Positions 1 to 64,000 of a stretch of DNA of 64,000 nt are shown piece after piece. Source of the DNA: an uncultured Dokdonia sp. (GTDB lineage Bacteria > Bacteroidota > Bacteroidia > Flavobacteriales > Flavobacteriaceae). How positions within the stretch are numbered: the first letter of the stretch is position 1; each line of letters starts with the position of its first letter. Below the pieces are notes generated by a model. The model did not search any database and had not been told where the DNA came from. It saw only the letters and a program-made list of their open reading frames with translations. The stretch spans positions 62,001 to 126,000 of the forward strand of contig CANNDF010000005.1 of the NCBI GenBank assembly GCA_947503305.1, read 5' to 3'. The position numbers were made by a program, and so were the translations under genes.

Positions 1-237
1 AATGCATTAAAAATTTGGGAAGAACGATATCCTGAAATAAATGAGTTTTGCAAGAAGGACTTATTAAATGACTTTATGAATTCTAATGAAATAAGAAATC
101 ATATGGTATCTCACACCCCTTCTGAGTTTATCGAATATTTAAAAAATAAATATCCATTCCTTTTAGAAAGAATACCTGATAAGAATATTGCATATTTTAT
201 GGGAATTACGCCAGAATGGTTCTCAAAAATCAAATAA
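1..237 (+). CDS. Crp/Fnr-like regulator, C-terminal part (partial)
   Basis: This reading frame is open from the first base and runs to TAA at 235-237. Its 78 residues are strongly similar to the C-terminus of the next gene: both contain a FIEYLK-KYP-LLERIP segment and end in GITPEWFSKIK. The end resembles the short helix-turn-helix of the Crp-like regulators common in Bacteroidota. The N-terminal cyclic-nucleotide-binding-like domain must lie outside the window. It is a tandem paralog of the 264-836 gene with 26 bp between them. Its ligand and targets cannot be told. Confidence 0.75.
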   Translation, partial: NALKIWEERYPEINEFCKKDLLNDFMNSNEIRNHMVSHTPSEFIEYLKNKYPFLLERIPDKNIAYFMGITPEWFSKIK

Positions 238-263
238 AAATAGATATATAATTTATCTCGATT

Positions 264-836
264 ATGAAAGAAGCATTCCGAAAAAAAATAGAGAGACGAG
301 TACGTATTACAGATGAGATATGGAGTGATATAGAAAAAGACTGTAGCGTCATGTATCTCAAAAAGAAAGATGTCTTAATTAATTATTCAGATATTGATAA
401 GAATCTATATTTTATTAATTCAGGAAGTTTTGAAATGTCATTAGTATCTGGAAATGGGGATTCAAAAACGGTTTGGTTTTTTTTGGATACTATTTTTAAT
501 ATGGTAGGAGTAATGGATAGTATAATGTTCAACGAGCCTACAAAATATGAGATAACAGCTTTGGAGGATGCTACAGTTATTAAGTTTAATTTCTATACTG
601 GAGAATCATGGATGGAAAAATACCCGCAATTAAGTGAATTTGCTAGAAAAGATATCTTACACGATTTTATAGAATCTAGCGAAATAAGACATCATATGAC
701 GTCACATTCTCCTCATCAATTTATTGAATATTTAAAACATAAATACCCGGAAATATTAGAAAGAATACCCGCTAAAAATATTGCAGGATTTATGGGAATT
801 ACACCAGAATGGTTTTCTAAGATTAAAAATAAATAA
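264..836 (+). CDS. Crp/Fnr family transcriptional regulator
   Basis: A 190-aa cytoplasmic protein. Residues about 25-125 look like a cNMP-binding beta-roll (ends in an ALEDATVIKF strand), followed by a connecting helix and a C-terminal helix-turn-helix (KNIAGFMGITPEWFSKIK). This is the layout of Bacteroidota Crp/Fnr-like regulators, which usually lack the arginine/glutamate pair needed to bind cAMP, and no such phosphate-binding cassette is evident here. It is paired with a truncated paralog upstream. A strong palindromic terminator at 942-989 separates it from the PycTM-like gene, so joint transcription is doubtful. Ligand and regulon are unknown. Confidence 0.75.
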   Translation: MKEAFRKKIERRVRITDEIWSDIEKDCSVMYLKKKDVLINYSDIDKNLYFINSGSFEMSLVSGNGDSKTVWFFLDTIFNMVGVMDSIMFNEPTKYEITALEDATVIKFNFYTGESWMEKYPQLSEFARKDILHDFIESSEIRHHMTSHSPHQFIEYLKHKYPEILERIPAKNIAGFMGITPEWFSKIKNK

Positions 837-1159
837 AATACACTCTTTTTTATAAGAGAAGATCCACATTTAATTTCGGTAATTATTCAAATTAGATTAC
901 AACATTAAAATACCGCTTTAAACTCTCTATATGATATATTAAATAAAAAGCAAATCACTTGAATTAATTCAAGTGATTTGCTTTTTATTGTTCTTTTCTT
1001 TGAAGTAAGAGAAGGAATAAAGAAAATACATTGCATAAAAATCAAAACTAATACTCACTATATCCCCTACTTAAACAGTCATCTGTTTAGGTATCTGTTT
1101 TGATGCATCCCAACTTTATTTCTTTCAGGAAATAGATTGTAATCATTTAACCAACCACT
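837..1159. other. Intergenic region of 323 bp
   Basis: No credible ORF is seen. The stretch holds the perfect palindromic terminator described separately at 942-989. The remaining 170 bp before the ATG at 1160 is presumably promoter and leader for the PycTM-like operon, but no convincing TTG/TAnnTTTG promoter pair could be assigned. Confidence 0.6.
942..989. terminator. Perfect 48-nt palindrome, probable bidirectional terminator
   Basis: AATAAAAAGCAAATCACTTG is followed by its exact reverse complement with no loop bases, giving 24 complementary base pairs around the centre AATT. An A-run precedes and a T-run follows, so on either strand it reads as an intrinsic terminator. It lies about 105 bp after the Crp-like gene and 170 bp before the PycTM-like gene. 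Confidence 0.75.
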
Positions 1160-1753
1160 ATGATACAAGAATCGAATCATGAGGATACTCATGGTATGTT
1201 CTATACCAAAAAAGAACCCCGAAAGTCCTTCTCTACTTACATGCGAAATCAAAACAAACTGTATGTCAACTCATTAAATGTGATTGACAGAAAAGCAGCG
1301 ATTATGATTCGTGTGAATGCGACGATTATCTCTGGAATTGTTATTTTTTTTGAGCATATACAAGGAATTCCTCAAGGGCTTACCATAGGACTTGTTATGG
1401 TTATTGCTTCATTTATTTCTTTACTCACTGCATTGAGTGCTTCTAGGCCCAACACATTTTCGGTAATGAAGCGCCATAAGAATACCATTTTTAAAAAGTA
1501 TCCTAAAATAGAAGAGAATATTTTTTTGGTAGGTCTGTATGATAATATTTCACTACAAGAATATGAAGCTGCCTATAGCAAATTAATAAAAAGCCAAGAG
1601 CTCCAAGTAGGGAATCAAATTAGGACTATGTATCTTTTTGAACGTCAATTAAAAAGAGCTTTTATTCTTATTGAAATAGCATACGGTTCATTCATTATCG
1701 GTTTTATCATTGTAGTTCTCACATTCATTATTTCCAACCTAATAAATCAATAA
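1160..1753 (+). CDS. PycTM/DUF5706 membrane protein (Pycsar-effector-like)
   Basis: A 197-aa predicted inner-membrane protein. After a polar N-terminus of about 30 residues it shows an amphipathic segment (VIDRKAAIMIRVNATIIS), two hydrophobic stretches at about residues 53-92, a cytoplasmic middle containing NIFLVGLYDNISLQEYEAAY, and a C-terminal hydrophobic helix at about 168-192. This order and these motifs match the PycTM (DUF5706) domain known from membrane effectors of Pycsar anti-phage defence and from flavobacterial HD-domain fusions. Here the HD domain is absent and no uridylate/cytidylate cyclase is encoded nearby. The next gene starts 2 bp after the stop, so they form an operon. A defence role is inference. 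Confidence 0.75.
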   Translation: MIQESNHEDTHGMFYTKKEPRKSFSTYMRNQNKLYVNSLNVIDRKAAIMIRVNATIISGIVIFFEHIQGIPQGLTIGLVMVIASFISLLTALSASRPNTFSVMKRHKNTIFKKYPKIEENIFLVGLYDNISLQEYEAAYSKLIKSQELQVGNQIRTMYLFERQLKRAFILIEIAYGSFIIGFIIVVLTFIISNLINQ

Positions 1754-1755
1754 TA

Positions 1756-2874
1756 ATGAAAAGCCAACTCATATACGGTCTCTTACTTTTAATTATAAGT
1801 GGATGTGCGACTAAACAACTACGGGTAGATAAGGGTCTCAAAAAAAAGTCTGTTATTAAGAATCAAATTGAACACTCCTTTTTCTTAATAGGGAATACTG
1901 CTGGGGATACAGATGTATTAAATCACTTAGAACAAGAAATACGATCTACAAATGATAACTCAACAGTACTATTTTTGGGAAACAATAGAAATAACACCAA
2001 AGATCTCAAAAATGAAACCCTTTTAAAAACACAACTCAATGCCTTAAAAAATTATAATGGAGAAACGATTTTTATCCCTGGAAGTTATGAATGGAGTAAG
2101 GGAGTTAAATCGTTAAAAAAGTACCAAGAAGAGGTTCAAAAAAAGCTCAGTAAGCAATCTTTTGCACCTAAAAATGGATGTCCCATTAAAGATCTAAAAA
2201 TAGGTGATGATATTACACTTATTATAATAGATAGTCAGTGGTACATCAGTAACTGGGATAATCACCCGACTATAAATGATAATTGTGATATTAAAACGAG
2301 AGCCGATTTTCTAAATGAATTTGGAAGTTTAGTCAAGAAATCAAGAGGAAGAACGACTATCGTTGCCTTATACCATCCGTTATATACAAATGGTACGTAT
2401 GGAGGACAATATTCTTTAGGGAGTCATATGAGTCCGCTTCCGATTTTGGGAACTATTAAAAATGTCATTCGTAAAACAAGTGGAATACACGCTGGAGATT
2501 TACAATATAAACGTTATCGTGAGTTAAAGAATCGTATTTCAACCTTAGCGCAAGAAAACAAAAAAGTAGTTCTCGTTTCTGGACATGAGCATAATTTACA
2601 ATATCTAATAGAAGATAATATTCCACAAATTATAAGTGGATCAGGCTCTAAAACTACCTCTACACGAAAAATAGGAAATAGTCAGTTTGCATATGCCTCT
2701 CAGGGTTTTGCGAGATTAGATGTATATAAAGATGGATCTTCTCAAGTTCAATTTTATACCTCTATTGGAGGTGGTTTTTTTATGAATATGGCAAATATAA
2801 TTACAGCAAATATCTCTGCATTTAATAGTGATAATAATCTAAGACTTGCCTTTAAACTTGGTTTTGGATTTTAA
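1756..2874 (+). CDS. Metallophosphoesterase-like lipoprotein with degenerate active site
   Basis: A 372-aa lipoprotein (signal ending LLLIISGCATK). Residues about 40-335 follow the flavobacterial calcineurin-like phosphoesterase pattern (CPIKDLKIGDDITLIIIDSQ, ALYHPLYTNGTYGGQYS, VLVSGHEHNLQY, IISGSGSKT). The N-terminal metal-ligand motifs are altered, however: the expected GDxG reads GNTAG, GDN reads GNN, and GNHDW reads GSYEW. Only the later His motifs are intact, so it is probably catalytically weak or dead. Longer family members continue into an outer-membrane barrel. This one ends soon after the phosphoesterase domain. It is coupled to the PycTM-like gene, and its role is unknown. Confidence 0.75.
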   Translation: MKSQLIYGLLLLIISGCATKQLRVDKGLKKKSVIKNQIEHSFFLIGNTAGDTDVLNHLEQEIRSTNDNSTVLFLGNNRNNTKDLKNETLLKTQLNALKNYNGETIFIPGSYEWSKGVKSLKKYQEEVQKKLSKQSFAPKNGCPIKDLKIGDDITLIIIDSQWYISNWDNHPTINDNCDIKTRADFLNEFGSLVKKSRGRTTIVALYHPLYTNGTYGGQYSLGSHMSPLPILGTIKNVIRKTSGIHAGDLQYKRYRELKNRISTLAQENKKVVLVSGHEHNLQYLIEDNIPQIISGSGSKTTSTRKIGNSQFAYASQGFARLDVYKDGSSQVQFYTSIGGGFFMNMANIITANISAFNSDNNLRLAFKLGFGF

Positions 2875-2949
2875 TAAAGAGAGCGTTGCTACAATAACCA
2901 TAAGTAGTTATACAAACTACTTAACATAAATTATCAAATTAAAAATCAA

Positions 2950-5292
2950 ATGAAAAAACAACTTTTGACATTTCTTTTTTTAGGGTTTACTATCATAGTA
3001 TCTGCACAAAAAAAATCCTATACTATTGGTGTACTTCTGGATAATAGATCTGAAGAGGTAGAACCTATCAGATTAAGGCTTGAGGAGCAAATCAAAGCTG
3101 TTGTAGGTGAGGATGCAGATATCCGATTTCCAGAAGAATACATATTGGTAAATGAGTACGCTTTCGCGAAAGCGGAAGAAAATTACAACCAGTTATTATC
3201 AAATGACACAGATATTATACTAGCATTTGGTACCATAAACAATTTGCTCATTAGTAAACAAGACAGTTATCCTAAACCTACAATCCTATTTGGAAATATC
3301 AATCAAGATCTTGTAGATGTAGATCTAACCAAAACATCATCAGGCATTTCTAATTTTACATACCTTATTGATTCACAATCCTATAATGAAGATTTAAAAA
3401 AATTTAAAGAACTTACTAATTTTAAAAATATAGGTATCATTATAGAAGAAGAGATAGTAAATGTTCTTCCTATAAAAGAAACTTTCCAAAAAGAATTAAA
3501 CGCATTAGACGCTTCCTATAAATTGATTCCGTATACATCGGTTCAAGATATTATTTCAAATCTATCTGGAGTAGATGCCATTTATATTGCAGGAGGTTTT
3601 TTTCTAAATGAAAATGAAATACAACAACTCGCTACAGTATTTATTGAGGAAAAGATACCAGCTTTTACCTCTACCAATAAGGAAGATGTCATTAGTGGAT
3701 TATTTGCTACAAATCAAGATAAAAATAATCTAGAACAACTTTTAAGACGTATCGCCCTCGATATAGAAGCATATGTCAATGGAAATGATCTAGCCACACT
3801 CCCTATTTATATAGAAAACAACACACGATTAACTATAAACTACAATACCGCAGAGTTAATAGGAGTCCCTATAAAATATAGCCTTATTAATGACACAGAC
3901 TTTGTAGGCGAGTTCAAAAACTCCTTATCTGAAAAAAAATATAATCTCATCAACGCTATTAATCAAGCATTAGATAAAAATCTATCCCTTGCTTCAGACA
4001 GAAAAGATATTGAGTTAAGTGCTCAGGATGTAAAAATTGCAAAAAGCAATTATCTCCCTACCCTTACTGCCTCTGCAAATGGCACCTATGTAGATCCCGA
4101 TCAGGCCGAAATTAGTTTTGGACAAAGTCCAGAATTCTCAACAAGCGGTGACATTACTCTAGAACAAACGCTTTTCTCGGCAGCAGCAAACGCAAATATA
4201 ACAATAGAGAAAAAGCTCTTAAAAGCACAGGAAGAAACTTTTAACACCAATCAATTAGATGTCATTTTTGATGTAGCAAACACCTACTTCACAACCTTAA
4301 TCCTTAAAGCAAATGCGCAAATAGAATTAAGTAATCTAGATCTCACAAAAGAAAACCTTCAAATAGCTGAACGAAATTTTGAAGCTGGTGAAGAAGGAAA
4401 ATCCGATGTATTACGTTTTACTAGTGAGATGGCTCAAAATACTCAAAGTATGGTAGAAGCTATAAACAATCTGGAACAAGGGTTTGTTAATCTCAATCAA
4501 ATACTAAATAACCCAGTAAATAAAGAAATTGATGTTGAAGATGTAGAACTAGATAAAGGAATCTTAGAACAATATAATTATAATGAAATTACTGAACTTC
4601 TTGATAACCCTACTTTAAGAGAGTCTTTTATTGAGTTTCTTATTCAAGAAGCATTACAAAATTCCCCAGAATTAAAAAATCTGGACTATAACTTAGAAGC
4701 AACCGAACGATCAGTTAAATTATATGGAACAGAGCGGTTTTTACCAACACTAGCATTACAAGGACAGTATAATAATACTTTTAGTAGAAGCGGTGCTGGA
4801 AGTACAGCTCAAGAAGGGTTTTCCCTTGTTGATAATAGCTACAATGTAGGAGTAAATATATCAATCCCCATCTTCAATCAAAATACAAATACCATCAATA
4901 AACAAACAGCTATTATTCAAAAAGATCAACTTCTAATTACTAAAGAAAATAATGAGCTAGCCATTGCTGCAAACATAAGAAATAGCGTGCTCACTCTAAT
5001 TAATCAAGTATCTAATATAGCATTGTCCAACGTATCTGAAAGTGCTGCTAAGGAATCTTTACTATTAACTCAAACAGCTTATGCAACCGGCTCTGTAAGT
5101 ATTATAGAACTTATTGATTCTCAAAACAACTACTTAAGTGCACAGCTATCTCGAACCAATGCAGTCTATAATTACCTAATTAATGCACTACAGTTAGAGC
5201 GTAATTTGGGGTATTACTTTTTACTGAATTCACCTGAGGATAATACAAAATTCAGACAACGCTTTTTAGAATTTACAACTAACAAAAATTAA
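2950..5292 (+). CDS. ABC-type substrate-binding domain fused to TolC-family outer-membrane efflux protein
   Basis: A 780-aa exported protein with signal peptide (FLFLGFTIIVSAQ). Residues about 24-300 resemble periplasmic ABC substrate-binding proteins of the two-lobed type (KKSYTIGVLLDNRSEE start, later DAIYIAGGFFLNE and VISGLFATNQD). Residues about 325-765 are a TolC-type outer-membrane factor with two long helical repeats (NAINQALDKNLSL..., FLIQEALQNSPELKNLDYNL). TolC proteins are usually 420-500 aa, so the fusion is large. It is first in an operon with a membrane-fusion protein and RND pump (26 and 48 bp gaps). The CGCTTTCGCGAAAGCG palindrome is embedded near residue 70 as AFAKA. Confidence 0.85.
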   Translation: MKKQLLTFLFLGFTIIVSAQKKSYTIGVLLDNRSEEVEPIRLRLEEQIKAVVGEDADIRFPEEYILVNEYAFAKAEENYNQLLSNDTDIILAFGTINNLLISKQDSYPKPTILFGNINQDLVDVDLTKTSSGISNFTYLIDSQSYNEDLKKFKELTNFKNIGIIIEEEIVNVLPIKETFQKELNALDASYKLIPYTSVQDIISNLSGVDAIYIAGGFFLNENEIQQLATVFIEEKIPAFTSTNKEDVISGLFATNQDKNNLEQLLRRIALDIEAYVNGNDLATLPIYIENNTRLTINYNTAELIGVPIKYSLINDTDFVGEFKNSLSEKKYNLINAINQALDKNLSLASDRKDIELSAQDVKIAKSNYLPTLTASANGTYVDPDQAEISFGQSPEFSTSGDITLEQTLFSAAANANITIEKKLLKAQEETFNTNQLDVIFDVANTYFTTLILKANAQIELSNLDLTKENLQIAERNFEAGEEGKSDVLRFTSEMAQNTQSMVEAINNLEQGFVNLNQILNNPVNKEIDVEDVELDKGILEQYNYNEITELLDNPTLRESFIEFLIQEALQNSPELKNLDYNLEATERSVKLYGTERFLPTLALQGQYNNTFSRSGAGSTAQEGFSLVDNSYNVGVNISIPIFNQNTNTINKQTAIIQKDQLLITKENNELAIAANIRNSVLTLINQVSNIALSNVSESAAKESLLLTQTAYATGSVSIIELIDSQNNYLSAQLSRTNAVYNYLINALQLERNLGYYFLLNSPEDNTKFRQRFLEFTTNKN
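3159..3174. repeat. Dispersed palindrome CGCTTTCGCGAAAGCG
   Basis: Exact 16-bp palindrome inside the TolC fusion gene, read as AFAKA in frame. It is one member of the family discussed in the findings. Confidence 0.9.
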
Positions 5293-5318
5293 TCCTATTT
5301 ATTAATACATATCATACA

Positions 5319-6404
5319 ATGAAACAACTAAGAATCATATTAACACTATTGATGACAGTAAGTTTATTTAGTTCTTGTTCTAAAGAAAAAAAGAAAGAAG
5401 AAGTATTCCTACGCCCAGTTAAGTATACAGAAGTAGACTATTTAGGAGGTGGAAAAATAAGAACATTTAGTGGAACCGCAGAGATAGATAAGATTATTAA
5501 ACTAAGCTTCAGGAATTCTGGTATCATCGTTCAATTTGATGTCAAGTTAGGACAGATTGTTAAGAAAGGGCAATTGCTTGCAAAACTAGATAATGTCTCT
5601 TCTAGACTATCTTATGAACAAGCAATCACAGATTTAAACAGTACAGAATCTCAGATGAATACTGCAAAATTAAGCCTTAACAGGGTACGATCTCTTTATG
5701 AAAAAGGAAGTTCATCTCTTAGTGATTTTGAATCGGCAAAAAACGCATTTAAAACCGCCCAAGAAAGCTATCAGTCTGCTAAGCGTGGGGTTGAAATCCA
5801 ACGAGAACAAATTCAATATGGGTATATATATGCACCAGAAGATGGTGTTATCGCAGCAGTATCATCAGAAATTGATGAGAATGTTAGTGCGGGTCAAACC
5901 GTCGCTACTCTTAACTCAGGAACAGATATGGAAATTGCCCTAGGAATACCAGAAAGTGTGATTAATGGTGTTAAAAATTCAATGATAGTTGATGTAGATT
6001 TCACCTCTCTGGATAATCAAAAATTCAAAGCAAAAGTAACAGAAGTATCTCCTGCTGTAGATTCAAATACCGCTACATACCCTGTACGCATTACCCTTAT
6101 AGAACCTAGCGATGCTATCAAAAGTGGAATGGCAGCAAATGTAACTTTTGATTTTGGTTCTGACCAAGAAATAAAAACCAAAACGTTAGTAGTTCCCGCA
6201 CATGCTGTAGGAGAAGATAGTAATGGCCGTTTTGTCTTTTTAATTAAAGAAGAAGGTGATACTGTTATTATTAAAAAACACAGTATTACAATAGGTCCAT
6301 TAAGTGCAGAAGGATTTGAGGTTATTTCTGGGCTCAGTAAAGGCCAAAAAATTGCAACTGCTGGATTACAAACCCTATTAGACGGTCAGCAAGTAAAATT
6401 GTAA
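5319..6404 (+). CDS. RND efflux periplasmic adaptor (membrane-fusion) lipoprotein
   Basis: A 361-aa lipoprotein (MTVSLFSSCSKEK). It shows the order typical of HlyD/AcrA-type adaptors: a first beta strand and lipoyl half (VKLGQIVKKGQLLAKLDN), a coiled-coil hairpin at about 100-165, a second lipoyl half (YIYAPEDGVIAAVSSEIDEN), a beta-barrel and a membrane-proximal domain (ISGLSKGQKIATAGLQTLLDG). It would bridge the downstream RND permease and the TolC-type protein encoded upstream. Length is normal for the family. Substrate unknown. Confidence 0.92.
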   Translation: MKQLRIILTLLMTVSLFSSCSKEKKKEEVFLRPVKYTEVDYLGGGKIRTFSGTAEIDKIIKLSFRNSGIIVQFDVKLGQIVKKGQLLAKLDNVSSRLSYEQAITDLNSTESQMNTAKLSLNRVRSLYEKGSSSLSDFESAKNAFKTAQESYQSAKRGVEIQREQIQYGYIYAPEDGVIAAVSSEIDENVSAGQTVATLNSGTDMEIALGIPESVINGVKNSMIVDVDFTSLDNQKFKAKVTEVSPAVDSNTATYPVRITLIEPSDAIKSGMAANVTFDFGSDQEIKTKTLVVPAHAVGEDSNGRFVFLIKEEGDTVIIKKHSITIGPLSAEGFEVISGLSKGQKIATAGLQTLLDGQQVKL

Positions 6405-6452
6405 TACCACCTAAAAACCAGTTACAAATAACGCGTTAAATATTTCAATCAT

Positions 6453-9400
6453 ATGAATTTAGCAAAATTCTCAATAGAAAAAAATAGGATTACTTTTATG
6501 GTATTAGGTACCATCATTCTTTTAGGAATTTCTATGTACCTCAATCTTTCCAGAGATAGTATGCCTCCTTATACAGTTAGAGTCGCAACAGTTGTTTCTC
6601 AATTCCCTGGAGCGAGCCCCGAACGCGTAGAACAACTCGTCACAGATAAAGTAGAAAAAAAAGCGCAAGAACTTCCAGAGCTCGATGAAGTTACGAGTAC
6701 TTCAAGAACAGGATTATCTATTGTAAGTGTCATATTAAAAGATGAAGTAAGACAGGAAGATATGCAAGCTGTATGGGATCGATTACGTAGAAAGTTAAAT
6801 GTAATCGAAGGGTTGCCAGAGGGTGTTACTCCTGCTTTGGATGATGACGGCGTAGGTGATGTATATGGAATTGTAGTAGGACTTACTTCAGATGGTTTTT
6901 CTTATGCAGAAATGAAAGAATATGCCGATGATATAAAAGATGATCTCATTAAGCTTCCGGATGCTGCAAAAGTAGAGTTAGGTGGCGTACAAGATGAGCG
7001 TGTATTTGTTGAGTTTGATAATACAAGATTAAAGGAATACGGACTGTCTGCATCTAAATTACAGCAAATAATTTCTTCAACAAATATCCTAAACTCTGGA
7101 GGACAAATAAATGTAGGTGATGAACGTATTATACTAGAACCTACTGGAAATTTTAATACTATAGATGATATTAGAAATATGTTAATCCCTGTAGGTGATA
7201 CAGGAACTCAACTCGTCAAATTAAGTGATATTACAACCATAAAAAAAGGATATATAGATCCTTCTACTCAAATTGTCAAGGTAAATGGAATGGACGCCTT
7301 GACACTCCATGTCAATCTTAAAAAAAATCAAAACGTAGTCGCGCTAGGCTTAGAAGTAGATGCTATTGTAAATGAATGGCGTAAACGTCTTCCTGTAGGT
7401 CTAGAGTTGACAAGGGTCTCCTCTATTGATGAATATATTGATGTAAAAATAAGTGATTTTATGGTCAATTTGGTGCAATCTATTACGATTGTACTTCTAG
7501 TAATGCTAGTCTTCTTAGGGATACGTACAGGCTTTATTATCGCAAGTTTAATCCCCATTGTAACTATTACGACTTTAATGGTCATGGGAGTTCTAGATAT
7601 AGGGCTAAATCAGGTAACTCTTGCTGCTTTAATAATGGCCTTAGGAATGCTGGTTGATAATGCTATTGTAGTTGCAGAAACAATTATGGTAAAATTAGAA
7701 CAAGGTATTGAAAAAAAGAAAGCAGCTATAGATGCATTTTCAGAATTATGGATGCCATTATTAATCTCTACCCTTACTACATCTGCGGCATTTCTTGCAT
7801 TCTATTTATCACCTACTACGATGGGTGATATCGTAGGTCCTATTTTTGTTGTAATTACAATAGCATTATCATCTTCATGGCTTATCGCGCTTACAGTTAT
7901 CACGATGTTCTGTTATTTATTTCTAAAAATAAAACCAAAAGGAGAAGTAAAGCCTAGTCTGATTGATCGTATCATTAATACAATGAAAAACTATTACAAA
8001 GGACTTATTCTTGTTTCTTTACGCCATAAATGGAAAGTAACAATAGGCATCTTTATAGCATTTTTTATATCCTTATATGGATTTGGGTACATTCCATTTA
8101 TCTTCTTTCCTGATAGCGATCGAAACTTAATTACACTGGATGTTAATATGCCAGAAGGCACAAAAATAGAAAGTACAGCATTAGTCATTAAAGGAATAGA
8201 ACAGTATATCCAAGATTCTTTAAAAGTATCTCAACAACGTACTAAAGGGATTAAAAGCTGGTCATCATATGTAGGAGAAGGGCCGGAATCTTATGACTTA
8301 GGTTATGACCCAGATGAAGCAAATGCTAACTATGCACATATGCTCATTAATACCTCTACGTTTAATGAAAACAATGCTATGATTGCAAAACTAGATAAGT
8401 TTACATATAATAACTTCCCTAATGCCGATATCAAAGTATATGCCCTCGCAGCTGGAGAAGCAGGTGCACCTATAGAAGTAAAAGTATCAGGTACAAATCC
8501 AGATGAACTCTCAAAAATTTCGGAAATAATTAAGTTAAAACTATCTAGTATAACTGGTACTAAAAATGTAAAAGATGATTGGGGACCAAAAAGTAAAAAA
8601 TTCTTAATTAATATAGATCAAAATAGAGCTCAAAAAGCCGGAGTAACAAGTCAAGATATTGCTACTTCTTTATTAACAGTACTAGATGGTTATGAGACTG
8701 GAAGTTATAGAGAAGAAGATAAGTCTATTCCGATAATAATGAGAAATGATGTTGATCAACAACAAACATTAGCCTCTCTAGAAACACTCAATGTGTATTC
8801 CCAATCTTCGGGAAATAGCGTGCCTTTATTGCAAGTAGCTGCCATAATCCCATCGTGGCAATATGCAAAAATAAAACGATTAGATATCATTAGAACTATT
8901 AATATTAGTTGTGAATTACGTGAAGGGGCTAATGCATCATTTATTACAGCAGAACTAACACCTTGGGTAGAAGAAGAGGCAAAAAGTTGGCCAGATCGTT
9001 ATTCATATGAGTTTGGAGGGGATGCAGAACGAACCGCGACGAGTATGGGCTCTATCATTGGTTATTTACCTGTATCTGGATTTATAATTGTTTTATTATT
9101 AATTATTCAATTCAATTCTTTTCGTAAAATGGTTATGGTCGTATTAACCATCCCGTTAGCTATTATTGGAGTAGTTATAGGGTTACTAATCTTTCAGGAA
9201 AATTTTGGGTTTATGCCTTTCTTAGGTGTTATCTCGCTGGCTGGGATCGTAATTAATAATGCTATTGTACTTGTAGATCGCATGGAAGTAGAGCAAAAAG
9301 ACCTAGGAAGACAAGAGCAGGATGCTGTTATCACAGCGTGCTTACAACGCTTTAGACCTATATTGCTAGCCACCTTTACAACAGTCTTGGGATTAATTCC

Positions 9401-9569
9401 ATTATATCTTAGTGGTGGAGAGTTATGGGAAGGAATGGCAGTAAGTATTATGATAGGGCTTCTATTTGGGACAATCATCACACTTATATTTATTCCTTCA
9501 TTATATAGTATTTTATTTAAACTTAACTATAAGAAATACTCATTTGATGAAAAGCTATTGGAAAACTAA
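6453..9569 (+). CDS. RND family efflux permease
   Basis: A 1038-aa inner-membrane proton-driven pump with two homologous halves, each one transmembrane helix, a large periplasmic domain and a block of further helices. The start is typical (NLAKFSIEKNRITFMVLGTI), and QFPGASPERVEQLVTDKVE is the usual pore-domain entry. The TM4 motif reads LGMLVDNAIVVAE, so the second aspartate of the classical DD pair is Asn. The second half carries GVVINNAIV-type sequence (GIVINNAIVLVDRMEVEQ). It is encoded after the adaptor and TolC fusion, giving a complete tripartite pump. Substrate cannot be deduced. Confidence 0.92.
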   Translation: MNLAKFSIEKNRITFMVLGTIILLGISMYLNLSRDSMPPYTVRVATVVSQFPGASPERVEQLVTDKVEKKAQELPELDEVTSTSRTGLSIVSVILKDEVRQEDMQAVWDRLRRKLNVIEGLPEGVTPALDDDGVGDVYGIVVGLTSDGFSYAEMKEYADDIKDDLIKLPDAAKVELGGVQDERVFVEFDNTRLKEYGLSASKLQQIISSTNILNSGGQINVGDERIILEPTGNFNTIDDIRNMLIPVGDTGTQLVKLSDITTIKKGYIDPSTQIVKVNGMDALTLHVNLKKNQNVVALGLEVDAIVNEWRKRLPVGLELTRVSSIDEYIDVKISDFMVNLVQSITIVLLVMLVFLGIRTGFIIASLIPIVTITTLMVMGVLDIGLNQVTLAALIMALGMLVDNAIVVAETIMVKLEQGIEKKKAAIDAFSELWMPLLISTLTTSAAFLAFYLSPTTMGDIVGPIFVVITIALSSSWLIALTVITMFCYLFLKIKPKGEVKPSLIDRIINTMKNYYKGLILVSLRHKWKVTIGIFIAFFISLYGFGYIPFIFFPDSDRNLITLDVNMPEGTKIESTALVIKGIEQYIQDSLKVSQQRTKGIKSWSSYVGEGPESYDLGYDPDEANANYAHMLINTSTFNENNAMIAKLDKFTYNNFPNADIKVYALAAGEAGAPIEVKVSGTNPDELSKISEIIKLKLSSITGTKNVKDDWGPKSKKFLINIDQNRAQKAGVTSQDIATSLLTVLDGYETGSYREEDKSIPIIMRNDVDQQQTLASLETLNVYSQSSGNSVPLLQVAAIIPSWQYAKIKRLDIIRTINISCELREGANASFITAELTPWVEEEAKSWPDRYSYEFGGDAERTATSMGSIIGYLPVSGFIIVLLLIIQFNSFRKMVMVVLTIPLAIIGVVIGLLIFQENFGFMPFLGVISLAGIVINNAIVLVDRMEVEQKDLGRQEQDAVITACLQRFRPILLATFTTVLGLIPLYLSGGELWEGMAVSIMIGLLFGTIITLIFIPSLYSILFKLNYKKYSFDEKLLEN

Positions 9570-9582
9570 TATAGCTTCAAAA

Positions 9583-9825
9583 ATGTATGGAAAGCTATTC
9601 CTAGTAGTGTATAAATTACAAAGTCCAGATGATCTTTTAAAAATAATTGACATTTTTAAATCTGCAGGTATGAGTAGACTGTTATATTCAGAAACATCTA
9701 TACTGTTCCTGAATAAAACTATCGATTCTAAAAATGGAATTATCCAAGTTATAAAAGAACTTTCGAATCAAAATTTTAATAAAGAAGATATTATAGAAAT
9801 TGATTTGAAAATAATAGTTCTTTAG
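9583..9825 (+). CDS. Small hypothetical protein after the RND gene
   Basis: An 80-aa protein. The ORF track starts it at 9466 inside the RND gene. I prefer the ATG at 9583, where the folded-looking part begins (MYGKLFLVVYKLQSPDDLL). An ATG at 9547, overlapping the RND stop, is the alternative. The pattern looks like a beta-alpha-beta unit followed by a second helix and strand, as in small ferredoxin-fold proteins. No family recognised. Position suggests co-expression with the efflux operon. Confidence 0.55.
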   Translation: MYGKLFLVVYKLQSPDDLLKIIDIFKSAGMSRLLYSETSILFLNKTIDSKNGIIQVIKELSNQNFNKEDIIEIDLKIIVL

Positions 9826-9909
9826 AATTCTGTCGTTTAAAAAAAAGTGGAAATAAAAAACTAATTTTAAAAGAAATTAAGGATTCATTTCAACTATAAA
9901 TACAACCAA

Positions 9910-10584
9910 ATGTTTCATACTATCTACAAAAATCGTTTTGAAATTTTCTTACTATCTCAATTATCTATATTATTTGGTTCCCTCCTATTCCCTCATGATT
10001 TCTTTGAATATACATTGCAACCCATTTTATTTATGATAAACATTGTTGCTGGTATTCTTTTGATATCCAAGAAAAAGAAAACAATGTGGTTTTTTATCAT
10101 CCTTTTTGGGATATCAGCAGTCATATTTGGTTCGAGCATGATCCAAAGATCTGAAGACAGCGATACGATCCTATTGCGATTATCCATTTACTTTTTATTT
10201 CACATTATTGTAGCTTTTAATATTATACAGCAAGTCTGGAAAGCAAGTTTTGTAAATAAAAATGTGGTCATAGGTTTGATGAGTGGATACATTTCTCTTG
10301 GTTTCCTAGCTTTCTTTTTATTTATGTCTATAGAACTCACAAACCCTGGCGCTTTTCAGGGAGTTTTAATGGACAACAACAATTTTGAATTACGAGCAGA
10401 TGCTATTATGTATTATTCATACATCACTTTACTGACCATAGGGTATGGTGAAATAGTTCCCTCAATTCCTATTGCTCAAAAAGCTGCAATTCTTGTAGGA
10501 CTGGTGGGCCAATTTTATATGGTTATTATTACTGCTGTAGTTATAGAAAAGTATATTCTTCACTCTAAGAATGCTACAAAGTAA
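9910..10584 (+). CDS. Potassium-channel-like (Ion_trans_2) membrane protein
   Basis: A 224-aa membrane protein with about six hydrophobic segments. Between the last two is a pore loop with the selectivity-filter signature LLTIGYGEIVP (TxGYGE class), followed by the inner pore helix (AAILVGLVGQFYMVIITAVV). The first four helices have no regular Arg/Lys repeat, so voltage sensing is doubtful, and no RCK/TrkA ligand domain follows. A tetrameric K+ channel is the likely function. It is a stand-alone gene in a gap of weak context. Confidence 0.8.
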   Translation: MFHTIYKNRFEIFLLSQLSILFGSLLFPHDFFEYTLQPILFMINIVAGILLISKKKKTMWFFIILFGISAVIFGSSMIQRSEDSDTILLRLSIYFLFHIIVAFNIIQQVWKASFVNKNVVIGLMSGYISLGFLAFFLFMSIELTNPGAFQGVLMDNNNFELRADAIMYYSYITLLTIGYGEIVPSIPIAQKAAILVGLVGQFYMVIITAVVIEKYILHSKNATK

Positions 10585-10733
10585 ACATCTATACATTCTT
10601 GATTTGATGAGTCTGATTATTATATCCTATTATAAAAATAGCGCTAGGATTTCATTTTAACATAATATAACAGTTCATATTTTATAAGGTGGTCTCGTTT
10701 ATTTACTTTTAATAAACGACTAACACTATCGAT

Positions 10734-11624
10734 ATGAAACGCCTTCTCTTACCAATTCTATTACTTACTATATCATATTCTTGTAAAGAAAAAACAACAA
10801 TTCCAGAAGAAGTCATCACGACCCATACTGAAACAGTAACTCCTAAACTACCTAAAGCAACCTTCTTAACAGAAACACTAGAACTTACACATTGTGAATC
10901 TGCTGTATATGATTCTCAACATAATCGTATCTATGCATCTCTTATCGGAAATAATGAAAAAGGAGATGGATCTGTAGTCACTATAAGTACAGATGGAAAA
11001 CTTATTAATTCACAATATATTACTGGCTTGAATGATCCAAAAGGTATTGCTATTACAGAAGATAAATTGTATGTCTCTGATGTTACAGAACTAGTAGAAG
11101 CAAATCGTAGCACAGGAGAAATCATAAAAAAATATACCTTAGAAACGATCCAATTTTTAAATGATGTTGCCATTGCTCCAGATGGATCTGTATATGTATC
11201 AGATACTCGAACTTCTGAAGTTTATAAACTAGATTCTGAAGGGAATTTTACCCGCTGGCTGGCAGATGCAGCTTTGGATAACCCTAACGGTCTCTTGATA
11301 CAAGGAGATACTATGTATGTAGCCTCTTGGGGTGGTAGCCCTGATGGAGGACGTGTTTCTAAAATTGATATGAATACCCAAGTGATTACTCCTATTTCTG
11401 AAGTAATAGGTAATCTAGATGGTATCCGTCCTTACGACAAAGACCATTTAATCATTTCTGATTGGCGTAGCGGAAAAACACATCTTATTAATTTTGAAGG
11501 AGCTACACAAGAAGTCGTACAAGTAGGACAAAGTGTAGGAGATATAGCCTATATCAAAGAGAAAAATCTTTTATTACTTCCTATGAATAAACAGAGCCGT
11601 TTGCTGTTTTATACATTAGAATAA
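10734..11624 (+). CDS. SMP-30/NHL-type beta-propeller lipoprotein
   Basis: A 296-aa lipoprotein (LLLTISYSCKEKT). It contains repeated strands of the kind seen in NHL/gluconolactonase propellers: GLNDPKGIAITEDKLYVSDV, FLNDVAIAPDGSVYVSDTR, NPNGLLIQGDTMYVASWG and a final GDIAYIKEKNLLLLPMN. SMP-30 relatives hydrolyse lactones or act as sugar-binding scaffolds. The catalytic metal ligands cannot be assigned here by eye. It would sit in the periplasm or at the outer membrane. It converges on bshB1 with 22 bp between stops. Confidence 0.75.
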   Translation: MKRLLLPILLLTISYSCKEKTTIPEEVITTHTETVTPKLPKATFLTETLELTHCESAVYDSQHNRIYASLIGNNEKGDGSVVTISTDGKLINSQYITGLNDPKGIAITEDKLYVSDVTELVEANRSTGEIIKKYTLETIQFLNDVAIAPDGSVYVSDTRTSEVYKLDSEGNFTRWLADAALDNPNGLLIQGDTMYVASWGGSPDGGRVSKIDMNTQVITPISEVIGNLDGIRPYDKDHLIISDWRSGKTHLINFEGATQEVVQVGQSVGDIAYIKEKNLLLLPMNKQSRLLFYTLE

Positions 11625-11646
11625 ATACAAAAGAAACTCTCAAATT

Positions 11647-12363
11647 TTATATCAAATCAAAAAGACTGTCTACGGCAGGATATCGCTCTACGGTAAATCC
11701 TTCGCCATGTTCAGTACCTATAAGTCTTCCTAAGTCTTGTGCTCTATAGGTAATACTATCTTTAAAATTCTGACTAGAAATAGGGGTATTCCCTTCTGTA
11801 GAATTGGGATCAAAAAACTGAGTCGTATACGCAAAAACAGCAGCACATTTTTTATCTATAAATCCAGTAACGTCAACCACTACATCGGGTTCAATATTTT
11901 TCCACTGGATATAATGATATACAAAAGCGGGGCGCCATTTTTCCTGAATCTCGCCATTATGTGTTGTTTCTATCTTTTTCAATCCACTTAAAAAACAAGC
12001 ATCACTGGTTAATTTACTGCCTTTACCATGATCAATATGACGATCATCTATCGCATTACACAATACAATATCAGGTCGATATTTACGTAACACTTCAATA
12101 ATTTTAAGCTGACTTGACCGATCATTTTGAAAGAAACCATCTGCGAGACCTAAATTTTCTCGTACTGCCACTCCCAAAATAGCTGCAGCTGTCGTTGCTT
12201 CTTCTTTACGAGTAATCGCAGTACCACGGGTTCCTAATTCTCCACGGGTTAAATCTAAAATACCAACTTTCTTCCCTTTTGAAATTTCTTTGGCAATGGT
12301 AGCTCCGCAACCTAATTCTACATCGTCTGGATGCGCACCTATAGCAAGTATATCTAATTTCAT
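11647..12363 (-). CDS. bshB1: Bacillithiol biosynthesis deacetylase BshB1
   Basis: A 238-aa PIG-L/LmbE-family zinc hydrolase that removes the acetyl group from GlcNAc-malate in bacillithiol synthesis. The start carries the zinc motif (AIGAHPDDVELGCGATIA), followed by LDLTRGELGTRGT and a second metal region DDRHIDHGKGSKL. The C-terminus GTEHGEGFTVERYPAVDSLF is characteristic of BshB1. Length and motifs fit the family closely. It lies 57 bp downstream of the PLP enzyme gene on the same strand, a sensible pairing of low-molecular-weight thiol and sulfur amino acid metabolism. Confidence 0.93.
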   Translation of the reverse strand: MKLDILAIGAHPDDVELGCGATIAKEISKGKKVGILDLTRGELGTRGTAITRKEEATTAAAILGVAVRENLGLADGFFQNDRSSQLKIIEVLRKYRPDIVLCNAIDDRHIDHGKGSKLTSDACFLSGLKKIETTHNGEIQEKWRPAFVYHYIQWKNIEPDVVVDVTGFIDKKCAAVFAYTTQFFDPNSTEGNTPISSQNFKDSITYRAQDLGRLIGTEHGEGFTVERYPAVDSLFDLI

Positions 12364-12419
12364 AATCTACCCAATTATATAGGGTCTTTAAAATAATGAA
12401 TGAATAATTTTAAGAAACA

Positions 12420-13595
12420 TTATATTTCTGCCAGTTCTACCTGAGAACGAACCATAACTAATGCTTGTTCAATATCTGCAATGATATCTTTAGTGTCTTC
12501 TATACCTACAGAGAAACGAATCAGTCCATCGGTAATCCCTTGCGCTGCACGCGCTTCTTCTCCTAATAAAAAATGAGAAGTTTGTGCCGGTGAGAGCACT
12601 GTACTCTCTACTCCTGCCAAGCTCATAGATGGCTTAATTAATTGTAATGATTTTTGAAATAACTCTGCATTAAGCCCTTCTGCAAGTTCAAAAGAAAGCA
12701 TACCGCCATAACCGCTCATTTGAGCTTTTGCAAGTAAATGATCTGGATGAGATTTTAATCCCGGATAATAGACTTTATGTATTGCGCTGTTTTTATGCAA
12801 CCATTTTGCAAGCTTCTTTGCATTTTTATTTTGAGCTTTTACGCGAATAACCATTGTTTTCATGCTACGCTCTAGCATCCATACAGTCATATCACTCAAG
12901 CTACCTCCCAAATTTTTTCCTAAGTTCCATATGCGTTCTATATGTTCCTGACTGGCAGCAACAGCGCCAGCACATATATCACTATGGCCTCCCATATATT
13001 TTGTTGCACTATGGATCATAATGTCTATCCCAAATTTCAATGGATTTTGATTAATGGGTGACGCAAATGTATTATCAATTATAGTGATAATGTTGTGCTC
13101 TCTGGCAAGGTCGGCAACCATTTGCATATCGGTAATCGACATTAAAGGATTTGATGGCGTCTCTATATATAATATTTTAGTTTGTGGTGTAATTGCTTTT
13201 GCAAAAGCATCTTTACTTAACCCATCAGTAAATGTATACGAAATACCATATTTTTTAAATTCCTCTACCACAAGATTATAGGTACCTCCATACAAGCTCT
13301 GTTGTAATACAATATGATCTCCTTTCTGTAAAAAAGCAAGTAATGTAGTACTTACAGCTGCCATCCCACTACCAAAAATCATAGCCGCCTCTGTTCCCTC
13401 CAAAGCAGCAATCTTTTTACAAAGAGCTTCCTGATTTGGCGTATTAAAATAGCGAGGGTATCGCTTTATATCAACATCCATAAAAGCATATGATGAAGAC
13501 AAATACATAGGTGATACAGCTCCTTGAAACTGTTCATCCTTTACCTCTCCCACATGTGTACAAATTGTATTAAGGCCTATATGCTGGTCTTTCAT
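12420..13595 (-). CDS. Cys/Met-metabolism PLP-dependent enzyme (trans-sulfuration family)
   Basis: A 391-aa cytosolic enzyme of the cystathionine gamma-synthase/gamma-lyase/methionine gamma-lyase family. It has the PLP-lysine motif HSATKYMGGHSD at about residue 200, the cofactor-phosphate region (FGSGMAAVSTTLLAF) and the C-terminal LAGVESTVLSPAQTSH substrate-carboxylate region. The segment LYGGTYNL lacks the Cys typical of bona fide methionine gamma-lyases (LYGCT), so lyase versus synthase specificity is open. A variant palindrome GCTTTTGCAAAAGC at 13195-13208 encodes AFAKA here. The gene is upstream of bshB1. Confidence 0.88.
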   Translation of the reverse strand: MKDQHIGLNTICTHVGEVKDEQFQGAVSPMYLSSSYAFMDVDIKRYPRYFNTPNQEALCKKIAALEGTEAAMIFGSGMAAVSTTLLAFLQKGDHIVLQQSLYGGTYNLVVEEFKKYGISYTFTDGLSKDAFAKAITPQTKILYIETPSNPLMSITDMQMVADLAREHNIITIIDNTFASPINQNPLKFGIDIMIHSATKYMGGHSDICAGAVAASQEHIERIWNLGKNLGGSLSDMTVWMLERSMKTMVIRVKAQNKNAKKLAKWLHKNSAIHKVYYPGLKSHPDHLLAKAQMSGYGGMLSFELAEGLNAELFQKSLQLIKPSMSLAGVESTVLSPAQTSHFLLGEEARAAQGITDGLIRFSVGIEDTKDIIADIEQALVMVRSQVELAEI

Positions 13596-13760
13596 AAGTA
13601 TGAGATTTTTGATCTATAAAAATACAAAAAACTATACGTAACCTCTTATCAAAATAAATGTTTAACTCTAAGTACTTTACAGAATAGCACCTATATATTG
13701 TTGAAAAATTGACATCTCTTTTTACGTAAACAAGCGATAAAGTAAGTATCTTTAATCGAG

Positions 13761-14990
13761 ATGAAGCTCATTACCAATATCCATCAATTACTAGTCACAG
13801 GAACCTATGAAAAGCCAGTTAAAGGGAACGATATGGCTACTATGCCATACATCTCAAATGCGTATTTGATGATTAAAGATGATCGTATCTACCAGTACGG
13901 GAAAATGTCGGATATGCCTCCTACGGCTATTGATGAAGTGATAGATGCCACAGGAAAAATAGTATTACCCATGTGGTGTGACTCACATACGCATCTAGTT
14001 TATGCAGCTGGACGTGAAAACGAATTTGTAGATCGTATCAATGGACTTTCTTATGAAGAAATAGCACAACGTGGTGGAGGCATTTTAAACTCAGTAGAAC
14101 GCTTACGGGAATTAGATGAAGACACACTTTATGAAGATGCTTTAAAACGTTTACATGAACTTATAGCTCTTGGAACAGGAGCGATAGAAATAAAAAGTGG
14201 GTATGGCCTTTCTACAGAATCAGAAGGAAAAATGCTTCGTGTGATTGCACGCCTCAAAAAACAAGTAGATATCCCTATTAAAGCGACCTTACTTGCCGCA
14301 CATGCTATTCCGAAAGAATATAAAGACAATCGCTTAAAATATATACAGCTTATTGTAGAAGAGATGATTCCCGCTTTCGCGAAAGCGAACTTATGTGACT
14401 TCATAGATGTTTTTTGTGAATCTGGTTATTTTACAGTTTCTGAAATGGAAGAAATTCTAATCGCTGGAAAAAAATATGGATTAGTCCCAAAAGTTCATGT
14501 CAATCAGTTTAATGCTATTGGAGGTATACAAGCAGCCGTAAATCATCAAGCGTTAAGTGTAGATCATCTGGAAGAACTCAATGCTGAAGACATTGATGCC
14601 CTCGTAAACAATGCGACAATTCCAGTTGCATTACCAGGATGTTCTTTCTTTTTAAATATCCCATACACTCCTGCAAGACGTATTATAGATGCGGGACTTC
14701 CCATAGCAATTGCAACAGATTATAATCCAGGATCTTCTCCTAGTGGTAATATGAATTTTGTGGTCTCACAAGCCTGTATCCAATTAAAAATGACTCCCGA
14801 AGAAGCTATTATAGCGGCTACAATAAATGGGGCTTTTGCAATGGATGTAGCCTCACAAACAGGGAGCATTACAAAAGGAAAAAAAGCAAATCTTATTATT
14901 ACAAAACCCTTAGACTCCTTCTATGCTATTCCATATCGATTTGGGCAGCATCAAATAGAACAACTCATCCTAAATGGTAAACTACTATGA
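13761..14990 (+). CDS. hutI: Imidazolonepropionase
   Basis: A 409-aa amidohydrolase that opens the imidazolone ring in the third step of histidine degradation. Metal and substrate motifs are visible in order: WCDSHTHLVYAAGRENEF, the IEIKSGYGL segment, KVHVNQFNAIGG, LSVDHLEEL and IATDYNPGSSPS. Length is typical. Its stop overlaps the ATG of the next gene (ATGATG), starting a tightly coupled operon with hutG. The CGCTTTCGCGAAAGCG palindrome lies at 14372-14387, read as AFAKA. hutH and hutU are not in the window. Confidence 0.95.
   Translation: MKLITNIHQLLVTGTYEKPVKGNDMATMPYISNAYLMIKDDRIYQYGKMSDMPPTAIDEVIDATGKIVLPMWCDSHTHLVYAAGRENEFVDRINGLSYEEIAQRGGGILNSVERLRELDEDTLYEDALKRLHELIALGTGAIEIKSGYGLSTESEGKMLRVIARLKKQVDIPIKATLLAAHAIPKEYKDNRLKYIQLIVEEMIPAFAKANLCDFIDVFCESGYFTVSEMEEILIAGKKYGLVPKVHVNQFNAIGGIQAAVNHQALSVDHLEELNAEDIDALVNNATIPVALPGCSFFLNIPYTPARRIIDAGLPIAIATDYNPGSSPSGNMNFVVSQACIQLKMTPEEAIIAATINGAFAMDVASQTGSITKGKKANLIITKPLDSFYAIPYRFGQHQIEQLILNGKLL
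14372..14387. repeat. Dispersed palindrome CGCTTTCGCGAAAGCG
   Basis: Exact 16-bp palindrome inside hutI, read in frame as AFAKA within MIPAFAKANL. Confidence 0.9.
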
Positions 14991-15559
14991 TGTTACCTAA
15001 TTTTAATATAAGCCCCAACGGTCCCATATCCGAAAAATTTCTATCTAGAAAAATAACGACTTTCCATGAAGCCGTAAATCATGTTCATGGATTACCCTAT
15101 GGCCGTAATTTAAAACCCGAAATGTTGACCAGTGTGATAAGCGAGGGACAAGGTACATGTACTACAAAACATGCATGCCTAAAAACCCTTGCCGAAGAAA
15201 ATGAAATTCATAGTGTCGAACTGCATATGTGTATTTTTCCGATGACCGAAACAAATACACCAGGGATAGGGAAGATATTAAACAGATATCAACTCCCCTA
15301 CCTATTAGAAGCACATATCTATTTATGTTACGATGGACAACGTTTTGATTATACCTTTCCAGACAGTCTTGAAAAAAAATGGGAGACAGATATTTTAATA
15401 GAAACTAGTATTGATGTGGATCAAAGAAGTAGTTATAAATTAGAATATCATCAATCTATGTTAAAAGACTGGATCAAACGCGATCGTATCATGTATACAT
15501 TTGATCAGGTTTGGGATATCCGAGAAGAGTGTATCCATCACTTATCTATACCATTATGA
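14987..15559 (+). CDS. Transglutaminase-like protein within the hut operon
   Basis: A 190-aa cytosolic protein. The segment GQGTCTTKHACLKTLAEEN followed by LLEAHIYLCYDGQRFDYT has the spacing of the Cys-His-Asp triad of transglutaminase-like/papain-fold proteins (candidates Cys64, His about 119, Asp about 130). No family name recalled. It is translationally coupled on both sides: ATGA overlaps with hutI upstream and hutG downstream, so it is probably functionally tied to histidine breakdown, but its reaction is unknown. Confidence 0.6.
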   Translation: MMLPNFNISPNGPISEKFLSRKITTFHEAVNHVHGLPYGRNLKPEMLTSVISEGQGTCTTKHACLKTLAEENEIHSVELHMCIFPMTETNTPGIGKILNRYQLPYLLEAHIYLCYDGQRFDYTFPDSLEKKWETDILIETSIDVDQRSSYKLEYHQSMLKDWIKRDRIMYTFDQVWDIREECIHHLSIPL

Positions 15560-16557
15560 TACAACTTCATATACAATCCAAAGAAGCGTTACAAAGCATT
15601 ATTGCCAAAAGAACAGGAGAAACAAAACTTGGAGAAACCTTACACTGTTGTTATAGTATAGATGATATAAAAAAAAGTGATGCGTATTATGTCCTTTTTG
15701 GAATTGCAGAAGATATAGGAGTACACGCAAATTTTGGAAAACCTGGTGCTTCCAAGGCATGGAAAACATTCTTACATGCATTTGTAAATATTCAGGAAAA
15801 TAAATACAACAGCGGAGACAATATTCTTATATTAGGTCATATTTCGGTTACTCCAGATACTGAAATTACTTCGCAAACTCCCAAAGAAGTTCTTGGAGAT
15901 ATTGTAAAACGAATTGATAACAAGGTAGCTCAAGTAGTAAAAAACATTATAGATGCAGGTAAGTTTCCTATTATCATAGGAGGAGGTCACAACAATGCAT
16001 ATGGAAATATAAAAGGAGCTTCTCATGCATTAGGAAATGCAATCAATGCTATAAATATAGATGCGCATACTGATTTAAGACATCTTGACTATAGACATAG
16101 TGGTAATAGCTTTTCATATGCATTATACAATTCTGAAATACCATTCCTGGATAAATATGTAGTATATGGTTTACATAAGAATTATACACCACAATACATT
16201 TTTGACCTATTTGAAAAACATCCAGAACAATTAAAATACTACTGTATTGAAGATCTTTGGGATAAGAGAAAACAGATAGAACAGTTTCAAATAGGGTTAG
16301 ATTTTGTAAAAAAAGAACCTTTTGGAGTTGAGTTAGATTGTGATGCGATTGCACATTTCCCCAGTAGTGCAAAATCCCCTTTAGGTTTTGATCTAGATGT
16401 TGTATTACAATGCATTGCGTATGCGGCATCTCAAAAAAAATGCACATACTTTCATATATGCGAAGCTGCTCCTACAAAAAAAACAAGAACCCAAGTAGGA
16501 AAAGCGCTTAGTTATTTAGTTACAGATTTTATAAGGTATAATTATGAAAATAATTAA
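15556..16557 (+). CDS. hutG: Formimidoylglutamase (arginase/agmatinase family)
   Basis: A 333-aa Mn-dependent ureohydrolase. The track starts at 15511 inside the previous gene, but the ATG at 15556 overlaps the upstream TGA as ATGA and gives the normal N-terminus (MIQLHIQSKEAL). Metal motifs are GGGHNNAYG, INIDAHTDLR and VELDCDAIAHFPSS. With hutI upstream, hydrolysis of N-formimidoyl-glutamate is the best assignment over arginase or agmatinase. It overlaps the following GNAT gene by 14 bp. Confidence 0.88.
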   Translation: MIQLHIQSKEALQSIIAKRTGETKLGETLHCCYSIDDIKKSDAYYVLFGIAEDIGVHANFGKPGASKAWKTFLHAFVNIQENKYNSGDNILILGHISVTPDTEITSQTPKEVLGDIVKRIDNKVAQVVKNIIDAGKFPIIIGGGHNNAYGNIKGASHALGNAINAINIDAHTDLRHLDYRHSGNSFSYALYNSEIPFLDKYVVYGLHKNYTPQYIFDLFEKHPEQLKYYCIEDLWDKRKQIEQFQIGLDFVKKEPFGVELDCDAIAHFPSSAKSPLGFDLDVVLQCIAYAASQKKCTYFHICEAAPTKKTRTQVGKALSYLVTDFIRYNYENN

Positions 16558-17002
16558 TTATCAAGAAAAATATGCCGCTACATTTAAAGCTCTCAATATA
16601 GAGTGGTTAGAAACTTATTTCTATGTAGAACCTTATGATCTTGAAGTATTAAGTAATCCTGATACGTATATTATCTCAAAAGGAGGGCATATCTTTTTTG
16701 CAGTACTGGAGGGTAAAGTCGTAGGAACCGTTGCACTTATGCCTATGAAAGAACCATTTGTATTTGAGCTTACAAAAATGGCTGTAGATACTACCATTCG
16801 TGGTAAAGGAATAGGGCAACAACTGATGCAACATTGTATTTCTTTTGCAAAAACAAATAAACTCGACAAACTTGTTCTTTACTCTAATACAGTCCTAGAA
16901 AATGCTATCTATATTTATAAAAAATGGGGGTTTGTAGAAATCCCATTAGAAACAACATCAAACTATGAGCGCGCAAATATTAAAATGGAATTAATCTTAT
17001 AA
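16544..17002 (+). CDS. GNAT family N-acetyltransferase
   Basis: A 152-aa single-domain acetyltransferase. The acetyl-CoA-binding motif is IRGKGIGQQLMQHCISFA (R-x-x-G-x-G), preceded by the FELTKMAVDT strand and followed by the C-terminal AIYIYKKWGFVEI. Substrate unknown. It is co-transcribed with hutG (14-bp overlap), so an amine or amino-acid substrate from histidine breakdown is possible but only inferred. Confidence 0.88.
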   Translation: MKIINYQEKYAATFKALNIEWLETYFYVEPYDLEVLSNPDTYIISKGGHIFFAVLEGKVVGTVALMPMKEPFVFELTKMAVDTTIRGKGIGQQLMQHCISFAKTNKLDKLVLYSNTVLENAIYIYKKWGFVEIPLETTSNYERANIKMELIL

Positions 17003-17014
17003 TACTTAAATTAT

Positions 17015-17800
17015 ATGAAAACATACGTCACCTATCTTTTGCTTATAGCTATTGCATTATGCAGTTGTAAACAAAAAGAAACGTCAATCGTTATCTCTCA
17101 GCCAGTAAAAGAAAAGAGTACAACCCCCTTAGGATTTGAAGTAACACCTATAAGTCATGCTTCGATGATACTACATTGGGATGATACCGTAATTTATGTA
17201 GACCCTGTAGGTGGAGCACAAAAATTTTCATCCTATCCTAAACCAGATTTAATTCTTATCACAGACATCCATGGAGATCACCTTGATGTAGCAACATTGG
17301 AAGGTTTAGAAACAGAACAAGCAAAAATAATTACTCCGCAAGCAGTAGCAGATAAAATTCCTGTAAACTTCACACCACAAATTGATGTGTTAAACAATGG
17401 AGACACCAAAGAACGTTTTGGGTTTACTGTAGAAGCCATTCCAATGTACAACCTTAGACAAGAGGCATTAAAATTTCATACCAAAGGACGAGGTAATGGG
17501 TATGTTATTGAAAAAGATAGAAAACGTATCTATATTTCGGGAGATACCGAAGACATCCCAGAGATGAGAGCACTTACAGATATAGATATTGCATTTGTAT
17601 GCATGAATTTACCATATACAATGACCGAAATAAGCGCCGCAAATGCTGTATTAGAATTCAACCCAAAACAGGTATACCCCTATCACTATAGAGGAACAAA
17701 TGGATTAAGTGACGTTGCAAAATTCAAAGAAATCATAACACAGGCTACAACAACTATTGATGTCGTACAATTAGATTGGTATCCCAATCGAAAAGAATAG
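17015..17800 (+). CDS. Metallo-beta-lactamase-fold lipoprotein
   Basis: A 261-aa lipoprotein (LLLIAIALCSCKQKE). The MBL metal motif is LITDIHGDHLD, followed by YISGDTED and a C-terminal YPYHYRGTNG His region. It resembles UlaG-type metal-dependent hydrolases of the MBL superfamily. Export as a lipoprotein places it in the periplasm. It starts 12 bp after the GNAT gene and ends the hut-region operon just before a palindrome and a terminator. Substrate unknown. Confidence 0.85.
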   Translation: MKTYVTYLLLIAIALCSCKQKETSIVISQPVKEKSTTPLGFEVTPISHASMILHWDDTVIYVDPVGGAQKFSSYPKPDLILITDIHGDHLDVATLEGLETEQAKIITPQAVADKIPVNFTPQIDVLNNGDTKERFGFTVEAIPMYNLRQEALKFHTKGRGNGYVIEKDRKRIYISGDTEDIPEMRALTDIDIAFVCMNLPYTMTEISAANAVLEFNPKQVYPYHYRGTNGLSDVAKFKEIITQATTTIDVVQLDWYPNRKE

Positions 17801-17812
17801 AAGTGAGTTAAA

Positions 17813-17832
17813 TACGCTTTCGCGAAAGCGTA
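17813..17832. repeat. Dispersed palindrome TACGCTTTCGCGAAAGCGTA
   Basis: Longest copy, an exact 20-bp palindrome located between the MBL stop and its terminator, so this copy is intergenic. Confidence 0.9.
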
Positions 17833-17843
17833 CTCAGCACAAA

Positions 17844-17885
17844 AAAAATCTGCATAAACCTCGAAAGGAATAATGCAGATTTTTT
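17844..17885. terminator. Bidirectional hairpin terminator
   Basis: AAAAATCTGCAT pairs with ATGCAGATTTTT around a loop of about 18 nt. It sits between the convergent MBL gene (+) and the coiled-coil membrane gene (-) and can serve both. Confidence 0.8.
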
Positions 17886-17902
17886 ATGACTGTTAATATG
17901 AT

Positions 17903-18784
17903 CTACTTTAAAGTAAATGATGTTTGAGCAATAAGAGCAACACCATCATATATATTTACTTTATAAACACCAGCTTCAAAATCGTCACCAATAGGTGGTA
18001 TATTTTCACAAATATCTAAGGCCGAATTTTCATAATAAAACTTTGAAATCGTACTATAGGTGATTGATGTTTCTTCTACTGTAATTGATGCATTGTCCCC
18101 AAGAATATTTTGGGACGGATCAATAACTTGGACATACAATTCACGGTCACCAGCTTCGGCAAGTCTATTTTGTGGAACTGTAAAACAAGCTCTTACTTTA
18201 TCTACACGACGAGCACGAGCATTCTCAACAAGTTTACCTGAACTACGTTCTATCACTCCGACAGCTTTCAGTTTGTTTGCCGCAAGTGCAGCTCCTAGTT
18301 CTACACGCTCTGCAAGTTTATTATTCTCTAAAAATAAAGAGTCCCCTACACCACGTTGAACTTCTAACTCATAGCTAGTACTATCTACACGCATCGCAAG
18401 TAGTTTATTACTCCCTCGTAAAGAGTCATTCTGTGCAAATAAGAAATCGCGTTCTTTTCTAAGTTTAAAGACCTCTGTTCTATACTTTCCAAGACTTGCG
18501 ATAGTAGCATCTTTTGCATCTATATTCTCAATCAAGCCCTGAATTCTGTCGCGAGCTTCATTAAGCTCCGTATCCTTAAGATTGTTCTCTTCTATAACAA
18601 CATCATACTTATCTACCATCTCTTTAAGATCGGCAAGTACTACATTTTTCTCTTTTGTAAGTTGAGATTTAGTATCCTTTTCTTGATTGTACAACTTAAT
18701 TGCAAAAGCACCAGCTACAACCAGAAGAACAGCAAGAATTCCAGTAATAATCTTTATACCGTTATTATTATTTGAATTTTCCAT
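17903..18784 (-). CDS. Coiled-coil membrane-anchored protein of unknown function
   Basis: A 293-aa protein. After a short polar Asn-rich start there is one transmembrane helix (IITGILAVLLVVAGAFAIKLY), then a long coiled coil at about 35-165 with heptad-rich Lys/Glu content, and a C-terminal globular beta-rich domain (about 170-293, ending VYKVNIYDGVALIAQTSFTLK). It is probably inner-membrane anchored with the coiled coil and C-terminus in the periplasm. I recognise it only as a conserved flavobacterial hypothetical protein. Confidence 0.75.
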   Translation of the reverse strand: MENSNNNNGIKIITGILAVLLVVAGAFAIKLYNQEKDTKSQLTKEKNVVLADLKEMVDKYDVVIEENNLKDTELNEARDRIQGLIENIDAKDATIASLGKYRTEVFKLRKERDFLFAQNDSLRGSNKLLAMRVDSTSYELEVQRGVGDSLFLENNKLAERVELGAALAANKLKAVGVIERSSGKLVENARARRVDKVRACFTVPQNRLAEAGDRELYVQVIDPSQNILGDNASITVEETSITYSTISKFYYENSALDICENIPPIGDDFEAGVYKVNIYDGVALIAQTSFTLK

Positions 18785-19300
18785 GGTTTAAAATTTATAG
18801 TTAATGGTTATACGTACAACGATGGTTTTTGGACTATGGTGTATGTGCTTTTGTAAAAGCATTAACATTTAAAATACAATTAACAGTTAGTCATAATTCT
18901 TAGCCAAAATTGATGAGAATAAAGACTTTTTAAGCTCAGTCAACGTATACGCCTTTTTAAAAATCATAGGGACACTTAAAAACAACCTATTCATACTGTC
19001 CCTAAAAATGCAAAAATAAGCATTCTGCCAGTGAGATAATATAAAGTTACAGATAAGAAATTCTATAGGATACTCTTTCTATAGGAATCTAACGCTCAAA
19101 AGAAAATACCGTCTTAAAAAAAAGCCTATTCAGTCAAACGTCGACACTTTTTGATCCCTTATCGAATATATTCAAATCTATTCCTTAAATCCCCTTTATA
19201 CAATATAAAATACCCTACATTTATAGTAGTTGTTATGAAAAATATCAGTTATTCATAATAGCTCACTGACTAACAAAGAGTAAATTAAAACCCAACTTAT
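18785..19300. other. Intergenic region of 516 bp
   Basis: It lies between divergent genes and no coding frame is supported. It contains a hairpin TAGGGACA (18967-18974) / TGTCCCTA (18997-19004) and a decayed copy of the dispersed palindrome (GCTTTTGTAAAAGC, 18847-18860). The rest is AT-rich leader or promoter DNA. Confidence 0.5.
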
Positions 19301-19852
19301 ATGCTCGAAGAAGAAGAAGATGGTCATGACTATAGTATAGATGCATGGCGAGAGTTGCCAGTATTCCTTAAGGCTGAGGATATCTTAAAACTTGTAGAAC
19401 ATATTGTAGATGGAATTCCAAAAGAGGATAGCAATGCTACATCTGCTTATGAATATGCTATGTTTGATCGTCATACGAGCAATATGATAGAAAATGCATT
19501 AATCATTCCTACTCAAATAGCCAGCACATATGATGTAGAGCTATATGATATAAAAATGGAAAATGCTACAATTATACGTAAAGCTGCCAGAGAAATCCTT
19601 ATTGATTTAAGAGGGTTACAAATGGCAGGTTTTAAAGAAATAGAATACCTAGATTTACTCCGTATTGAGATAGAAGAATTTCGACCATTATTTGCAAAAT
19701 GGGTACAAACATTTAATCCATACAACTATATTATAGATCGTTGGGGGCTCTTTAACCCTCCAGGAGTGGCATACAATGATCATAATCCAATAGATGACCT
19801 CTCTACTGACAAAAATCAATTTTTTGAAGATTTTGACAATGAAGATGATTGA
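19301..19852 (+). CDS. Predicted four-helix-bundle-like protein (paralog of 20420-20845)
   Basis: A 183-aa acidic, helical, cytosolic protein with an acidic C-terminal tail (FFEDFDNEDD). Its helices align with the 141-aa protein encoded just beyond the Lrp gene: LPVFLKAEDILKL versus LPLYKKAIDIYTL, MIENALIIPTQIA versus MVINALTVPPKIA, and IEEFRPLFAKWVQ versus LSKFKKMYRQWSV. The spacing and the 'NALxxPxxIA' motif recall S23-like four-helix-bundle proteins. No biochemical role known. Confidence 0.65.
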   Translation: MLEEEEDGHDYSIDAWRELPVFLKAEDILKLVEHIVDGIPKEDSNATSAYEYAMFDRHTSNMIENALIIPTQIASTYDVELYDIKMENATIIRKAAREILIDLRGLQMAGFKEIEYLDLLRIEIEEFRPLFAKWVQTFNPYNYIIDRWGLFNPPGVAYNDHNPIDDLSTDKNQFFEDFDNEDD

Positions 19853-19874
19853 CCATTATCTATTCTCCATATAA

Positions 19875-20309
19875 CTATTTTAATATAGGATTATAACGTA
19901 CGACTTGAGAAAGTACAATTTGTGTCTTAGATTCTCCATAGCTGATGATCTGATCAATGAATTGTTCTAAATGTTGTTGATTATAAAGTACAACTTCCAT
20001 CACTATATTTTCATTCCCTGTAATCCGATAACAATTGATTACTTCATTCCAAGTTTTTACTTTTTCAAGAAAAGGTTTCAGTTTTCCCATAAAAGCACGT
20101 AGTGTAATAATCGCTTTAAATTGATATCCCATTTCAAAAGGAGATATCACAGCTTTAAAGCCTGTAATAATTCCCAGATCTTCCATCTTGCGTATACGCT
20201 CTGCCACTGCAGGAGAACTAATCCCTATACGCCTTCCAATTTCTGCATTAGATAATCTTGCATTCTCTTGTAAGCATTTTAATATTTGTTGATTAAGCTC
20301 GTCTACCAT
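19875..20309 (-). CDS. Lrp/AsnC family transcriptional regulator
   Basis: A 144-aa DNA-binding protein. The N-terminal winged helix-turn-helix (LNQQILKCLQENARLSNAEI, ISSPAVAERIRKMEDLGII) is followed by a RAM effector domain (ENIVMEVVLYNQQHLEQF). The length is typical. It is likely an amino-acid-responsive regulator acting as dimer/octamer. It is flanked by two related helical-bundle genes and is divergent from the second, so it may control that gene through the shared 110-bp region. Confidence 0.92.
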   Translation of the reverse strand: MVDELNQQILKCLQENARLSNAEIGRRIGISSPAVAERIRKMEDLGIITGFKAVISPFEMGYQFKAIITLRAFMGKLKPFLEKVKTWNEVINCYRITGNENIVMEVVLYNQQHLEQFIDQIISYGESKTQIVLSQVVRYNPILK

Positions 20310-20403
20310 AGATTTTAAAGATATAATTTAAAAATACAACATTATTAAATCAAAATTACATTTTTGCTTTATTTTTTAAAGAAAACTAACGGTTATTAGG
20401 TTG

Positions 20404-20411
20404 TAAATTTG
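20404..20411 (+). promoter_or_regulatory. Candidate -7 box TAAATTTG
   Basis: An exact match to the Bacteroidota -7 consensus TAnnTTTG, 8 bp before the ATG at 20420. No TTG at the expected 19-20 bp upstream spacing was found, so this is only half of a promoter. Confidence 0.4.
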
Positions 20412-20419
20412 CTATAGAA

Positions 20420-20845
20420 ATGTCTAGATCAAGTTTATCCATAGTAACAAATACGACTTCTGTCAAGCAGCTACCGCTCTATAAAAAAGCGATAGATATT
20501 TATACGCTTTCCAGAAAAACTACTGCTTTTCTCACAAAGAATCGTCCTTTACATCAGTTATATACCTCTACAGATAAAACGGAAGTAATGCTAGAAGAAA
20601 TGGTGATTAATGCACTTACAGTGCCACCTAAAATAGCTGTAGCACAAACTACTAATAATACAAAACTACGTATAGAGTCTATTCAAAGTATTATTCCTCA
20701 CATAGAAAAAATACGAGAGAACTGTATACAGTTACGTAAACTCTCTAGACAAAATCAAGAGCATACAAATCTATTATCCCTCGAACTATCAAAATTTAAA
20801 AAGATGTATCGCCAGTGGAGTGTTTTATTGACCCAACAAAATTAA
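20420..20845 (+). CDS. Predicted four-helix-bundle-like protein (paralog of 19301-19852)
   Basis: A 141-aa basic helical protein. It shares helix motifs with the 183-aa protein at 19301 (see that entry) but lacks its acidic tail and is positively charged, with many Lys/Arg in the last helix. It is divergent from the Lrp regulator. S23-type four-helix bundles such as the Avd protein bind nucleic acid, and the basic charge would allow that, but this is inference. Confidence 0.6.
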   Translation: MSRSSLSIVTNTTSVKQLPLYKKAIDIYTLSRKTTAFLTKNRPLHQLYTSTDKTEVMLEEMVINALTVPPKIAVAQTTNNTKLRIESIQSIIPHIEKIRENCIQLRKLSRQNQEHTNLLSLELSKFKKMYRQWSVLLTQQN

Positions 20846-21048
20846 CCCACACTCGTTAATTTTCTACTTTCTTGTACGAATAAATAGTAGCAGTCTATAT
20901 CAAGATATTTTATAGACCATTCTCTAATAATAAAAAATACGCCCTATTTTCTACCCTACATAATGTGTAATATCCCTTTGTTGTATTTTTATCATAAAAT
21001 TTAAAACACTTTTGTAAGTTTTTATAAGAAAAATAGACAACTTTCTGT

Positions 21049-21891
21049 ATGAAGAAAAAGTTTTCAGAATTTACTACAGATGCTACCTTCTATTATGGAG
21101 ATGAAGAAATCCTACAAGCATACATTTTATCCAAGCCCTTAACACTTTTTACGTTTATCTGGGCAGAAAAAAATCCAGTACATGTAAAAGTTGATCAAGT
21201 AGATATTATTCTTCAATCTGGTCAAATAATAGCACTTACACCTTTACACCATTTACAATATATAGAAGGCAAAGCACTCGTATATCAATTTAACAGAGAG
21301 TTTTATTGTATAAAAGATCATGATAAAGAAGTAGGTTGTGTAGGAATCCTTTTTTATGGAAATTCTGAAGTCCCTATCATAACGCTTAATGAGCACGATT
21401 CACTTAAGTTCAAATTACTACATGATGTCTTTCTGGAAGAATTAGAAACAGAAGACAGCATACAAGCAGAAATGCTTCGATTATTAATGGCTCGATTTAT
21501 AATTAAGACTACTCGGTTAATTAAAGTACAAGGAGCCTATAATCAAGTACATGATGAGAAGACAGAAATCATACGCATGTTTACTTTTTTAGTAGAATGG
21601 CATTTTAAAGAAGAGCACTCAGTGTCCTATTATGCTTCACAACTGAATAAGTCCCCAAAAACAATTTCTAACTATTTTTCTAAATATGAAAAAACACCTT
21701 TGCAGATTATACATGATCGTATTGTGCTAGAAGCAAAACGATTACTCACATATACAGATAAATCTGCAAAAGAAATTGCTTTTGAAGTAGGATTTGAAGA
21801 CGCTTCCCATTTAAGTAGACTCTTCAAAAAACAAACAGGAGAATCACCATCATCTTTCAAAAATAGAATCAAACAACTTACCGTAGCATAA
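21049..21891 (+). CDS. AraC family transcriptional regulator
   Basis: A 280-aa regulator with an N-terminal cupin-like sensing domain (HVKVDQVDIILQSGQIIALTP) and a C-terminal double helix-turn-helix at about 180-275 (SVSYYASQLNKSPKTISNYF and KSAKEIAFEVGFEDASHLSR, ending KKQTGESPSSFK). It is complete and typical. The next gene, a pirin, starts 60 bp downstream and may be its target. Effector unknown. Confidence 0.9.
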   Translation: MKKKFSEFTTDATFYYGDEEILQAYILSKPLTLFTFIWAEKNPVHVKVDQVDIILQSGQIIALTPLHHLQYIEGKALVYQFNREFYCIKDHDKEVGCVGILFYGNSEVPIITLNEHDSLKFKLLHDVFLEELETEDSIQAEMLRLLMARFIIKTTRLIKVQGAYNQVHDEKTEIIRMFTFLVEWHFKEEHSVSYYASQLNKSPKTISNYFSKYEKTPLQIIHDRIVLEAKRLLTYTDKSAKEIAFEVGFEDASHLSRLFKKQTGESPSSFKNRIKQLTVA

Positions 21892-21951
21892 TACATAATC
21901 TTTTTTATCTGGTATCTTTTTTTGTATTTTTCCTAAATATAAAAAATAGCG

Positions 21952-22845
21952 ATGTCTACTACTGGATTGATTATCGAAGAACGCAGTCGTGATATAGGCG
22001 ACTTTATGGTGGGACGTTTAATTCCATTCCGTAAAAAACGAATGGTTGGACCATTTATCTTTATAGATCATATGGGGCCCACCACATTAGGACCCTCTTC
22101 CTATATGGATGTAGGTCAACATCCGCACATAGGGCTAGCCACACTCACTTATTTATTAGAAGGTAAGATTACACACAAAGATAGTATAGGAACACATCAA
22201 GTAATTTATCCTGGCTCTGTCAATTGGATGGTTGCAGGAAGCGGGTGTACCCATACAGAACGTAGTCCTCAAGAAGCAAGAAATGCACAGGAAGTATTTA
22301 CGATGCATGGCTATCAAATATGGATCGCATTACCTAAAGACTTAGAAGATATCGCTCCGGAATTTCATCATATAGATGCAACAAATCTTCCCAAATGGAA
22401 CGACAATGGAGCACATTTTACTTTGATTGCCGGAAATGCTTTTGGAAAAGTATCACCAGTGCCAGTACACTCACCGCTTTTTATGATTTCAATTAAGGCA
22501 ACAGAAGACTATGTATTTACGGCAGAAGGAAATTTACAAGGAGAGATTGGTATCTGTATTGTAAGCGGACAAATAAAAGCCTGTAATGAGACCATTAAAG
22601 ATGGTAATATGCTAGTGAGTAAAACAGAAGATATCTGCACTATTATTATAACACAAAACAGTCATGTTTTGATTTTTGGAGGAGAAGCATTTCCAGAAGA
22701 ACGGCATATATTCTGGAATTTTGTAAGTCACTCTAAAGAAAAAATTGAAGCGGCCAAAACCCGCTGGAAATCAAACAATTTTCCAAAAGTTCCTGAAGAC
22801 ACTAGTTATGTTCCTATGCCAGAACCCCCAAAATTTACCAAATAG
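21952..22845 (+). CDS. Pirin family protein
   Basis: A 297-aa bicupin. The N-terminal cupin carries the usual ligand pattern: VGQHPHIGLATLTYLLEG and MVAGSGCTHTER, with the expected iron-binding His residues. Pirins are iron-dependent and some have quercetinase activity or act as redox sensors. The C-terminal half is the second cupin (FTAEGNLQGEIGICIVSGQ). Length is normal. It follows an AraC regulator and precedes a PAP2 gene by about 40 bp. Confidence 0.9.
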   Translation: MSTTGLIIEERSRDIGDFMVGRLIPFRKKRMVGPFIFIDHMGPTTLGPSSYMDVGQHPHIGLATLTYLLEGKITHKDSIGTHQVIYPGSVNWMVAGSGCTHTERSPQEARNAQEVFTMHGYQIWIALPKDLEDIAPEFHHIDATNLPKWNDNGAHFTLIAGNAFGKVSPVPVHSPLFMISIKATEDYVFTAEGNLQGEIGICIVSGQIKACNETIKDGNMLVSKTEDICTIIITQNSHVLIFGGEAFPEERHIFWNFVSHSKEKIEAAKTRWKSNNFPKVPEDTSYVPMPEPPKFTK

Positions 22846-22886
22846 TACTTATCTTGCCTTTAAGTAAACCTAATAACCATTCGATC

Positions 22887-23735
22887 TTGAAAAATCAGTG
22901 TATACTTCTGTTCATTCTAGTATGTGGACTTCAATGTTACAGTCAGAAACCGCTTTCTTCCCAAGCACAAGACAGTTTAAATATATGGCAAATGGCAAAA
23001 TACGATGGCCAGGCAGCTATCAATGGAATATTTCATGCCTATAGTCGTCCCGTACATTGGGATGGAGATGACTGGAAAACTTTTGGTTTTGTAGCTGGAG
23101 GGACAGCATTGCTCTATTTTGTAGATGATGAAACCAGTGAATTTTTTATAAGACAGGAAGAAGGTGCTCCAGATATTTTAAAAGATTTTGGAGAGCGATT
23201 TGGAAGTCCACAGGTAACTTATGGCCTTACTGGCTCTATATATCTATATGGACTATTTACTAAAAACGAAAAAGTAAGACAAACAGGCGTGCTCTTAATC
23301 TCATCAGGGGTCGCCGTAGGGTTTTTACAGACAGTTTTAAAAACAACAGTAGGTCGTTCCAGACCACAAAACAATCAAGGGAAGTTTTCTTTTAAACAGT
23401 TTAGTGGAGAAGCAGGGTTTAGATCATTCCCTTCTGGTCATACAATTCTATCATTTACGACAGCCCATGCGATTGCCAGACAATTTGATAATATATGGGT
23501 TAAAGCAGGCATTTATGCTGTAGGAATGATTGCGCCTATCTCAAGAATTTCAAATGGAGCACACTGGCTTACCGACGTTACCTTAAGTATGGCACTTAGT
23601 GTTGCAGTTGTAAATGCTATAGACAATAACCTGAAAAAAAGAAATACATATCCTAACGGGACATTGGCAAAAAAAGGAATTGCCTGGAATGTAAATGTAG
23701 GCCTAGGAAGAGTAGGCATCACAGGAACTTTTTAA
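22887..23735 (+). CDS. PAP2 superfamily phosphatase
   Basis: An exported or membrane PAP2 phosphatase of about 282 aa. The ORF track starts at a TTG at 22854. I prefer the TTG at 22887, because translation from there begins with a classical signal sequence (MKNQCILLFILVCGLQCYSQ). All three catalytic motifs are present: KTTVGRSRP (KxxxxxxRP), SFPSGHT and SRISNGAHWLTDV (SRxxxxxHxxxD). It probably dephosphorylates undecaprenyl-pyrophosphate or other lipid phosphates. A hairpin terminator follows at 23760. Confidence 0.85.
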   Translation: MKNQCILLFILVCGLQCYSQKPLSSQAQDSLNIWQMAKYDGQAAINGIFHAYSRPVHWDGDDWKTFGFVAGGTALLYFVDDETSEFFIRQEEGAPDILKDFGERFGSPQVTYGLTGSIYLYGLFTKNEKVRQTGVLLISSGVAVGFLQTVLKTTVGRSRPQNNQGKFSFKQFSGEAGFRSFPSGHTILSFTTAHAIARQFDNIWVKAGIYAVGMIAPISRISNGAHWLTDVTLSMALSVAVVNAIDNNLKKRNTYPNGTLAKKGIAWNVNVGLGRVGITGTF

Positions 23736-24365
23736 AGCCGCATACTATATTTTAAAAAAGAAACTCCAAAACATAAGCTTTGGAGTTTCTCACATAATAA
23801 GTTGGGGGAACACTGCATCTTAAAGGATCAATGATGAACATTACCTACTTAAACATTTAACTCCCAAAATCAGACAAAGTCATACATTTCCTTTAAGGTA
23901 TATTATCATATACGGTCATGTTGCTGCTTTAGATTACACACGACTAAAAAAACAAAGCCGTTTTTTTGATCATATCCCATATACTTACACCACTTTTTAA
24001 TAAAAAAATTACATTTCAGGAATAATTGACAACTCCTAGGGAAGTAATGCCTACAGTTTCTTGTAAGAACAGGAAGAAATACATGACATAGTTAAAAAAA
24101 TAAACAAAATGTCAGTAACACATAAAATAATCAACAAAATCAAAAGGTACTTACACATATGTAAAACAACAATTTTACATACAATCAGTCCAAAAACACA
24201 TTGTTCTCAAAAACAATATCATGATTATTACTGTGATGCCGAAATGCCTTTCATCCCTTATAAATAAAAAAATTGACAAGTAGTAAGGAAAAAATGAAAT
24301 GAAATCTAACTAGTTGTCTTTAGATCTTTACAAAAAAAATAAACTAATAATTAAAAAATAAAATA
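23736..24365. other. Intergenic region of 630 bp
   Basis: After the PAP2 terminator there are about 570 bp with frequent stops on all frames and no supported gene. This is very AT-rich DNA and presumably the long leader of the AhpD-like gene. No riboswitch or known RNA was recognised. Confidence 0.5.
23760..23789. terminator. Hairpin terminator after the PAP2 gene
   Basis: GAAACTCCAAA pairs with TTTGGAGTTTC (11 bp) around an 8-nt loop. It is 25 bp after the PAP2 stop. Confidence 0.75.
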
Positions 24366-24914
24366 ATGAGCACATTCAACGTACCAACCAGAGACCAAGT
24401 AAGCGAAAAAAATCAAGGATTATTTGACCATTTAAAAAGCGCTGTAGGTTTTGTACCTAACTTATTTGCTACCTATGCACATTCAGATAATGCATTATCA
24501 AATTACCTTACATTTTCTAATGCAAAAACATCATTAAAAGCAAAAGAAAAAGAAGTAGTAAATCTTGCTGTAAGTCAAGTAAACGGATGTATCTATTGTC
24601 TTTCTGCACACACTGCTATAGGAAAAATGAATGGATTTACTGATGAACAAATTCTTGAACTAAGAGCAGGTAGTGCATCTTTTGATTCAAAACTAGATGC
24701 CCTTGCAAAACTTGCCAAAAACATCACAGAAAATAGAGGACGTACAGATGATGCTGTCGTAGACAACTTCTTAAATGCAGGATGGACAAAAGAAAACTTA
24801 GTAGACACTATTGTTTTGGTAGGAGATAAAACCATTTCAAACTACTTACATAATACAACAAAAATCCCTGTAGATTTTCCAATAGCACAGCCACTTGAAG
24901 CTGTAACCGCATAA
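24366..24914 (+). CDS. AhpD-like carboxymuconolactone decarboxylase family protein
   Basis: A 182-aa helical protein. The signature NGCIYCLSAHTAIGKMNG is the CxxC-x3-H redox motif of AhpD-like peroxidase-associated proteins. The upstream segment KEKEVVNLAVSQ is the usual preceding helix. It is likely a disulfide-using antioxidant protein. The following gene encodes a secreted cupredoxin-like protein 48 bp on, probably co-transcribed. Confidence 0.88.
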   Translation: MSTFNVPTRDQVSEKNQGLFDHLKSAVGFVPNLFATYAHSDNALSNYLTFSNAKTSLKAKEKEVVNLAVSQVNGCIYCLSAHTAIGKMNGFTDEQILELRAGSASFDSKLDALAKLAKNITENRGRTDDAVVDNFLNAGWTKENLVDTIVLVGDKTISNYLHNTTKIPVDFPIAQPLEAVTA

Positions 24915-24962
24915 TTCTAATAATAAATTAAATAAATCAATAAACAACTAAAAACAATAACA

Positions 24963-25340
24963 ATGAAAAAAGTAATCACATTATTCGTATTAATCTTTAC
25001 CGTATCATTTGCAGCACAAGCGCAAGATAAAGCAACAAAGAAAATTGCATTAGAACAAACTCCTGGTGAGTTTACACAAAAACAACTTACAGTAGATGCA
25101 GGAACATATGTTTTTGAAATTAACAATAACAATGTAGGACACAAAGTAGGTTTTGTATTGGTAAAAAAAGGACAAGATATTTCAAATCCTGAAAACCATA
25201 TCAAAACAGCCTATGTAACTGCAGCTGTAGAAAACAATACAACAGGAAGTTCAAACCCTACAACACTTGAAGCAGGAGAGTATGTGTACTTCTGTCCGCT
25301 TAACCCAACAGCAACAGACAATACTCTTATTGTAAAATAA
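24963..25340 (+). CDS. Secreted cupredoxin-like protein
   Basis: A 125-aa exported protein with a signal peptide (FVLIFTVSFAAQAQ). The rest resembles a small plastocyanin-like beta-barrel: VDAGTYVFEINNNNVGHKVGF, then EAGEYVYFCPLNPTATDNTLIVK, with one His and one Cys at positions compatible with a copper site. The usual final His/Met ligands are not obvious, so metal binding is uncertain. A strong terminator follows. Confidence 0.65.
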   Translation: MKKVITLFVLIFTVSFAAQAQDKATKKIALEQTPGEFTQKQLTVDAGTYVFEINNNNVGHKVGFVLVKKGQDISNPENHIKTAYVTAAVENNTTGSSNPTTLEAGEYVYFCPLNPTATDNTLIVK

Positions 25341-25363
25341 GAATACCACATACAAATCACTTT

Positions 25364-25393
25364 AAAAAAGGCTCCTTTATGGAGCCTTTTTTT
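25364..25393 (+). terminator. Rho-independent terminator
   Basis: AAAAAAGGCTCC / GGAGCCTTTTTTT with a 5-nt TTTAT loop, directly after the cupredoxin-like gene. It is a textbook hairpin with T-tract. Confidence 0.9.
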
Positions 25394-25433
25394 ATATACT
25401 ATAAATCAATAGAAATTCCACTAACTTTATACA

Positions 25434-26341
25434 GTGTCAAAAATTAAAGCATATAATACCCTATCCGAATTATATAAGGATGAAAATAAGGACGTAAATA
25501 TTACGCATAATGAAGCCTTTACGATACATCGGATGGAACAAGTTCATAAACACCCAACTACCTCTCCTGTATTTAGGGCAAACTACTTCTCATTTGTTCT
25601 TGTACAAAAAGGGAAAAGCTTTTACACCATTGATCAATACAAGTATAAGACGAAACCAAATACTCTCTATTTTACAAACCCCGGACATTTAAAATCGTAT
25701 AGTATCCAAGAAACTGTTCATGGATTTTTAATTACAACATCTGAGCAGTTTCTCAAAGAACATATACATAGAAAAGTCTTTGAAGAATTTGAGTTCTTAT
25801 TAACAGAATTGGTACCTCCATGCTATTTGGAATCACATCACTTTCAAGAGCTCTATCATCTGGCAGAACAAATAGAAGAAACACAACATAAAAAAACAGC
25901 ATTACAAGATAAAATAATGAGCGCGCTTTTTATGGTTTTCTTACTCAGAGTAAAAGAGCATTTACTTCTTGATGACGCCTTTAAAACAGAACTGGACAGG
26001 GATAGTGAGATAGTACAACAATTCAAGATAGACTTAGAGGCGATATTCCGTTCTGATCAATTAAAAAAACACAATCTACAAGTCGCCTCATTTGCAAAAA
26101 ATCAATCCCTGCACCCCGCCTATTTTTCGACGGTTATAAAAACAAAAACAGGAAAATCTGCAAATCAATGGGTTCAAAAAAAATACTATCAGAAGCGCAA
26201 GCCCTACTTTCAAAATCTACAATTCCTGTAAAACAAATAGCCTATCAACTAGGTTTTAATGAACCAACACACTTTTCTAAATTCTTCAAAAAATATACAC
26301 ATAAAACCCCAAACCAATATCGCAAAGAGACACATTCCTAG
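25434..26341 (+). pseudogene. AraC family regulator disrupted by a frameshift in an A8 run
   Basis: GTG start at 25434. The frame given by the track ends at 26231 after the first helix-turn-helix (ASFAKNQSLHPAYFSTVIKT). Reading with one extra A in the run of eight A at 26176-26183 restores a normal AraC C-terminus to TAG at 26339: QKKILSEAQALLSKSTIPVK then QIAYQLGFNEPTHFSKFFKK. Thus a one-base deletion, a sequencing error, or a slippery/phase-variable site separates the two halves. The intact protein would be about 302 aa. It lies upstream of an SDR gene, a common regulator-target arrangement. Confidence 0.85.
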
Positions 26342-26460
26342 TCTAAGTATCTATCTTAATAAAAAGCACCTTAAAAATATACCCTTTTCTCTTAAAAACA
26401 GACCTTTATTGACCTGAAGACACGGTGCATCTTTGCACTGTAATCTTAAAAACAACAACA

Positions 26461-27228
26461 ATGAAAGCTTTAGAAAACAAAATTGCATTAGTAACAGGAA
26501 GTAGTAGAGGATTAGGTAAGAATATGGCGTTGCGTCTTGCTCAAAAAGGAGCAGACATCCTTGTGACATATAATACCAATGAAGAACAAGCAATAAAAAC
26601 TGTACAAGAAATAAAGGCATTAGGTAGAAAAGCCATAGCTCTTCAATTACAAGTAGGGGACATTAAAAGTTTTGAGCATTTTTTTGAAAACTTACAGTCA
26701 GAACTCTCTCAAAAATGGAACCGTACTACCTTTGATATTTTGGTAAATAATGCAGGAGTTATCGCTCATGAAACCATTCTAGAAACTTCTGAAAAAACAT
26801 TTGACAATTTGGTAAACATTCAATTAAAAGGTCCATTTTTTATTACTCAAAAATCTATCCCATTACTCAATGACGGGGGACGTATCATTAATATTGCTAC
26901 TGGGCTTACTCGTTTTAGCATACCTGGATATGGCGCATATGCTGCTATGAAATCAGGAATTGAAGCATTTACCCGTTACTTAGCCAAAGAATTAGGAAGC
27001 AGACAAATTACAGCAAATGTTGTGGCTCCTGGAGCTATAGATACGGATATGAATAAAACCGCCCTTGAAAACAACCCCGAAATGGGAAAAATGCTTGCTT
27101 CGGTAACAGCATTAGGGCGTGTAGGAGTACCCGAAGATATAGGAGGGGTCGTTACTTTTCTAGCTAGTGAAGATGCACGATGGGTTAATGGACAACGTAT
27201 TGAAGCCTCTGGAGGAATGTTCCTGTAA
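26461..27228 (+). CDS. Short-chain dehydrogenase/reductase (FabG-like)
   Basis: A 255-aa NAD(P)-dependent oxidoreductase. I start it at the ATG at 26461 (MKALENKIALVTGSSRG) rather than 26425. It has the Rossmann motif TGSSRGLG, the NNAG motif (ILVNNAGVI) and the catalytic Tyr-x3-Lys (YGAYAAMKSG). The C-terminal DARWVNGQRIEASGG is standard. Basic residues after the second strand are not obvious, so cofactor preference is open. Substrate unknown. Probably controlled by the AraC regulator upstream. Followed by a hairpin terminator. Confidence 0.92.
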   Translation: MKALENKIALVTGSSRGLGKNMALRLAQKGADILVTYNTNEEQAIKTVQEIKALGRKAIALQLQVGDIKSFEHFFENLQSELSQKWNRTTFDILVNNAGVIAHETILETSEKTFDNLVNIQLKGPFFITQKSIPLLNDGGRIINIATGLTRFSIPGYGAYAAMKSGIEAFTRYLAKELGSRQITANVVAPGAIDTDMNKTALENNPEMGKMLASVTALGRVGVPEDIGGVVTFLASEDARWVNGQRIEASGGMFL

Positions 27229-27246
27229 AAACACGATCACACCTAT

Positions 27247-27285
27247 AAAATCCTTATGGTTTTGATCCATAAGGATTTTGTTTTT
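27247..27285 (+). terminator. Hairpin terminator after the SDR gene
   Basis: AAAATCCTTATGG pairs with CCATAAGGATTTT (13 bp) around a 7-nt loop, followed by GTTTTT. Confidence 0.85.
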
Positions 27286-27311
27286 CTGTATTTTTGAAAA
27301 AAATAACCATC

Positions 27312-28019
27312 ATGAAACACCTATATTATATTCTTATTGCAGTCCTATTGATTACCGCCTGTAAAAACGAAACCTCACAAACAGTTACTACAGAAGTTAC
27401 AGAGGTACACTCAAAAGAAAAGGCAACCCCGCCTGTGCTTACAGAAGCTCAAAAAATTGCCCATAAAAACGGTATCGATCATTGGAAAGATGTCTCACAA
27501 ATAGACTTTACATTTAATGTGGACAGAGGTGGTAAAAACGTTGCAAAACGCTCATGGTCCTGGAAACCAAAGACAGGAGATGTTACAATGACAGCAGGAG
27601 AACAGACGGTACGTTATAACCGTGCATCCATAGACAGTACAAGTACACAAGCAGATCAAGGATTTATCAATGACAAGTTTTGGTTACTTGCCCCCTATCA
27701 ATTGGTATGGGATGAAGGAACAACAATTACTGTCCAGGATACAGCCACAGCACCTATCTCAAAAGAACTACGTAAAAAACTTACAATTGTCTATAGCAAT
27801 GAAGGAGGCTATACACCTGGAGATGCCTATGATTTTTATTATAATGAAGACTACCAGATAGACGAATGGGTATTCAGACAGGGCAATGCTCCACAAGCAT
27901 CACTTACGACCACTTTTGAGGCATATAAAAATCTTGAGGGATTACATATAGCTACCTCACATGCAGATGCTACGGGAGGGTTTAAGCTCTATTTTACAGA
28001 TGTAAAAGTACAGAAGTAA
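27312..28019 (+). CDS. Conserved hypothetical lipoprotein
   Basis: A 235-aa lipoprotein started at the ATG at 27312 (MKHLYYILIAVLLITACKNE) rather than the TTG at 27294. The mature part has paired Trp-rich strands (RSWSWKPKTGDVTM, KFWLLAPYQLVWDEG) and resembles a LolA-like half-barrel found in Bacteroidota hypothetical lipoproteins (DUF6503-like from memory, uncertain). It converges with the RidA-like gene, with stops only 1 bp apart. Confidence 0.7.
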   Translation: MKHLYYILIAVLLITACKNETSQTVTTEVTEVHSKEKATPPVLTEAQKIAHKNGIDHWKDVSQIDFTFNVDRGGKNVAKRSWSWKPKTGDVTMTAGEQTVRYNRASIDSTSTQADQGFINDKFWLLAPYQLVWDEGTTITVQDTATAPISKELRKKLTIVYSNEGGYTPGDAYDFYYNEDYQIDEWVFRQGNAPQASLTTTFEAYKNLEGLHIATSHADATGGFKLYFTDVKVQK

Positions 28020-28020
28020 T

Positions 28021-28503
28021 CTACTGCCGTACAGCTACAACTTCTATTTCAATTTTTGCACCTACAGCCAGTGCTTCTGCAGCAAAGGTTGTACGTGCAG
28101 GTTTTTGAGGAAAATAAGTAGTATAAATGGCATTAAACGCTGCAAAGTCTTTGATATCATCCAGTACAACCATTGCTTTTACCACATCACTCATCTCAAG
28201 ATCGTGCTGTGCAAGAACTGCTTTTATATTTTCTAAAGTTTGTCGTGTCTCTGCCTCTATCCCCCCTTCTACAAGAACGCGAGTACTGTGATCCATCCCT
28301 ATCTGACCCGACAGAAAATAAAGATCACCTACCTGAACAATATCAGAAAAAGGAGCATTTGTTTTTTTAGGCTCATGTGTTGTATGAAAAACCACTTCGG
28401 GAGTACTCACTTCGGGAACCGTTACTTTAGAATCATCATGAGTATGGGTGCATGAACACAGAAGAACAGTAGACAGAATAATAGATAACAAGAGAACTTT
28501 CAT
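28021..28503 (-). CDS. RidA/YjgF-family lipoprotein
   Basis: A 160-aa protein. The RidA domain covers about residues 40-160: PFSDIVQVGDLYFLSGQIG, ETRQTLENIKAVLAQ and PARTTFAAEALAVGAKIEIE, including the conserved Arg of RidA imine deaminases. Unusually it starts with a lipoprotein signal (ILSTVLLCSCTHTHDD), so it would act in the periplasm rather than the cytosol, where RidA normally clears 2-aminoacrylate. It is a stand-alone gene, convergent with a lipoprotein gene. Confidence 0.88.
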   Translation of the reverse strand: MKVLLLSIILSTVLLCSCTHTHDDSKVTVPEVSTPEVVFHTTHEPKKTNAPFSDIVQVGDLYFLSGQIGMDHSTRVLVEGGIEAETRQTLENIKAVLAQHDLEMSDVVKAMVVLDDIKDFAAFNAIYTTYFPQKPARTTFAAEALAVGAKIEIEVVAVRQ

Positions 28504-28572
28504 AGATAAAGAGATTTATATGATAAATGTAATAGATAATTATCGCTTTTTTGAGGGATTATGTATTTTTAT

Positions 28573-28586
28573 GCTTTCGCGAAAGC
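28573..28586. repeat. Dispersed palindrome GCTTTCGCGAAAGC
   Basis: A 14-bp exact palindrome in the 117-bp region between the divergent RidA-like and HerA-like genes, 35 bp before the latter's start. Confidence 0.9.
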
Positions 28587-28620
28587 TTACTAAAAACAAC
28601 CTAGGCTGTAAATCAATATT

Positions 28621-30171
28621 ATGATGGACAAAAAACAAGAATTCTTTGATTTTATCAATGCTGGAAATACCTTTAAAGGAGATTATATAACTATGGGAGC
28701 GGCTATGCTTGAAGGCGAGACCGTTACCAATGCACATGTAAAAGTTCCTCTTAAAACCTTAAACCGTCATGGCCTTATTGCAGGAGCAACAGGAACAGGA
28801 AAGACAAAAACCCTGCAAGTAATTGCCGAAAACTTATCTGATCAAGGGATTCCTGTGCTTATGATGGACATGAAAGGAGACCTTTCTGGTATTGCAAAGG
28901 CCAGTCCGGGACACCCAAAAATAGATGAACGCCATGAGAAAATAGGACTTCCGTTTGAGGCCAAAGATTTCCCGGTAGAAATCCTTACCCTTTCCGAACA
29001 AGAAGGAGTACGACTGCGAGCTACCGTAAGTGAGTTTGGACCTGTATTATTTTCCAGAATCATAGATGCCACCGTAGCACAAGCAGGAATTATATCCATC
29101 CTTTTTAAATATAGTGATGATAACAAACTCCCTTTACTCGACTTAAAAGATTTTAAAAAAGTCCTCCAGTATGCTACCAACGAAGGAAAAAGTGAAATAG
29201 CCGAAAGCTATGGACGTATCTCACCCGCATCATCTGGGTCTATACTTCGTAAAATTGTAGAGCTGGAACAACAAGGCGCCGATATTTTCTTTGGAGAAAA
29301 ATCCTTTGAAACCGATGACTTAACCCGTATCACCAGAGATGGCAGAGGGATTATTAATATTGTACGGTTAACAGATATTCAAGACAGACCTGCGCTTTTT
29401 TCTACATTTATGTTAAGCTTACTCGCAGAGATTTATGCTACGTTTCCAGAGCAGGGAGATAATGATCGTCCAGAGCTGGTTATTTTTATAGACGAAGCAC
29501 ATTTAATATTTAAAGAAGCTTCAAAGGCCCTTCATAATCAGATAGAAAGTATTGTAAAACTCATCCGTTCAAAAGGAGTCGGACTCTATTTTGTTACTCA
29601 AAACCCTACAGATATTCCCGAAGGAGTATTGAGTCAGTTAGGACTTAAAGTACAACACGCCTTACGTGCTTTTACAGCCAAAGACCGTAAAGCTATAAAA
29701 CTTACGGCAGAGAACTATCCAGACTCACCCTATTATGATACCAAGACGGTCCTTACATCACTGGGAATAGGAGAAGCCCTTGTCTCTGCACTCGATGAAA
29801 AAGGACGTCCTACCCCACTTGCAGCGACCATGTTAAGAGCTCCTATGTCTCGTATGGATATCTTAACACAAGAAGAACTGGATACCCTTAATAAAGAATC
29901 CAAACTTGTAAAAAAATACAGCGAAGTATTGGACAGAGACAGCGCCTATGAACTTTTAAATAAAAAGATAGAAAAGGCAAATGAAGAAGAAGCCAAGGCA
30001 AAGGCAAAAGAAGAACGTAAAAAATCATCTCAGGCAGAACGCTCACGCTCACGAAGCCGATCTTCCAGAAAACCTGCACAAAGCGCTACCTCAAAAGCCA
30101 TTATAAAAGTACTTACCAGTGCTACTGTAATTCGGGGCGTTTTTGGAATTCTGGGAAAAATGCTCAAATAA
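28621..30171 (+). CDS. HerA-like/DUF853 ATPase
   Basis: A 516-aa ATPase of the YjgR (DUF853) group related to HerA/FtsK translocases. Walker A is LIAGATGTGKTKTLQV at about residue 52, Walker B is LVIFIDEAHLIF at about 286, and an arginine-finger-like region follows (IVKLIRSKGVGLYFVTQNP). The C-terminus (about 450-500) is a charged Lys/Glu and Arg/Ser stretch and ends in a hydrophobic tail (VIRGVFGILGKMLK). The role is unknown; DNA translocation or repair is inferred from family. A lipoprotein gene begins 25 bp downstream. Confidence 0.9.
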   Translation: MMDKKQEFFDFINAGNTFKGDYITMGAAMLEGETVTNAHVKVPLKTLNRHGLIAGATGTGKTKTLQVIAENLSDQGIPVLMMDMKGDLSGIAKASPGHPKIDERHEKIGLPFEAKDFPVEILTLSEQEGVRLRATVSEFGPVLFSRIIDATVAQAGIISILFKYSDDNKLPLLDLKDFKKVLQYATNEGKSEIAESYGRISPASSGSILRKIVELEQQGADIFFGEKSFETDDLTRITRDGRGIINIVRLTDIQDRPALFSTFMLSLLAEIYATFPEQGDNDRPELVIFIDEAHLIFKEASKALHNQIESIVKLIRSKGVGLYFVTQNPTDIPEGVLSQLGLKVQHALRAFTAKDRKAIKLTAENYPDSPYYDTKTVLTSLGIGEALVSALDEKGRPTPLAATMLRAPMSRMDILTQEELDTLNKESKLVKKYSEVLDRDSAYELLNKKIEKANEEEAKAKAKEERKKSSQAERSRSRSRSSRKPAQSATSKAIIKVLTSATVIRGVFGILGKMLK

Positions 30172-30196
30172 TATACTCACTTACTATATACACTAT

Positions 30197-30721
30197 ATGA
30201 ACCTTAAAAATAGCCTTGCTCTACTCCTACTTATAAGTATGATCTCCTGTACCGATACAGATAACTTTAAGATCTCAAATAATGCGGTGGGGCCTATTCA
30301 AAAAACAACCACCCCAACACAACTTAAAGCAATGTTTTGGGAAGACAGCCTTGTCGCTACCAAATCTGGATATATACTCTATGAAAAAGGCGGTAATAAA
30401 TTAATGAAGCTCCTTCCTAAAACCAATACAAAAGATGCCATAGATCACATTCAGTTTTTTGACGATCGATACACCACTGCAGAAGGAATCTCATTACAAA
30501 GCACCTTTAAAGACATTATAAATGCCTATACCATAAAACGTATAGATAACCTGATAGGAGCGATTGTCGTTTTTGTAGAAGAAAGTGATGCCTATTTTAC
30601 GATAGACAAAAAACACCTCCCTGCAGATCTTATGTTTGATACCCGTGTAAAAATTGACAAAGTTCAGATACCAGATGATGCCCCTATTAAATTTTTAATG
30701 TTTGGATGGTCCTATGAGTAA
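30197..30721 (+). CDS. Hypothetical lipoprotein
   Basis: A 174-aa lipoprotein. The ATG at 30197 gives a clean signal (LALLLLISMISCTDTD), unlike the track start at 30143 inside the HerA-like gene. The mature part is mixed alpha/beta with no recognised family. Its last 8 bp overlap the start of the cupin gene, so it belongs to a run of tightly packed genes from 28.6 to 32.4 kb. Confidence 0.7.
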   Translation: MNLKNSLALLLLISMISCTDTDNFKISNNAVGPIQKTTTPTQLKAMFWEDSLVATKSGYILYEKGGNKLMKLLPKTNTKDAIDHIQFFDDRYTTAEGISLQSTFKDIINAYTIKRIDNLIGAIVVFVEESDAYFTIDKKHLPADLMFDTRVKIDKVQIPDDAPIKFLMFGWSYE

Positions 30722-31082
30722 GCCTTATCATATCCAGAAAACACCATTTGTCGTCCCAACACAAGATGGTAAATTAATAGAAGAACACTGGGGAAATGCC
30801 ACCGATGGCAATCCGGATATCAGTATTGCCCATATGGTCGCTCCTCCCGGATGGAGCGAGCCCTTCCAGACACCAGAGTTTGATGAATATACCTATATCA
30901 TCAAAGGAAAAAAGCAGTTTATCATCGAGGGAGAAACCCTGGTACTGGAAGCTGGACAGTCTATAAAAATTAATAGGAACACACGTATTCAATACAGCAA
31001 TCCGTTTGAGCAAGCCTGTGAGTATATAGCCATATGTACCCCTGCCTTTTCACCAGATGCTGTACATCGAGAAGAAACATAA
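30714..31082 (+). CDS. Cupin domain protein
   Basis: A 122-aa single cupin from the ATG at 30714 (MSKPYHIQKTPFVV). The fold is visible as FDEYTYIIKGKKQFIIEGET and LEAGQSIKINRNTRIQYSN. The first cupin His-x-His is replaced by Glu/Tyr-type residues (EYTYI), so metal binding may differ or be lost. It is cytosolic and overlaps the preceding lipoprotein gene. Function unknown. Confidence 0.8.
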   Translation: MSKPYHIQKTPFVVPTQDGKLIEEHWGNATDGNPDISIAHMVAPPGWSEPFQTPEFDEYTYIIKGKKQFIIEGETLVLEAGQSIKINRNTRIQYSNPFEQACEYIAICTPAFSPDAVHREET

Positions 31083-31087
31083 GCCCA

Positions 31088-31927
31088 TTGAAAAAACTCA
31101 TTAACAAACTCCTGCCTAAACTACTGGGAACGCATATCAATGCGCTGTCGATGTGGTCTACAAAGATGGCGGCTCAACGTGCATTTCTTATTTTTTGCAC
31201 CCCGAGGTCAGGACGTGTCAAAGAAGACCAGAAATCATATTTGAATGCAGCAAAAGACCTGCAACTCACGGTTAATAATGAGGTCACAATACAAACCTAT
31301 AGATGGGAAGGCAAAGGCCCTACGGTACTCCTTATACATGGATGGGAGAGCAATGCCTATCGCTGGCATATGCTTATCAAAGAACTTCAAAAACAAGACT
31401 ATACTATTATCGCTTTTGATGCCCCGGGACATGGAAACTCTTCGGGTAAGATCTTAAATGTCCCCCTGTATACCGACAGTCTGGAGGTCGTAAGCCAGCA
31501 TTACCGACCCAGCTATCATATAGGACATTCTATAGGAGGCCTTACCACGGTCTATCACTATCATAAACACCATCCTGCATATATCAAAAAACTAGTCATT
31601 CTGGGAGCTGCCGCACAGTTATCAGAAATCATGAAAGACTATCAGAATATACTGGGGATGAAAAATAAAGTTATGCAAGGTCTGGATACACTTATACAAC
31701 AGCGTTTTGGATTTTCGTTTCATGAATTTTCTGGATATGCCTTTGCACAGTCTATTCATGTCCCAGGATTAATTATCCATGATACCTATGATAAGATCAC
31801 ACCTGTAGAAGCCTCCCGAGGCATACATAAAAACTGGAAAGACAGTACCTATATTGAAACCAGTGGCCTGGGACACTCACTGTATCAAGATGAGGTACGC
31901 CAGCATATCATCACATTCTTAACCTAA
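31088..31927 (+). CDS. Alpha/beta hydrolase
   Basis: A 279-aa hydrolase. I choose TTG at 31088 (MKKLINKLLPKLLG), 5 bp after the cupin stop. The track start at 31034 lies inside the cupin gene. The oxyanion region is VLLIHGWESNAYRW, the nucleophile elbow GHSIGGLTT (Ser), a late Asp lies in LIIHDTYDKIT, and the catalytic His is in ETSGLGHSLY. Probably an esterase or thioesterase with unknown substrate. Confidence 0.85.
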   Translation: MKKLINKLLPKLLGTHINALSMWSTKMAAQRAFLIFCTPRSGRVKEDQKSYLNAAKDLQLTVNNEVTIQTYRWEGKGPTVLLIHGWESNAYRWHMLIKELQKQDYTIIAFDAPGHGNSSGKILNVPLYTDSLEVVSQHYRPSYHIGHSIGGLTTVYHYHKHHPAYIKKLVILGAAAQLSEIMKDYQNILGMKNKVMQGLDTLIQQRFGFSFHEFSGYAFAQSIHVPGLIIHDTYDKITPVEASRGIHKNWKDSTYIETSGLGHSLYQDEVRQHIITFLT

Positions 31928-31939
31928 GTATACTTCCTT

Positions 31940-32359
31940 ATGAAAAACCTGAGACCCTTCCATCTGGCAATTCCTGTAGATGATGTACCAAAAGCAAGAC
32001 ACTTTTACAAAGAGATATTACAACTTACAGAAGGACGTAGCAGTGAGCACTGGGTAGATTTCAATTTTTTTGGACACCAACTTGTGATCCATTACAAACC
32101 TAAGAAAACCGAGGATGATCACCATAATGAAGTAGATGGGAAGGCGGTCCCTGTGCCTCATTTTGGGGTGGTATTGGAATGGGAAGAATTTTACGCTTTC
32201 GCGAAAGCGATCACCCCACATATCCAGTTTATCATTGAACCTTATGTGAGGTTTGAAGGGCAGACAGGAGAGCAAGCCACCATGTTTTTTTATGACCCCT
32301 GTGGGAATGCGCTGGAGTTTAAAGCATTTAAAGACGATACACAGCTCTTTGCTGTATAA
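31940..32359 (+). CDS. VOC family (glyoxalase/dioxygenase-like) protein
   Basis: A 139-aa protein with two beta-alpha-beta3 modules. Candidate metal ligands are His in RPFHLAIPVDD, His in VPHFGVVLEW and Glu in GNALEFKAF, the usual VOC arrangement. The palindrome CGCTTTCGCGAAAGCG is embedded at 32194-32209 and read as AFAKA between the strands. It is the last gene of the cluster of short, closely spaced genes. Substrate unknown. Confidence 0.87.
   Translation: MKNLRPFHLAIPVDDVPKARHFYKEILQLTEGRSSEHWVDFNFFGHQLVIHYKPKKTEDDHHNEVDGKAVPVPHFGVVLEWEEFYAFAKAITPHIQFIIEPYVRFEGQTGEQATMFFYDPCGNALEFKAFKDDTQLFAV
32194..32209. repeat. Dispersed palindrome CGCTTTCGCGAAAGCG
   Basis: Exact 16-bp copy in the VOC gene, read in frame as AFAKA. 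Confidence 0.9.
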
Positions 32360-32426
32360 ATAAAGAAGTATGCTGTTTTTATTGAAAATAGTTATCTTCG
32401 AAACTTTTATTTAATAAAATGAACCT

Positions 32427-33176
32427 ATGCAGATTTTAGGTATTGACATCGGAGGAACAGGGATTAAAGGAGCGCCTGTAGACTTAATAAAAGAAGACTA
32501 TATAGGAGAACGTTACCGCATTCCTACACCACAACCTGCTACTCCCGAAGTTGTTGCAAACTGTGTCCAGGAACTTGTAGATCATTTTAACTGGAAAGGC
32601 CCTATAGGCGTAGGATTTCCTACGGTGATTGTAAATGGAAAGGCAAAAGCCTATGGCAATATGCATAAAAGCTGGCTCAATGTACAAGTAGACGAGCTGT
32701 TTCAAGAAAAAACAGGACTCCCCTGTACTGTAATAAATGATGCCGATGCCGCTGCACTAGCAGAAATGCGTTTTGGAATAGGACGTGGTAAAAAAGGAAT
32801 GGTCGTTGTTATTACCGTAGGAACCGGAATAGGAAGCGGCCTGTTTTATAATGGACACCTTATACCCAACTTTGAGTTAGGACGCATAGAGTATAAGAAA
32901 AAACCTATAGAACATTATGCGGCAAATTCTGCCCGCAAACGTGACGGTCTTAGTTATGAAGAATGGGCAAAACGGTTTGATTTTTTCTTAAAGCAAGTAG
33001 AATTACTTTGCACACCAGACTATTATATTATAGGAGGAGGAATCAGTAAGCACATCGATCAGTATAGACATGTACTGACCACAAAAGTGCCTTTTAATGC
33101 CGCACAAACCAAAAATCATGCAGGACTTATAGGAGCTGCATTTGCAGCTATGGAAGCACTGCAAGAAAAATTATAA
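32427..33176 (+). CDS. ROK family polyphosphate-glucokinase-like kinase
   Basis: A 249-aa sugar kinase. Phosphate-binding motifs are LGIDIGGTGIKGAPVD and VVITVGTGIGSGLFYNG, with the catalytic Asp in VINDADAAALAE. The ARKRDGLSYEEWAKRF stretch resembles polyphosphate glucokinases, which phosphorylate glucose from polyphosphate or ATP. The normally conserved ELGH is ELGR here, a change at a sugar-contacting position in ROK proteins, so specificity may differ. Confidence 0.85.
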   Translation: MQILGIDIGGTGIKGAPVDLIKEDYIGERYRIPTPQPATPEVVANCVQELVDHFNWKGPIGVGFPTVIVNGKAKAYGNMHKSWLNVQVDELFQEKTGLPCTVINDADAAALAEMRFGIGRGKKGMVVVITVGTGIGSGLFYNGHLIPNFELGRIEYKKKPIEHYAANSARKRDGLSYEEWAKRFDFFLKQVELLCTPDYYIIGGGISKHIDQYRHVLTTKVPFNAAQTKNHAGLIGAAFAAMEALQEKL

Positions 33177-33633
33177 CCCACTTATTACGTATATGTTACA
33201 CTTATTAGCATATATGCCCGACTATTACTTTAGTCCCTGTTTTTTTGGTATATCATAATAACCTACATAACTTTATTACCTAAGTAAACGTTATGAGGGT
33301 GCACATGTAATTAGGTTAAATTCACTATACATTAATTTCATTTTATAGTGTGCACTCTTTTAACTTTTCAATAACAAATTTGTAGTTGGTTATTTTTAAA
33401 AAAAATCAGTACTTTGAGTATCATTAAGGGGAAATTCAAAAAATAGATGATGTTATAGTGCATTAGCATACTAGAGCTAGTGCCACGCTTACATTGTAAC
33501 TATATGCGTTCACACATTCATACGGCTATTACACATAATAGTATTTCTAGACGTCTCCTTCTATATATAGTTTAATAATGAGGTTGTACAATCAATCTCA
33601 GAAATAAGTTTATTCATATAATACCAAACATTC
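33177..33633. other. Intergenic leader before the RHS operon, 457 bp
   Basis: No gene is supported. It contains a nested inverted repeat (CACTATA 33323-33329 / TATAGTG 33344-33350, flanked by GAGGGTGCAC and TGCACTC) and a candidate promoter at 33386-33416. That leaves an untranslated leader of about 210 nt before the RHS start at 33634. Confidence 0.5.
33386..33416 (+). promoter_or_regulatory. Candidate promoter for the RHS operon
   Basis: TTG at 33386-33388 and GTACTTTG at 33409-33416 are 20 bp apart, close to the Bacteroidota TTG-N19/20-TAnnTTTG pattern, with one mismatch in the -7 box. Confidence 0.35.
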
Positions 33634-36600
33634 ATGGCAAAAAAGGTTCTATTTTATGTTTTTCTGATCGGTAGTCTGTCCGTTGTATATGCACAAGACG
33701 GTGGAGGTAGTAGTTTTAATTATGAAAATGAGCTCTCACAACGAGCATCAGTCCCGCAATCTCCGGAAGCAGCAGCCTTTGCTCGTTATGGGGATGTAGC
33801 TGTAAATATGTATGCAGGACTCCCCAATATCCAAGTCCCTATATATACCCATAAAGGACGAGAACTGGATGTCCCTATAGGACTTAGCTATGATGCCAGT
33901 GGGGTCAAAGTAAATCAAATGGCAACCCCTGTGGGATTGGGGTGGAACCTTAATGTAGGCGGGCGTATCTCAAGACAGGTCAATGGCCTTCCAGATGATT
34001 TTCATCCGGAACTTTCCAATGGTCCGTATAAATCCTGGTATGATGCTGAGGTTCGTACCGAAATGGAAAAATACCTCAATCCCTCGCATTACTTCAGACC
34101 AAATAGTAATGGATCTCATGTCTATGCTACCGAAAACGATGCCCGCGACTACCTGGAGTTTTTAGAAAAAGTACATACCCAAGCCTATGAAACCCAACCG
34201 GATATCTATACCATTAATGCGATGGGACTCAATGAGACCTTTACCATTGACTACGTGTCTAAAACACCTGTGCCTTTACACAATCCTAATATCAAAATTG
34301 AAATCACCGGAGGAGGTACTGCCATCGCTAGCGGAGGCGGTATCGTATCATTTAAAGTCACCAGTGACAACGGTACCGAATATTATTTTGACGCTGTAGA
34401 GCAAACCGAAAACCTCAAAGATAATGACAGTGGTTCCAACTTCTTTTACGGGACCCGTGTGCGTTTTACCTCTTCCTGGTACTTGACCAAAGTGGTATCA
34501 CCCCTGAGTAAAGACACCTATGAGTTTGAGTATGCTACCTATACCGATCACCGGGATGATCCTGTAAGCAATATAGCCACAGAAGCCACAACACTTATAC
34601 ATCCGGAACACAGCAATACCACCCTACAAAACGCCAATACGTCTGTCAAATTTTTTAATCGAAAAGTGATCTCCAAAATCCGTCATAATGATAAGGTCTT
34701 TGCAACCTTTACCAGTAACAGCGGGCATCTGGGAGGTCCAGATCTTGCCATTACAGGAATCAGTATCCATCCTGATGGGAATATGACTTCTGGATTGGGA
34801 CTAAGCAAGCGGTATGACCTTACCTATTCCTATTTTAAAACAAGCTCTGGAGTAGCGATAAATCTTGCTAACAAGCTTCAGTTACGATTAAAACTGGATG
34901 AGGTAATTATCAAAGATGCTTCTTCTCAGGAAGTAAGTGATTATACCTTTGAGTATATAGACCCTTTTGAACTCCCCAGTCTAACATCTACAGGACAGGA
35001 CTATTTGGGCTTTTATAACGGGATCAACACCAATAACGGACTTATTCCCAGCACATCAACAAATGAAGATCATTACCCATTTTCCTATGGAATGTCCTTC
35101 CCGGGATCCAGTTCTGGAGCCAATAGAAGTGCTAATTTTAATTTTGCCAAAAAAGGGCTGTTAGAAAAAATTACCTACCCTACCGGAGGTCATACTACCT
35201 TTGAATATGAAGGGGCAGAACACCTTATCTACGAGTCTTCCAGCGAAACTACCCTAATTACAAAGGCCACTCTCAGTAACCAGAATCTCACCCTTCCTGC
35301 GGTAGATCTCGATCTGTGTAATCGCGTGTCCTATCCGTTAGGAGGAGCCCCCGAAGAGATAAGTCCCAATGTGCAATCTTATAGTTTTGAGATAGGCGGT
35401 ACAGATGAAGGACCCCATACGATTACCTATACAAAGAGTTTTACAAATTCAGATCCTATAGGCCTTTCTGTAGAACCTAGTCAGGCGGTACTCATCAGAA
35501 AAGAAGATCCTACAATCACCTATACATGGGACACAATTTTTAATGGAGATTGTGAGGTGATAGATCCATCACAAATCGTATGGACCTATGACGACCAACA
35601 ACCCGCTACCGCAGCAACAAGCACTATTTTTCTGGAGGAAGGACATTTTCAGATCCTTCTCCCATTTTTCAGAACCAATACCAGTAAGACAGTCACTATA
35701 GAAGGACCTGAGACTACCCATACGTCTATTGCTGTTCCTAAAGAGCGCGCCGGGATACGCATTAACACTATTAAAGACTATAAAGATGCTTCGACCATTA
35801 CCCGTCAAAAGGAGTATAGCTATAATCAAACCCGACAGATTACCAATCCTACTTTTGAATATATTACCAATGAACGTCACCATAGTGTCAATGCAGCAGG
35901 GGTAGAAAACCAGGTAGATTACCAGCAATTACACCGACTGGCACAGCCTATGTTTGGAGGAACTGAGCATATCGTATATCCCTCGGTGACCGAGCGTATT
36001 GTAGATCCTGCAAACCCTACAGAAACCCTCTATAAAAATTACCGTTTTAACACTCCGAGTGCTGGTAATAGTATCTACTATAAAGGCTCTTATAATACTA
36101 CCTTGTCAAGTGGTGTATACTCGGCCTCTCACTATAGCAAACTCCCTGCTTTTGGGAGTGTGACCAAAGAAAGTACGGCCACCACAAGTTCAGAAAATAC
36201 CTATGATGAGTATCCTCGACTCCACTATCAAAATTTTGGAATGGCAGTAGCCGCTACTGGAACCAATAGTAACCTCTACCCTACCATTGTAACAAATACA
36301 GTCCCCGGACAAGGAGGGTATCGTATCCAGTTTTCAACTCCTAAATATACTCCAACGGTAGGTGGAGCACCACCACAAGCAGGACCACCAGATGCCTGTA
36401 ATGGGGAAGAAAACTGTCGGCCAGAGATTGCACGATTGATGCTTCATAAAACCTATATCTATGGATATCACGGGAGTGAGGTCGTACAAAGCAGTAGTAC
36501 CAAAGACGCAGTGACCATCACTAGTTACTACACCTATTCTCAGGGACACCGTCGGTATCTAAAGACTATGACAACCCAAGGCACAGGAAGTGCGCCACAA

Positions 36601-37323
36601 AAAACAGAATACTACTACCCATATGAGATTATCGACTATCCAGAACATGATAATGATGGGGAGATCGACTGTACAGACATTACCCTACCCGACGGAACGG
36701 TGATCCAACTGTGTGAAGATGGACTGCCCAATACTGGAGGCTCCTATGTATATGAACCGTTAATTACTGCCAATATGCTCAACCAGCCTGTAGGCGTACA
36801 GCAATATGACGGTACAGACGATCGCCCGGTATCTACGGTATTTACGGCCTATAATAATGACAAACAACCTGAAACCATCAGTACTGCAAAAGGCAACGGG
36901 CCTTTTGAAACCCGAATGACTTTTGAACAGTATGAAGCAGGTAATCTTGTACAGGCACGACAGATCGATGGAACCCCCGTCACCTTTATATGGGGATATA
37001 ACGAGCGCTATGTCATTGCCAAAATAAGCAATATGGAGTATGACAATCTCCCGGCATCGCTAGTTACAACGATAAAAAACAATGCCGATACGGGTACCGA
37101 AGCAGCGCTCCTGACAAGTTTAGAAACTTTACAAAGTGACAGTGTGCTGGTCGATAGCCAGATGTCCTATTATACCTACAAACCCAATATAGGCGTGAGT
37201 ACCGTCACAGATCCTACGGGTTATAGGATGCATTATTTTTATGACCCCTCCCAGCGCCTGCAACATGTAGAAGACCATGATGGAAATATCTTAAGTGAGA
37301 ACGAGTATAATTATAAAAACTAA
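33634..37323 (+). CDS. Large exported RHS-like protein (N-terminal partner)
   Basis: A 1229-aa exported protein (signal FLIGSLSVVYAQDGG). The opening SPEAAAFARYGDVAVNMYAG and GLSYDASGVKVNQMATPVGL are typical of Bacteroidota RHS proteins that form the start of a beta-cocoon. YD-type repeats appear late (YNDKQPETISTAKGN, YTYKPNIGVSTVTDPTGYRM). It ends without an RHS core or toxin tip (LSENEYNYKN). The next gene starts 7 bp later and continues the RHS theme, so the two proteins may form one split shell. No T9SS C-terminal sorting domain was recognised. Confidence 0.82.
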   Translation: MAKKVLFYVFLIGSLSVVYAQDGGGSSFNYENELSQRASVPQSPEAAAFARYGDVAVNMYAGLPNIQVPIYTHKGRELDVPIGLSYDASGVKVNQMATPVGLGWNLNVGGRISRQVNGLPDDFHPELSNGPYKSWYDAEVRTEMEKYLNPSHYFRPNSNGSHVYATENDARDYLEFLEKVHTQAYETQPDIYTINAMGLNETFTIDYVSKTPVPLHNPNIKIEITGGGTAIASGGGIVSFKVTSDNGTEYYFDAVEQTENLKDNDSGSNFFYGTRVRFTSSWYLTKVVSPLSKDTYEFEYATYTDHRDDPVSNIATEATTLIHPEHSNTTLQNANTSVKFFNRKVISKIRHNDKVFATFTSNSGHLGGPDLAITGISIHPDGNMTSGLGLSKRYDLTYSYFKTSSGVAINLANKLQLRLKLDEVIIKDASSQEVSDYTFEYIDPFELPSLTSTGQDYLGFYNGINTNNGLIPSTSTNEDHYPFSYGMSFPGSSSGANRSANFNFAKKGLLEKITYPTGGHTTFEYEGAEHLIYESSSETTLITKATLSNQNLTLPAVDLDLCNRVSYPLGGAPEEISPNVQSYSFEIGGTDEGPHTITYTKSFTNSDPIGLSVEPSQAVLIRKEDPTITYTWDTIFNGDCEVIDPSQIVWTYDDQQPATAATSTIFLEEGHFQILLPFFRTNTSKTVTIEGPETTHTSIAVPKERAGIRINTIKDYKDASTITRQKEYSYNQTRQITNPTFEYITNERHHSVNAAGVENQVDYQQLHRLAQPMFGGTEHIVYPSVTERIVDPANPTETLYKNYRFNTPSAGNSIYYKGSYNTTLSSGVYSASHYSKLPAFGSVTKESTATTSSENTYDEYPRLHYQNFGMAVAATGTNSNLYPTIVTNTVPGQGGYRIQFSTPKYTPTVGGAPPQAGPPDACNGEENCRPEIARLMLHKTYIYGYHGSEVVQSSSTKDAVTITSYYTYSQGHRRYLKTMTTQGTGSAPQKTEYYYPYEIIDYPEHDNDGEIDCTDITLPDGTVIQLCEDGLPNTGGSYVYEPLITANMLNQPVGVQQYDGTDDRPVSTVFTAYNNDKQPETISTAKGNGPFETRMTFEQYEAGNLVQARQIDGTPVTFIWGYNERYVIAKISNMEYDNLPASLVTTIKNNADTGTEAALLTSLETLQSDSVLVDSQMSYYTYKPNIGVSTVTDPTGYRMHYFYDPSQRLQHVEDHDGNILSENEYNYKN

Positions 37324-37330
37324 TAGCACC

Positions 37331-40300
37331 ATGAAAAAGATTTTATTTGTAGTGCTAGTAGCACTCCCGACCTTCCTTTTTGGACAAACTACCACACAGA
37401 ACTATGTAAAGAGTACCGTATATGAAGTACCTGTTACCGCAGGACAGCAGACTACGGTCTCTGATGATGATAAGATAGAAAGCGTTACCTATTATGACGG
37501 ACTGGGAAGACCTATCCAGAGTGTGGCACAACGCGCCGCTATAGGAGATCGTGACCTTGTAACCATTACCGAGTATGATGCCTTTGGGAGAACTCCCAGA
37601 CAATATTTACCACAGAGTGTATCAAACAATCACGGGAACTACCGCTCCCATGAAGGGGTAAAAACGGCCATTAATGCCTATTACAGTGCCCGATATCCCG
37701 AGGATGCTATAAGCCCTGGAGTGATCAATGCCTATAGCGAGACCCTTTTTGAAGATAGCTGGGGCAGTCGTGTTATAGAACAAGGCGCGCCTGGAGCCAC
37801 ATGGGCACTAGATCCTACGACAGATACCGATCATACCACAAAAAATGAATACCTCAGTAATTCTAAGACACATCATGCCGACGGACTACTTAGTATAGGG
37901 GATGATGTTGCTCACTTTGTCGTAAGCTTCCCAGGAGATAACCTAATGGATCCCCAACTGGAATATACGGGAACCTATGAGGCACAGCAGCTCTTTAAAA
38001 GCATTACCAAAGACGAAAACTGGACGCCTGCCAGTGAGAAAGACCATACGGTAGAACGTTTTACCAATGACCGAGGACAGCTACTTTTAAAACGTACCTA
38101 TGCAAACAACATCCCTCATGATACCTATTATGTATATGACCATTATGGCAATCTCACTTTTGTATTACCTCCCGAAGCGACCGATGCGATATTAAGTAAT
38201 TTTAGATATGAGGCATCAAGCCAGTATATCCCACACAATGATTTTTACCGTCCCAAAGAGGATAATGGGCAAGGTAGCGGAGGGTGCCAGGTGACGATCG
38301 CTGGTGATCTTATAGTTGCAGACTTTGATATTACCTTTTCTCCTGGCAACAAATTGCGTAATGGGGTGTACGGGAGTGCATTACAACTACCTGACCTTGT
38401 AGTGGCAAATCTTCTTTTTCCAGAAAATCCTGTAGCCAGCTATCGTTTACAGGTACAGAACCAGCAACTATACCTTGACGGTGATGGGCATGTGAGTGGT
38501 ATCCAGGAACTCGTATCGATGCAATTACCAGTACAGACAGGAACGGTAAGTCCCGATATAATTGCACAACTGGGGTATGAATATCATTATGACCATCGCA
38601 ATCGCGTGGTTGAGAAAAAAATCCCACAAAAAGCATGGGAGTATATCGTATATGACAAACTGGACCGTCCTGTACTTGTACAAAGCGGTAATCTAAGAAC
38701 GCAGGATCAATGGCTGTTTACCAAGTATGATGCTCTGGGGCGTGTGACGTATACGGGGATCTATACCTTTAACGGGAGTTGTACCACCACAGGTACCACC
38801 TCAAAAAACGGAGACCAGAAAGACCCCAACGTAAAATGGAAAAATGCCAATCTGAGTCACATCCCTAGTAGCGTTTCTGATAACTGTAAGCGCCTCACAT
38901 TACAAGAGACCATAAATACCGAGACGGTACTTTATGAATCTAAAACCAGCCCCTATACCCTAGATGGAACGATGCTCTATTACACCAACCAGGCATTCCC
39001 AAGGGTACAGCTGGAGTTGCATAGTGTGAGTTATTACGATACTTATGATTTTGACTGGGACTATGCAGGGGCATTGTCCAATCCTTCCAGTGCCGATGCC
39101 TATGGACAGACCAAAACCCCATCGACCAAGGGCATGCCTACCGGAGGAAAAATACGTACCCTGGGTACTAATGACTGGACGGTAAGTTATATGGTCTATG
39201 ATTACAAACGCAGACCTATTTATACAGCCAGTTATACTAAGTATCTGGATACAAAAGACATAGGACGCACCCATCTGGATTTTGCCGGACGTACACTGGA
39301 AAGTGAGGCACAGCATACCAAAGGGACCAATGCCACCATCACCACTCATGATTATTTTACCTATGATGTACAGGGACGACTGTTACGTCATGAGCAACAG
39401 ATGGACAATGACCCTCGGGAGCTTATTGTAAGCAATACCTATGATGCCATCGGGCTCTTAGAACAAAAACAAGTAGGAGGCGCCATATCTGATGCAGATG
39501 GTCTGCAACAGGTAGACTATACCTATAATATACGGGGCTGGATGCGAGGTATTAATGGAGCTATGATTGACAACCCTACCCAGCAAACCAATGATCTGTT
39601 TGGGTTTAAGATCAATTACCATACAAAAGAGTTGTCCAGCAATCTGGGGGACCCTCTTTATAATGGAAACATCAGTGAGACCCTATGGCGTACGGCAAAT
39701 ACCGATACAGGGGTCAAGGGCTATGTATACAGATACGATGCCCTCAACCGTCTGGAAGATGCCCTATTGCATATCAAAGATCCGGGAGCGACAGATTTTA
39801 GTAATACCCGTGCCTATGGCGAAAAAATAAATGGGTATGATAAAAACGGGAATATCCTGGAACTCTACAGAACAGGCCCTATGCTACCCGATGGGATTCA
39901 TGCCGAAGTATGGGATGATCTGGATTATAATTATAATGGAAACCAGTTGACCGCTGTACGCGAAAAAGACTTCAGCACGTATGATGTACGTCAAGAAGGC
40001 TTTCAAGATGGTACTGGTTTAAGCACACAGATAGACTATACCTATGATGTAGATGGTAACCTACTTACAGACAGCAATAAAAATATTACAAATATTACGT
40101 ATAATCATTTGAATTTACCCACAGGAATCACCACACCCGAAGGAACAATTACGTATATTTATGATGCAGGAGGATCCAAGCTCGCAAAGACCGTCACTCC
40201 TAATGGAGTTACCCCTAGTACCAAAAGCTATGCAGGTGGGTATATCTATACCGATGACGTATTGAGTATGATCTCCCAGCCCGAAGGCTATATTACGCCC

Positions 40301-41833
40301 GATGGAAGTTCTTATACATACGCCTATACCTATACCGACCATCTTGGGAACAAGCGGCTTACGTATCAGGATACTCAAAGTGAGTTAAGTAATGAGAGCT
40401 TTACTACTACCACAGAAGGCTGGAACCGCTATGGAAGTACAACCAGTACCACTATTGTCAATGGGCATATTTTGGTAGAAACCACCATGCCTAGCAGAGG
40501 TATCTGGAAGCAATATGCATTAGGTGCCGATGCCGATACTTTTACCATTACTATAGACGCCCAGCGCTCTGATGATTTTAATCTCTTTCTGACATTTAAT
40601 CAGTATAGTGCCTCGGGTACAAATCTAGGAACTTTATATGTACATAACCTCCCAGACGGTGCTTACACAAAGAGTATCCCATTACATGAAAACACAGCTT
40701 CTGTAAGGATTCATATACGAAGCCTGGGTCCAGAGACAGAAGGAATAAGCTCTTTTGAGATAGACAGTATCATGATAGACACCTCTATTCTGGAGATTAT
40801 AGAAGAAAACAACTACTTCCCTTTTGGATTGAAACACAAAGGGTATAATGATCTCGTAAGTGCAAACGTAAATCCTGTGGCTAGTACTTTTGGGTATAAC
40901 GGGATGGAGCAAAGTGAGGAGTTAGGACTCAATACTTTAGATTTTGGCGCTCGTAATTACGACCCTGCTATAGGACGATGGATGAATATCGATCCTCTGG
41001 CAGAACAAATGCGACGTCACTCACCCTATAACTATGCGTTTAACAATCCTGTTTTCTTTATCGATCCCGATGGAATGCGTTCCTATGGAGGAGACTTTAT
41101 GACCACAGCTGGACGTACAGGAGGTAATGGACCTGGATTACTAGAAGAAGGGGAAGAAGAAGAACCAGAAGAAGAAGAGGATAAAGAGGAAGAAAACTCC
41201 AGCGAGGATACTACTTCTAGTGAAAATGATGACTCTGCTAATAGTGATGGAGATACTTCTTCTTGTGATGATTGTACTAAATGTCCTGAGACTTGTGGTA
41301 ATGCATCTGTTAAAACAGATAATACAGAAGAATCTCAATGGGATAATTCTTCAATGGCATGGGCTTTGGGCACATCGGGAGTTTTACTAGCAGATGATGC
41401 TACAGGAATAGGTGTGCTAGACGATATTGCGATTCCTTTTGTTCTTGCAGGCGGATCAATAGCTTATTTATATGACAATGCTGATTTATTAGCAAAACAA
41501 GCAAAAGAGATTAATAAAATACTCGAAAAGAATCTTGGTGGTGCTGGCTTTTCATATGAATTGAGAGCTACTAAAAGTGGATTATACCCAATAATGACTA
41601 GAGGTAGCTCTATACCAACTGGTTATACGCATCTAAATGTTGGTGATGTATGGAAATATGGGGAAACCTCTAAAGGCTTTAGTAGATATTCTGGATTAGC
41701 TGAATCTAATTTGGTTATGATACCTATATTTTACGGTACAATTCCTGAAATAAAAGTACAAGAAAAGATTATGATTTATAGCTATGCGCTTATTAATGGT
41801 AAATTACCCCCAGGAAATAAAATATTTAGATAA
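37331..41833 (+). CDS. RHS repeat-associated core protein with probable GIY-YIG/URI-type nuclease tip
   Basis: A 1500-aa exported polymorphic toxin from the ATG at 37331 (VLVALPTFLFGQ signal). In order: a DUF6443-like start (SVTYYDGLGRPIQSVAQ), many YD repeats (YDALGRVTYTGIYTF, YDYKRRPIYTASY), a carbohydrate-binding-like insertion at about 1025-1150, the RHS core at about 1156-1248 ([20 protein letters not shown]), an acidic Glu/Asp/Ser linker at about 1270-1333, then the variable tip. The tip contains VWKYGETSKGFSRYSG, a late Glu (VQEKIMIYSY) and GKLPPGNKIF, matching the pattern of GIY-YIG/URI-fold nuclease toxins. Base composition shifts to very AT-rich after about 41.1 kb. Confidence 0.85.
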   Translation: MKKILFVVLVALPTFLFGQTTTQNYVKSTVYEVPVTAGQQTTVSDDDKIESVTYYDGLGRPIQSVAQRAAIGDRDLVTITEYDAFGRTPRQYLPQSVSNNHGNYRSHEGVKTAINAYYSARYPEDAISPGVINAYSETLFEDSWGSRVIEQGAPGATWALDPTTDTDHTTKNEYLSNSKTHHADGLLSIGDDVAHFVVSFPGDNLMDPQLEYTGTYEAQQLFKSITKDENWTPASEKDHTVERFTNDRGQLLLKRTYANNIPHDTYYVYDHYGNLTFVLPPEATDAILSNFRYEASSQYIPHNDFYRPKEDNGQGSGGCQVTIAGDLIVADFDITFSPGNKLRNGVYGSALQLPDLVVANLLFPENPVASYRLQVQNQQLYLDGDGHVSGIQELVSMQLPVQTGTVSPDIIAQLGYEYHYDHRNRVVEKKIPQKAWEYIVYDKLDRPVLVQSGNLRTQDQWLFTKYDALGRVTYTGIYTFNGSCTTTGTTSKNGDQKDPNVKWKNANLSHIPSSVSDNCKRLTLQETINTETVLYESKTSPYTLDGTMLYYTNQAFPRVQLELHSVSYYDTYDFDWDYAGALSNPSSADAYGQTKTPSTKGMPTGGKIRTLGTNDWTVSYMVYDYKRRPIYTASYTKYLDTKDIGRTHLDFAGRTLESEAQHTKGTNATITTHDYFTYDVQGRLLRHEQQMDNDPRELIVSNTYDAIGLLEQKQVGGAISDADGLQQVDYTYNIRGWMRGINGAMIDNPTQQTNDLFGFKINYHTKELSSNLGDPLYNGNISETLWRTANTDTGVKGYVYRYDALNRLEDALLHIKDPGATDFSNTRAYGEKINGYDKNGNILELYRTGPMLPDGIHAEVWDDLDYNYNGNQLTAVREKDFSTYDVRQEGFQDGTGLSTQIDYTYDVDGNLLTDSNKNITNITYNHLNLPTGITTPEGTITYIYDAGGSKLAKTVTPNGVTPSTKSYAGGYIYTDDVLSMISQPEGYITPDGSSYTYAYTYTDHLGNKRLTYQDTQSELSNESFTTTTEGWNRYGSTTSTTIVNGHILVETTMPSRGIWKQYALGADADTFTITIDAQRSDDFNLFLTFNQYSASGTNLGTLYVHNLPDGAYTKSIPLHENTASVRIHIRSLGPETEGISSFEIDSIMIDTSILEIIEENNYFPFGLKHKGYNDLVSANVNPVASTFGYNGMEQSEELGLNTLDFGARNYDPAIGRWMNIDPLAEQMRRHSPYNYAFNNPVFFIDPDGMRSYGGDFMTTAGRTGGNGPGLLEEGEEEEPEEEEDKEEENSSEDTTSSENDDSANSDGDTSSCDDCTKCPETCGNASVKTDNTEESQWDNSSMAWALGTSGVLLADDATGIGVLDDIAIPFVLAGGSIAYLYDNADLLAKQAKEINKILEKNLGGAGFSYELRATKSGLYPIMTRGSSIPTGYTHLNVGDVWKYGETSKGFSRYSGLAESNLVMIPIFYGTIPEIKVQEKIMIYSYALINGKLPPGNKIFR

Positions 41834-41839
41834 AAAATT

Positions 41840-42280
41840 ATGAAATTTAAACTTGGAATATCTGTGTCAAGAGAAGTAGATTCTGCTCTAATTATTAACA
41901 TATCTAATAAATTAGAGGATTTTTTTAACGAAGAAAATTATGGTGATGGAGTAAAAGGTATAACTATTGGCTTAATCTGTGTTAGTGAAAACTATGAAGC
42001 ATTTTTTAAAATAAATAAGCCAAAGTATACAAAAGAGAAAAAAGTAAAAGGAATTGATGGTATCACTTATTATACAGAAAACTCTTTTACTTATGATTGT
42101 AAGATTAATTTTAACACTTATCAAAGTGCTAATGATATCGGGAGAAAAAAACTTGTTTCTGAAAATATACTATCTATAAGTAAAGAAGTTTTTAAAAAGA
42201 AAAGAATAAAAGACTTTAATGAGGATGATTTTATAAAAGCTTTAGAAAGTTTTTTTATAAAAAAAGGTTATATAGAATAG
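41840..42280 (+). CDS. Predicted immunity protein for the RHS toxin tip
   Basis: A 146-aa cytosolic protein without a signal peptide, starting 6 bp after the toxin stop. The family was not recognised with certainty. The mixed alpha/beta pattern with a long strand segment (GVKGITIGLICVSENYEAFF) and Lys-rich C-terminus is common for immunity proteins. The assignment rests on position and on very AT-rich composition matching the toxin tip. It would neutralise the nuclease tip in the cytoplasm. Confidence 0.65.
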   Translation: MKFKLGISVSREVDSALIINISNKLEDFFNEENYGDGVKGITIGLICVSENYEAFFKINKPKYTKEKKVKGIDGITYYTENSFTYDCKINFNTYQSANDIGRKKLVSENILSISKEVFKKKRIKDFNEDDFIKALESFFIKKGYIE

Positions 42281-42310
42281 TATAGTAAAAAAGGTCATAA
42301 GTATAAATAA

Positions 42311-42354
42311 TTAATATCTAGCAGTCTAATATTTTAAAAACTGCTAGATATTAA
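42311..42354 (+). terminator. Hairpin after the cognate immunity gene
   Basis: TTAATATCTAGCAGT pairs exactly with ACTGCTAGATATTAA (15 bp, 14-nt loop). It may terminate the active RHS operon. No strong T-tract follows. Confidence 0.55.
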
Positions 42355-42462
42355 TGTTCTTTGAAATAAAAAATCCTCATTTTCTTTGGTTCTTTCTTTT
42401 TAAAAAGAAAGAACTCTTTAGAGTTTTAAAATCTATCGATTTTAAAACGTGCTGGAAGGAAT
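42355..42462 (+). repeat. Inter-cassette repeat, copy 1
   Basis: It starts TTCTTTGAAATAAAAAATCC, contains the inverted repeat TTCTTTCTTTTTAAAAAGAA and TTTAGAGTTTTAAAATC, and ends CGTGCTGGAAGGAAT. It is followed by a decayed RHS-core remnant (CACTTCCCTTTTGAATTGAA, compare CTACTTCCCTTTTGGATTGA at 40814). Confidence 0.8.
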
Positions 42463-42514
42463 TAACCACTTCCCTTTTGAATTGAAACACAAAAGAAGCC
42501 ACTGAGTATTCTGA

Positions 42515-42841
42515 AAAAGTAGTAGATGTCCAAATACAAATTGCACTCTTCCTTATGGGTTTATTGGGAAAGGAGGTATAATATTTAAAGGTCTTGGTTC
42601 TACTGGAAGGACAATAGCTAAAAATTTAGTTGAGCAGATGACAATGAAAAATATCGTCCAAAATCCAGCTCTTGGTAAAGTTATTATGGCTGGAGGACAT
42701 CATGGAGCTGCAGCAATGCAACGTCTAGGAGAAAAAACAATACCTACTGTTGTTAGACAATGGAGTAGTCTTTCTAAGGCAGTTCAACAAAGACTTTTAA
42801 ATAGCCCTAATGGTAAAGCTCTATCAAATTATTTAAAATGA
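42515..42841 (+). pseudogene. Orphan RHS toxin tail, cassette 1
   Basis: The frame is open from 42515 to TGA at 42839-42841, but no credible start exists. The ATG at 42638 used by the track is internal. The translation IIFKGLGSTGRTIAKNLVEQ then MTMKNIVQNPALGKVIM resembles the C-terminal tail of RHS toxins that begin with a G-S-x-GRT-x-x-x-L-x-EQ motif. A displaced RHS fragment lies just upstream at about 42450-42495. It overlaps the next gene's start (ATGATG), so it is a toxin-tail/immunity cassette without its delivery shell. Confidence 0.7.
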
Positions 42842-43128
42842 TGAAAAATTGGTACAAAGTAAGTAAATCCAATAAGAATATTTGCGGAAATTGTAATGGT
42901 CAATTTGAAGGATTACAATCTTTAGACCATCATTCAGGAATTTGTCCTGAATGTAGAATAGATTGTATATGGTTTTCTTTTAAAGATGATAAAACATTAC
43001 AAGTTATCCCTGAATATGCACCTAAAGGATTTCTAATATTCATCAGATGGGCACAAAAAGAATTAGATGAATTAGAATTTTTGGAATTGGTAGTTTCTTT
43101 TGAAGAAATCGCAAATGCTTTAAAATAA
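42838..43128 (+). CDS. Putative orphan immunity protein, cassette 1
   Basis: A 96-aa protein overlapping the toxin tail stop. It has two CxxC pairs (ICGNCNGQF and ICPECRIDC) that suggest a small zinc ribbon. No signal peptide, so cytosolic. Family not recognised. Assigned from position directly behind a toxin tail. Confidence 0.6.
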   Translation: MMKNWYKVSKSNKNICGNCNGQFEGLQSLDHHSGICPECRIDCIWFSFKDDKTLQVIPEYAPKGFLIFIRWAQKELDELEFLELVVSFEEIANALK

Positions 43129-43141
43129 AATTAGGTGTTAG

Positions 43142-43186
43142 TGTAGTAAAAAAGGCCATGGGTTAAGACATGATTATAAATAGCTA
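43142..43186 (+). repeat. Array-boundary repeat, internal copy
   Basis: GTAGTAAAAAAGGCCATGGG followed by TTAAGACATGATTATAAATA. It is closely matched at 48350-48395 (TTTAGTAAAAAAGTCATGAG, then CTAAGGCATGGTTATAAATA) and more weakly at 42281-42310. A hairpin (ATCAATAGT/ACTATTGGT) follows at about 43190-43225. Confidence 0.7.
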
Positions 43187-43275
43187 GAAATCAATAGTTA
43201 GATTAAAATTTGACTATTGGTTTTTATCGTTCATTGATATATTGGCAGAAGTAAAAATTACAAAAGAACTCTTAA

Positions 43276-44325
43276 AATAAAGATTCTTTAAATCGGTGTG
43301 AGTCAATTAGGTCATCATTTTTTTCGCGAAAGCGTATTGTTTTTGGTTACAATGGTAAAGAACAAAGTGAAGAGCTAGGTTTAAATACCTTAGACTTTGG
43401 GGCTCGTAATTACGACCCTGCTATAGGACGATGGATGAACATTGATCCTCTGGCAGAACAAATGCGTAGACATAGCCCTTATAACTATGCGTTTAACAAT
43501 CCAGTGTTCTTTATTGATCCCGATGGGATGGCGCCCGCATCTTTTGGATGGGCTAGCTGTATCTCATGTGGTAATGATGAAAAAGATGAGGGAGAAGGTA
43601 TTGAAGAAGAGCATGAACGTAATAGAGAATCTGTTAGAGATGATGTTGCTGCAAAAAAAATAGTTAATAATTTCAGCAAGCTTGGAACAAACAACAACTC
43701 TGAATTTTCTATATTTAATGCTATTCCTAATCTAGATGGATATAATATTTCTAATGGAAAAATTGGTTCAGATGAATTTAATGAACAAACCGGTTATGAT
43801 AGTGAACTAGGCACTGAATCTATGCTAGAACGACGCAATAGTTACTTAAAACAAACTCTTGAAGAAATACTTGACATGAATGAAATATTAAGTACAGGAA
43901 AAGATGTATTACAGGTTGTAGCGAGTGGGGATGTACCTGGTATTACATTAAAAGAAATTGCTGGTTCTCCATTTGCCATGCACGAAAATGGTGCAGGTGG
44001 TATTCCTTTAATTGGAGGTTTATTTTCTGAAATGGCAAAAGATCAATCAAATGGAGAAGCTTTTTTCTCAAATCAAAATGTATGGGATAAAGCTTTTCAA
44101 GGACTATCAGGTTTAAATTCTATTAATGATTTTAGTAATACTAATATGGTGGTAATTCATTCTAATATTGCATTAATGGAAGGTTTTTATAAATCTTCTA
44201 GGTTTGAGCATGTCGGCATAAATAACCAAGGAGGTAATTATAACTGGATTCATGTCGGTGCTCAAGTAGGAAAAAATATAACAATTTACTTTTCAATTAA
44301 AAACAATGCAAAATTTAAAGATTAA
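43276..44325 (+). pseudogene. Orphan RHS core fragment with alternative toxin tip, cassette 2
   Basis: The frame is open from 43276. RHS homology starts near 43342 ([20 protein letters not shown]) and runs through the core end ([16 protein letters not shown]), then switches to a tip of about 265 aa unlike the intact one ([20 protein letters not shown] near the middle, then the C-terminus [15 protein letters not shown]). The ATG at 43435 is internal to the core, so no proper start or signal peptide exists. Toxin activity was not recognised. A decayed GCGAAAGCG palindrome lies right at the breakpoint (43322-43334). Confidence 0.8.
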
Positions 44326-45031
44326 CTACTTTCTACTTCTATGTTTTTTCTTAAGCATTCTTATATCTTGTACTAACGATGCAAAAAAGATGCTAGAAAC
44401 TTCAAAAAAAATTCAAACTGACACATTACAGTATATTCATAATGCTGATGATTTTTTGGGACATCCAAAAGTTAGAACAAAAGAAATATACAGAGCTGGT
44501 TTGGTAATAGACACTATTAATTGGAAAAAAAATCCACCTTTTGACAGTATTATAGTAAAAAAAAGAAATAATATATTTTGGATTGCATATCAGGATCAAG
44601 GCGAAATAGTGTTAAAGTATCCTAATAAATCTTATGAAGTTTGCAGAACTAGAATAGATTCCAATGGTATTAAAAATAATTTCATTCCATTTTATAATGA
44701 AAATGGGATTGATTATTTCAGGTTATTTATAGATAATAAAAATGAAGTTTTAATTAACCTAAATTCTAACGCCCTTGCAGGTATTAATACTACTAGTAGT
44801 AAATATAAATATTTTAGTTCATTTTATAAGGACACAGGCATCCCTGAAATGCTTAAGCTTATCCATAACAATGGTGAGCATAATATTAATATTTCTTTTT
44901 ACAAAAACTCTAAAATTAAATCTATAATTTATGGTAAGCCCTTTAAACCAATTAAAACATATATGTTTGATGAAAGTGGCGTATTAAGTGTACAAGATGG
45001 AGATAATCCCAGTGTAATTTATAATAGATAG
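44306..45031 (+). CDS. Putative immunity lipoprotein, cassette 2
   Basis: A 241-aa lipoprotein ([18 protein letters not shown]) whose start overlaps the end of the orphan toxin fragment by 20 bp. The mature protein has repeated strand-rich segments ending in [18 protein letters not shown], as in MORN/antitoxin-like beta-sheet proteins, but the family is not recognised. Its exported location suggests that the matching toxin tip acts in the periplasm or at the cell surface. Assigned from position. Confidence 0.6.
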
Positions 45032-45139
45032 TAAAATGTCATATTATATTAAATCTATCCAATGCATCTATAAGATATTCAAAATAGGACATAGCTTAAA
45101 GACTGAAAATAACTAATACGTTGATTGCTGTTCCTCTTA

Positions 45140-45222
45140 GCTCTTTGACAAAATATTTTTCTAAGAGTTTTAAAATTGAAAGGTTTTTATAAAAACCTTT
45201 CAATTTTAAAAGAATTTCCCAT
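45140..45222 (+). repeat. Inter-cassette repeat, copy 2
   Basis: It starts GCTCTTTGACAAAATATTTT. The inverted repeat AAAATTGAAAGGTTTTTATA is followed by its reverse complement to TTTTAAAA. Similar arms occur in copy 5 (47667-47704). Confidence 0.75.
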
Positions 45223-45236
45223 AAAATAAATTTAAA

Positions 45237-45488
45237 ATGAATAAAACTGAACTTAAAAGAAAATTAACTGCTTTAGACGTTAATTATCAAGAGTATTCCT
45301 TAGATGGAGAATTAATATCTGATAACATTATTTTATATAATTCTTATCATACTTGGGACGTATTTTATCTTGATGAAAGAGGTGATAGGCACGAGGAAAA
45401 GAGTTTCTCTTCTGAAAAAGAGGCCTGCGAATACATCTATAAATTGTTTAAAGAGTCGAAAGAAATAGAAAAAAAATATTTGAAATAA
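45237..45488 (+). CDS. Putative orphan immunity protein, cassette 3
   Basis: An 83-aa acidic cytosolic protein containing WDVFYLDERGDRHEEKSF and EACEYIYKLF. From memory this layout recurs as a small hypothetical protein next to RHS toxins, possibly an immunity family, but I cannot name it. A clear toxin tail directly before it was not found; only copy 2 of the repeat precedes it. Confidence 0.55.
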   Translation: MNKTELKRKLTALDVNYQEYSLDGELISDNIILYNSYHTWDVFYLDERGDRHEEKSFSSEKEACEYIYKLFKESKEIEKKYLK

Positions 45489-45566
45489 TAGATATCAATT
45501 TTAAATAAAGCTTACCATGCTAATTTAATAGAGGTAATGTACCAGAAACACTACTTGTATTAACAA

Positions 45567-45625
45567 GTTCTTTGAAAATATTTTTCTTTAGTTCTTTCTT
45601 TTTAAAAAGAAAGAACTCCCTAAAG
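45567..45625 (+). repeat. Inter-cassette repeat, copy 3
   Basis: GTTCTTTGAAAATATTTTTC leading to the inverted repeat GTTCTTTCTTTTTAAAAAGA, then AAGAACTCCC. It is the shortest copy. Confidence 0.75.
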
Positions 45626-45744
45626 CCACTCCAATAAAGTTTGGAATAGTGGGGTCACAAGGACTAAACCATTCTGGAGGATCATTACAATTTTTGGTGC
45701 TTTCCAAAAATGTTACAAATCAATCATCAAAAATTATAGACTAA
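45619..45744 (+). pseudogene. Orphan toxin tail, cassette 4
   Basis: This frame has no start and begins right after repeat copy 3. It encodes a short tail (TPIKFGIVGSQGLNHSGGSL, then FLVLSKNVTNQSSKIID) and ends with TAA at 45742-45744, which overlaps the ATG of the following gene as TAATG. The toxin family is not recognised. The overlap with a small gene is the basis of the call. Confidence 0.55.
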
Positions 45745-46124
45745 TGAAAAGCAAAGAAACTCCCAAAGATTTTGACATTAATAAAAAAATTAACCAAACT
45801 GAAATTACATACACTAATTTAAAGGAGATTGTGCAAGGAGGTCCCGAGATTGGTACTATATCAATTAATGGAATTTCTCTAAAAGGTGATTTTGGTGGCC
45901 CTTGTATATATGCTAATGGAAATTTATATGCCCCCAATTATGTTAGAAAATTTTTTGGACGAGGATTTAGACTTGCTAAAATAAACATACAAACTTTAAA
46001 AATAGAATATCTAACTAAAATTAAAAGTCTCATTTATCTTCAAAAAATCGAAAGGGGCGAAATTTATTTTTTTGAAGATTTAAACGAGCGATATTTAAGA
46101 CGAATAAATATTGAAAGCAAGTAA
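45744..46124 (+). CDS. Putative orphan immunity protein, cassette 4
   Basis: A 126-aa cytosolic protein (MKSKETPKDFDINKKINQTE). It is beta-rich, with ISINGISLKGDFGGPCIYAN in the middle. Start overlaps the preceding toxin tail stop by one base. No family recognised. Very AT-rich like its neighbours. Confidence 0.58.
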   Translation: MKSKETPKDFDINKKINQTEITYTNLKEIVQGGPEIGTISINGISLKGDFGGPCIYANGNLYAPNYVRKFFGRGFRLAKINIQTLKIEYLTKIKSLIYLQKIERGEIYFFEDLNERYLRRINIESK

Positions 46125-46178
46125 TTATTATTCAAACTCTTATATAAACTCAAATGCTCTCTCATACAAACTAAGGGA

Positions 46179-46265
46179 TTTTTAAATGCTGAGAGGTACA
46201 TATTACAAACTAGAGGCTGGATATATAACTCAAATAAAAGAGCGTGGTTACCTCCTGGATATTAA
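46179..46265 (+). pseudogene. Possible toxin tail before cassette 5
   Basis: A start-less frame reading AERYILQTRGWIYNSNKRAW then LPPGY stop ends 10 bp before the ATG at 46276. Terminal LPPG-type endings are common in RHS toxin tips. Weak: the reading is short and another frame is also open here. Confidence 0.3.
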
Positions 46266-46275
46266 AATAAATATT

Positions 46276-46827
46276 ATGGAATTTAATAACCAAATTTTCA
46301 AAAAACTAAATTCATTTTTTATAGAAAATGAATTTACACTAACAGAAGAAACAAATCAAATAATAAAATATCAATCAGATAAATTGATAATATCTATAGT
46401 TTATAATTCAAGAGAAAATTCTAATTCCCTTTGGTTAGGATCAGATTATTTAAAGAATTTTATTGAAATAGATAATGAGTTATTAAAGATTTTTTTTGAT
46501 TCTGATTTAAAACTTGAAAATCAACCTAAAGATATTTTTGTAAATAAAGTGCTATTATTTTTTAAAGGGCCAGGAGAAAACATTTTAAAGGGTGATGAAA
46601 AAACAATTATAAATCTTGAGAAATTTAAAAAAGACCAGAGCGAAAAATATACCTCAGAACTATTAGATAATCAAAATTTAGAAGCAGCTAATACAGCATG
46701 GAAGGAAGGTAACTATATTGATGTGATTAAGTATTTAAAAAAAGTAGATAAAAAAAGAATATCAGATACTTTTAAAAAGAAATATAAAATTGCTCAAAAA
46801 AAAACTTCCTCTAATACTGAAAGATGA
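46276..46827 (+). CDS. Putative orphan immunity protein, cassette 5
   Basis: A 183-aa cytosolic protein. I use ATG 46276 (MEFNNQIFKKLNSFFIENEF) rather than the track start at 46186, whose first 30 residues do not look like part of the fold. The N-terminal half (about 1-110) has an immunity-like alpha/beta pattern, and the C-terminal 60 residues are helical and lysine-rich (AANTAWKEGNYIDVIKYLKK, TPR-like). Family unknown. Confidence 0.55.
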   Translation: MEFNNQIFKKLNSFFIENEFTLTEETNQIIKYQSDKLIISIVYNSRENSNSLWLGSDYLKNFIEIDNELLKIFFDSDLKLENQPKDIFVNKVLLFFKGPGENILKGDEKTIINLEKFKKDQSEKYTSELLDNQNLEAANTAWKEGNYIDVIKYLKKVDKKRISDTFKKKYKIAQKKTSSNTER

Positions 46828-46862
46828 TACATACTCAAAGCTTTCATTAGAAAACTCATCAA

Positions 46863-46938
46863 AGTTCTTTGAAATAGAAATCCTCATTTTCTTTGGTTCT
46901 TCCTTTTTAAAAAGAAAGAACTCTTAAGAGTTTTAAAA
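46863..46938 (+). repeat. Inter-cassette repeat, copy 4
   Basis: TTCTTTGAAATAGAAATCCT leading to TTCTTCCTTTTTAAAAAGAA and CTCTTAAGAGTTTTAAAATA. It is very similar to copy 1. Confidence 0.8.
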
Positions 46939-46951
46939 TAAATTTAAAATA

Positions 46952-47086
46952 AAAAAGACAAATAAAGATGAATTCGAACTTTTCTATATTTCACTATCTT
47001 ATAACACAAGATACAGTAAATATTTTCCTAAAGAGTGGAAGAATAAGTGGATGGAGGCTAGTAAGTGGGATTCAATAAATAAATAA
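46952..47086 (+). pseudogene. Orphan toxin tail, cassette 6
   Basis: This frame has no start (open from 46937) and follows repeat copy 4. It reads FELFYISLSYNTRYSKYFPK then EWKNKWMEASKWDSINK and stops at 47084-47086, 12 bp before the next gene. The Trp-rich tail looks like the end of a folded domain. Toxin family not recognised. Confidence 0.5.
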
Positions 47087-47098
47087 ATAGTTATTCTT

Positions 47099-47527
47099 AT
47101 GAAGTATTTATTATTATTATTATTTGTAAGTCATTGTACTTATTCCCAAAAAAGTGAATTTTTAAAGGGTAAAATAACTAAGGTAATATCACCGATACAA
47201 TTTGTACTTACAGATTCGATTGAAAGAAATCATAGAATTTATTTAGATGATATAAAACTATATGATAATGATTCAATTAATCTAAAGGCAGTAGATTTTG
47301 TTAATTCTAAAATTTCGAAAAAAACTGTGTATTTTTCTAAAATTAAAGTAAAAGATCAAAAATTGTATGGATACATATTGTATGAATGTATTGGGGATGA
47401 TAGCTATGACTTTGGAGAAGGTGATATTCCTTGTATTACAGGAAATATTTTAAATGTTGATTTAATGGTGAATAAATATGTGAAATATATAGGCTCTGAT
47501 GATTTTTTTAAAAGTATTAGTCAATGA
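47099..47527 (+). CDS. Putative exported immunity protein with SNase-like fold, cassette 6
   Basis: A 142-aa protein with a signal peptide (MKYLLLLLFVSHCTYSQ). The mature part has the strand order of staphylococcal-nuclease-like domains: GKITKVISPIQFVLTDSIER, IYLDDIKLYD, a helix, KTVYFSKIKVKDQKLYGYIL, then ILNVDLMVNKYVKYIG. The catalytic Arg/Asp/Glu set of active nucleases is not apparent, so it is a probable non-catalytic OB fold. It lies behind an orphan toxin tail. Export implies action outside the cytoplasm. Confidence 0.5.
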   Translation: MKYLLLLLFVSHCTYSQKSEFLKGKITKVISPIQFVLTDSIERNHRIYLDDIKLYDNDSINLKAVDFVNSKISKKTVYFSKIKVKDQKLYGYILYECIGDDSYDFGEGDIPCITGNILNVDLMVNKYVKYIGSDDFFKSISQ

Positions 47528-47595
47528 TTAGTTGATATCACGTCAAGACCGTTACTTTTAATGATATGTAAAGCTTTCTAATGAAAGCTAAAAGT

Positions 47596-47719
47596 TGTTC
47601 TTTGACAAACAATTTTCTTTGGTTGGTTCTTTCTTTTTAAAAAGAAAGAATTCTTTAGAGTTTTAAAATCGATAGGTTTTTATAAAAACCTTTCAATTTT
47701 AAAACGTGCTGGAAGGAAT
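47596..47719 (+). repeat. Inter-cassette repeat, copy 5
   Basis: The most complete copy: GTTCTTTGACAAACAATTTT, GTTCTTTCTTTTTAAAAAGA, TTTAGAGTTTTAAAATCGAT, the AGGTTTTTATAAAAACCT hairpin and the shared end CGTGCTGGAAGGAAT. Confidence 0.8.
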
Positions 47720-47879
47720 GAAAGATTCGAGATGGCTTGTATATGCCAAATTCATTCCTGCAAGTGGTCAGTTAAAATTTGGATTTGTTGGGCTAAATAG
47801 AACTACAGGTAACATTACAACATTTCATATTAAATCCTTAAGAGAATTAGTAAAAAAATCTGGAGGTATTTTTAAATAA
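47718..47879 (+). pseudogene. Orphan toxin tail, cassette 7 (53 codons)
   Basis: Too short for the ORF track. It reads MKDSRWLVYAKFIPASGQLK, then FGFVGLNRTTGNITTFHIKS, LRELVKKSGGIFK. It begins exactly where repeat copy 5 ends, so the ATG is probably accidental and this is a severed toxin tip. It stops 13 bp before the following gene. Family not recognised. Confidence 0.55.
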
Positions 47880-47892
47880 ATTATAAGTCTTA

Positions 47893-48252
47893 ATGATCAA
47901 CATAATCAAAATAAAATGGCTATCACATATTTCCGAAGAAGCCATAATTGTATTATCTGACGGAAACTTTGAAATAAACTGTTTTTCGCATCCATTCAAA
48001 AGTCTAATGGACTTTGAATTAACCTTACCCTTAAGTACTTTGAATGCGAATAATATCAAAAAAGTGGATGAACAAAAGTATTCATATAGCTGTGATGGTA
48101 ATTACCATTATTTGACTGTGAAAGTGATTGATAAGGAAAAGCCACTTGTTGTTTTAGGTGATTTTAAGATAGAACTCGATAATATTCTACCATACGATAT
48201 TTCAGAAGGAGATTTCATTTTCATTCTATGCGATAGACTGGATATTTTCTAA
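47893..48252 (+). CDS. Putative orphan immunity protein, cassette 7
   Basis: A 119-aa cytosolic beta-rich protein (WLSHISEEAIIVLSDGNFEI, with a conserved-looking CFSHPF motif, ending DFIFILCDRLDIF). It resembles small flavobacterial proteins found behind toxin tips, but no family can be named. It is the last cassette before the boundary repeat. Confidence 0.58.
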   Translation: MINIIKIKWLSHISEEAIIVLSDGNFEINCFSHPFKSLMDFELTLPLSTLNANNIKKVDEQKYSYSCDGNYHYLTVKVIDKEKPLVVLGDFKIELDNILPYDISEGDFIFILCDRLDIF

Positions 48253-48349
48253 AGTTTGAATGAATCCACCCTTCTGATTAGATGAAATAAGAATAGTGAA
48301 TAAACAGTTGGGGAACAGGTCGTATCATATAAGATACCTTCTGTTGGTC

Positions 48350-48412
48350 GTTTAGTAAAAAAGTCATGAGCTAAGGCATGGTTATAAATAGGTAGCCACT
48401 TTAGCGAAAGCG
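48350..48412 (+). repeat. Array-boundary repeat, right-hand copy
   Basis: It matches the 43142 copy, as described there, and is also followed by a decayed dispersed palindrome (TTTAGCGAAAGCGTA, 48400-48414), as the 43142 copy is. It marks the right edge of the cassette array 30 bp before the folD stop. Confidence 0.7.
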
Positions 48413-48443
48413 TACCTATTCCTACTAAAACATCGTTCTCCAA

Positions 48444-49331
48444 CTACCTGTTAGAAGCACGGTGGCGCTCACAAGCCAGTAACGTATTTTTAAGGAGCAT
48501 AGCAATGGTCATCGGCCCTACGCCACCAGGTACAGGGGTGATATAGGATGCTTTTTTACTCACGGCATCATAGTCTACATCTCCTGTGATATAATACCCA
48601 CGCTCACGGGTATCATCAGGAACACGGGTAATCCCTACGTCTATAATCACCGCATCATCCTTGACCATCTCTGCTTTTAAAAAGCCCGGAACGCCTAAGG
48701 CAGTAATAATAATATCTGCCTGTGATGTGATCTGTGTAATATTTTTGGTATGGCTATGGGTAAGGGTTACTGTAGAATTACCTGGAAATCCTTTACGTCC
48801 CATTAAGATACTCATAGGACGGCCTACAATATGGCTACGCCCTATTACAACGGTATGCTTGCCTTTGGTCTCTACGCCATAACGCTCCATCAATTCTAAA
48901 ATCCCAAAAGGAGTCGCAGGAATAAACGTACTCATATCCAGGGCCATTTTTCCAAAATTAGTAGGATGGAATCCATCTACATCTTTATCTGGATCTACTG
49001 CCAGTAGTACTTTTTGAGTATCGATCTGAGGAGGTAACGGGAGTTGTACGATAAACCCATCTATAGCATCATTGGTATTGAGTTCTTCTATCTTGTCTAA
49101 TAGCTCTATCTCACTTGTGGTACTGGACATTTTTACCAGAGTAGACTCAAATCCTACACGCTCACAAGCGCGTACTTTACTTCCTACATAGGTAAGACTG
49201 GCCCCATCATTTCCTACGATCACCGCTGCAAGATGAGGTACTTTTTCCCCACTGGCTTTCATCTTATCGACCTCAGCTTTGATTTCGTCTTTTATATCGT
49301 TTGATGTCTTTTTACCGTCAAGTATTGTCAT
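48444..49331 (-). CDS. folD: Bifunctional methylenetetrahydrofolate dehydrogenase/cyclohydrolase
   Basis: A 295-aa cytosolic folate enzyme converting methylene-THF to methenyl- and formyl-THF. Catalytic Lys region is TYVGSKVRACERVGF, folate-binding IVQLPLPPQI, the NADP signature VVIGRSHIVGRPMSIL, and the C-terminal PGGVGPMTIAMLL. Length normal. It lies next to ffh on the same strand (41 bp), a housekeeping pairing that marks the end of the RHS array. Confidence 0.97.
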   Translation of the reverse strand: MTILDGKKTSNDIKDEIKAEVDKMKASGEKVPHLAAVIVGNDGASLTYVGSKVRACERVGFESTLVKMSSTTSEIELLDKIEELNTNDAIDGFIVQLPLPPQIDTQKVLLAVDPDKDVDGFHPTNFGKMALDMSTFIPATPFGILELMERYGVETKGKHTVVIGRSHIVGRPMSILMGRKGFPGNSTVTLTHSHTKNITQITSQADIIITALGVPGFLKAEMVKDDAVIIDVGITRVPDDTRERGYYITGDVDYDAVSKKASYITPVPGGVGPMTIAMLLKNTLLACERHRASNR

Positions 49332-49372
49332 GGTCCTAATTAGGGTTTTATAGTGAATAGCTATTGGAAAAC

Positions 49373-50704
49373 TTATTTCTGCATTCTGCTCATGGCTTGC
49401 ATCATCTTACGGCCACCGCCACCTTGCATCATTTTCATCATTTTACTCATCTGGTTAAACTGCTTGAGTAATTGATTGACTTGTTGTACAGAAGTACCAG
49501 ATCCTTTTCCAATCCGTTTTTTACGGCTGGCATTGATCATAGCGGGTGTGGTACGTTCTTCTGGGGTCATCGAGTGGATGATCGCTTCTATATGCTTAAA
49601 CGCATCATCATCGATATCTACATCTTTCATCATCTTTCCTGCCCCAGGGATCATTCCCATAAGGTCTTTCATATTCCCCATTTTTTTTACCTGCTGGATT
49701 TGCTTTAAAAAATCGTCAAAACCAAATTGGTTTTTGGCAATTTTCTTTTGCAATTTACGGGCTTCTTCTTCATCAAACTGCTCCTGGGCTCTTTCTACCA
49801 GAGATACAACATCCCCCATTCCCAAAATACGGTCTGCCATACGAGAAGGATAGAACACATCAATCGCTTCCATCTTTTCTCCAGTACCTATAAACTTAAT
49901 AGGCTTATCTACAACAGACTTAATACTGATTGCTGCCCCTCCACGAGTATCTCCATCTAACTTGGTAAGGATCACCCCGTCAAAATTAAGGATGTCATTA
50001 AAGGCTTTGGCAGTATTTACGGCATCTTGCCCAGTCATAGAATCTACTACAAAGAGCGTCTCTTGTGGTTGTATGGCTTTATGAATGTTTTCTATTTCAT
50101 CCATCATAGCCTTATCTACAGCAAGACGACCTGCTGTATCTACGATAACAACATTGTGACCGTTTTCTTTTGCGAAAGCGATACCCGCCTCGGCAATTGC
50201 TACAGGGTCCGAATTACCTCTATCAGAAAAGACATCTACCTTGATGGCATCTCCTACAACATGTAACTGGTCGATTGCCGCCGGACGATAGACATCACAA
50301 GCAACCAATAGCGGTTTTTTTGTTTTCTTAGTTTTAAGGAAGTTAGCCAGTTTACCAGAAAAAGTGGTCTTACCAGAACCCTGGAGACCTGACATAAGAA
50401 TTACACTAGGATTGCCAGAAAGATTTACTCCTTCGGCATCACCTCCCATAAGTTCTGTAAGTTCATCTTTTACAATCTTTACCATTAACTGCCCTGGTTG
50501 TAGGGTGGTCAATACATTAGATCCAAGCGCTTTTGTCTTGACTCTATTGGTAAAATCTTTTGCAATTTTAAAATTTACATCGGCATCTATAAGCGCTCTA
50601 CGTACTTCTTTTAAGGTTTCGGCTACGTTTACTTCTGTAATACTACCATGACCTTTGAGTACATGTAAGGCTTTATCTAACTTATCACTTAAATTATCAA
50701 ACAT
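49373..50704 (-). CDS. ffh: Signal recognition particle protein Ffh
   Basis: A 443-aa SRP54 GTPase that delivers ribosomes making inner-membrane proteins to FtsY. N and G domains cover about 1-295, with GLQGSGKTTFSGKLA (P-loop), VIVDTAGRL and ILTKLDGDTRGG. The Met-rich M domain covers about 325-443 (FNQMSKMMKMMQGGGGRKMM) and binds SRP RNA and signal peptides. A decayed palindrome (CTTTTGCGAAAGCG, about 50168-50181) lies in the gene, read IAFAKENG. Normal length. Confidence 0.98.
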   Translation of the reverse strand: MFDNLSDKLDKALHVLKGHGSITEVNVAETLKEVRRALIDADVNFKIAKDFTNRVKTKALGSNVLTTLQPGQLMVKIVKDELTELMGGDAEGVNLSGNPSVILMSGLQGSGKTTFSGKLANFLKTKKTKKPLLVACDVYRPAAIDQLHVVGDAIKVDVFSDRGNSDPVAIAEAGIAFAKENGHNVVIVDTAGRLAVDKAMMDEIENIHKAIQPQETLFVVDSMTGQDAVNTAKAFNDILNFDGVILTKLDGDTRGGAAISIKSVVDKPIKFIGTGEKMEAIDVFYPSRMADRILGMGDVVSLVERAQEQFDEEEARKLQKKIAKNQFGFDDFLKQIQQVKKMGNMKDLMGMIPGAGKMMKDVDIDDDAFKHIEAIIHSMTPEERTTPAMINASRKKRIGKGSGTSVQQVNQLLKQFNQMSKMMKMMQGGGGRKMMQAMSRMQK

Positions 50705-50821
50705 ATCGTATTCTGAAAAAAAAATTGGTCTCCGAGATAGCTCGGGCTTGCAAATTTAGTGATTTGATGCGTATATACATAGCCCTTCCTATACCTAAAT
50801 TGTATTCAAAAAGGGAGAAAT

Positions 50822-50863
50822 AAAAAAGGACCATCATCGTTACGATAATGGTCCTTTTTTAAA
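50822..50863. terminator. Terminator after the minus-strand lipoprotein
   Basis: AAAAAAGGACCATCATCG pairs with CGATAATGGTCCTTTTTT with one internal mismatch. It lies 20 bp beyond the stop of the 50881-51972 gene. Confidence 0.85.
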
Positions 50864-50880
50864 ATCAATACCAGCTATTG

Positions 50881-51972
50881 CTATTCCTCACAAGTGACCG
50901 CCGTAAATGTGATCACCGTCGTATAAAACTCCTGAGTGAGCGGGTCTGTAATACGTACATAGATCTCTTGAGTATCTGTCGTTAATGGAACATCGGCAGC
51001 TATAGGATTTACTCCTGTATCTGCATCTTCCTGAGTGGTATAGAATGTAAGTTCCCATTCTATAGCATCTGGTAATTCTCCCATAGCATCCAGTTCTGGC
51101 TGTGGGGCTGCAATAATGATAATACACGCTTCATAGTCCTGAAGTACATATTCTGCAACTCCTGGGTTTTCTTCTAACTCGCATACCTCAAAATCTAAAG
51201 TGGTACAATAATTTTCTTCTTCACATTCTTTCTTAAGTACAAATCGAGTATCCTCATCTACTCGTATATTCATCGTAGCATTATCTACAATTACGGTCTT
51301 CCAATCAAAATTCCAATCCAGACCTACATCACCATCGTCATCTAAGTTGATATTGATATGAAGTTGATCTTCTATAAAATATACAATCCATGTTCCCTCA
51401 TACAGATCTCCTCTGTAATAGAAGGCTACCGTACCATCATTATTTACATCAAATACAGCATCTGTATACGTACTAAAGATCACATCATCCGGAATCTGAA
51501 CCTCCCATACACATTCCAGTAATAGATTGGTACAGGTACCTATAATTTCTTGTTGCTCTTCTTCTTTACAAGCATCTATGGCTTCTTTGAGCTCATCTTT
51601 ATCATTTACTTCAAAGGTAGTACCATCATCTAATGTACTACGGATAGGAAAACTGATCCCTACATACTGGCCCTCTTCGATACTTCCTAAAAGATCACTA
51701 AACTCCTGATCATTACTCACTATTTCTGAATACTCAAGGTCTATGTCATCACTATACACAACCACAGTAAATGCATATATAAAATCTATACATGTAATCT
51801 CTCCATCATTAGGATCATCATCGGTTACTTGACTAATTAATGAAAACAAATCTGACCCCTCAGCAATCAAATCGGCTTCGGTAATTTGTAAAAAATCATC
51901 GACATCTTCATTATTACAACTTACAATTAAAAAAGAAATAAGGATCCCCAATATAATATTACGATACTTCAT
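50881..51972 (-). CDS. Acidic hypothetical lipoprotein
   Basis: A 363-aa strongly acidic lipoprotein (ILISFLIVSCNNEDVDD). The middle contains a lipocalin-like strand set (FDVNNDGTVAFYYRGDLYEG then TWIVYFIEDQLHINI). The C-terminal part (about 245-360) looks like a separate beta-sandwich (ITDPLTQEFYTTVITF). Several Cys residues are spread through it. It recalls secreted flavobacterial calcium-rich surface proteins, but no family is recognised. Own terminator downstream. Confidence 0.72.
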   Translation of the reverse strand: MKYRNIILGILISFLIVSCNNEDVDDFLQITEADLIAEGSDLFSLISQVTDDDPNDGEITCIDFIYAFTVVVYSDDIDLEYSEIVSNDQEFSDLLGSIEEGQYVGISFPIRSTLDDGTTFEVNDKDELKEAIDACKEEEQQEIIGTCTNLLLECVWEVQIPDDVIFSTYTDAVFDVNNDGTVAFYYRGDLYEGTWIVYFIEDQLHININLDDDGDVGLDWNFDWKTVIVDNATMNIRVDEDTRFVLKKECEEENYCTTLDFEVCELEENPGVAEYVLQDYEACIIIIAAPQPELDAMGELPDAIEWELTFYTTQEDADTGVNPIAADVPLTTDTQEIYVRITDPLTQEFYTTVITFTAVTCEE

Positions 51973-52072
51973 AAAACTGATATATTTTACTATTTATATA
52001 CTTACATGACGTAGTAAGTATAAAAAGGTTGCGTCGCTCTATAAAAGAGAGCCTCTGTCTTATATCCATAAA

Positions 52073-52099
52073 AAAAGACCCACAATCTGTGAGTCTTTT
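52073..52099. terminator. Terminator for the 57-aa membrane protein gene
   Basis: AAAAGACCCAC pairs with GTGAGTCTTTT around AATCT with one mismatch, 27 bp beyond the stop of the small minus-strand gene. Confidence 0.7.
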
Positions 52100-52126
52100 A
52101 TATATATAGTTCAGTCCTAATGACGT

Positions 52127-52300
52127 CTATGCTTCTCTACTAGCTTTACGAGCGGCTATACGTTCTTTTACCATCTCTATAATAGAACCACCTACCCAGT
52201 ATGGGATCACAAAGGTTAATAAAAATATCATTAACCAAAAACCTATCGTTAAAATGGTTAAAAAAGCTAAAAATCCTAAATATTGATCAAAATCAAACAT
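52127..52300 (-). CDS. Small membrane protein, 57 aa (not in the ORF track)
   Basis: Reading the minus strand from ATG at 52300 to TAG at 52127 gives a 57-aa protein: MFDFDQYLGFLAFLTILTIG, then FWLMIFLLTFVIPYWVGG, then a basic tail SIIEMVKERIAARKASREA. It has one or two hydrophobic helices and a positively charged C-terminus that would stay in the cytoplasm. The codon pattern and its own terminator support a real gene. It lies divergently next to fumC. Function unknown. Confidence 0.7.
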   Translation of the reverse strand: MFDFDQYLGFLAFLTILTIGFWLMIFLLTFVIPYWVGGSIIEMVKERIAARKASREA

Positions 52301-52413
52301 GGTGGTATATTTCTAAATTTCGGGTCAAAGATACCGCATAAAAATCTATTTTCACAAAAGAAAAATAACATTTATTGACAGGGTTATCTACAGGGTGTTG
52401 AAATCAAAATTTG

Positions 52414-52421
52414 TAAATTTG
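52414..52421 (+). promoter_or_regulatory. Candidate -7 box of fumC (TAAATTTG)
   Basis: An exact TAnnTTTG match 21 bp before the fumC ATG. No well-placed TTG -33 element. Confidence 0.45.
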
Positions 52422-52442
52422 TAGCTCAAAAAAATTCTATTC

Positions 52443-53837
52443 ATGAACTACAGAATCGAAAAAGACACTATGGGGGAGGTCAAAGTACCTGCCGATAAGT
52501 TATGGGGAGCACAAACAGAGCGTTCACGTAACAATTTTAAAATAGGAGCTCCTGCATCTATGCCTATTGAAATTGTACACGGTTTTGCTATTCTTAAAAA
52601 AGCGGCGGCCTATACCAACTGTGAACTAGGGGTCCTTCCTATTGAAAAAAGAGATTTGATTGCACAGGTATGTGACGAGATCTTAGAAGGTATTCATGAT
52701 GATCAGTTTCCATTAGTCATCTGGCAAACTGGATCCGGCACGCAAAGTAATATGAATGTAAATGAAGTCATCGCAAATCGTGCACACCAACTAGCTGGAA
52801 AAACAATAGGAGAAGGTGAAAAGACATTACTGCCTAATGATGATGTAAATAAATCACAATCGTCTAATGATACGTTTCCTACAGGAATGCATATTGCCGG
52901 CTATAAGAAAATAGTCGAGACTACAATTCCTGGTGTACGTACATTAAGAGATACGCTTAAAGCGAAAGCAGAAGCCTTTAAAGAAGTGGTAAAAATAGGC
53001 CGTACTCATTTAATGGATGCAACGCCTCTTACCTTAGGGCAAGAGTTTTCTGGCTATGTATCACAACTGGATCATGGATTAAAAGCACTGGAAAACACAC
53101 TGGACCACCTCGCCGAACTGGCACTAGGAGGAACAGCTGTAGGTACAGGTCTTAATACCCCAAAAGGATATGCAAAACGGGTATCTGAATTTATGGCTGA
53201 GTTTTCTGGACACCCTTTTAGAACTGCCGAAAACAAATTTGAAGCCCTTGCTGCTCATGATGCTATTGTAGAAAGTCACGGGGCATTAAAACAGCTAGCT
53301 GTAGCTCTCAATAAAATCGCAAATGATATCCGATTGATGGCTTCCGGACCTAGAAGTGGAATCGGTGAGATTACCATTCCTGCAAATGAACCTGGTTCTT
53401 CTATTATGCCAGGAAAAGTAAACCCAACACAATGCGAAGCCATCACAATGGTATGTGCACAAGTAATGGGTAATGATGTAGCGATAACCGTAGGAGGATT
53501 ACAAGGTCATTATGAGCTCAATGTATTTAAACCTGTAATGGCAGCAAACTTGTTACACTCTGCACAACTTATAGGAGATGCGTGTGTCTCTTTTTCTGAT
53601 CATTGTGCTGCAGGTATAGAGCCTAATACGACCAGAATCAAAGAACTCTTAGATAACTCACTAATGCTTGTTACGGCACTAAATACAAAAATAGGATATT
53701 ATAAAGCTGCCGAAATTGCAAATACAGCTCATGCCAATGGAACAACCTTAAAAGAAGAAGCTGTAAATCTAGGGTATGTCACTCCAGAAGAATTTGACGA
53801 GTGGGTAAAACCTGAAGATATGGTAGGTACACTATAA
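52443..53837 (+). CDS. fumC: Class II fumarate hydratase
   Basis: A 464-aa TCA-cycle enzyme converting fumarate to malate, cytosolic homotetramer, iron-free. Motifs: [39 protein letters not shown], and the superfamily signature [16 protein letters not shown]. Length normal. A strong hairpin terminator follows and is shared with the convergent ResB-CcsA gene. Confidence 0.97.
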
Positions 53838-53860
53838 ACTACTGCAACCTCAATAATTCT

Positions 53861-53898
53861 ATAGGGAAATCATATAATATATGGTTTCCCTATATTTT
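53861..53898. terminator. Bidirectional terminator, fumC / ccsA
   Basis: ATAGGGAAATCAT pairs with ATGGTTTCCCTAT (one wobble), followed by ATTTTTTT on the plus strand. It overlaps the stop codon region of the minus-strand cytochrome c gene. Confidence 0.8.
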
Positions 53899-56800
53899 TT
53901 TATAATACCTACGGTACTTACGATAGGAAAAGAAACCTATGACTGCAATCACACCAAGGGTGATCATAATCTTTTGATTTGCGATATCTCCACCACTCTG
54001 ATAAGCATGTAATCCTGATAAGTAAAAATTGACTCCGAAATAAGTAAACAGTATACTTCCTAATGCTAGGATAGATAAGAAATTAAATAACCATCTCCCT
54101 CTAAGACCTGGAATTAATCGCATATGAATGACAAAAGCATATACTATCAATGAAATCAATGCCCACGTTTCTTTAGGGTCCCATCCCCAGTAACGTCCCC
54201 AACTCTCATTTGCCCATTGTCCTCCTAAGAAAGTCCCTATAGCAAGAAGTACCATTCCTACCGTAAGCGCCATCTCATTAATAATGGTGAGCTCTTTGAT
54301 ATTGAGATCCATTTTGGCTTTGTTCTTTTCTGTAGTAAAAATCATAAGAAAAAGAGAAACCAATCCTAAAATCATTCCCAGAGTAAAAGGTCCATAACTC
54401 GCCACAATAACAGCTGTATGGATCATAAGCCAGTAACTATTAAGTACGGCCTGTAAATTTTCGATCTCTGGATTCATCCAGTTCATACTAGCTGCCCAAA
54501 GGATAAAACCTGCTACAAAAGCTGTACTCGCTAATGTGAGCATACTTTTACGTCCAAAAGCAAGCCCAAAAAACATCGTCGCCCATCCTACATATAGTAC
54601 AGATTCATAAGCGTTACTCCATGGAGCATGCCCAGAGATATACCATCTCCATATTAAAGCGGCAGTATGTCCTAAAAATAATACCAGTACAATCCCCGCT
54701 CCTATTGAAATCATTACAGATATAAACTTACTAGGGCTAAAAATTTGAGTGATCACAAACGTCATCATAAAAAATGCAGCCAGCATATACATCCAGTATA
54801 ACTTCTTAAAAGGATCATTTTTATTATATTGTATCTCTGCGTCTATCTTCTCATCCGAAGGGATAATATCTCCTCCTAATCGTTTCTGAAATTTAGCAAT
54901 TCCAGTAAGTATCTTATCGGCGTCTGCATAGTCTCCTGTGAGTTTGGCTTTACGTAAACTCAATAAGTAAGCTGGAAAGATCTGTGTAGCTACCACAGAA
55001 TCTGTTCCTTTATACCCTCCTTGTGCTACCTCTACTGGAGAAAGCCATTTGTTATTAGAATCATTAGGTTTAGGAAGGATTCTTAAAATGCCTTTAGCGA
55101 GTGTTCTGTCTAGTAAGGCAAGGCGCTGGTCGACATCTCTAAACTCTTTATCAATGATTGTAGGAGTGGCCTCACTATATGCTTGTGGTAAATAAGGAGA
55201 TAACTTGTACTTAAAATCAGGAGTAAAAAAATCAATGACCTTAAAGTTTTTTACATCGTCTGGCACTCCTATAATATTACGAATACTATCATTTCCTTTT
55301 TTTAGATATAAGAGATCTACATAATTCCAGATGATGGGGTTTTCCATCATCGAGAGCATTACCTGATCTGCATTGAGGCCTGCATACGAATCTTTTCTGC
55401 TTATTTTACGTAAAAGCATACTGGCGTATGTATTAATAGGCATCATACGTCCTCCTCCATCCTGAATAATCATACGACCAAACTTTGCAGCATGTTCGGC
55501 AGAGACAGCATTGGCTACAATAGCCGAGTCTATTTGTGCCTTTGTAGGTCCTGTCTGATGTCCATGTTCATCTGTTGGAAGTATCGGAATAGGGGTTTCT
55601 TCTCGTTGCTCTGACACTGCAATGGTATCTTTTATAACAACAGCCGAAGTGTTTACTTCTTGTGAGAATGATGTTTCTGCTTTCGCGAAAGCGAATACTA
55701 ACACAATCACCGATAGTTTTGCTTTTTTTGCTTTTACCTTATCCAAAAGCTTCTTAAGATCTCCAAATCGTGATCCCTTATCAAAGAGAATAAGCATCAG
55801 ACCTAGATACAATAAAAAGTATCCTATATAAGTCACCCATGTTCCCCAAAAATCATGACTTACAGATAGTATCGTTCCTGTTTCATCTGGGAAAAAACTC
55901 GCTTGAAAAAAACGATATCCTTTATGATCTAATACGTGATTCATATAAATCTCGTAGTCAAAAGATGCTTCATCTTCGACCGTGATTTTACTCTCAAAAG
56001 ACGCATAACTGTTTTCCGTTCCTGGATAACGCTCTGCTATAAAGTCATTGAGTTTTATAGAAAAGGGTAATGGCAATGCCTTACTGCCATAAGACAGATA
56101 CATTTTGTATCCTCCTACTTCAATGAGTTTTTTATCATTACTATATCCTCTACCTCCTAATAAACCAATAGTTTTTGTTTCTCCATTTGCTGTAATATCT
56201 ACAAATAAAGCGTCTTCCTGATTTTTCTCTTTAAGATCTTTTTCGACAATACCTGCCTTACCGCGTACTGCTGGATCTGGAATCACAAATTGAATACCTT
56301 GTAATTGATATAAAGATCTTAGCTGTAAAGGTTGTAAGCTATCTTTTACCACTACTCCATTGGTCTGAGTAGCCATAACCGTAAGGGTACCTTCAAAAGG
56401 AGATTTTAATGTATAATCCTTTCCGTCATAACCTATATTAATAGCACCCTCTGTAGGTTTATTGAGTGCATATAATACGTTATGAATGTTGACAATCTCC
56501 CCTTCTCTTATAAAATGTTCATGACGTGTCCCATCTCCTGCTTCTACAATTTTAAGATGGTAATCACCCGTTTCGTCTTCTATAAATCCGTCTTCGGCAC
56601 CATCAATAAATTTATTGAAGTTAATCTGTATTGGGTTTTTATTAAAATCTGTTTTCCATTTGAATGAGTTATTGAGTCGTGGAGACAGCATTAACTCTTT
56701 TTCTAATGTACGTCGCATCGCCTGTCCATCTATCTCTCCATCTACTAATACTTCTAAATAGACTTTCTCACTTAAAAAAGTATTTTCTGATGTTCCTTCT

Positions 56801-57132
56801 GTAATAGGCATCACCCCTTCATAACTTATATATCTTGTAATTCCTGCTCCTATTAAAATAAGAATGAATGAAATATGAAAAAGCAATGTGGTAAGCTTTT
56901 CTTTTCGCAATAGCTTAAAGCGAAATATGTTACCTAAAAAATTGATAACAAATAGGATATGTATTAAGGTAAACCACCAAGAATTATATATCCAAACTCG
57001 TGAATAAGGTGTAGGCGATGTCTCTTGCCCTCTATCTAAAAATGTCCCTACAGCCATAGCGACAAAATACGTGATGAACAATACCCCCATTAACCGAGTG
57101 GAAAACAAAAAATTGAAAATTTTCTTTTGCAT
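53890..57132 (-). CDS. ccsA: Fused ResB-CcsA cytochrome c biogenesis protein
   Basis: A 1080-aa membrane protein. The N-terminal half is ResB-like with early membrane helices (FSTRLMGVLFITYFVAMAVG, TLLFHISFILILIGAGI), followed by a periplasmic part. Around residue 460-500 is another helix that carries the AFAKA palindrome sequence, then a large periplasmic linker with the QDGGGRMMPINTYASMLLR motif. The C-terminal 300 residues are CcsA with the tryptophan-rich heme motif WGRYWGWDPKETWALIS. Together they attach heme to c-type cytochromes (system II). Such fusions are usual in Bacteroidota. Confidence 0.93.
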   Translation of the reverse strand: MQKKIFNFLFSTRLMGVLFITYFVAMAVGTFLDRGQETSPTPYSRVWIYNSWWFTLIHILFVINFLGNIFRFKLLRKEKLTTLLFHISFILILIGAGITRYISYEGVMPITEGTSENTFLSEKVYLEVLVDGEIDGQAMRRTLEKELMLSPRLNNSFKWKTDFNKNPIQINFNKFIDGAEDGFIEDETGDYHLKIVEAGDGTRHEHFIREGEIVNIHNVLYALNKPTEGAINIGYDGKDYTLKSPFEGTLTVMATQTNGVVVKDSLQPLQLRSLYQLQGIQFVIPDPAVRGKAGIVEKDLKEKNQEDALFVDITANGETKTIGLLGGRGYSNDKKLIEVGGYKMYLSYGSKALPLPFSIKLNDFIAERYPGTENSYASFESKITVEDEASFDYEIYMNHVLDHKGYRFFQASFFPDETGTILSVSHDFWGTWVTYIGYFLLYLGLMLILFDKGSRFGDLKKLLDKVKAKKAKLSVIVLVFAFAKAETSFSQEVNTSAVVIKDTIAVSEQREETPIPILPTDEHGHQTGPTKAQIDSAIVANAVSAEHAAKFGRMIIQDGGGRMMPINTYASMLLRKISRKDSYAGLNADQVMLSMMENPIIWNYVDLLYLKKGNDSIRNIIGVPDDVKNFKVIDFFTPDFKYKLSPYLPQAYSEATPTIIDKEFRDVDQRLALLDRTLAKGILRILPKPNDSNNKWLSPVEVAQGGYKGTDSVVATQIFPAYLLSLRKAKLTGDYADADKILTGIAKFQKRLGGDIIPSDEKIDAEIQYNKNDPFKKLYWMYMLAAFFMMTFVITQIFSPSKFISVMISIGAGIVLVLFLGHTAALIWRWYISGHAPWSNAYESVLYVGWATMFFGLAFGRKSMLTLASTAFVAGFILWAASMNWMNPEIENLQAVLNSYWLMIHTAVIVASYGPFTLGMILGLVSLFLMIFTTEKNKAKMDLNIKELTIINEMALTVGMVLLAIGTFLGGQWANESWGRYWGWDPKETWALISLIVYAFVIHMRLIPGLRGRWLFNFLSILALGSILFTYFGVNFYLSGLHAYQSGGDIANQKIMITLGVIAVIGFFSYRKYRRYYKKI
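55679..55692. repeat. Dispersed palindrome GCTTTCGCGAAAGC
   Basis: Exact 14-bp copy in the ResB-CcsA gene, read as AFAKA (minus strand) at the end of a hydrophobic helix. Confidence 0.9.
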
Positions 57133-57349
57133 AGCGTAAGGTAAATTTTACCGATCGCAAAGATAACCCACACAAAGGAAATAACCTTGAACTCCCCCTA
57201 TTAATACATCGCCTATGATTTTAATAATTATGGATATCAAAACTCTGCGATCATCACAGTATAAAAGCAATCCCAAAGCAAAGGTTATAATAACCGTCTT
57301 CTTTCAAAAAAAATGAAACAACTTTAACAGAGTATTTTGTTTAATCTAA

Positions 57350-57380
57350 TTGACTTTTAGTTAAACGTTATTTATCTTTA
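57350..57380 (+). promoter_or_regulatory. Candidate promoter for the TetR gene
   Basis: TTG (57350-57352), 20 bp, then TATCTTTA (57373-57380), one mismatch from TAnnTTTG. The ATG follows at 57398. Confidence 0.5.
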
Positions 57381-57397
57381 CACAAAACAACCTAATA

Positions 57398-58072
57398 ATG
57401 GCTACTACAAAGAAAACGACTAAGAAACAATGGAGCGCAGATGATATTATATCCAGTTACATGGAATATGTATTAGATCATGGTACAGCTCCCGTTTCTA
57501 TCTATAAATTCTGTAAAGATGCACAACAAACTGAGGCTCATTTTTATACTCATTTTGGATCCTTTGAAAGTCTTAAGCAACACATATGGGTTGCTCTTTA
57601 TGATAGTACTGTAGCGACTTTACATAAAGATAAAGATTTTGAAAATTACCCTAACAAAGAAAAAATACTTTCTTTTTTCTATACAATGTTTGGTAATCTT
57701 ACTGCCAATAGAAGTTATGTACTCGTAGCTTTACATGAACACAAAGCCATCCTCAAAAACCTGGAGCAGCTTAAAGAGCTTCGTCTAAAAATAAAAAGTT
57801 TTGCCAAAGAACTTATAGAAACCAGTAATGATGAGAAAGCTTATAAAATCACAAAAAATCCCGTATCACTTTTTAGTGAAGGTACCTGGATGCAGTTTTT
57901 ATTTATACTAAAATACTGGATGGATGATACCTCTGCCGGATTTGAAAAAACAGACGTTGCCATAGAAAAGTCTGTAAAAGCCATTTTTGATGTGTTTGAA
58001 ACGACTCCTTTAGATAGTCTTATAGATTTTGGGAAGTTTCTGGTAAAAGAAAATTTTGCAATGGCAAAATAA
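57398..58072 (+). CDS. TetR-family-like regulator
   Basis: A 224-aa all-helical protein. The N-terminal helix-turn-helix is visible as APVSIYKFCKDAQQTEAHFY, then THFGSFESLKQHIW, the usual TetR pattern. The ligand domain (about 70-224) is not recognisable by sequence. It starts with a Lys-rich stretch (ATTKKTTKKQWS). The ABC1-kinase gene follows by 20 bp, so they are co-transcribed and it may regulate the pair. Confidence 0.85.
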   Translation: MATTKKTTKKQWSADDIISSYMEYVLDHGTAPVSIYKFCKDAQQTEAHFYTHFGSFESLKQHIWVALYDSTVATLHKDKDFENYPNKEKILSFFYTMFGNLTANRSYVLVALHEHKAILKNLEQLKELRLKIKSFAKELIETSNDEKAYKITKNPVSLFSEGTWMQFLFILKYWMDDTSAGFEKTDVAIEKSVKAIFDVFETTPLDSLIDFGKFLVKENFAMAK

Positions 58073-58092
58073 TAAAGCGCTATAGATACCCT

Positions 58093-59421
58093 ATGAAAAC
58101 AATAGATCACATACCTACCAACAAATTACAGAGAGCTTCTAAGCTTGTAAAAACAGGTGTAAAAGTAGGAGCAAATTATGTGAAGTATTATGGCGAAAAA
58201 GTAGTCAATCCATCCCTTACCAAAGAAAAACTGAATGAAGACAATGCAGAGGATATCTATGATGGCTTAAAAAGTTTAAAGGGAAGTGCTCTTAAAGTAG
58301 CTCAAATGTTAAGCATGGAGAAAAATATCATGCCTAGAGCTTATGTAGAGAAGTTTTCACTATCTCAGTTTTCAGTACCTCCACTTTCTGCACCTCTCGT
58401 TCGAAAAACTTTTAAGAAATATTTAAATAAATACCCGGAAGACATTTTTGATACGTTTGCGACTCAAAGTGTGAATGCTGCTAGTATAGGACAGGTACAT
58501 AAAGCGACACTAAATGGTAAAAAACTTGCCGTGAAAATTCAATACCCAGGAGTCGCAGACAGTATTAGTAGTGATCTGGCCATTGTGAAGCCTATCGCTT
58601 CTCGAATGTTTAATTTACAAGGAAAAGGAAAAGAAAAATATTTTAAAGAAGTAGAAGATAAACTTCTTGAAGAAACAGATTATACCTTAGAACTTTCTCA
58701 AAGTATTGCCATGACGGAAGCCTGTGATACTATCCCCCATCTTAAGTTTCCGACCTATTACCCAGACTTATCTAGTGAGCGTATTCTCACTATGGATTGG
58801 ATGGATGGAGAGCATTTGAGTGAGTTTGTAGCGCATAACACAGACAAGGAAAAAGCAGATCGTATCGGACAAGCTTTATGGGATTTTTATATGTATCAAA
58901 TGCATATACTCAAAAGTGTACATGCAGATCCGCATCCCGGAAATTTCCTTGTAGACGATGATGGGAATTTAATTGCTATAGATTTCGGGTGTATTAAGCA
59001 CGTTCCAGACGCGTTTTATACACCCTATTTCGAACTCGCAGAAAAAGAGAACATCAATAACCCTGAGTTTTTTAAAGAAAAATTATATCAACTGGAAATC
59101 TTAAGAGAAGATGATTCTCCAGAAGAGATTGTGTTCTTTTCAGACTTATTTCATGAGATGCTCAGTTTGTTTACAGAACCTTTCCAAAGAGAAGTGTTTG
59201 ATTTTAGTGATACTACGTTTTTTGATCAGATAGCCGCTTTAAGTGAAAAGTACAGTAAAGATTCTGAAATACGTAAAATGAATGGAAACAGAGGGAGTAA
59301 GCATTTTCTATATATCAATAGAACATTTTTTGGACTTTATAATTTGATGCATGATCTAGGATCCAAAATTAAAGTTCAGAATTTTATAAAATACACTCAA
59401 GAACCGCTACTGGTTGAGTAA
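58093..59421 (+). CDS. ABC1/AarF (UbiB-like) atypical kinase
   Basis: A 442-aa protein of the ABC1 atypical-kinase family. N-terminal signature variant LKGSALKVAQMLSMEKNIMP (KxGQ replaced by KVAQ), the Ala-rich loop NAASIGQVHKATLNGKKLAV with the ATP-site Lys, and the catalytic/metal motifs HADPHPGNFLVDDDGN and IAIDFGCIKH. Family members support ubiquinone or other isoprenoid lipid metabolism. No C-terminal membrane helix is evident. It forms an operon with the TetR-like gene. Confidence 0.9.
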   Translation: MKTIDHIPTNKLQRASKLVKTGVKVGANYVKYYGEKVVNPSLTKEKLNEDNAEDIYDGLKSLKGSALKVAQMLSMEKNIMPRAYVEKFSLSQFSVPPLSAPLVRKTFKKYLNKYPEDIFDTFATQSVNAASIGQVHKATLNGKKLAVKIQYPGVADSISSDLAIVKPIASRMFNLQGKGKEKYFKEVEDKLLEETDYTLELSQSIAMTEACDTIPHLKFPTYYPDLSSERILTMDWMDGEHLSEFVAHNTDKEKADRIGQALWDFYMYQMHILKSVHADPHPGNFLVDDDGNLIAIDFGCIKHVPDAFYTPYFELAEKENINNPEFFKEKLYQLEILREDDSPEEIVFFSDLFHEMLSLFTEPFQREVFDFSDTTFFDQIAALSEKYSKDSEIRKMNGNRGSKHFLYINRTFFGLYNLMHDLGSKIKVQNFIKYTQEPLLVE

Positions 59422-59471
59422 TGATAATAATTGAGTGACTGCTAAGTCACAATTATTGGTTAGGTTGTTTT

Positions 59472-59502
59472 AAAGTGCGCTTTTAGTCGGGCGCACTTTT
59501 AA
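59472..59502. terminator. Bidirectional hairpin terminator
   Basis: AAAGTGCGC pairs with GCGCACTTT (9 bp) around TTTTAGTCGG, between the convergent ABC1-kinase and LytTR genes. Confidence 0.85.
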
Positions 59503-59507
59503 TACTA

Positions 59508-60239
59508 TCAAATACCTATCCGTCTAAAAAAATCTGATTTATAACTTTCCCCTATAGGAATACGCTCATCTTCTATTAGGATTCTATTGCGTTGTATGGT
59601 TTCTATCTTAGAAAGATTAATTAAATACGATCTATGAACCCGCACAAAATCACTTTCTGGAAGTTTGCTTTGTATCTCTTTAAAACTCATCAAGGTAAGA
59701 ATAGGTTTTGCAGTAGTAGTATATATCTTTAAGTAGTCTTTAAGCCCTTGAATATACTTGATATCTTTATGTTCAATTTTTACACTCCCGTAATCAGATT
59801 TTACAAAAATAAAATTCTGTGCTGTCTTAGCTTCTCCTCCCGCTGAGGTGACATGTTGAGAAAAATCTGTTGGGATCGTATGGGTTTGTTCAAAACGCTC
59901 TCTGGCTCTATTTACAGCTTTTACAAAACGTGGAAAAGGAATGGGCTTTACCAGATAATCTACAGCATTAAGTTCAAAACCCTCTAAGGCATATTCTGGA
60001 TAGGCAGTCATATAAATAAACAACGGCTTTTGATCTATACTTTTTATAAAATCTATCCCATTGATTTGTGGCATTTCTATATCAGTAAATACCAGATCTA
60101 CTTTTTCTTTTCCTAAAAAAGCAATAGCATCAAGTACATTTGTAAAACTTCCTACAACTTCTAAAGAACCTAAATTCTCACAATAAGACATAACTACATT
60201 AATAGCTAGAGGTTCATCATCTATAAGTATACATCGCAT
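59508..60239 (-). CDS. LytTR-type response regulator
   Basis: A 243-aa regulator. The receiver domain starts RCILIDDEPLAINVVMSYCE with the phospho-Asp in DLVFTDIEMPQING and Lys in VDYLVKPIPF. The C-terminal LytTR DNA-binding domain (about 140-243) shows FIFVKSDYGSVKIEHKDIKY and FVRVHRSYLINLSKIE. It is encoded 2 bp after its sensor kinase and ends a five-gene minus-strand operon. Confidence 0.95.
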   Translation of the reverse strand: MRCILIDDEPLAINVVMSYCENLGSLEVVGSFTNVLDAIAFLGKEKVDLVFTDIEMPQINGIDFIKSIDQKPLFIYMTAYPEYALEGFELNAVDYLVKPIPFPRFVKAVNRARERFEQTHTIPTDFSQHVTSAGGEAKTAQNFIFVKSDYGSVKIEHKDIKYIQGLKDYLKIYTTTAKPILTLMSFKEIQSKLPESDFVRVHRSYLINLSKIETIQRNRILIEDERIPIGESYKSDFFRRIGI

Positions 60240-60241
60240 GT

Positions 60242-61282
60242 CTATTTGAGATTTAAAAATAAATTAACTGTATATCGCTCACTCGTTTTATCTATCGTTA
60301 GTTTATGAGAGTTCTCGTATAATAACCGAAGTCTATTGCCTATATTTTCTAATCCTACCCCAGAATTATCACGATCCTTTCTATAAGACCCTATAATATT
60401 ACTGATATGAAAATGTAATTCATTATCCGTTATAATAACTTTAATACAAACATCTGTAACTCCTTTATAATTGGTTCCATATTTAAATGCATTTTCTATA
60501 AAAGATATTAATAGCAATGGAGAGATGTATTTATTTTTTAAATCCCCTGTTATCTGGAGTTTAACGTTCTCACTATTAGATAGTCGTAACCGTTGGAGGG
60601 TAACATAATTTTTAAGATAATCAATCTCTTTGTCCAGTTTTACCTTTTCCTGATTTGCTTCATAAAGCATATAGCGCATTAACTCTGATAATGTAATGAC
60701 CGCCTCTGAAGCATCATTAGACTTATTACGAACTAAAGAATAAATACTATTAAGGGAATTAAATAAAAAATGGGGATTGAGCTGTGCTTTTAGAAACTGA
60801 AGTTCTGTCTCAGTTCTACGCATTTCCCGCTCTTTATAAATTCTGTCATTCTTATAATAATCCAGCATAATTCGTATCACTCCTCCCAATAGGAAAAAAG
60901 CAAATGAAAACACTGTAGACATAGCAATTTTAATTGTTTTAACCGAGGGTATATTAAGATTATCAGGTATGCCTCTTAAATTTTGAAGCTGTTCAAAAGG
61001 AGGAGATGGAGAGATTAAATTAAACCCATAGTTTACTAAAATTATCAACAGTATCGATAAAAAGATATAGGTAGGGATTCTCTTTCTCAATAACAAAAAA
61101 GGCACTAATAAGAAGTAATTGAGGTAAAAAACCAAGGGGCCTTGAAAAAAACGAATTATAAACTCAGGCCTGACTTTTTTAAATTCTATGGTAGAAATAA
61201 TCAAAGGAAGGCATAAGAAACATAACCAACCTATGATATGAAACCAATATGCCTTTATTTTGATATTACTTTTCAACATCAT
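60242..61282 (-). CDS. LytS-type sensor histidine kinase
   Basis: A 346-aa inner-membrane kinase. I start at the ATG pair at 61282/61279 (MMLKSNIKIKAYWF), not 61345, which would overlap the upstream gene. About four transmembrane segments fill residues 12-140. Then comes the His_kinase (PF06580) motif LKAQLNPHFLFNSLNSIYSL with the phospho-His and an ATPase domain (LLLISFIENAFKYGTN, GVGLENIGNRLRLLYE). It phosphorylates the LytTR regulator encoded next. Stimulus unknown; no extracellular domain of note. Confidence 0.93.
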   Translation of the reverse strand: MMLKSNIKIKAYWFHIIGWLCFLCLPLIISTIEFKKVRPEFIIRFFQGPLVFYLNYFLLVPFLLLRKRIPTYIFLSILLIILVNYGFNLISPSPPFEQLQNLRGIPDNLNIPSVKTIKIAMSTVFSFAFFLLGGVIRIMLDYYKNDRIYKEREMRRTETELQFLKAQLNPHFLFNSLNSIYSLVRNKSNDASEAVITLSELMRYMLYEANQEKVKLDKEIDYLKNYVTLQRLRLSNSENVKLQITGDLKNKYISPLLLISFIENAFKYGTNYKGVTDVCIKVIITDNELHFHISNIIGSYRKDRDNSGVGLENIGNRLRLLYENSHKLTIDKTSERYTVNLFLNLK

Positions 61283-61307
61283 TTTGGTCGACTTTATGTC
61301 AAAATAA

Positions 61308-61652
61308 TCATTTTTGAAGAACAATACCTGCATTTTGCAAATCATTAAGAGAAATTGATGGACTAATTCCTTTCCTCAATTTATCAATTACTATATTTCC
61401 TACTTGCTGTGCTGATAATTGATCATCAAAATAATGACTCCCTTCTATTGCAGGGATCGTTAACTGTTTAATCAATAATTTATCGTAGGAATAAATTTCA
61501 TAATACCAATGTTGATGTTCATCTTGATGGGTCTTTAAAATGAGTCCATCATTATTAGAATCGGCAGTTTTTAGAATTCCTATAGATAAAAGGGTTATAG
61601 CTGTAAAAAGTATAACTCCTATACCTATTAATTTTAATTTAAATTTTTTCAT
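61308..61652 (-). CDS. DUF4907 family protein
   Basis: A 114-aa protein with an N-terminal membrane anchor or signal (LKLIGIGVILFTAITLLSIG). The mature part matches the DUF4907 pattern: WYYEIYSYDKLLIKQLTIPA, then DQLSAQQVGNIVIDKLRKG and SISLNDLQNAGI. Function unknown. It lies between the kelch lipoprotein and the sensor kinase in the same operon. Confidence 0.8.
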   Translation of the reverse strand: MKKFKLKLIGIGVILFTAITLLSIGILKTADSNNDGLILKTHQDEHQHWYYEIYSYDKLLIKQLTIPAIEGSHYFDDQLSAQQVGNIVIDKLRKGISPSISLNDLQNAGIVLQK

Positions 61653-61745
61653 ACTTAAAAAAGCCGGGAGAAAGAAATTAAGATTACTAAAATGATTAAC
61701 TAACGTCTACTATTCTCCCGACTTCCCAACCATCATATAGAATTA

Positions 61746-62756
61746 TTAATCGTCTTCGTCTTCTTCTTCAAAAGGATTAAATTCTAGAAGGTCATCTAAA
61801 TAAAGTGTCCCATTTCTTCCTAATCCTACATATCCATTTACACCATTAGAAATTGCAATAGGGTCTTGTCGTGCCAACCCTTCAAACTCTGTCTTTTCTT
61901 CCCATGAGTCTGATGTTGGGTCATATGCCCATACAGTACCTATAACACCATTTGCAATTCCACATGCAAAATAACCTTGCCCTCCTATAGAAAAAGCAGC
62001 AGCAGCATATCTTGGGATCTCTCCATCTCCTGTATCATCATCATCAAGATCGTTAAGTCGAGTCCACGTTTCTGAAGCTAGATTAAATTTCCAGAAATCT
62101 CTAGCAAAAATCCCGTTGGATATTCCTCCAGCTAGATATACCTCATTATTAATTGTAAATGTAGAGGCGTCTCTTCTTTTATCGCCTCCAAATCCTGATA
62201 TTTCTTCCCATGAATCTGTTGACGGGGTATATTTAAAAAAGTCCTTCTTATCATTATCTCCATCAAAACCAGTTCCTACATACCCATGAGTATCTGAGCT
62301 AAACCCAACAGCGCCTCTTCGTGGAGAATCTATAAAGTCTGCTATCTGTGTCCAACTATTAGTAGATACATTATATTGATAAAAATCACTGAGTTCAAAA
62401 TCTCCGTCAAAACCCATACCTACATAGATAGAAGATCCAATACCAAACGAGGAAGCAGCGCTTCGCTCTATTCCAGGAAAATCTGACAATTGAGACCAGA
62501 AATCTCCATTGATATCATACACCCAAAAATCTTTTAAATAATCATCTCCATCAAAACCTGTTCCCATATATCCTTCATCTCCTAGCGTATATGCGATACT
62601 ACTACTTCTAGGTGTTCCATCAAAAACAGATCTATCTATCCAATTTCCTAATAGATCATTATCATCATCACTTCCACATCCTTGAGTTAGTAATGACACC
62701 ATCAATACCCCCACCAAATAGGGGAGTTTCATCCGTTGTTTTTTATTTGTCTTCAT
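61746..62756 (-). CDS. Kelch-repeat lipoprotein
   Basis: A 336-aa lipoprotein (MKLPYLVGVLMVSLLTQGCG). The start is uncertain: ATG 62756 is chosen, but 62732 is equally possible and the track's 62771 overlaps the upstream gene by 29 bp. Six kelch-type blades of about 48 residues recur (GYMGTGFDGDDYLKDFWVYD, IYVGMGFDGDFELSDFYQYN, GYVGTGFDGDNDKKDFFKYT, and so on), each with a repeated GFDGD-type loop. Probably a surface-exposed propeller. Confidence 0.85.
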   Translation of the reverse strand: MKTNKKQRMKLPYLVGVLMVSLLTQGCGSDDDNDLLGNWIDRSVFDGTPRSSSIAYTLGDEGYMGTGFDGDDYLKDFWVYDINGDFWSQLSDFPGIERSAASSFGIGSSIYVGMGFDGDFELSDFYQYNVSTNSWTQIADFIDSPRRGAVGFSSDTHGYVGTGFDGDNDKKDFFKYTPSTDSWEEISGFGGDKRRDASTFTINNEVYLAGGISNGIFARDFWKFNLASETWTRLNDLDDDDTGDGEIPRYAAAAFSIGGQGYFACGIANGVIGTVWAYDPTSDSWEEKTEFEGLARQDPIAISNGVNGYVGLGRNGTLYLDDLLEFNPFEEEDEDD

Positions 62757-63657
62757 TTTTGTTTTTTGCATTTCTGCTTTTATTAATATTCATTTTTATT
62801 CCCATCGATATGGTAGGTGTAGGTGATGTATCAAACGTATAGATATTGTTTCCATCTACATCTAGTATACTCAGTTCTTCCCCTAGCACATATCCCATCT
62901 TTATAGAAGTACTAAATAGGGCGTCTAATTTGTAATTATGCTCAAGGACAATCCCAATACCATTTAATTGAAGTTTGGTATCACGCAATGAACCTAGTTC
63001 TGGAATAGATACATACTCGGAGTTATTACTATACAATCCATTAGGTGTGAGTTGTAGCCCAAGCGTATTTTTATCAAACTGGTAAAAAACCCCAGTCCTA
63101 GGAATACCAATGGCATAACTCAAATGCTTATTGACTTGCTTTGTATACTGTACTATAGGTAAGAATCCAGGTTCTCCTAGTAAGACTCCGTATAATACTC
63201 CAAAAGTAAGTTGGGATTGTTTCCCTGATTCTCCCCATATTTTACTTGCGTTAAGCATTGTGTTAAATTGAAAATCCTCGCTAGATAACGAACCCGAAAA
63301 ATTAGACGATAAAGTAGGTTGTAAACTAGCTTGTAATGACCAATCGTTCTTTAAGAGATGCCTATATATAACTCGTGGTTGTATCACTTGCATCTCTGTA
63401 TAAGAATTAAAATCAAAAGGAGTGTTTAACCCTTTAAATACAAAATCTATATGTGCATACGATATCCCAAATCCTAGAAATCCATTCTTCACCTTCTTGC
63501 CTATCATTCCATTGAGTTGATATCGCTCCATCTGAACGTCTCCCATATCGGGTAGTAATGTGTATTCAAACCGTCCCAATTCGGGAGGGGAAGATTGCGC
63601 TTTCGCGAAAGCAAAACAACCAACAACACATATACTTATTATAATTATTCTCTTCAC
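62743..63657 (-). CDS. DUF6268-like outer-membrane beta-barrel protein
   Basis: A 304-aa exported protein. I prefer the GTG at 63657, which gives a proper signal peptide (MKRIIIISICVVGCFAFAKA, cleaved before QSS), over the 63717 start. The mature protein has alternating strands ending in aromatic residues (FGISYAHIDFVFKG, LKNDWSLQASLQPTL, MGIKMNINKSRN at the end), as in outer-membrane barrels. The dispersed palindrome encodes the AFAKA of the signal-peptide cleavage region. First gene of the LytTR operon. Confidence 0.78.
   Translation of the reverse strand: MKRIIIISICVVGCFAFAKAQSSPPELGRFEYTLLPDMGDVQMERYQLNGMIGKKVKNGFLGFGISYAHIDFVFKGLNTPFDFNSYTEMQVIQPRVIYRHLLKNDWSLQASLQPTLSSNFSGSLSSEDFQFNTMLNASKIWGESGKQSQLTFGVLYGVLLGEPGFLPIVQYTKQVNKHLSYAIGIPRTGVFYQFDKNTLGLQLTPNGLYSNNSEYVSIPELGSLRDTKLQLNGIGIVLEHNYKLDALFSTSIKMGYVLGEELSILDVDGNNIYTFDTSPTPTISMGIKMNINKSRNAKNKNEDK
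63599..63612. repeat. Dispersed palindrome GCTTTCGCGAAAGC
   Basis: Exact 14-bp copy at the signal-peptide cleavage region of the DUF6268-like gene, read as AFAKA. Confidence 0.9.
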
Positions 63658-63879
63658 AAATTGTATTTGAAGCAAATGTATTCTCACAATGAACTGTAAA
63701 GAAAAATAATAGACCAACTAGAAATTTTAATAGACCAATTGTGAAGATGTATCTATCAATATGAATGCTATGCTTAATAGAGTAATACAGAGTATTCGTC
63801 TATTAAAAAAGACCTTATGTATAATATAGTTTTTAGCAAAATCTGTATCCCATTAATTTGTTTAAAAATTCAGATATAG

Positions 63880-64000
63880 ATGAAAAACATCTTTTTGTAC
63901 ATACTGCTATTAGGACTTATTATCTCCTGCTCTTTAGAGGAAGAAAACAGACCTACACTAGAAGTAGGAAGTGATTTTATAGAATCTAACATTAGAGTAA
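63880..64000 (+). CDS. Lipoprotein, N-terminal part (cut by window end)
   Basis: ATG at 63880 begins a lipoprotein signal (FLYILLLGLIISCSLEEENR) followed by RPTLEVGSDFIESNIRV, still open at the last base. Family not recognisable from 40 residues. It is divergent from the LytTR operon with a 222-bp gap. Confidence 0.65.
   Translation, partial: MKNIFLYILLLGLIISCSLEEENRPTLEVGSDFIESNIRV

Follow-up and report, generated by a model that had tools for sequence, protein, structure and literature searches.

A periplasmic binding-protein domain fused to a TolC-type outer membrane factor in a Dokdonia efflux operon

Outer membrane factors (OMFs) are generally portrayed as passive ducts that are opened by adaptors. 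Helix H1 of these proteins lies in the equatorial domain (PMC8277102), and the lipoprotein YbjP binds the equatorial region of E. coli TolC (PMC13082787). The other described proteins that bear on the present locus are binding proteins for aromatic amino acids, with 3LKV, 3LFT and 6HNI being phenylalanine-, tryptophan- and tyrosine-binding proteins, respectively (PMC6816091). In TrpX, the ligand contacts are T108, A127, T129, D152 and N233 (PMC9382623).

Here we describe a gene that joins a domain of the second kind to a channel of the first kind. The gene lies in a stretch of 64,000 nucleotides from an uncultured Dokdonia sp., and the whole of this stretch is referred to as the window. Both domains are already known. 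The names that public annotation gives to their combination are 'TolC family protein' and 'ABC transporter substrate binding protein', and no others. No description of the fusion was found in the literature searched, which yielded only the YbjP paper and a general review, with subscription journals and domain-architecture databases lying outside that search.

Architecture of the fused protein

The fused gene occupies positions 2950-5292 of the plus strand as one open frame of 780 aa, with an ATG start, a single stop and no internal stop. The protein begins with a type I signal peptide, MKKQLLTFLFLGFTIIVSAQ (residues ~1-20; 2950..3009, +), which AlphaFold2 models as a helix over residues 2-16 and which has no lipobox cysteine. 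It is followed by a two-lobed type I periplasmic binding-protein domain of the TrpX/ABC_sub_bind fold, assigned by profile and fold matches (residues ~22-320; 3013..3909, +), and by a TolC-type outer membrane factor (residues 329-780; 3934..5289, +). In the latter the Pfam OEP match spans residues 336-754 with an E-value of 2.2e-52, and is made up of repeat 1 at residues 336-520 (3955..4509, +) and repeat 2 at residues 562-754 (4633..5211, +). TIGR01844 matches the channel half at 4.2e-39, short of its curated cut-off, and Foldseek aligns this half of the AlphaFold2 model to TolC (1EK9) with a TM-score of 0.77 by target. The C-terminal half is thereby confirmed as a complete TolC-type OMF with two OEP repeats. 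The pLDDT is 86.6 for the whole fused protein and 89.4 for the N-terminal domain. The model is that of a monomer, and a trimeric outer-membrane channel is predicted from the OMF family.

The first-pass annotation had placed a binding-protein fold ahead of a TolC channel encoded with an RND pump. Searching with this one protein sequence did not recover the fold: residues 24-320 give no Pfam match at a threshold as loose as E=1, the window protein fails the Pfam gathering score for PF04392, and this family has no match anywhere in the window's genome. Taken by itself, this result would have refuted the annotation on its own terms. Since no single-sequence Pfam match was available for the N-terminal domain, a profile of its relatives was used instead, and with it the assignment held. 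PF04392 (ABC_sub_bind) is matched by 11 of the 28 homologous N-terminal domains (best 3.9e-11), and the fused protein of Sulfuricurvum reaches 38.6 bits, above the Pfam cut-off. The profile built from the 28 homologues retrieves 3LKV (2.2e-12), 3LFT (8.3e-8) and 6HNI (2.5e-5) from the PDB, and a profile-profile comparison to 19 free-standing Bacteroidota substrate-binding proteins gives an E-value of 2.4e-14 over 274 columns. Foldseek, given the AlphaFold2 model of the domain, matches TrpX, VC_1101 and CD0873 across the whole domain with TM-scores of about 0.70-0.75 by target, and the model gives the window protein two intact lobes and an intact hinge. The domain is thus confirmed as a two-lobed type I periplasmic binding-protein fold of the ABC_sub_bind/TrpX family, and with the neighbouring genes described below the annotated arrangement stands. 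Its periplasmic location, also proposed earlier, agrees with these data: the domain must be periplasmic, given the type I signal peptide ahead of it and an OMF N-terminus that is at the equatorial domain.

Spread of the fusion and its gene neighbourhood

We compared 43 full-length fused homologues, which come from Bacteroidota, Fusobacteriota and Campylobacterota. The copies from outside Bacteroidota were taken from plasmid records of Sulfuricurvum kujiense (Campylobacterota) and Cetobacterium somerae (Fusobacteriota). An assembly or frameshift error joining two adjacent genes was rejected as practically out of the question, as it is contradicted by these 43 full-length homologues, each in a single open frame, in three phyla.

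Among Bacteroidota, the fusion is borne out by searching with each half on its own. The binding-protein half detects 14 of 297 genomes at E<=1e-3, and the TolC half, at E<=1e-25, detects the identical 14, with open frames of at least 793 aa; both halves always share one open frame. The pairing of binding-protein domain and channel is therefore that of an obligate two-domain OMF. A profile search of 396 genomes gave strong full-domain matches in 17 (E<=2.6e-49), all in frames of at least 793 aa, and the remaining matches were either weak ones to other PF04392 proteins or fragments at contig edges. A different architecture is seen in other Bacteroidota proteins (L033, L035, L042), whose frames of 945-1271 aa hold PF04392 domains in tandem, two or three to a protein. 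The distribution is patchy, since the fused gene is present in 9 of 78 close relatives of the window's genome.

In a tree of channel halves, 35 fused rows fall on one side of a branch with 100/100 support and the unfused OMFs on the other, the latter being a sample of 13, seven of which are from the window's own genome. The single fused clade takes in the Fusobacteriota and Campylobacterota copies. None of the seven further OMFs in the window's genome has such an N-terminal domain. The simplest history consistent with the tree would be a single fusion event, with vertical and probably some horizontal transmission afterwards. The pairing is ancient and has been kept in at least three bacterial phyla.

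The fused gene is followed in the same operon by a periplasmic adaptor, or membrane fusion protein (5319..6404, +; TIGR01730 RND_mfp, 4.5e-70), and by an RND efflux permease (6453..9569, +; ACR_tran, 9.4e-160). Adaptor and RND genes adjoin the fused gene on the same strand in nearly all homologous loci. In one divergent locus (L092, genome G179), an adaptor or pump was not recognised beside the fused gene within the stretch examined. Sulfuricurvum is another exception: its fused gene is partnered by an HlyD-type adaptor and by an RbbA-like ABC transporter, together with a second ABC-2 permease. As an ABC pump is present there in place of RND, the domain goes with the channel whatever the class of pump. 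An ABC importer, that is, a permease with an ATPase, was not found beside the fused genes, whose neighbours are adaptor and RND genes or, in Sulfuricurvum, an ABC-2 type transporter with its adaptor. Further downstream lies a gene for an ion-channel-like membrane protein (9910..10584, +; Pfam Ion_trans_2, 1e-7), and in about 19 related flavobacterial loci a homologue of it comes next, or almost next, after the RND gene. That this protein is part of the pump system is suggested only by synteny.

Three other genes upstream of the fused gene were noted. A Crp/Fnr-like regulator (window 264-836) has a 61% identical relative in Kordia, just upstream of the same operon (L026:7245-7832). The product of the gene at window 1160-1753 matches PycTM, the Pycsar effector transmembrane family, in Pfam (1e-7), with a PADLOC match of only 8e-4. 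A metallophosphoesterase gene of 372 aa follows (window 1756-2874), and a relative of about 1225 aa, which has a weak ShlB-barrel match, adjoins the same operon elsewhere (L103:9774-13451). The shorter protein matches residues 19-353 and then 1170-1225 of the longer one, with the two segments overlapping at window 2704-2763, as though it had arisen from such a protein by an in-frame deletion of the interior.

Ligand site and position of the domain

By profile alignment, the residues of the window protein at the TrpX positions T108, A127, T129, D152 and N233 are T95, G115, I117, D141 and F217, respectively. According to a second alignment, made profile to profile, the free-standing Bacteroidota relatives have threonine at the T108 position in 19/19 and asparagine at the N233 position in 19/19, whereas in the fused proteins threonine is kept in 3/40 (the window protein included) and asparagine in 1/40. 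The A127, T129 and D152 positions are variable even among the 19 free-standing relatives, and the weight of the comparison therefore rests on T108 and N233. These two key residues are nearly absent across the fused family, which has thus lost the amino-acid ligand anchors of the TrpX family. The fused protein of Cetobacterium is without the stretch around residues 196-222, which holds the N233 position.

In the type I binding-protein fold, the cleft is formed by the loops that leave the strands C-terminally. Loop conservation in the fused family is 0.379 on the cleft side versus 0.497 on the opposite side, and the corresponding values for the free-standing control are 0.553 and 0.541. When loop pairs were swapped at random, the observed difference was equalled or exceeded in essentially all of 5000 draws, placing the cleft side at the low extreme in a test that sets loops by strand ends instead of measured cleft distances and ignores kinship. 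Around the five contact positions, conservation is not in excess family-wide (p~0.5) and is weakly so in the flavobacterial clade (p=0.058). Members of this clade agree in the cleft motifs AFGxxNN, FGAVN and AGGFF, and N135 and N297 are invariant in the fused domain.

The first-pass annotation had further suggested that the domain captures or senses the export substrate. The loss of the anchors, the lower conservation of the cleft loops and the missing part of the cleft in Cetobacterium speak against this suggestion, and we infer that ligand capture is probably absent. The intact lobes and the clade-consistent cleft motifs leave room for a clade-specific ligand.

As H1 lies in the equatorial domain, a domain that precedes it would be outside the duct, at the equatorial belt in the periplasm, presumably in three copies per trimer. 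This position would roughly match the YbjP site on E. coli TolC. A lipobox is found in 0/43 of the fused homologues versus 15/21 of the free-standing PF04392 relatives, from which the channel appears to have taken the place of the lipid anchor in the fused proteins.

Possible roles and comparison with known systems

The reading that we prefer over a retooled receptor or a biogenesis aid is that the domain, lying ahead of H1 and outside the channel at the periplasmic equatorial belt, would have given up its role as an amino-acid receptor. The repurposed fold would serve as a lateral periplasmic collar that helps the channel to fold, to take its position or to dock in the envelope or to the adaptor, and would stand where free-standing relatives and many OMFs bear a lipid anchor. 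To such a structural, docking or assembly role we give roughly an even chance. It is supported by the loss of the anchors, the low conservation of the cleft, the Cetobacterium gap, the retention of the domain despite a change of pump class and the absence of a lipobox from the fused proteins. The prediction that both lobes and the hinge are intact counts against it, as a pure spacer would have no need of them, and so do the consistent cleft motifs and the weak excess at the contact positions in the flavobacterial clade, which are as expected of a clade-specific ligand. The same features, that is, the complete two-lobed fold with its hinge, the motifs of the flavobacterial branch and the invariant N135 and N297, together with the efflux genes in the operon, would fit a working ligand-binding module with changed, clade-specific specificity, which binds the export substrate or a periplasmic signal and either hands it to the channel or adaptor or signals its presence to them. 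We regard such a module as a serious but less probable contender, since the canonical anchors are lost, cleft conservation is not enriched across the family, a cleft stretch is absent in Cetobacterium and the change from an RND to an ABC pump occurred without loss of the domain. More doubtful still is a reading in which the fused domain is a periplasmic receptor for a new ligand class, either the export substrate or an envelope signal, and controls whether the channel opens or the pump docks. Should the domain bind anything at all, regulation of export from the outer-membrane end would become possible; and if the receptor-gated reading were true, the exit duct would have its own periplasmic receptor, with export controlled at that end.

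The absence of a lipobox from the fused proteins, set against its frequency in the free-standing relatives, would also fit an aid to biogenesis, in which the domain holds the chain in solution on its way through the periplasm or brings in assembly factors, replacing the N-terminal lipid of lipidated OMFs, and is no longer needed after insertion of the trimer. Lipid anchors and YbjP have indeed been discussed as possible helpers of OMF biogenesis (PMC13082787). We consider this role quite improbable, as seven other OMFs in the same genome manage without the domain and E. coli TolC, though unlipidated, still arrives at the outer membrane when the strain has no YbjP (PMC13082787). A cross-phylum lineage whose duct always bears a folded periplasmic domain amounts to a natural experiment on the role of the lateral equatorial surface of OMFs, a question that the recent TolC-YbjP structures have likewise posed.

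YbjP resembles the fused domain in giving the channel an additional periplasmic domain on its lateral face, a position that is inferred for the protein described here. YbjP differs in having an unrelated fold, in being a separate lipoprotein and in its restriction to some Enterobacterales (PMC13082787, PMC13095208), whereas the present domain is part of the channel polypeptide, with a periplasmic binding-protein fold and no lipobox; the analogy is thus one of position only. OprM-type lipidated OMFs likewise have an N-terminal addition near the equatorial domain, but theirs is a lipid anchor and here it is a folded domain. With TolC-family OMFs (OEP, PF02321) the protein shares the two OEP repeats in about 450 C-terminal residues, the 1EK9 fold and an operon with adaptor and RND genes; it differs from them in the binding-protein domain of about 300 aa ahead of the channel, and forms one clade apart from the sampled unfused OMFs. 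TrpX (SP1069, 3LFT), VC_1101 (3LKV) and CD0873 (6HNI) have a fold in common with the full fused domain (TM-score ~0.7) and remote sequence similarity to it. Unlike these proteins, the domain described here is joined to a channel, has neither a lipobox nor an ABC importer, and has the anchoring threonine and asparagine of its family replaced.

What the first reader, a model, noticed from the sequence alone, without database searches (positions are those of the whole stretch)
41840..48443. Array of orphan toxin-tail/immunity cassettes behind an intact RHS toxin
Behind one intact exported RHS toxin and its immunity gene, about 6 kb of AT-rich DNA holds at least five start-less toxin tails or RHS-core fragments (42515, 43276, 45619, 46952, 47718, and possibly 46179). 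Seven small genes follow, none alike (42838, 44306, 45237, 45744, 46276, 47099, 47893). Most small genes overlap or closely follow a toxin-tail stop (ATGATG at 42838, TAATG at 45744). This is the signature of a polymorphic-toxin locus that keeps silent tips and a bank of immunity genes. Two immunity candidates are exported (44306, 47099) and the others cytosolic, suggesting tips that act in different compartments. Seen: frames, overlaps and signals. Inferred: immunity function.
Basis: partly seen in the sequence, partly recalled or inferred. Interest (0 to 1): 0.8.

Follow-up and report, generated by a model that had tools for sequence, protein, structure and literature searches.

The report
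Toxin-immunity graveyard with rRNA-style antitermination signals
Behind a working bacterial toxin gene lies a row of intact antidote genes whose own toxins have mostly been cut down to stubs, and most of the junctions carry a copy of a signal that normally keeps ribosomal-RNA transcription going, which suggests a way for the old antidotes to stay switched on.

Summary
41840-48443 (28% GC against 43% in the RHS genes) holds an RHS toxin, its Imm44-family immunity gene and seven further small genes. Four of the six 'tails' are only 28-58 residue C-terminal stubs. Three of these (45613, 46167, 47703) match the very ends of tips on RHS-core genes elsewhere that are followed by the same small gene. 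The tail at 46937 matches a small membrane protein, not a toxin. Only 43276-44325 keeps RHS core in frame and could be switched on by recombination. So this is mainly a bank of retained immunity genes left by sequential displacement, a known kind of locus, rather than a store of silent tips. Two things look new. First, an AT-rich palindromic spacer found, within this genome, only in RHS arrays. Second, a hairpin-plus-GYTCWTTGANA module 37-144 nt after 20 of 27 candidate immunity genes genome-wide (1 of 127 control ORF ends). It matches the hairpin-boxA signals of the same genome's rRNA operon, and a congener's RHS array also has it. I propose that it lets RNA polymerase run through untranslated toxin remnants to express the banked immunity genes. 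That function is inferred, not shown.

The parts
33634..37323 (+). first gene of the two-gene RHS locus (1229 aa, signal-peptide-like start), overlaps the next
   Evidence: ORF; no Pfam match; partner role inferred from overlap
37295..41833 (+). intact RHS toxin gene (1512 aa), DUF6443, RHS core, tip at about 41420-41833
   Evidence: tip homologues end full or partial RHS frames in L080 and L081
41840..42280 (+). I0, cognate immunity gene, Imm44
   Evidence: PF15571 at cut-off; same pair in L080 and L081
42311..42366 (+). boundary 1 hairpin and boxA-like box GTTCTTTGAAA (box 42356-42366)
   Evidence: fold -18.5 kcal/mol
42389..42448 (.). boundary 1 palindromic spacer (two palindromes)
42455..42493 (+). 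39-nt scrap of RHS core (NYFPFGLKHK motif), closed by a stop
42515..42841 (+). T1, start-less fragment: shared pre-toxin linker GRTxAKNLxEQxxMK plus about 50-aa end
   Evidence: linker matches tips in L085 and L148
42838..43128 (+). I1, candidate immunity gene with two CxxC pairs
   Evidence: position, ATGATG overlap; no family above cut-off
43185..43239 (+). boundary 2 hairpin and boxA-like GTTCATTGATATATTGG (box 43229-43239), 16 of 17 identical to the rrn spacer boxA region
43276..44325 (+). T2, orphan RHS core + tip, start-less, in frame with the live core
   Evidence: TIGR03696 E=2.9e-17; 62 of 64 core residues identical
44306..45031 (+). I2, lipoprotein-like candidate immunity gene
   Evidence: sequence (LSILISC); only a weak relative (L094)
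45140..45150 (+). boundary 3 boxA-like GCTCTTTGACA
45164..45211 (.). boundary 3 44-nt perfect palindrome (first palindrome missing)
45237..45488 (+). I3, candidate immunity gene without any toxin remnant
   Evidence: relatives in RHS/immunity arrays L086 and L088
45567..45577 (+). boundary 4 boxA-like GTTCTTTGAAA, hairpin upstream
45590..45617 (.). boundary 4 palindrome
45613..45744 (+). T4 stub, last about 43 residues of an RHS tip
   Evidence: 60% identical to the end of a 1189-aa RHS frame in L147
45744..46124 (+). I4, candidate immunity gene, full length against relatives
   Evidence: relatives 6 nt after the intact T4 tips in L142 and L147
46167..46265 (+). T5 stub, last 32 of 99 tip residues
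   Evidence: 69% identical to the end of a 2172-aa RHS frame in L079
46276..46827 (+). I5, candidate immunity gene, full length
   Evidence: 51-53% to the gene after the T5 tip in L078
46864..46874 (+). boundary 6 boxA-like GTTCTTTGAAA (no strong hairpin)
46896..46921 (.). boundary 6 palindrome
46937..47086 (+). T6 stub, end of a small membrane-anchored protein, not an RHS tip
   Evidence: relatives of 149-165 aa in L082 and L084
47099..47527 (+). I6, secreted-type candidate immunity gene
   Evidence: relative follows the T6 relative in the L082 RHS locus
47597..47607 (+). boundary 7 boxA-like GTTCTTTGACA, hairpin upstream
47627..47705 (.). boundary 7 palindromic spacer (two palindromes)
47703..47879 (+). 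T7 stub, last about 44-58 residues of an RHS tip
   Evidence: end of a 1234-aa RHS frame in L143
47893..48252 (+). I7, candidate immunity gene, full length; no box follows it
   Evidence: 48% to the gene 15 nt after the T7 tip in L143

Best explanation
The locus is an RHS polymorphic-toxin gene with a bank of older immunity genes behind it. Each time a new tip + immunity cassette was joined to the RHS core, the old one was pushed downstream; over time the old tips lost their 5' parts while the immunity genes stayed whole. (Shown: stubs, intact genes, matching intact pairs elsewhere. Inferred: the order and the recombination.) Most boundaries keep a fixed module: immunity stop, hairpin, boxA-like GYTCWTTGANA, and in many cases an AT-rich palindrome. 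The hairpin-boxA part looks like the signal this genome carries before its 16S and 23S genes. (Sequence match shown; antitermination function inferred.) I propose that polymerase entering from the RHS gene, or leaking past the hairpin, is made resistant to Rho there and so transcribes across untranslated remnants into the next immunity gene. The cell would stay protected against siblings and rivals that still carry the old tips.
For: T0/I0, T4/I4, T5/I5 and T7/I7 recur as intact pairs on RHS-core genes elsewhere. Immunity candidates align nearly full length while tails cover a third to a half of the tip. Same-genome arrays have the same layout. Box after 20 of 27 candidate immunity ends against 0 of 45 and 1 of 82 controls (P about 3e-18, assuming independence). 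Position 11 is A in 22 of 22 boxes while position 10 varies, matching the published degenerate position in GYTCTTTAANA (PMC5725501). Strong hairpin directly upstream at 16 of 22 against 1 of 13 control boxes and 6% of random windows. Both rrn copies have the same hairpin-box order. Flanks fall into 14 upstream and 9 downstream classes, so the box is not kept only by recent copying. A congener array repeats it twice. No promoter-consensus excess before the immunity genes.
Against: No expression data. Some boundaries lack the box (46124) or a strong hairpin (45140, 46864). Several hairpins are followed by T-runs and may be ordinary terminators. RHS arrays of other genera show no strand bias or enrichment of the box. 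Part of the recurrence is shared ancestry of boundaries, so the P values overstate it. The list of 27 immunity ends was chosen by hand from ORF maps. One boxA-like copy lies near a tRNA gene outside any known RHS core.
Confidence: 0.6

Rival explanations
1. Plain sequential-displacement graveyard: stubs and immunity genes are left-overs, and the boundary sequences are only terminators and repeats carried along by homologous recombination, with no antitermination role.
For: Layout matches the published V. cholerae model (PMC5361080). Boundary repeats recur across same-genome arrays. Many hairpins resemble terminators. Other genera have arrays without the box.
Against: The box is conserved while its flanks diverge into 14 and 9 classes, keeps the A at position 11, and matches rrn boxA including the hairpin order. 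Immunity genes stay intact, which argues for use.
Confidence: 0.33
2. Reservoir of silent tips for switching: recombination in shared core sequence fuses an orphan tip to the live gene.
For: T2 keeps 190 nt of core at 85% identity in the same frame; orphan Rhs expression has been selected in Salmonella (PMC3967940).
Against: Four of six tails are stubs without core; only T2 qualifies in this window.
Confidence: 0.15
3. Palindromic spacers are attC-like or REP-like recombination sites that drive cassette gain.
For: Locus-restricted palindromes sit where stubs begin; orphan cores in one same-genome array restart at the same core position.
Against: No recombinase beside the array in the ORF lists; junction ends vary and one boundary lacks the palindrome; shared restart points can also come from recombination between units.
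Confidence: 0.12
4. The boundary module is a promoter for each orphan immunity gene.
For: TTTG-rich sequence; Bacteroidetes promoters use TTTG boxes (own knowledge).
Against: No strict consensus in the array and background density with one mismatch (0.91 against 0.84 per kb); sigma-70-like sites not above shuffles.
Confidence: 0.1

Closest known systems
Orphan immunity arrays by sequential effector displacement (V. cholerae T6SS, PMC5361080)
   Same: New effector-immunity modules push older ones 3'; effectors are lost or truncated, immunity genes retained
   Different: RHS host gene in another bacterial group; conserved hairpin-boxA module and palindromic spacers at the boundaries were not found described in the papers searched
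Rhs C-terminal displacement and orphan rhs-CT/rhsI modules (Salmonella, PMC3967940)
   Same: Core-bearing orphan tip plus immunity gene behind the main rhs gene
   Different: Here most orphan tips are stubs; only T2 looks switchable
rAID systems of Bacteroidales (PMC12247911)
   Same: Co-oriented short immunity genes with conserved intergenic motifs
   Different: No tyrosine recombinase seen beside the array; linked to an RHS toxin and toxin remnants
rrn boxB-boxA antitermination signals and boxA before CRISPR arrays (PMC10250234, PMC5725501, PMC7862264)
   Same: Hairpin then GYTCTTTRANA-type box, proposed to keep polymerase going over untranslated RNA
   Different: Repeated at most cassette boundaries of a toxin-immunity array; function untested

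Membership tests
RHS polymorphic toxin locus | RHS core followed by variable C-terminal tip | tested here: met
   TIGR03696 in 37295-41833 and 43276-44325; unlike tips in relatives
RHS polymorphic toxin locus | cognate immunity gene directly downstream | tested here: met
   Imm44 at 41840, same pair elsewhere
Orphan immunity array by displacement | immunity genes without intact toxin, related to immunity genes of intact pairs elsewhere | tested here: met
   I4, I5, I7; I6 by neighbourhood; I1-I3 not shown
Orphan immunity array by displacement | orphan genes neutralise the matching toxins | not testable with these tools
   needs binding or competition tests
rAID system | adjacent tyrosine recombinase | tested here: not met
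   folD and ffh-like genes on one side, ROK and glyoxalase genes on the other; judged from ORF lists, no recombinase profile run on every ORF
boxA antitermination signal | match to the boxA-like sequence of the same genome's rRNA operons | tested here: met
   16 of 17 nt at 43229
boxA antitermination signal | binds NusB-NusE and suppresses Rho termination | not testable with these tools
   needs binding and transcription assays
Integron cassette array | integrase gene and attC sites | tested here: inconclusive
   no integrase seen in ORF lists; attC structure not modelled

The most novel reading that the evidence does not exclude
A toxin-immunity array that has put rRNA-type hairpin-boxA antitermination signals at its cassette boundaries, so that displaced immunity genes stay expressed over untranslated toxin remnants.
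Probability: 0.45. Interest if true: 0.82.

Novelty: new variant of a known kind. Interest (0 to 1): 0.62.

Why it matters
How orphan immunity genes without their own promoter stay expressed after their toxin has decayed is not explained by the displacement model. A repeated rrn-type signal at the boundaries gives a specific, testable answer and would add a new user of boxA beside rRNA, suhB and CRISPR arrays. It also warns that start-less tails in such arrays are often scars, not stored weapons.

Tried and rejected
Exact-repeat scan of 85,000 genomes found no copy of the 27-mer. Repeat search in 300 family genomes gave hits in other genomes not tied to RHS cores. Two weak relatives of T2 (G578, G588) turned out to be unrelated lipoprotein/TonB-type genes. 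A scan for T2 relatives in genome contigs found none. The structure of the live tip was of low confidence (pLDDT 38.6) and that of the intact T5 tip moderate at best (59.0), so no fold search was run and toxin activities are not named. Pfam gave no family for the intact relatives of the stubs. Rfam found nothing credible in the array. Promoter and terminator scans gave no excess; the terminator scan missed the AT-rich hairpins because it asks for G-C pairs. The first idea that the palindrome is unique to this array was dropped: diverged copies sit in other RHS arrays of the genome.

Full report
What was checked. The window lies in a 4.26-Mb draft genome (57 contigs). The array 41834-48252 has 28% GC, the RHS genes 43% and the genes after it 41%. 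The RHS gene 37295-41833 carries DUF6443 and an RHS core; the gene after it is Imm44 at the curated cut-off. No other small gene reaches a family cut-off.

Tails. I searched a joined query of all tips and small genes in 400 genomes of the family, and a shorter one in 398 of the order, then read the loci. The live tip and its immunity gene recur in L080 and L081. The 45613 stub is the end of RHS tips in L142 and L147, with the I4 relative 6 nt later. The 46167 stub is the last 32 of 99 tip residues in L078, L079, L086 and L087, with I5 relatives next to it. The 47703 stub is the end of a 1234-aa RHS frame in L143, followed 15 nt later by an I7 relative. The 46937 stub is the end of a 149-165 aa protein with a membrane-anchor-like N-terminus; its L082 relative stands in an RHS locus beside an I6 relative. 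T1 carries a linker seen before unrelated tips in L085 and L148. T2 has no relative found, but is a core-tip fragment in its own right.

Reading. Immunity candidates are whole while most tips are scars. This fits sequential displacement as published for V. cholerae (PMC5361080) and Rhs loci (PMC3967940). Only T2 could be switched on by core recombination: its core is in frame with the live gene and 62 of 64 residues are identical.

Boundary repeats. Palindrome TTCTTTCTTTTTAAAAAGAAAGAA occurs at four boundaries with zero expected; a second palindrome occurs at 45164 and 47657. A looser pattern finds ten copies in the whole genome, all in three RHS arrays, and none in 17 congeners. The genome has 17 RHS-core hits. 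Other arrays share the layout, and in one of them orphan cores restart at the same core position.

The box. After 20 of 27 candidate immunity ends a box G[TC]TC[AT]TTGA lies within 200 nt, against 0 of 45 and 1 of 82 control ORF ends. All 22 array boxes continue as GYTCWTTGANA, position 10 free and position 11 always A. The published gammaproteobacterial boxA is GYTCTTTAANA (PMC5725501). The genome's rRNA operon has GTTCATTGACATATTG about 175 nt before 16S and again before 23S. The 14-mer GTTCWTTGAMATAT occurs five times genome-wide: two rrn, two RHS boundaries, one inside a coding region on the other strand. A strong hairpin lies directly before the box at 16 of 22 boundaries, at 1 of 13 control boxes, and a hairpin also precedes both rrn boxes (-17.0 and -8.8 kcal/mol). 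This is the boxB-boxA order described for E. coli rrn (PMC10250234). A congener array (L198) has two such modules. Arrays of other genera do not.

Mechanism and limits. Shown: sequences, positions, statistics, matching pairs. Inferred: displacement order, immunity function of each orphan, antitermination. BoxA has been placed upstream of CRISPR arrays with increased array expression (PMC7862264), so the proposed use has precedent. Boundaries share ancestry, so the P values overstate the case; the split of flanks into 14 and 9 classes argues that the box itself is kept. The absence of the box after the last immunity gene here and in L137 fits a role for the gene that follows, but two cases are few.

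Noticed in passing
L140 6723-6960 (G000 C2): A copy of the RHS 3' flank with a boxA-like GTTCATTGATATATT sits just behind a tRNA-Phe gene; it was not among the RHS-core hits of the genome.
   Followed up: partly
L082 10188-10748 (reverse orientation of the locus): Beside an RHS locus, a split ORF resembling a REP-associated tyrosine transposase (own recognition, not searched) near a repeated GCGCTCGTTTGTAACGAGTGC hairpin.
   Followed up: no
L137 6903, 10519, 11469, 12240 (reverse orientation of the locus): Four orphan RHS fragments restart at the same core position (HPFQYxDH), each after a TTTTCGCGAAAGC-type repeat.
   Followed up: partly
43318 and 48410: CGCGAAAGCGTA / AGCGAAAGCGTA-type short repeats near array junctions; a similar one lies in the 16S-23S spacer.
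   Followed up: no
942-989: A 48-nt perfect palindrome outside the array.
   Followed up: no
L133 8781-10098, L134 5025-5159, L140 13837-13942: Another repeat of about 105-130 nt shared by two RHS arrays and a third locus.
   Followed up: no
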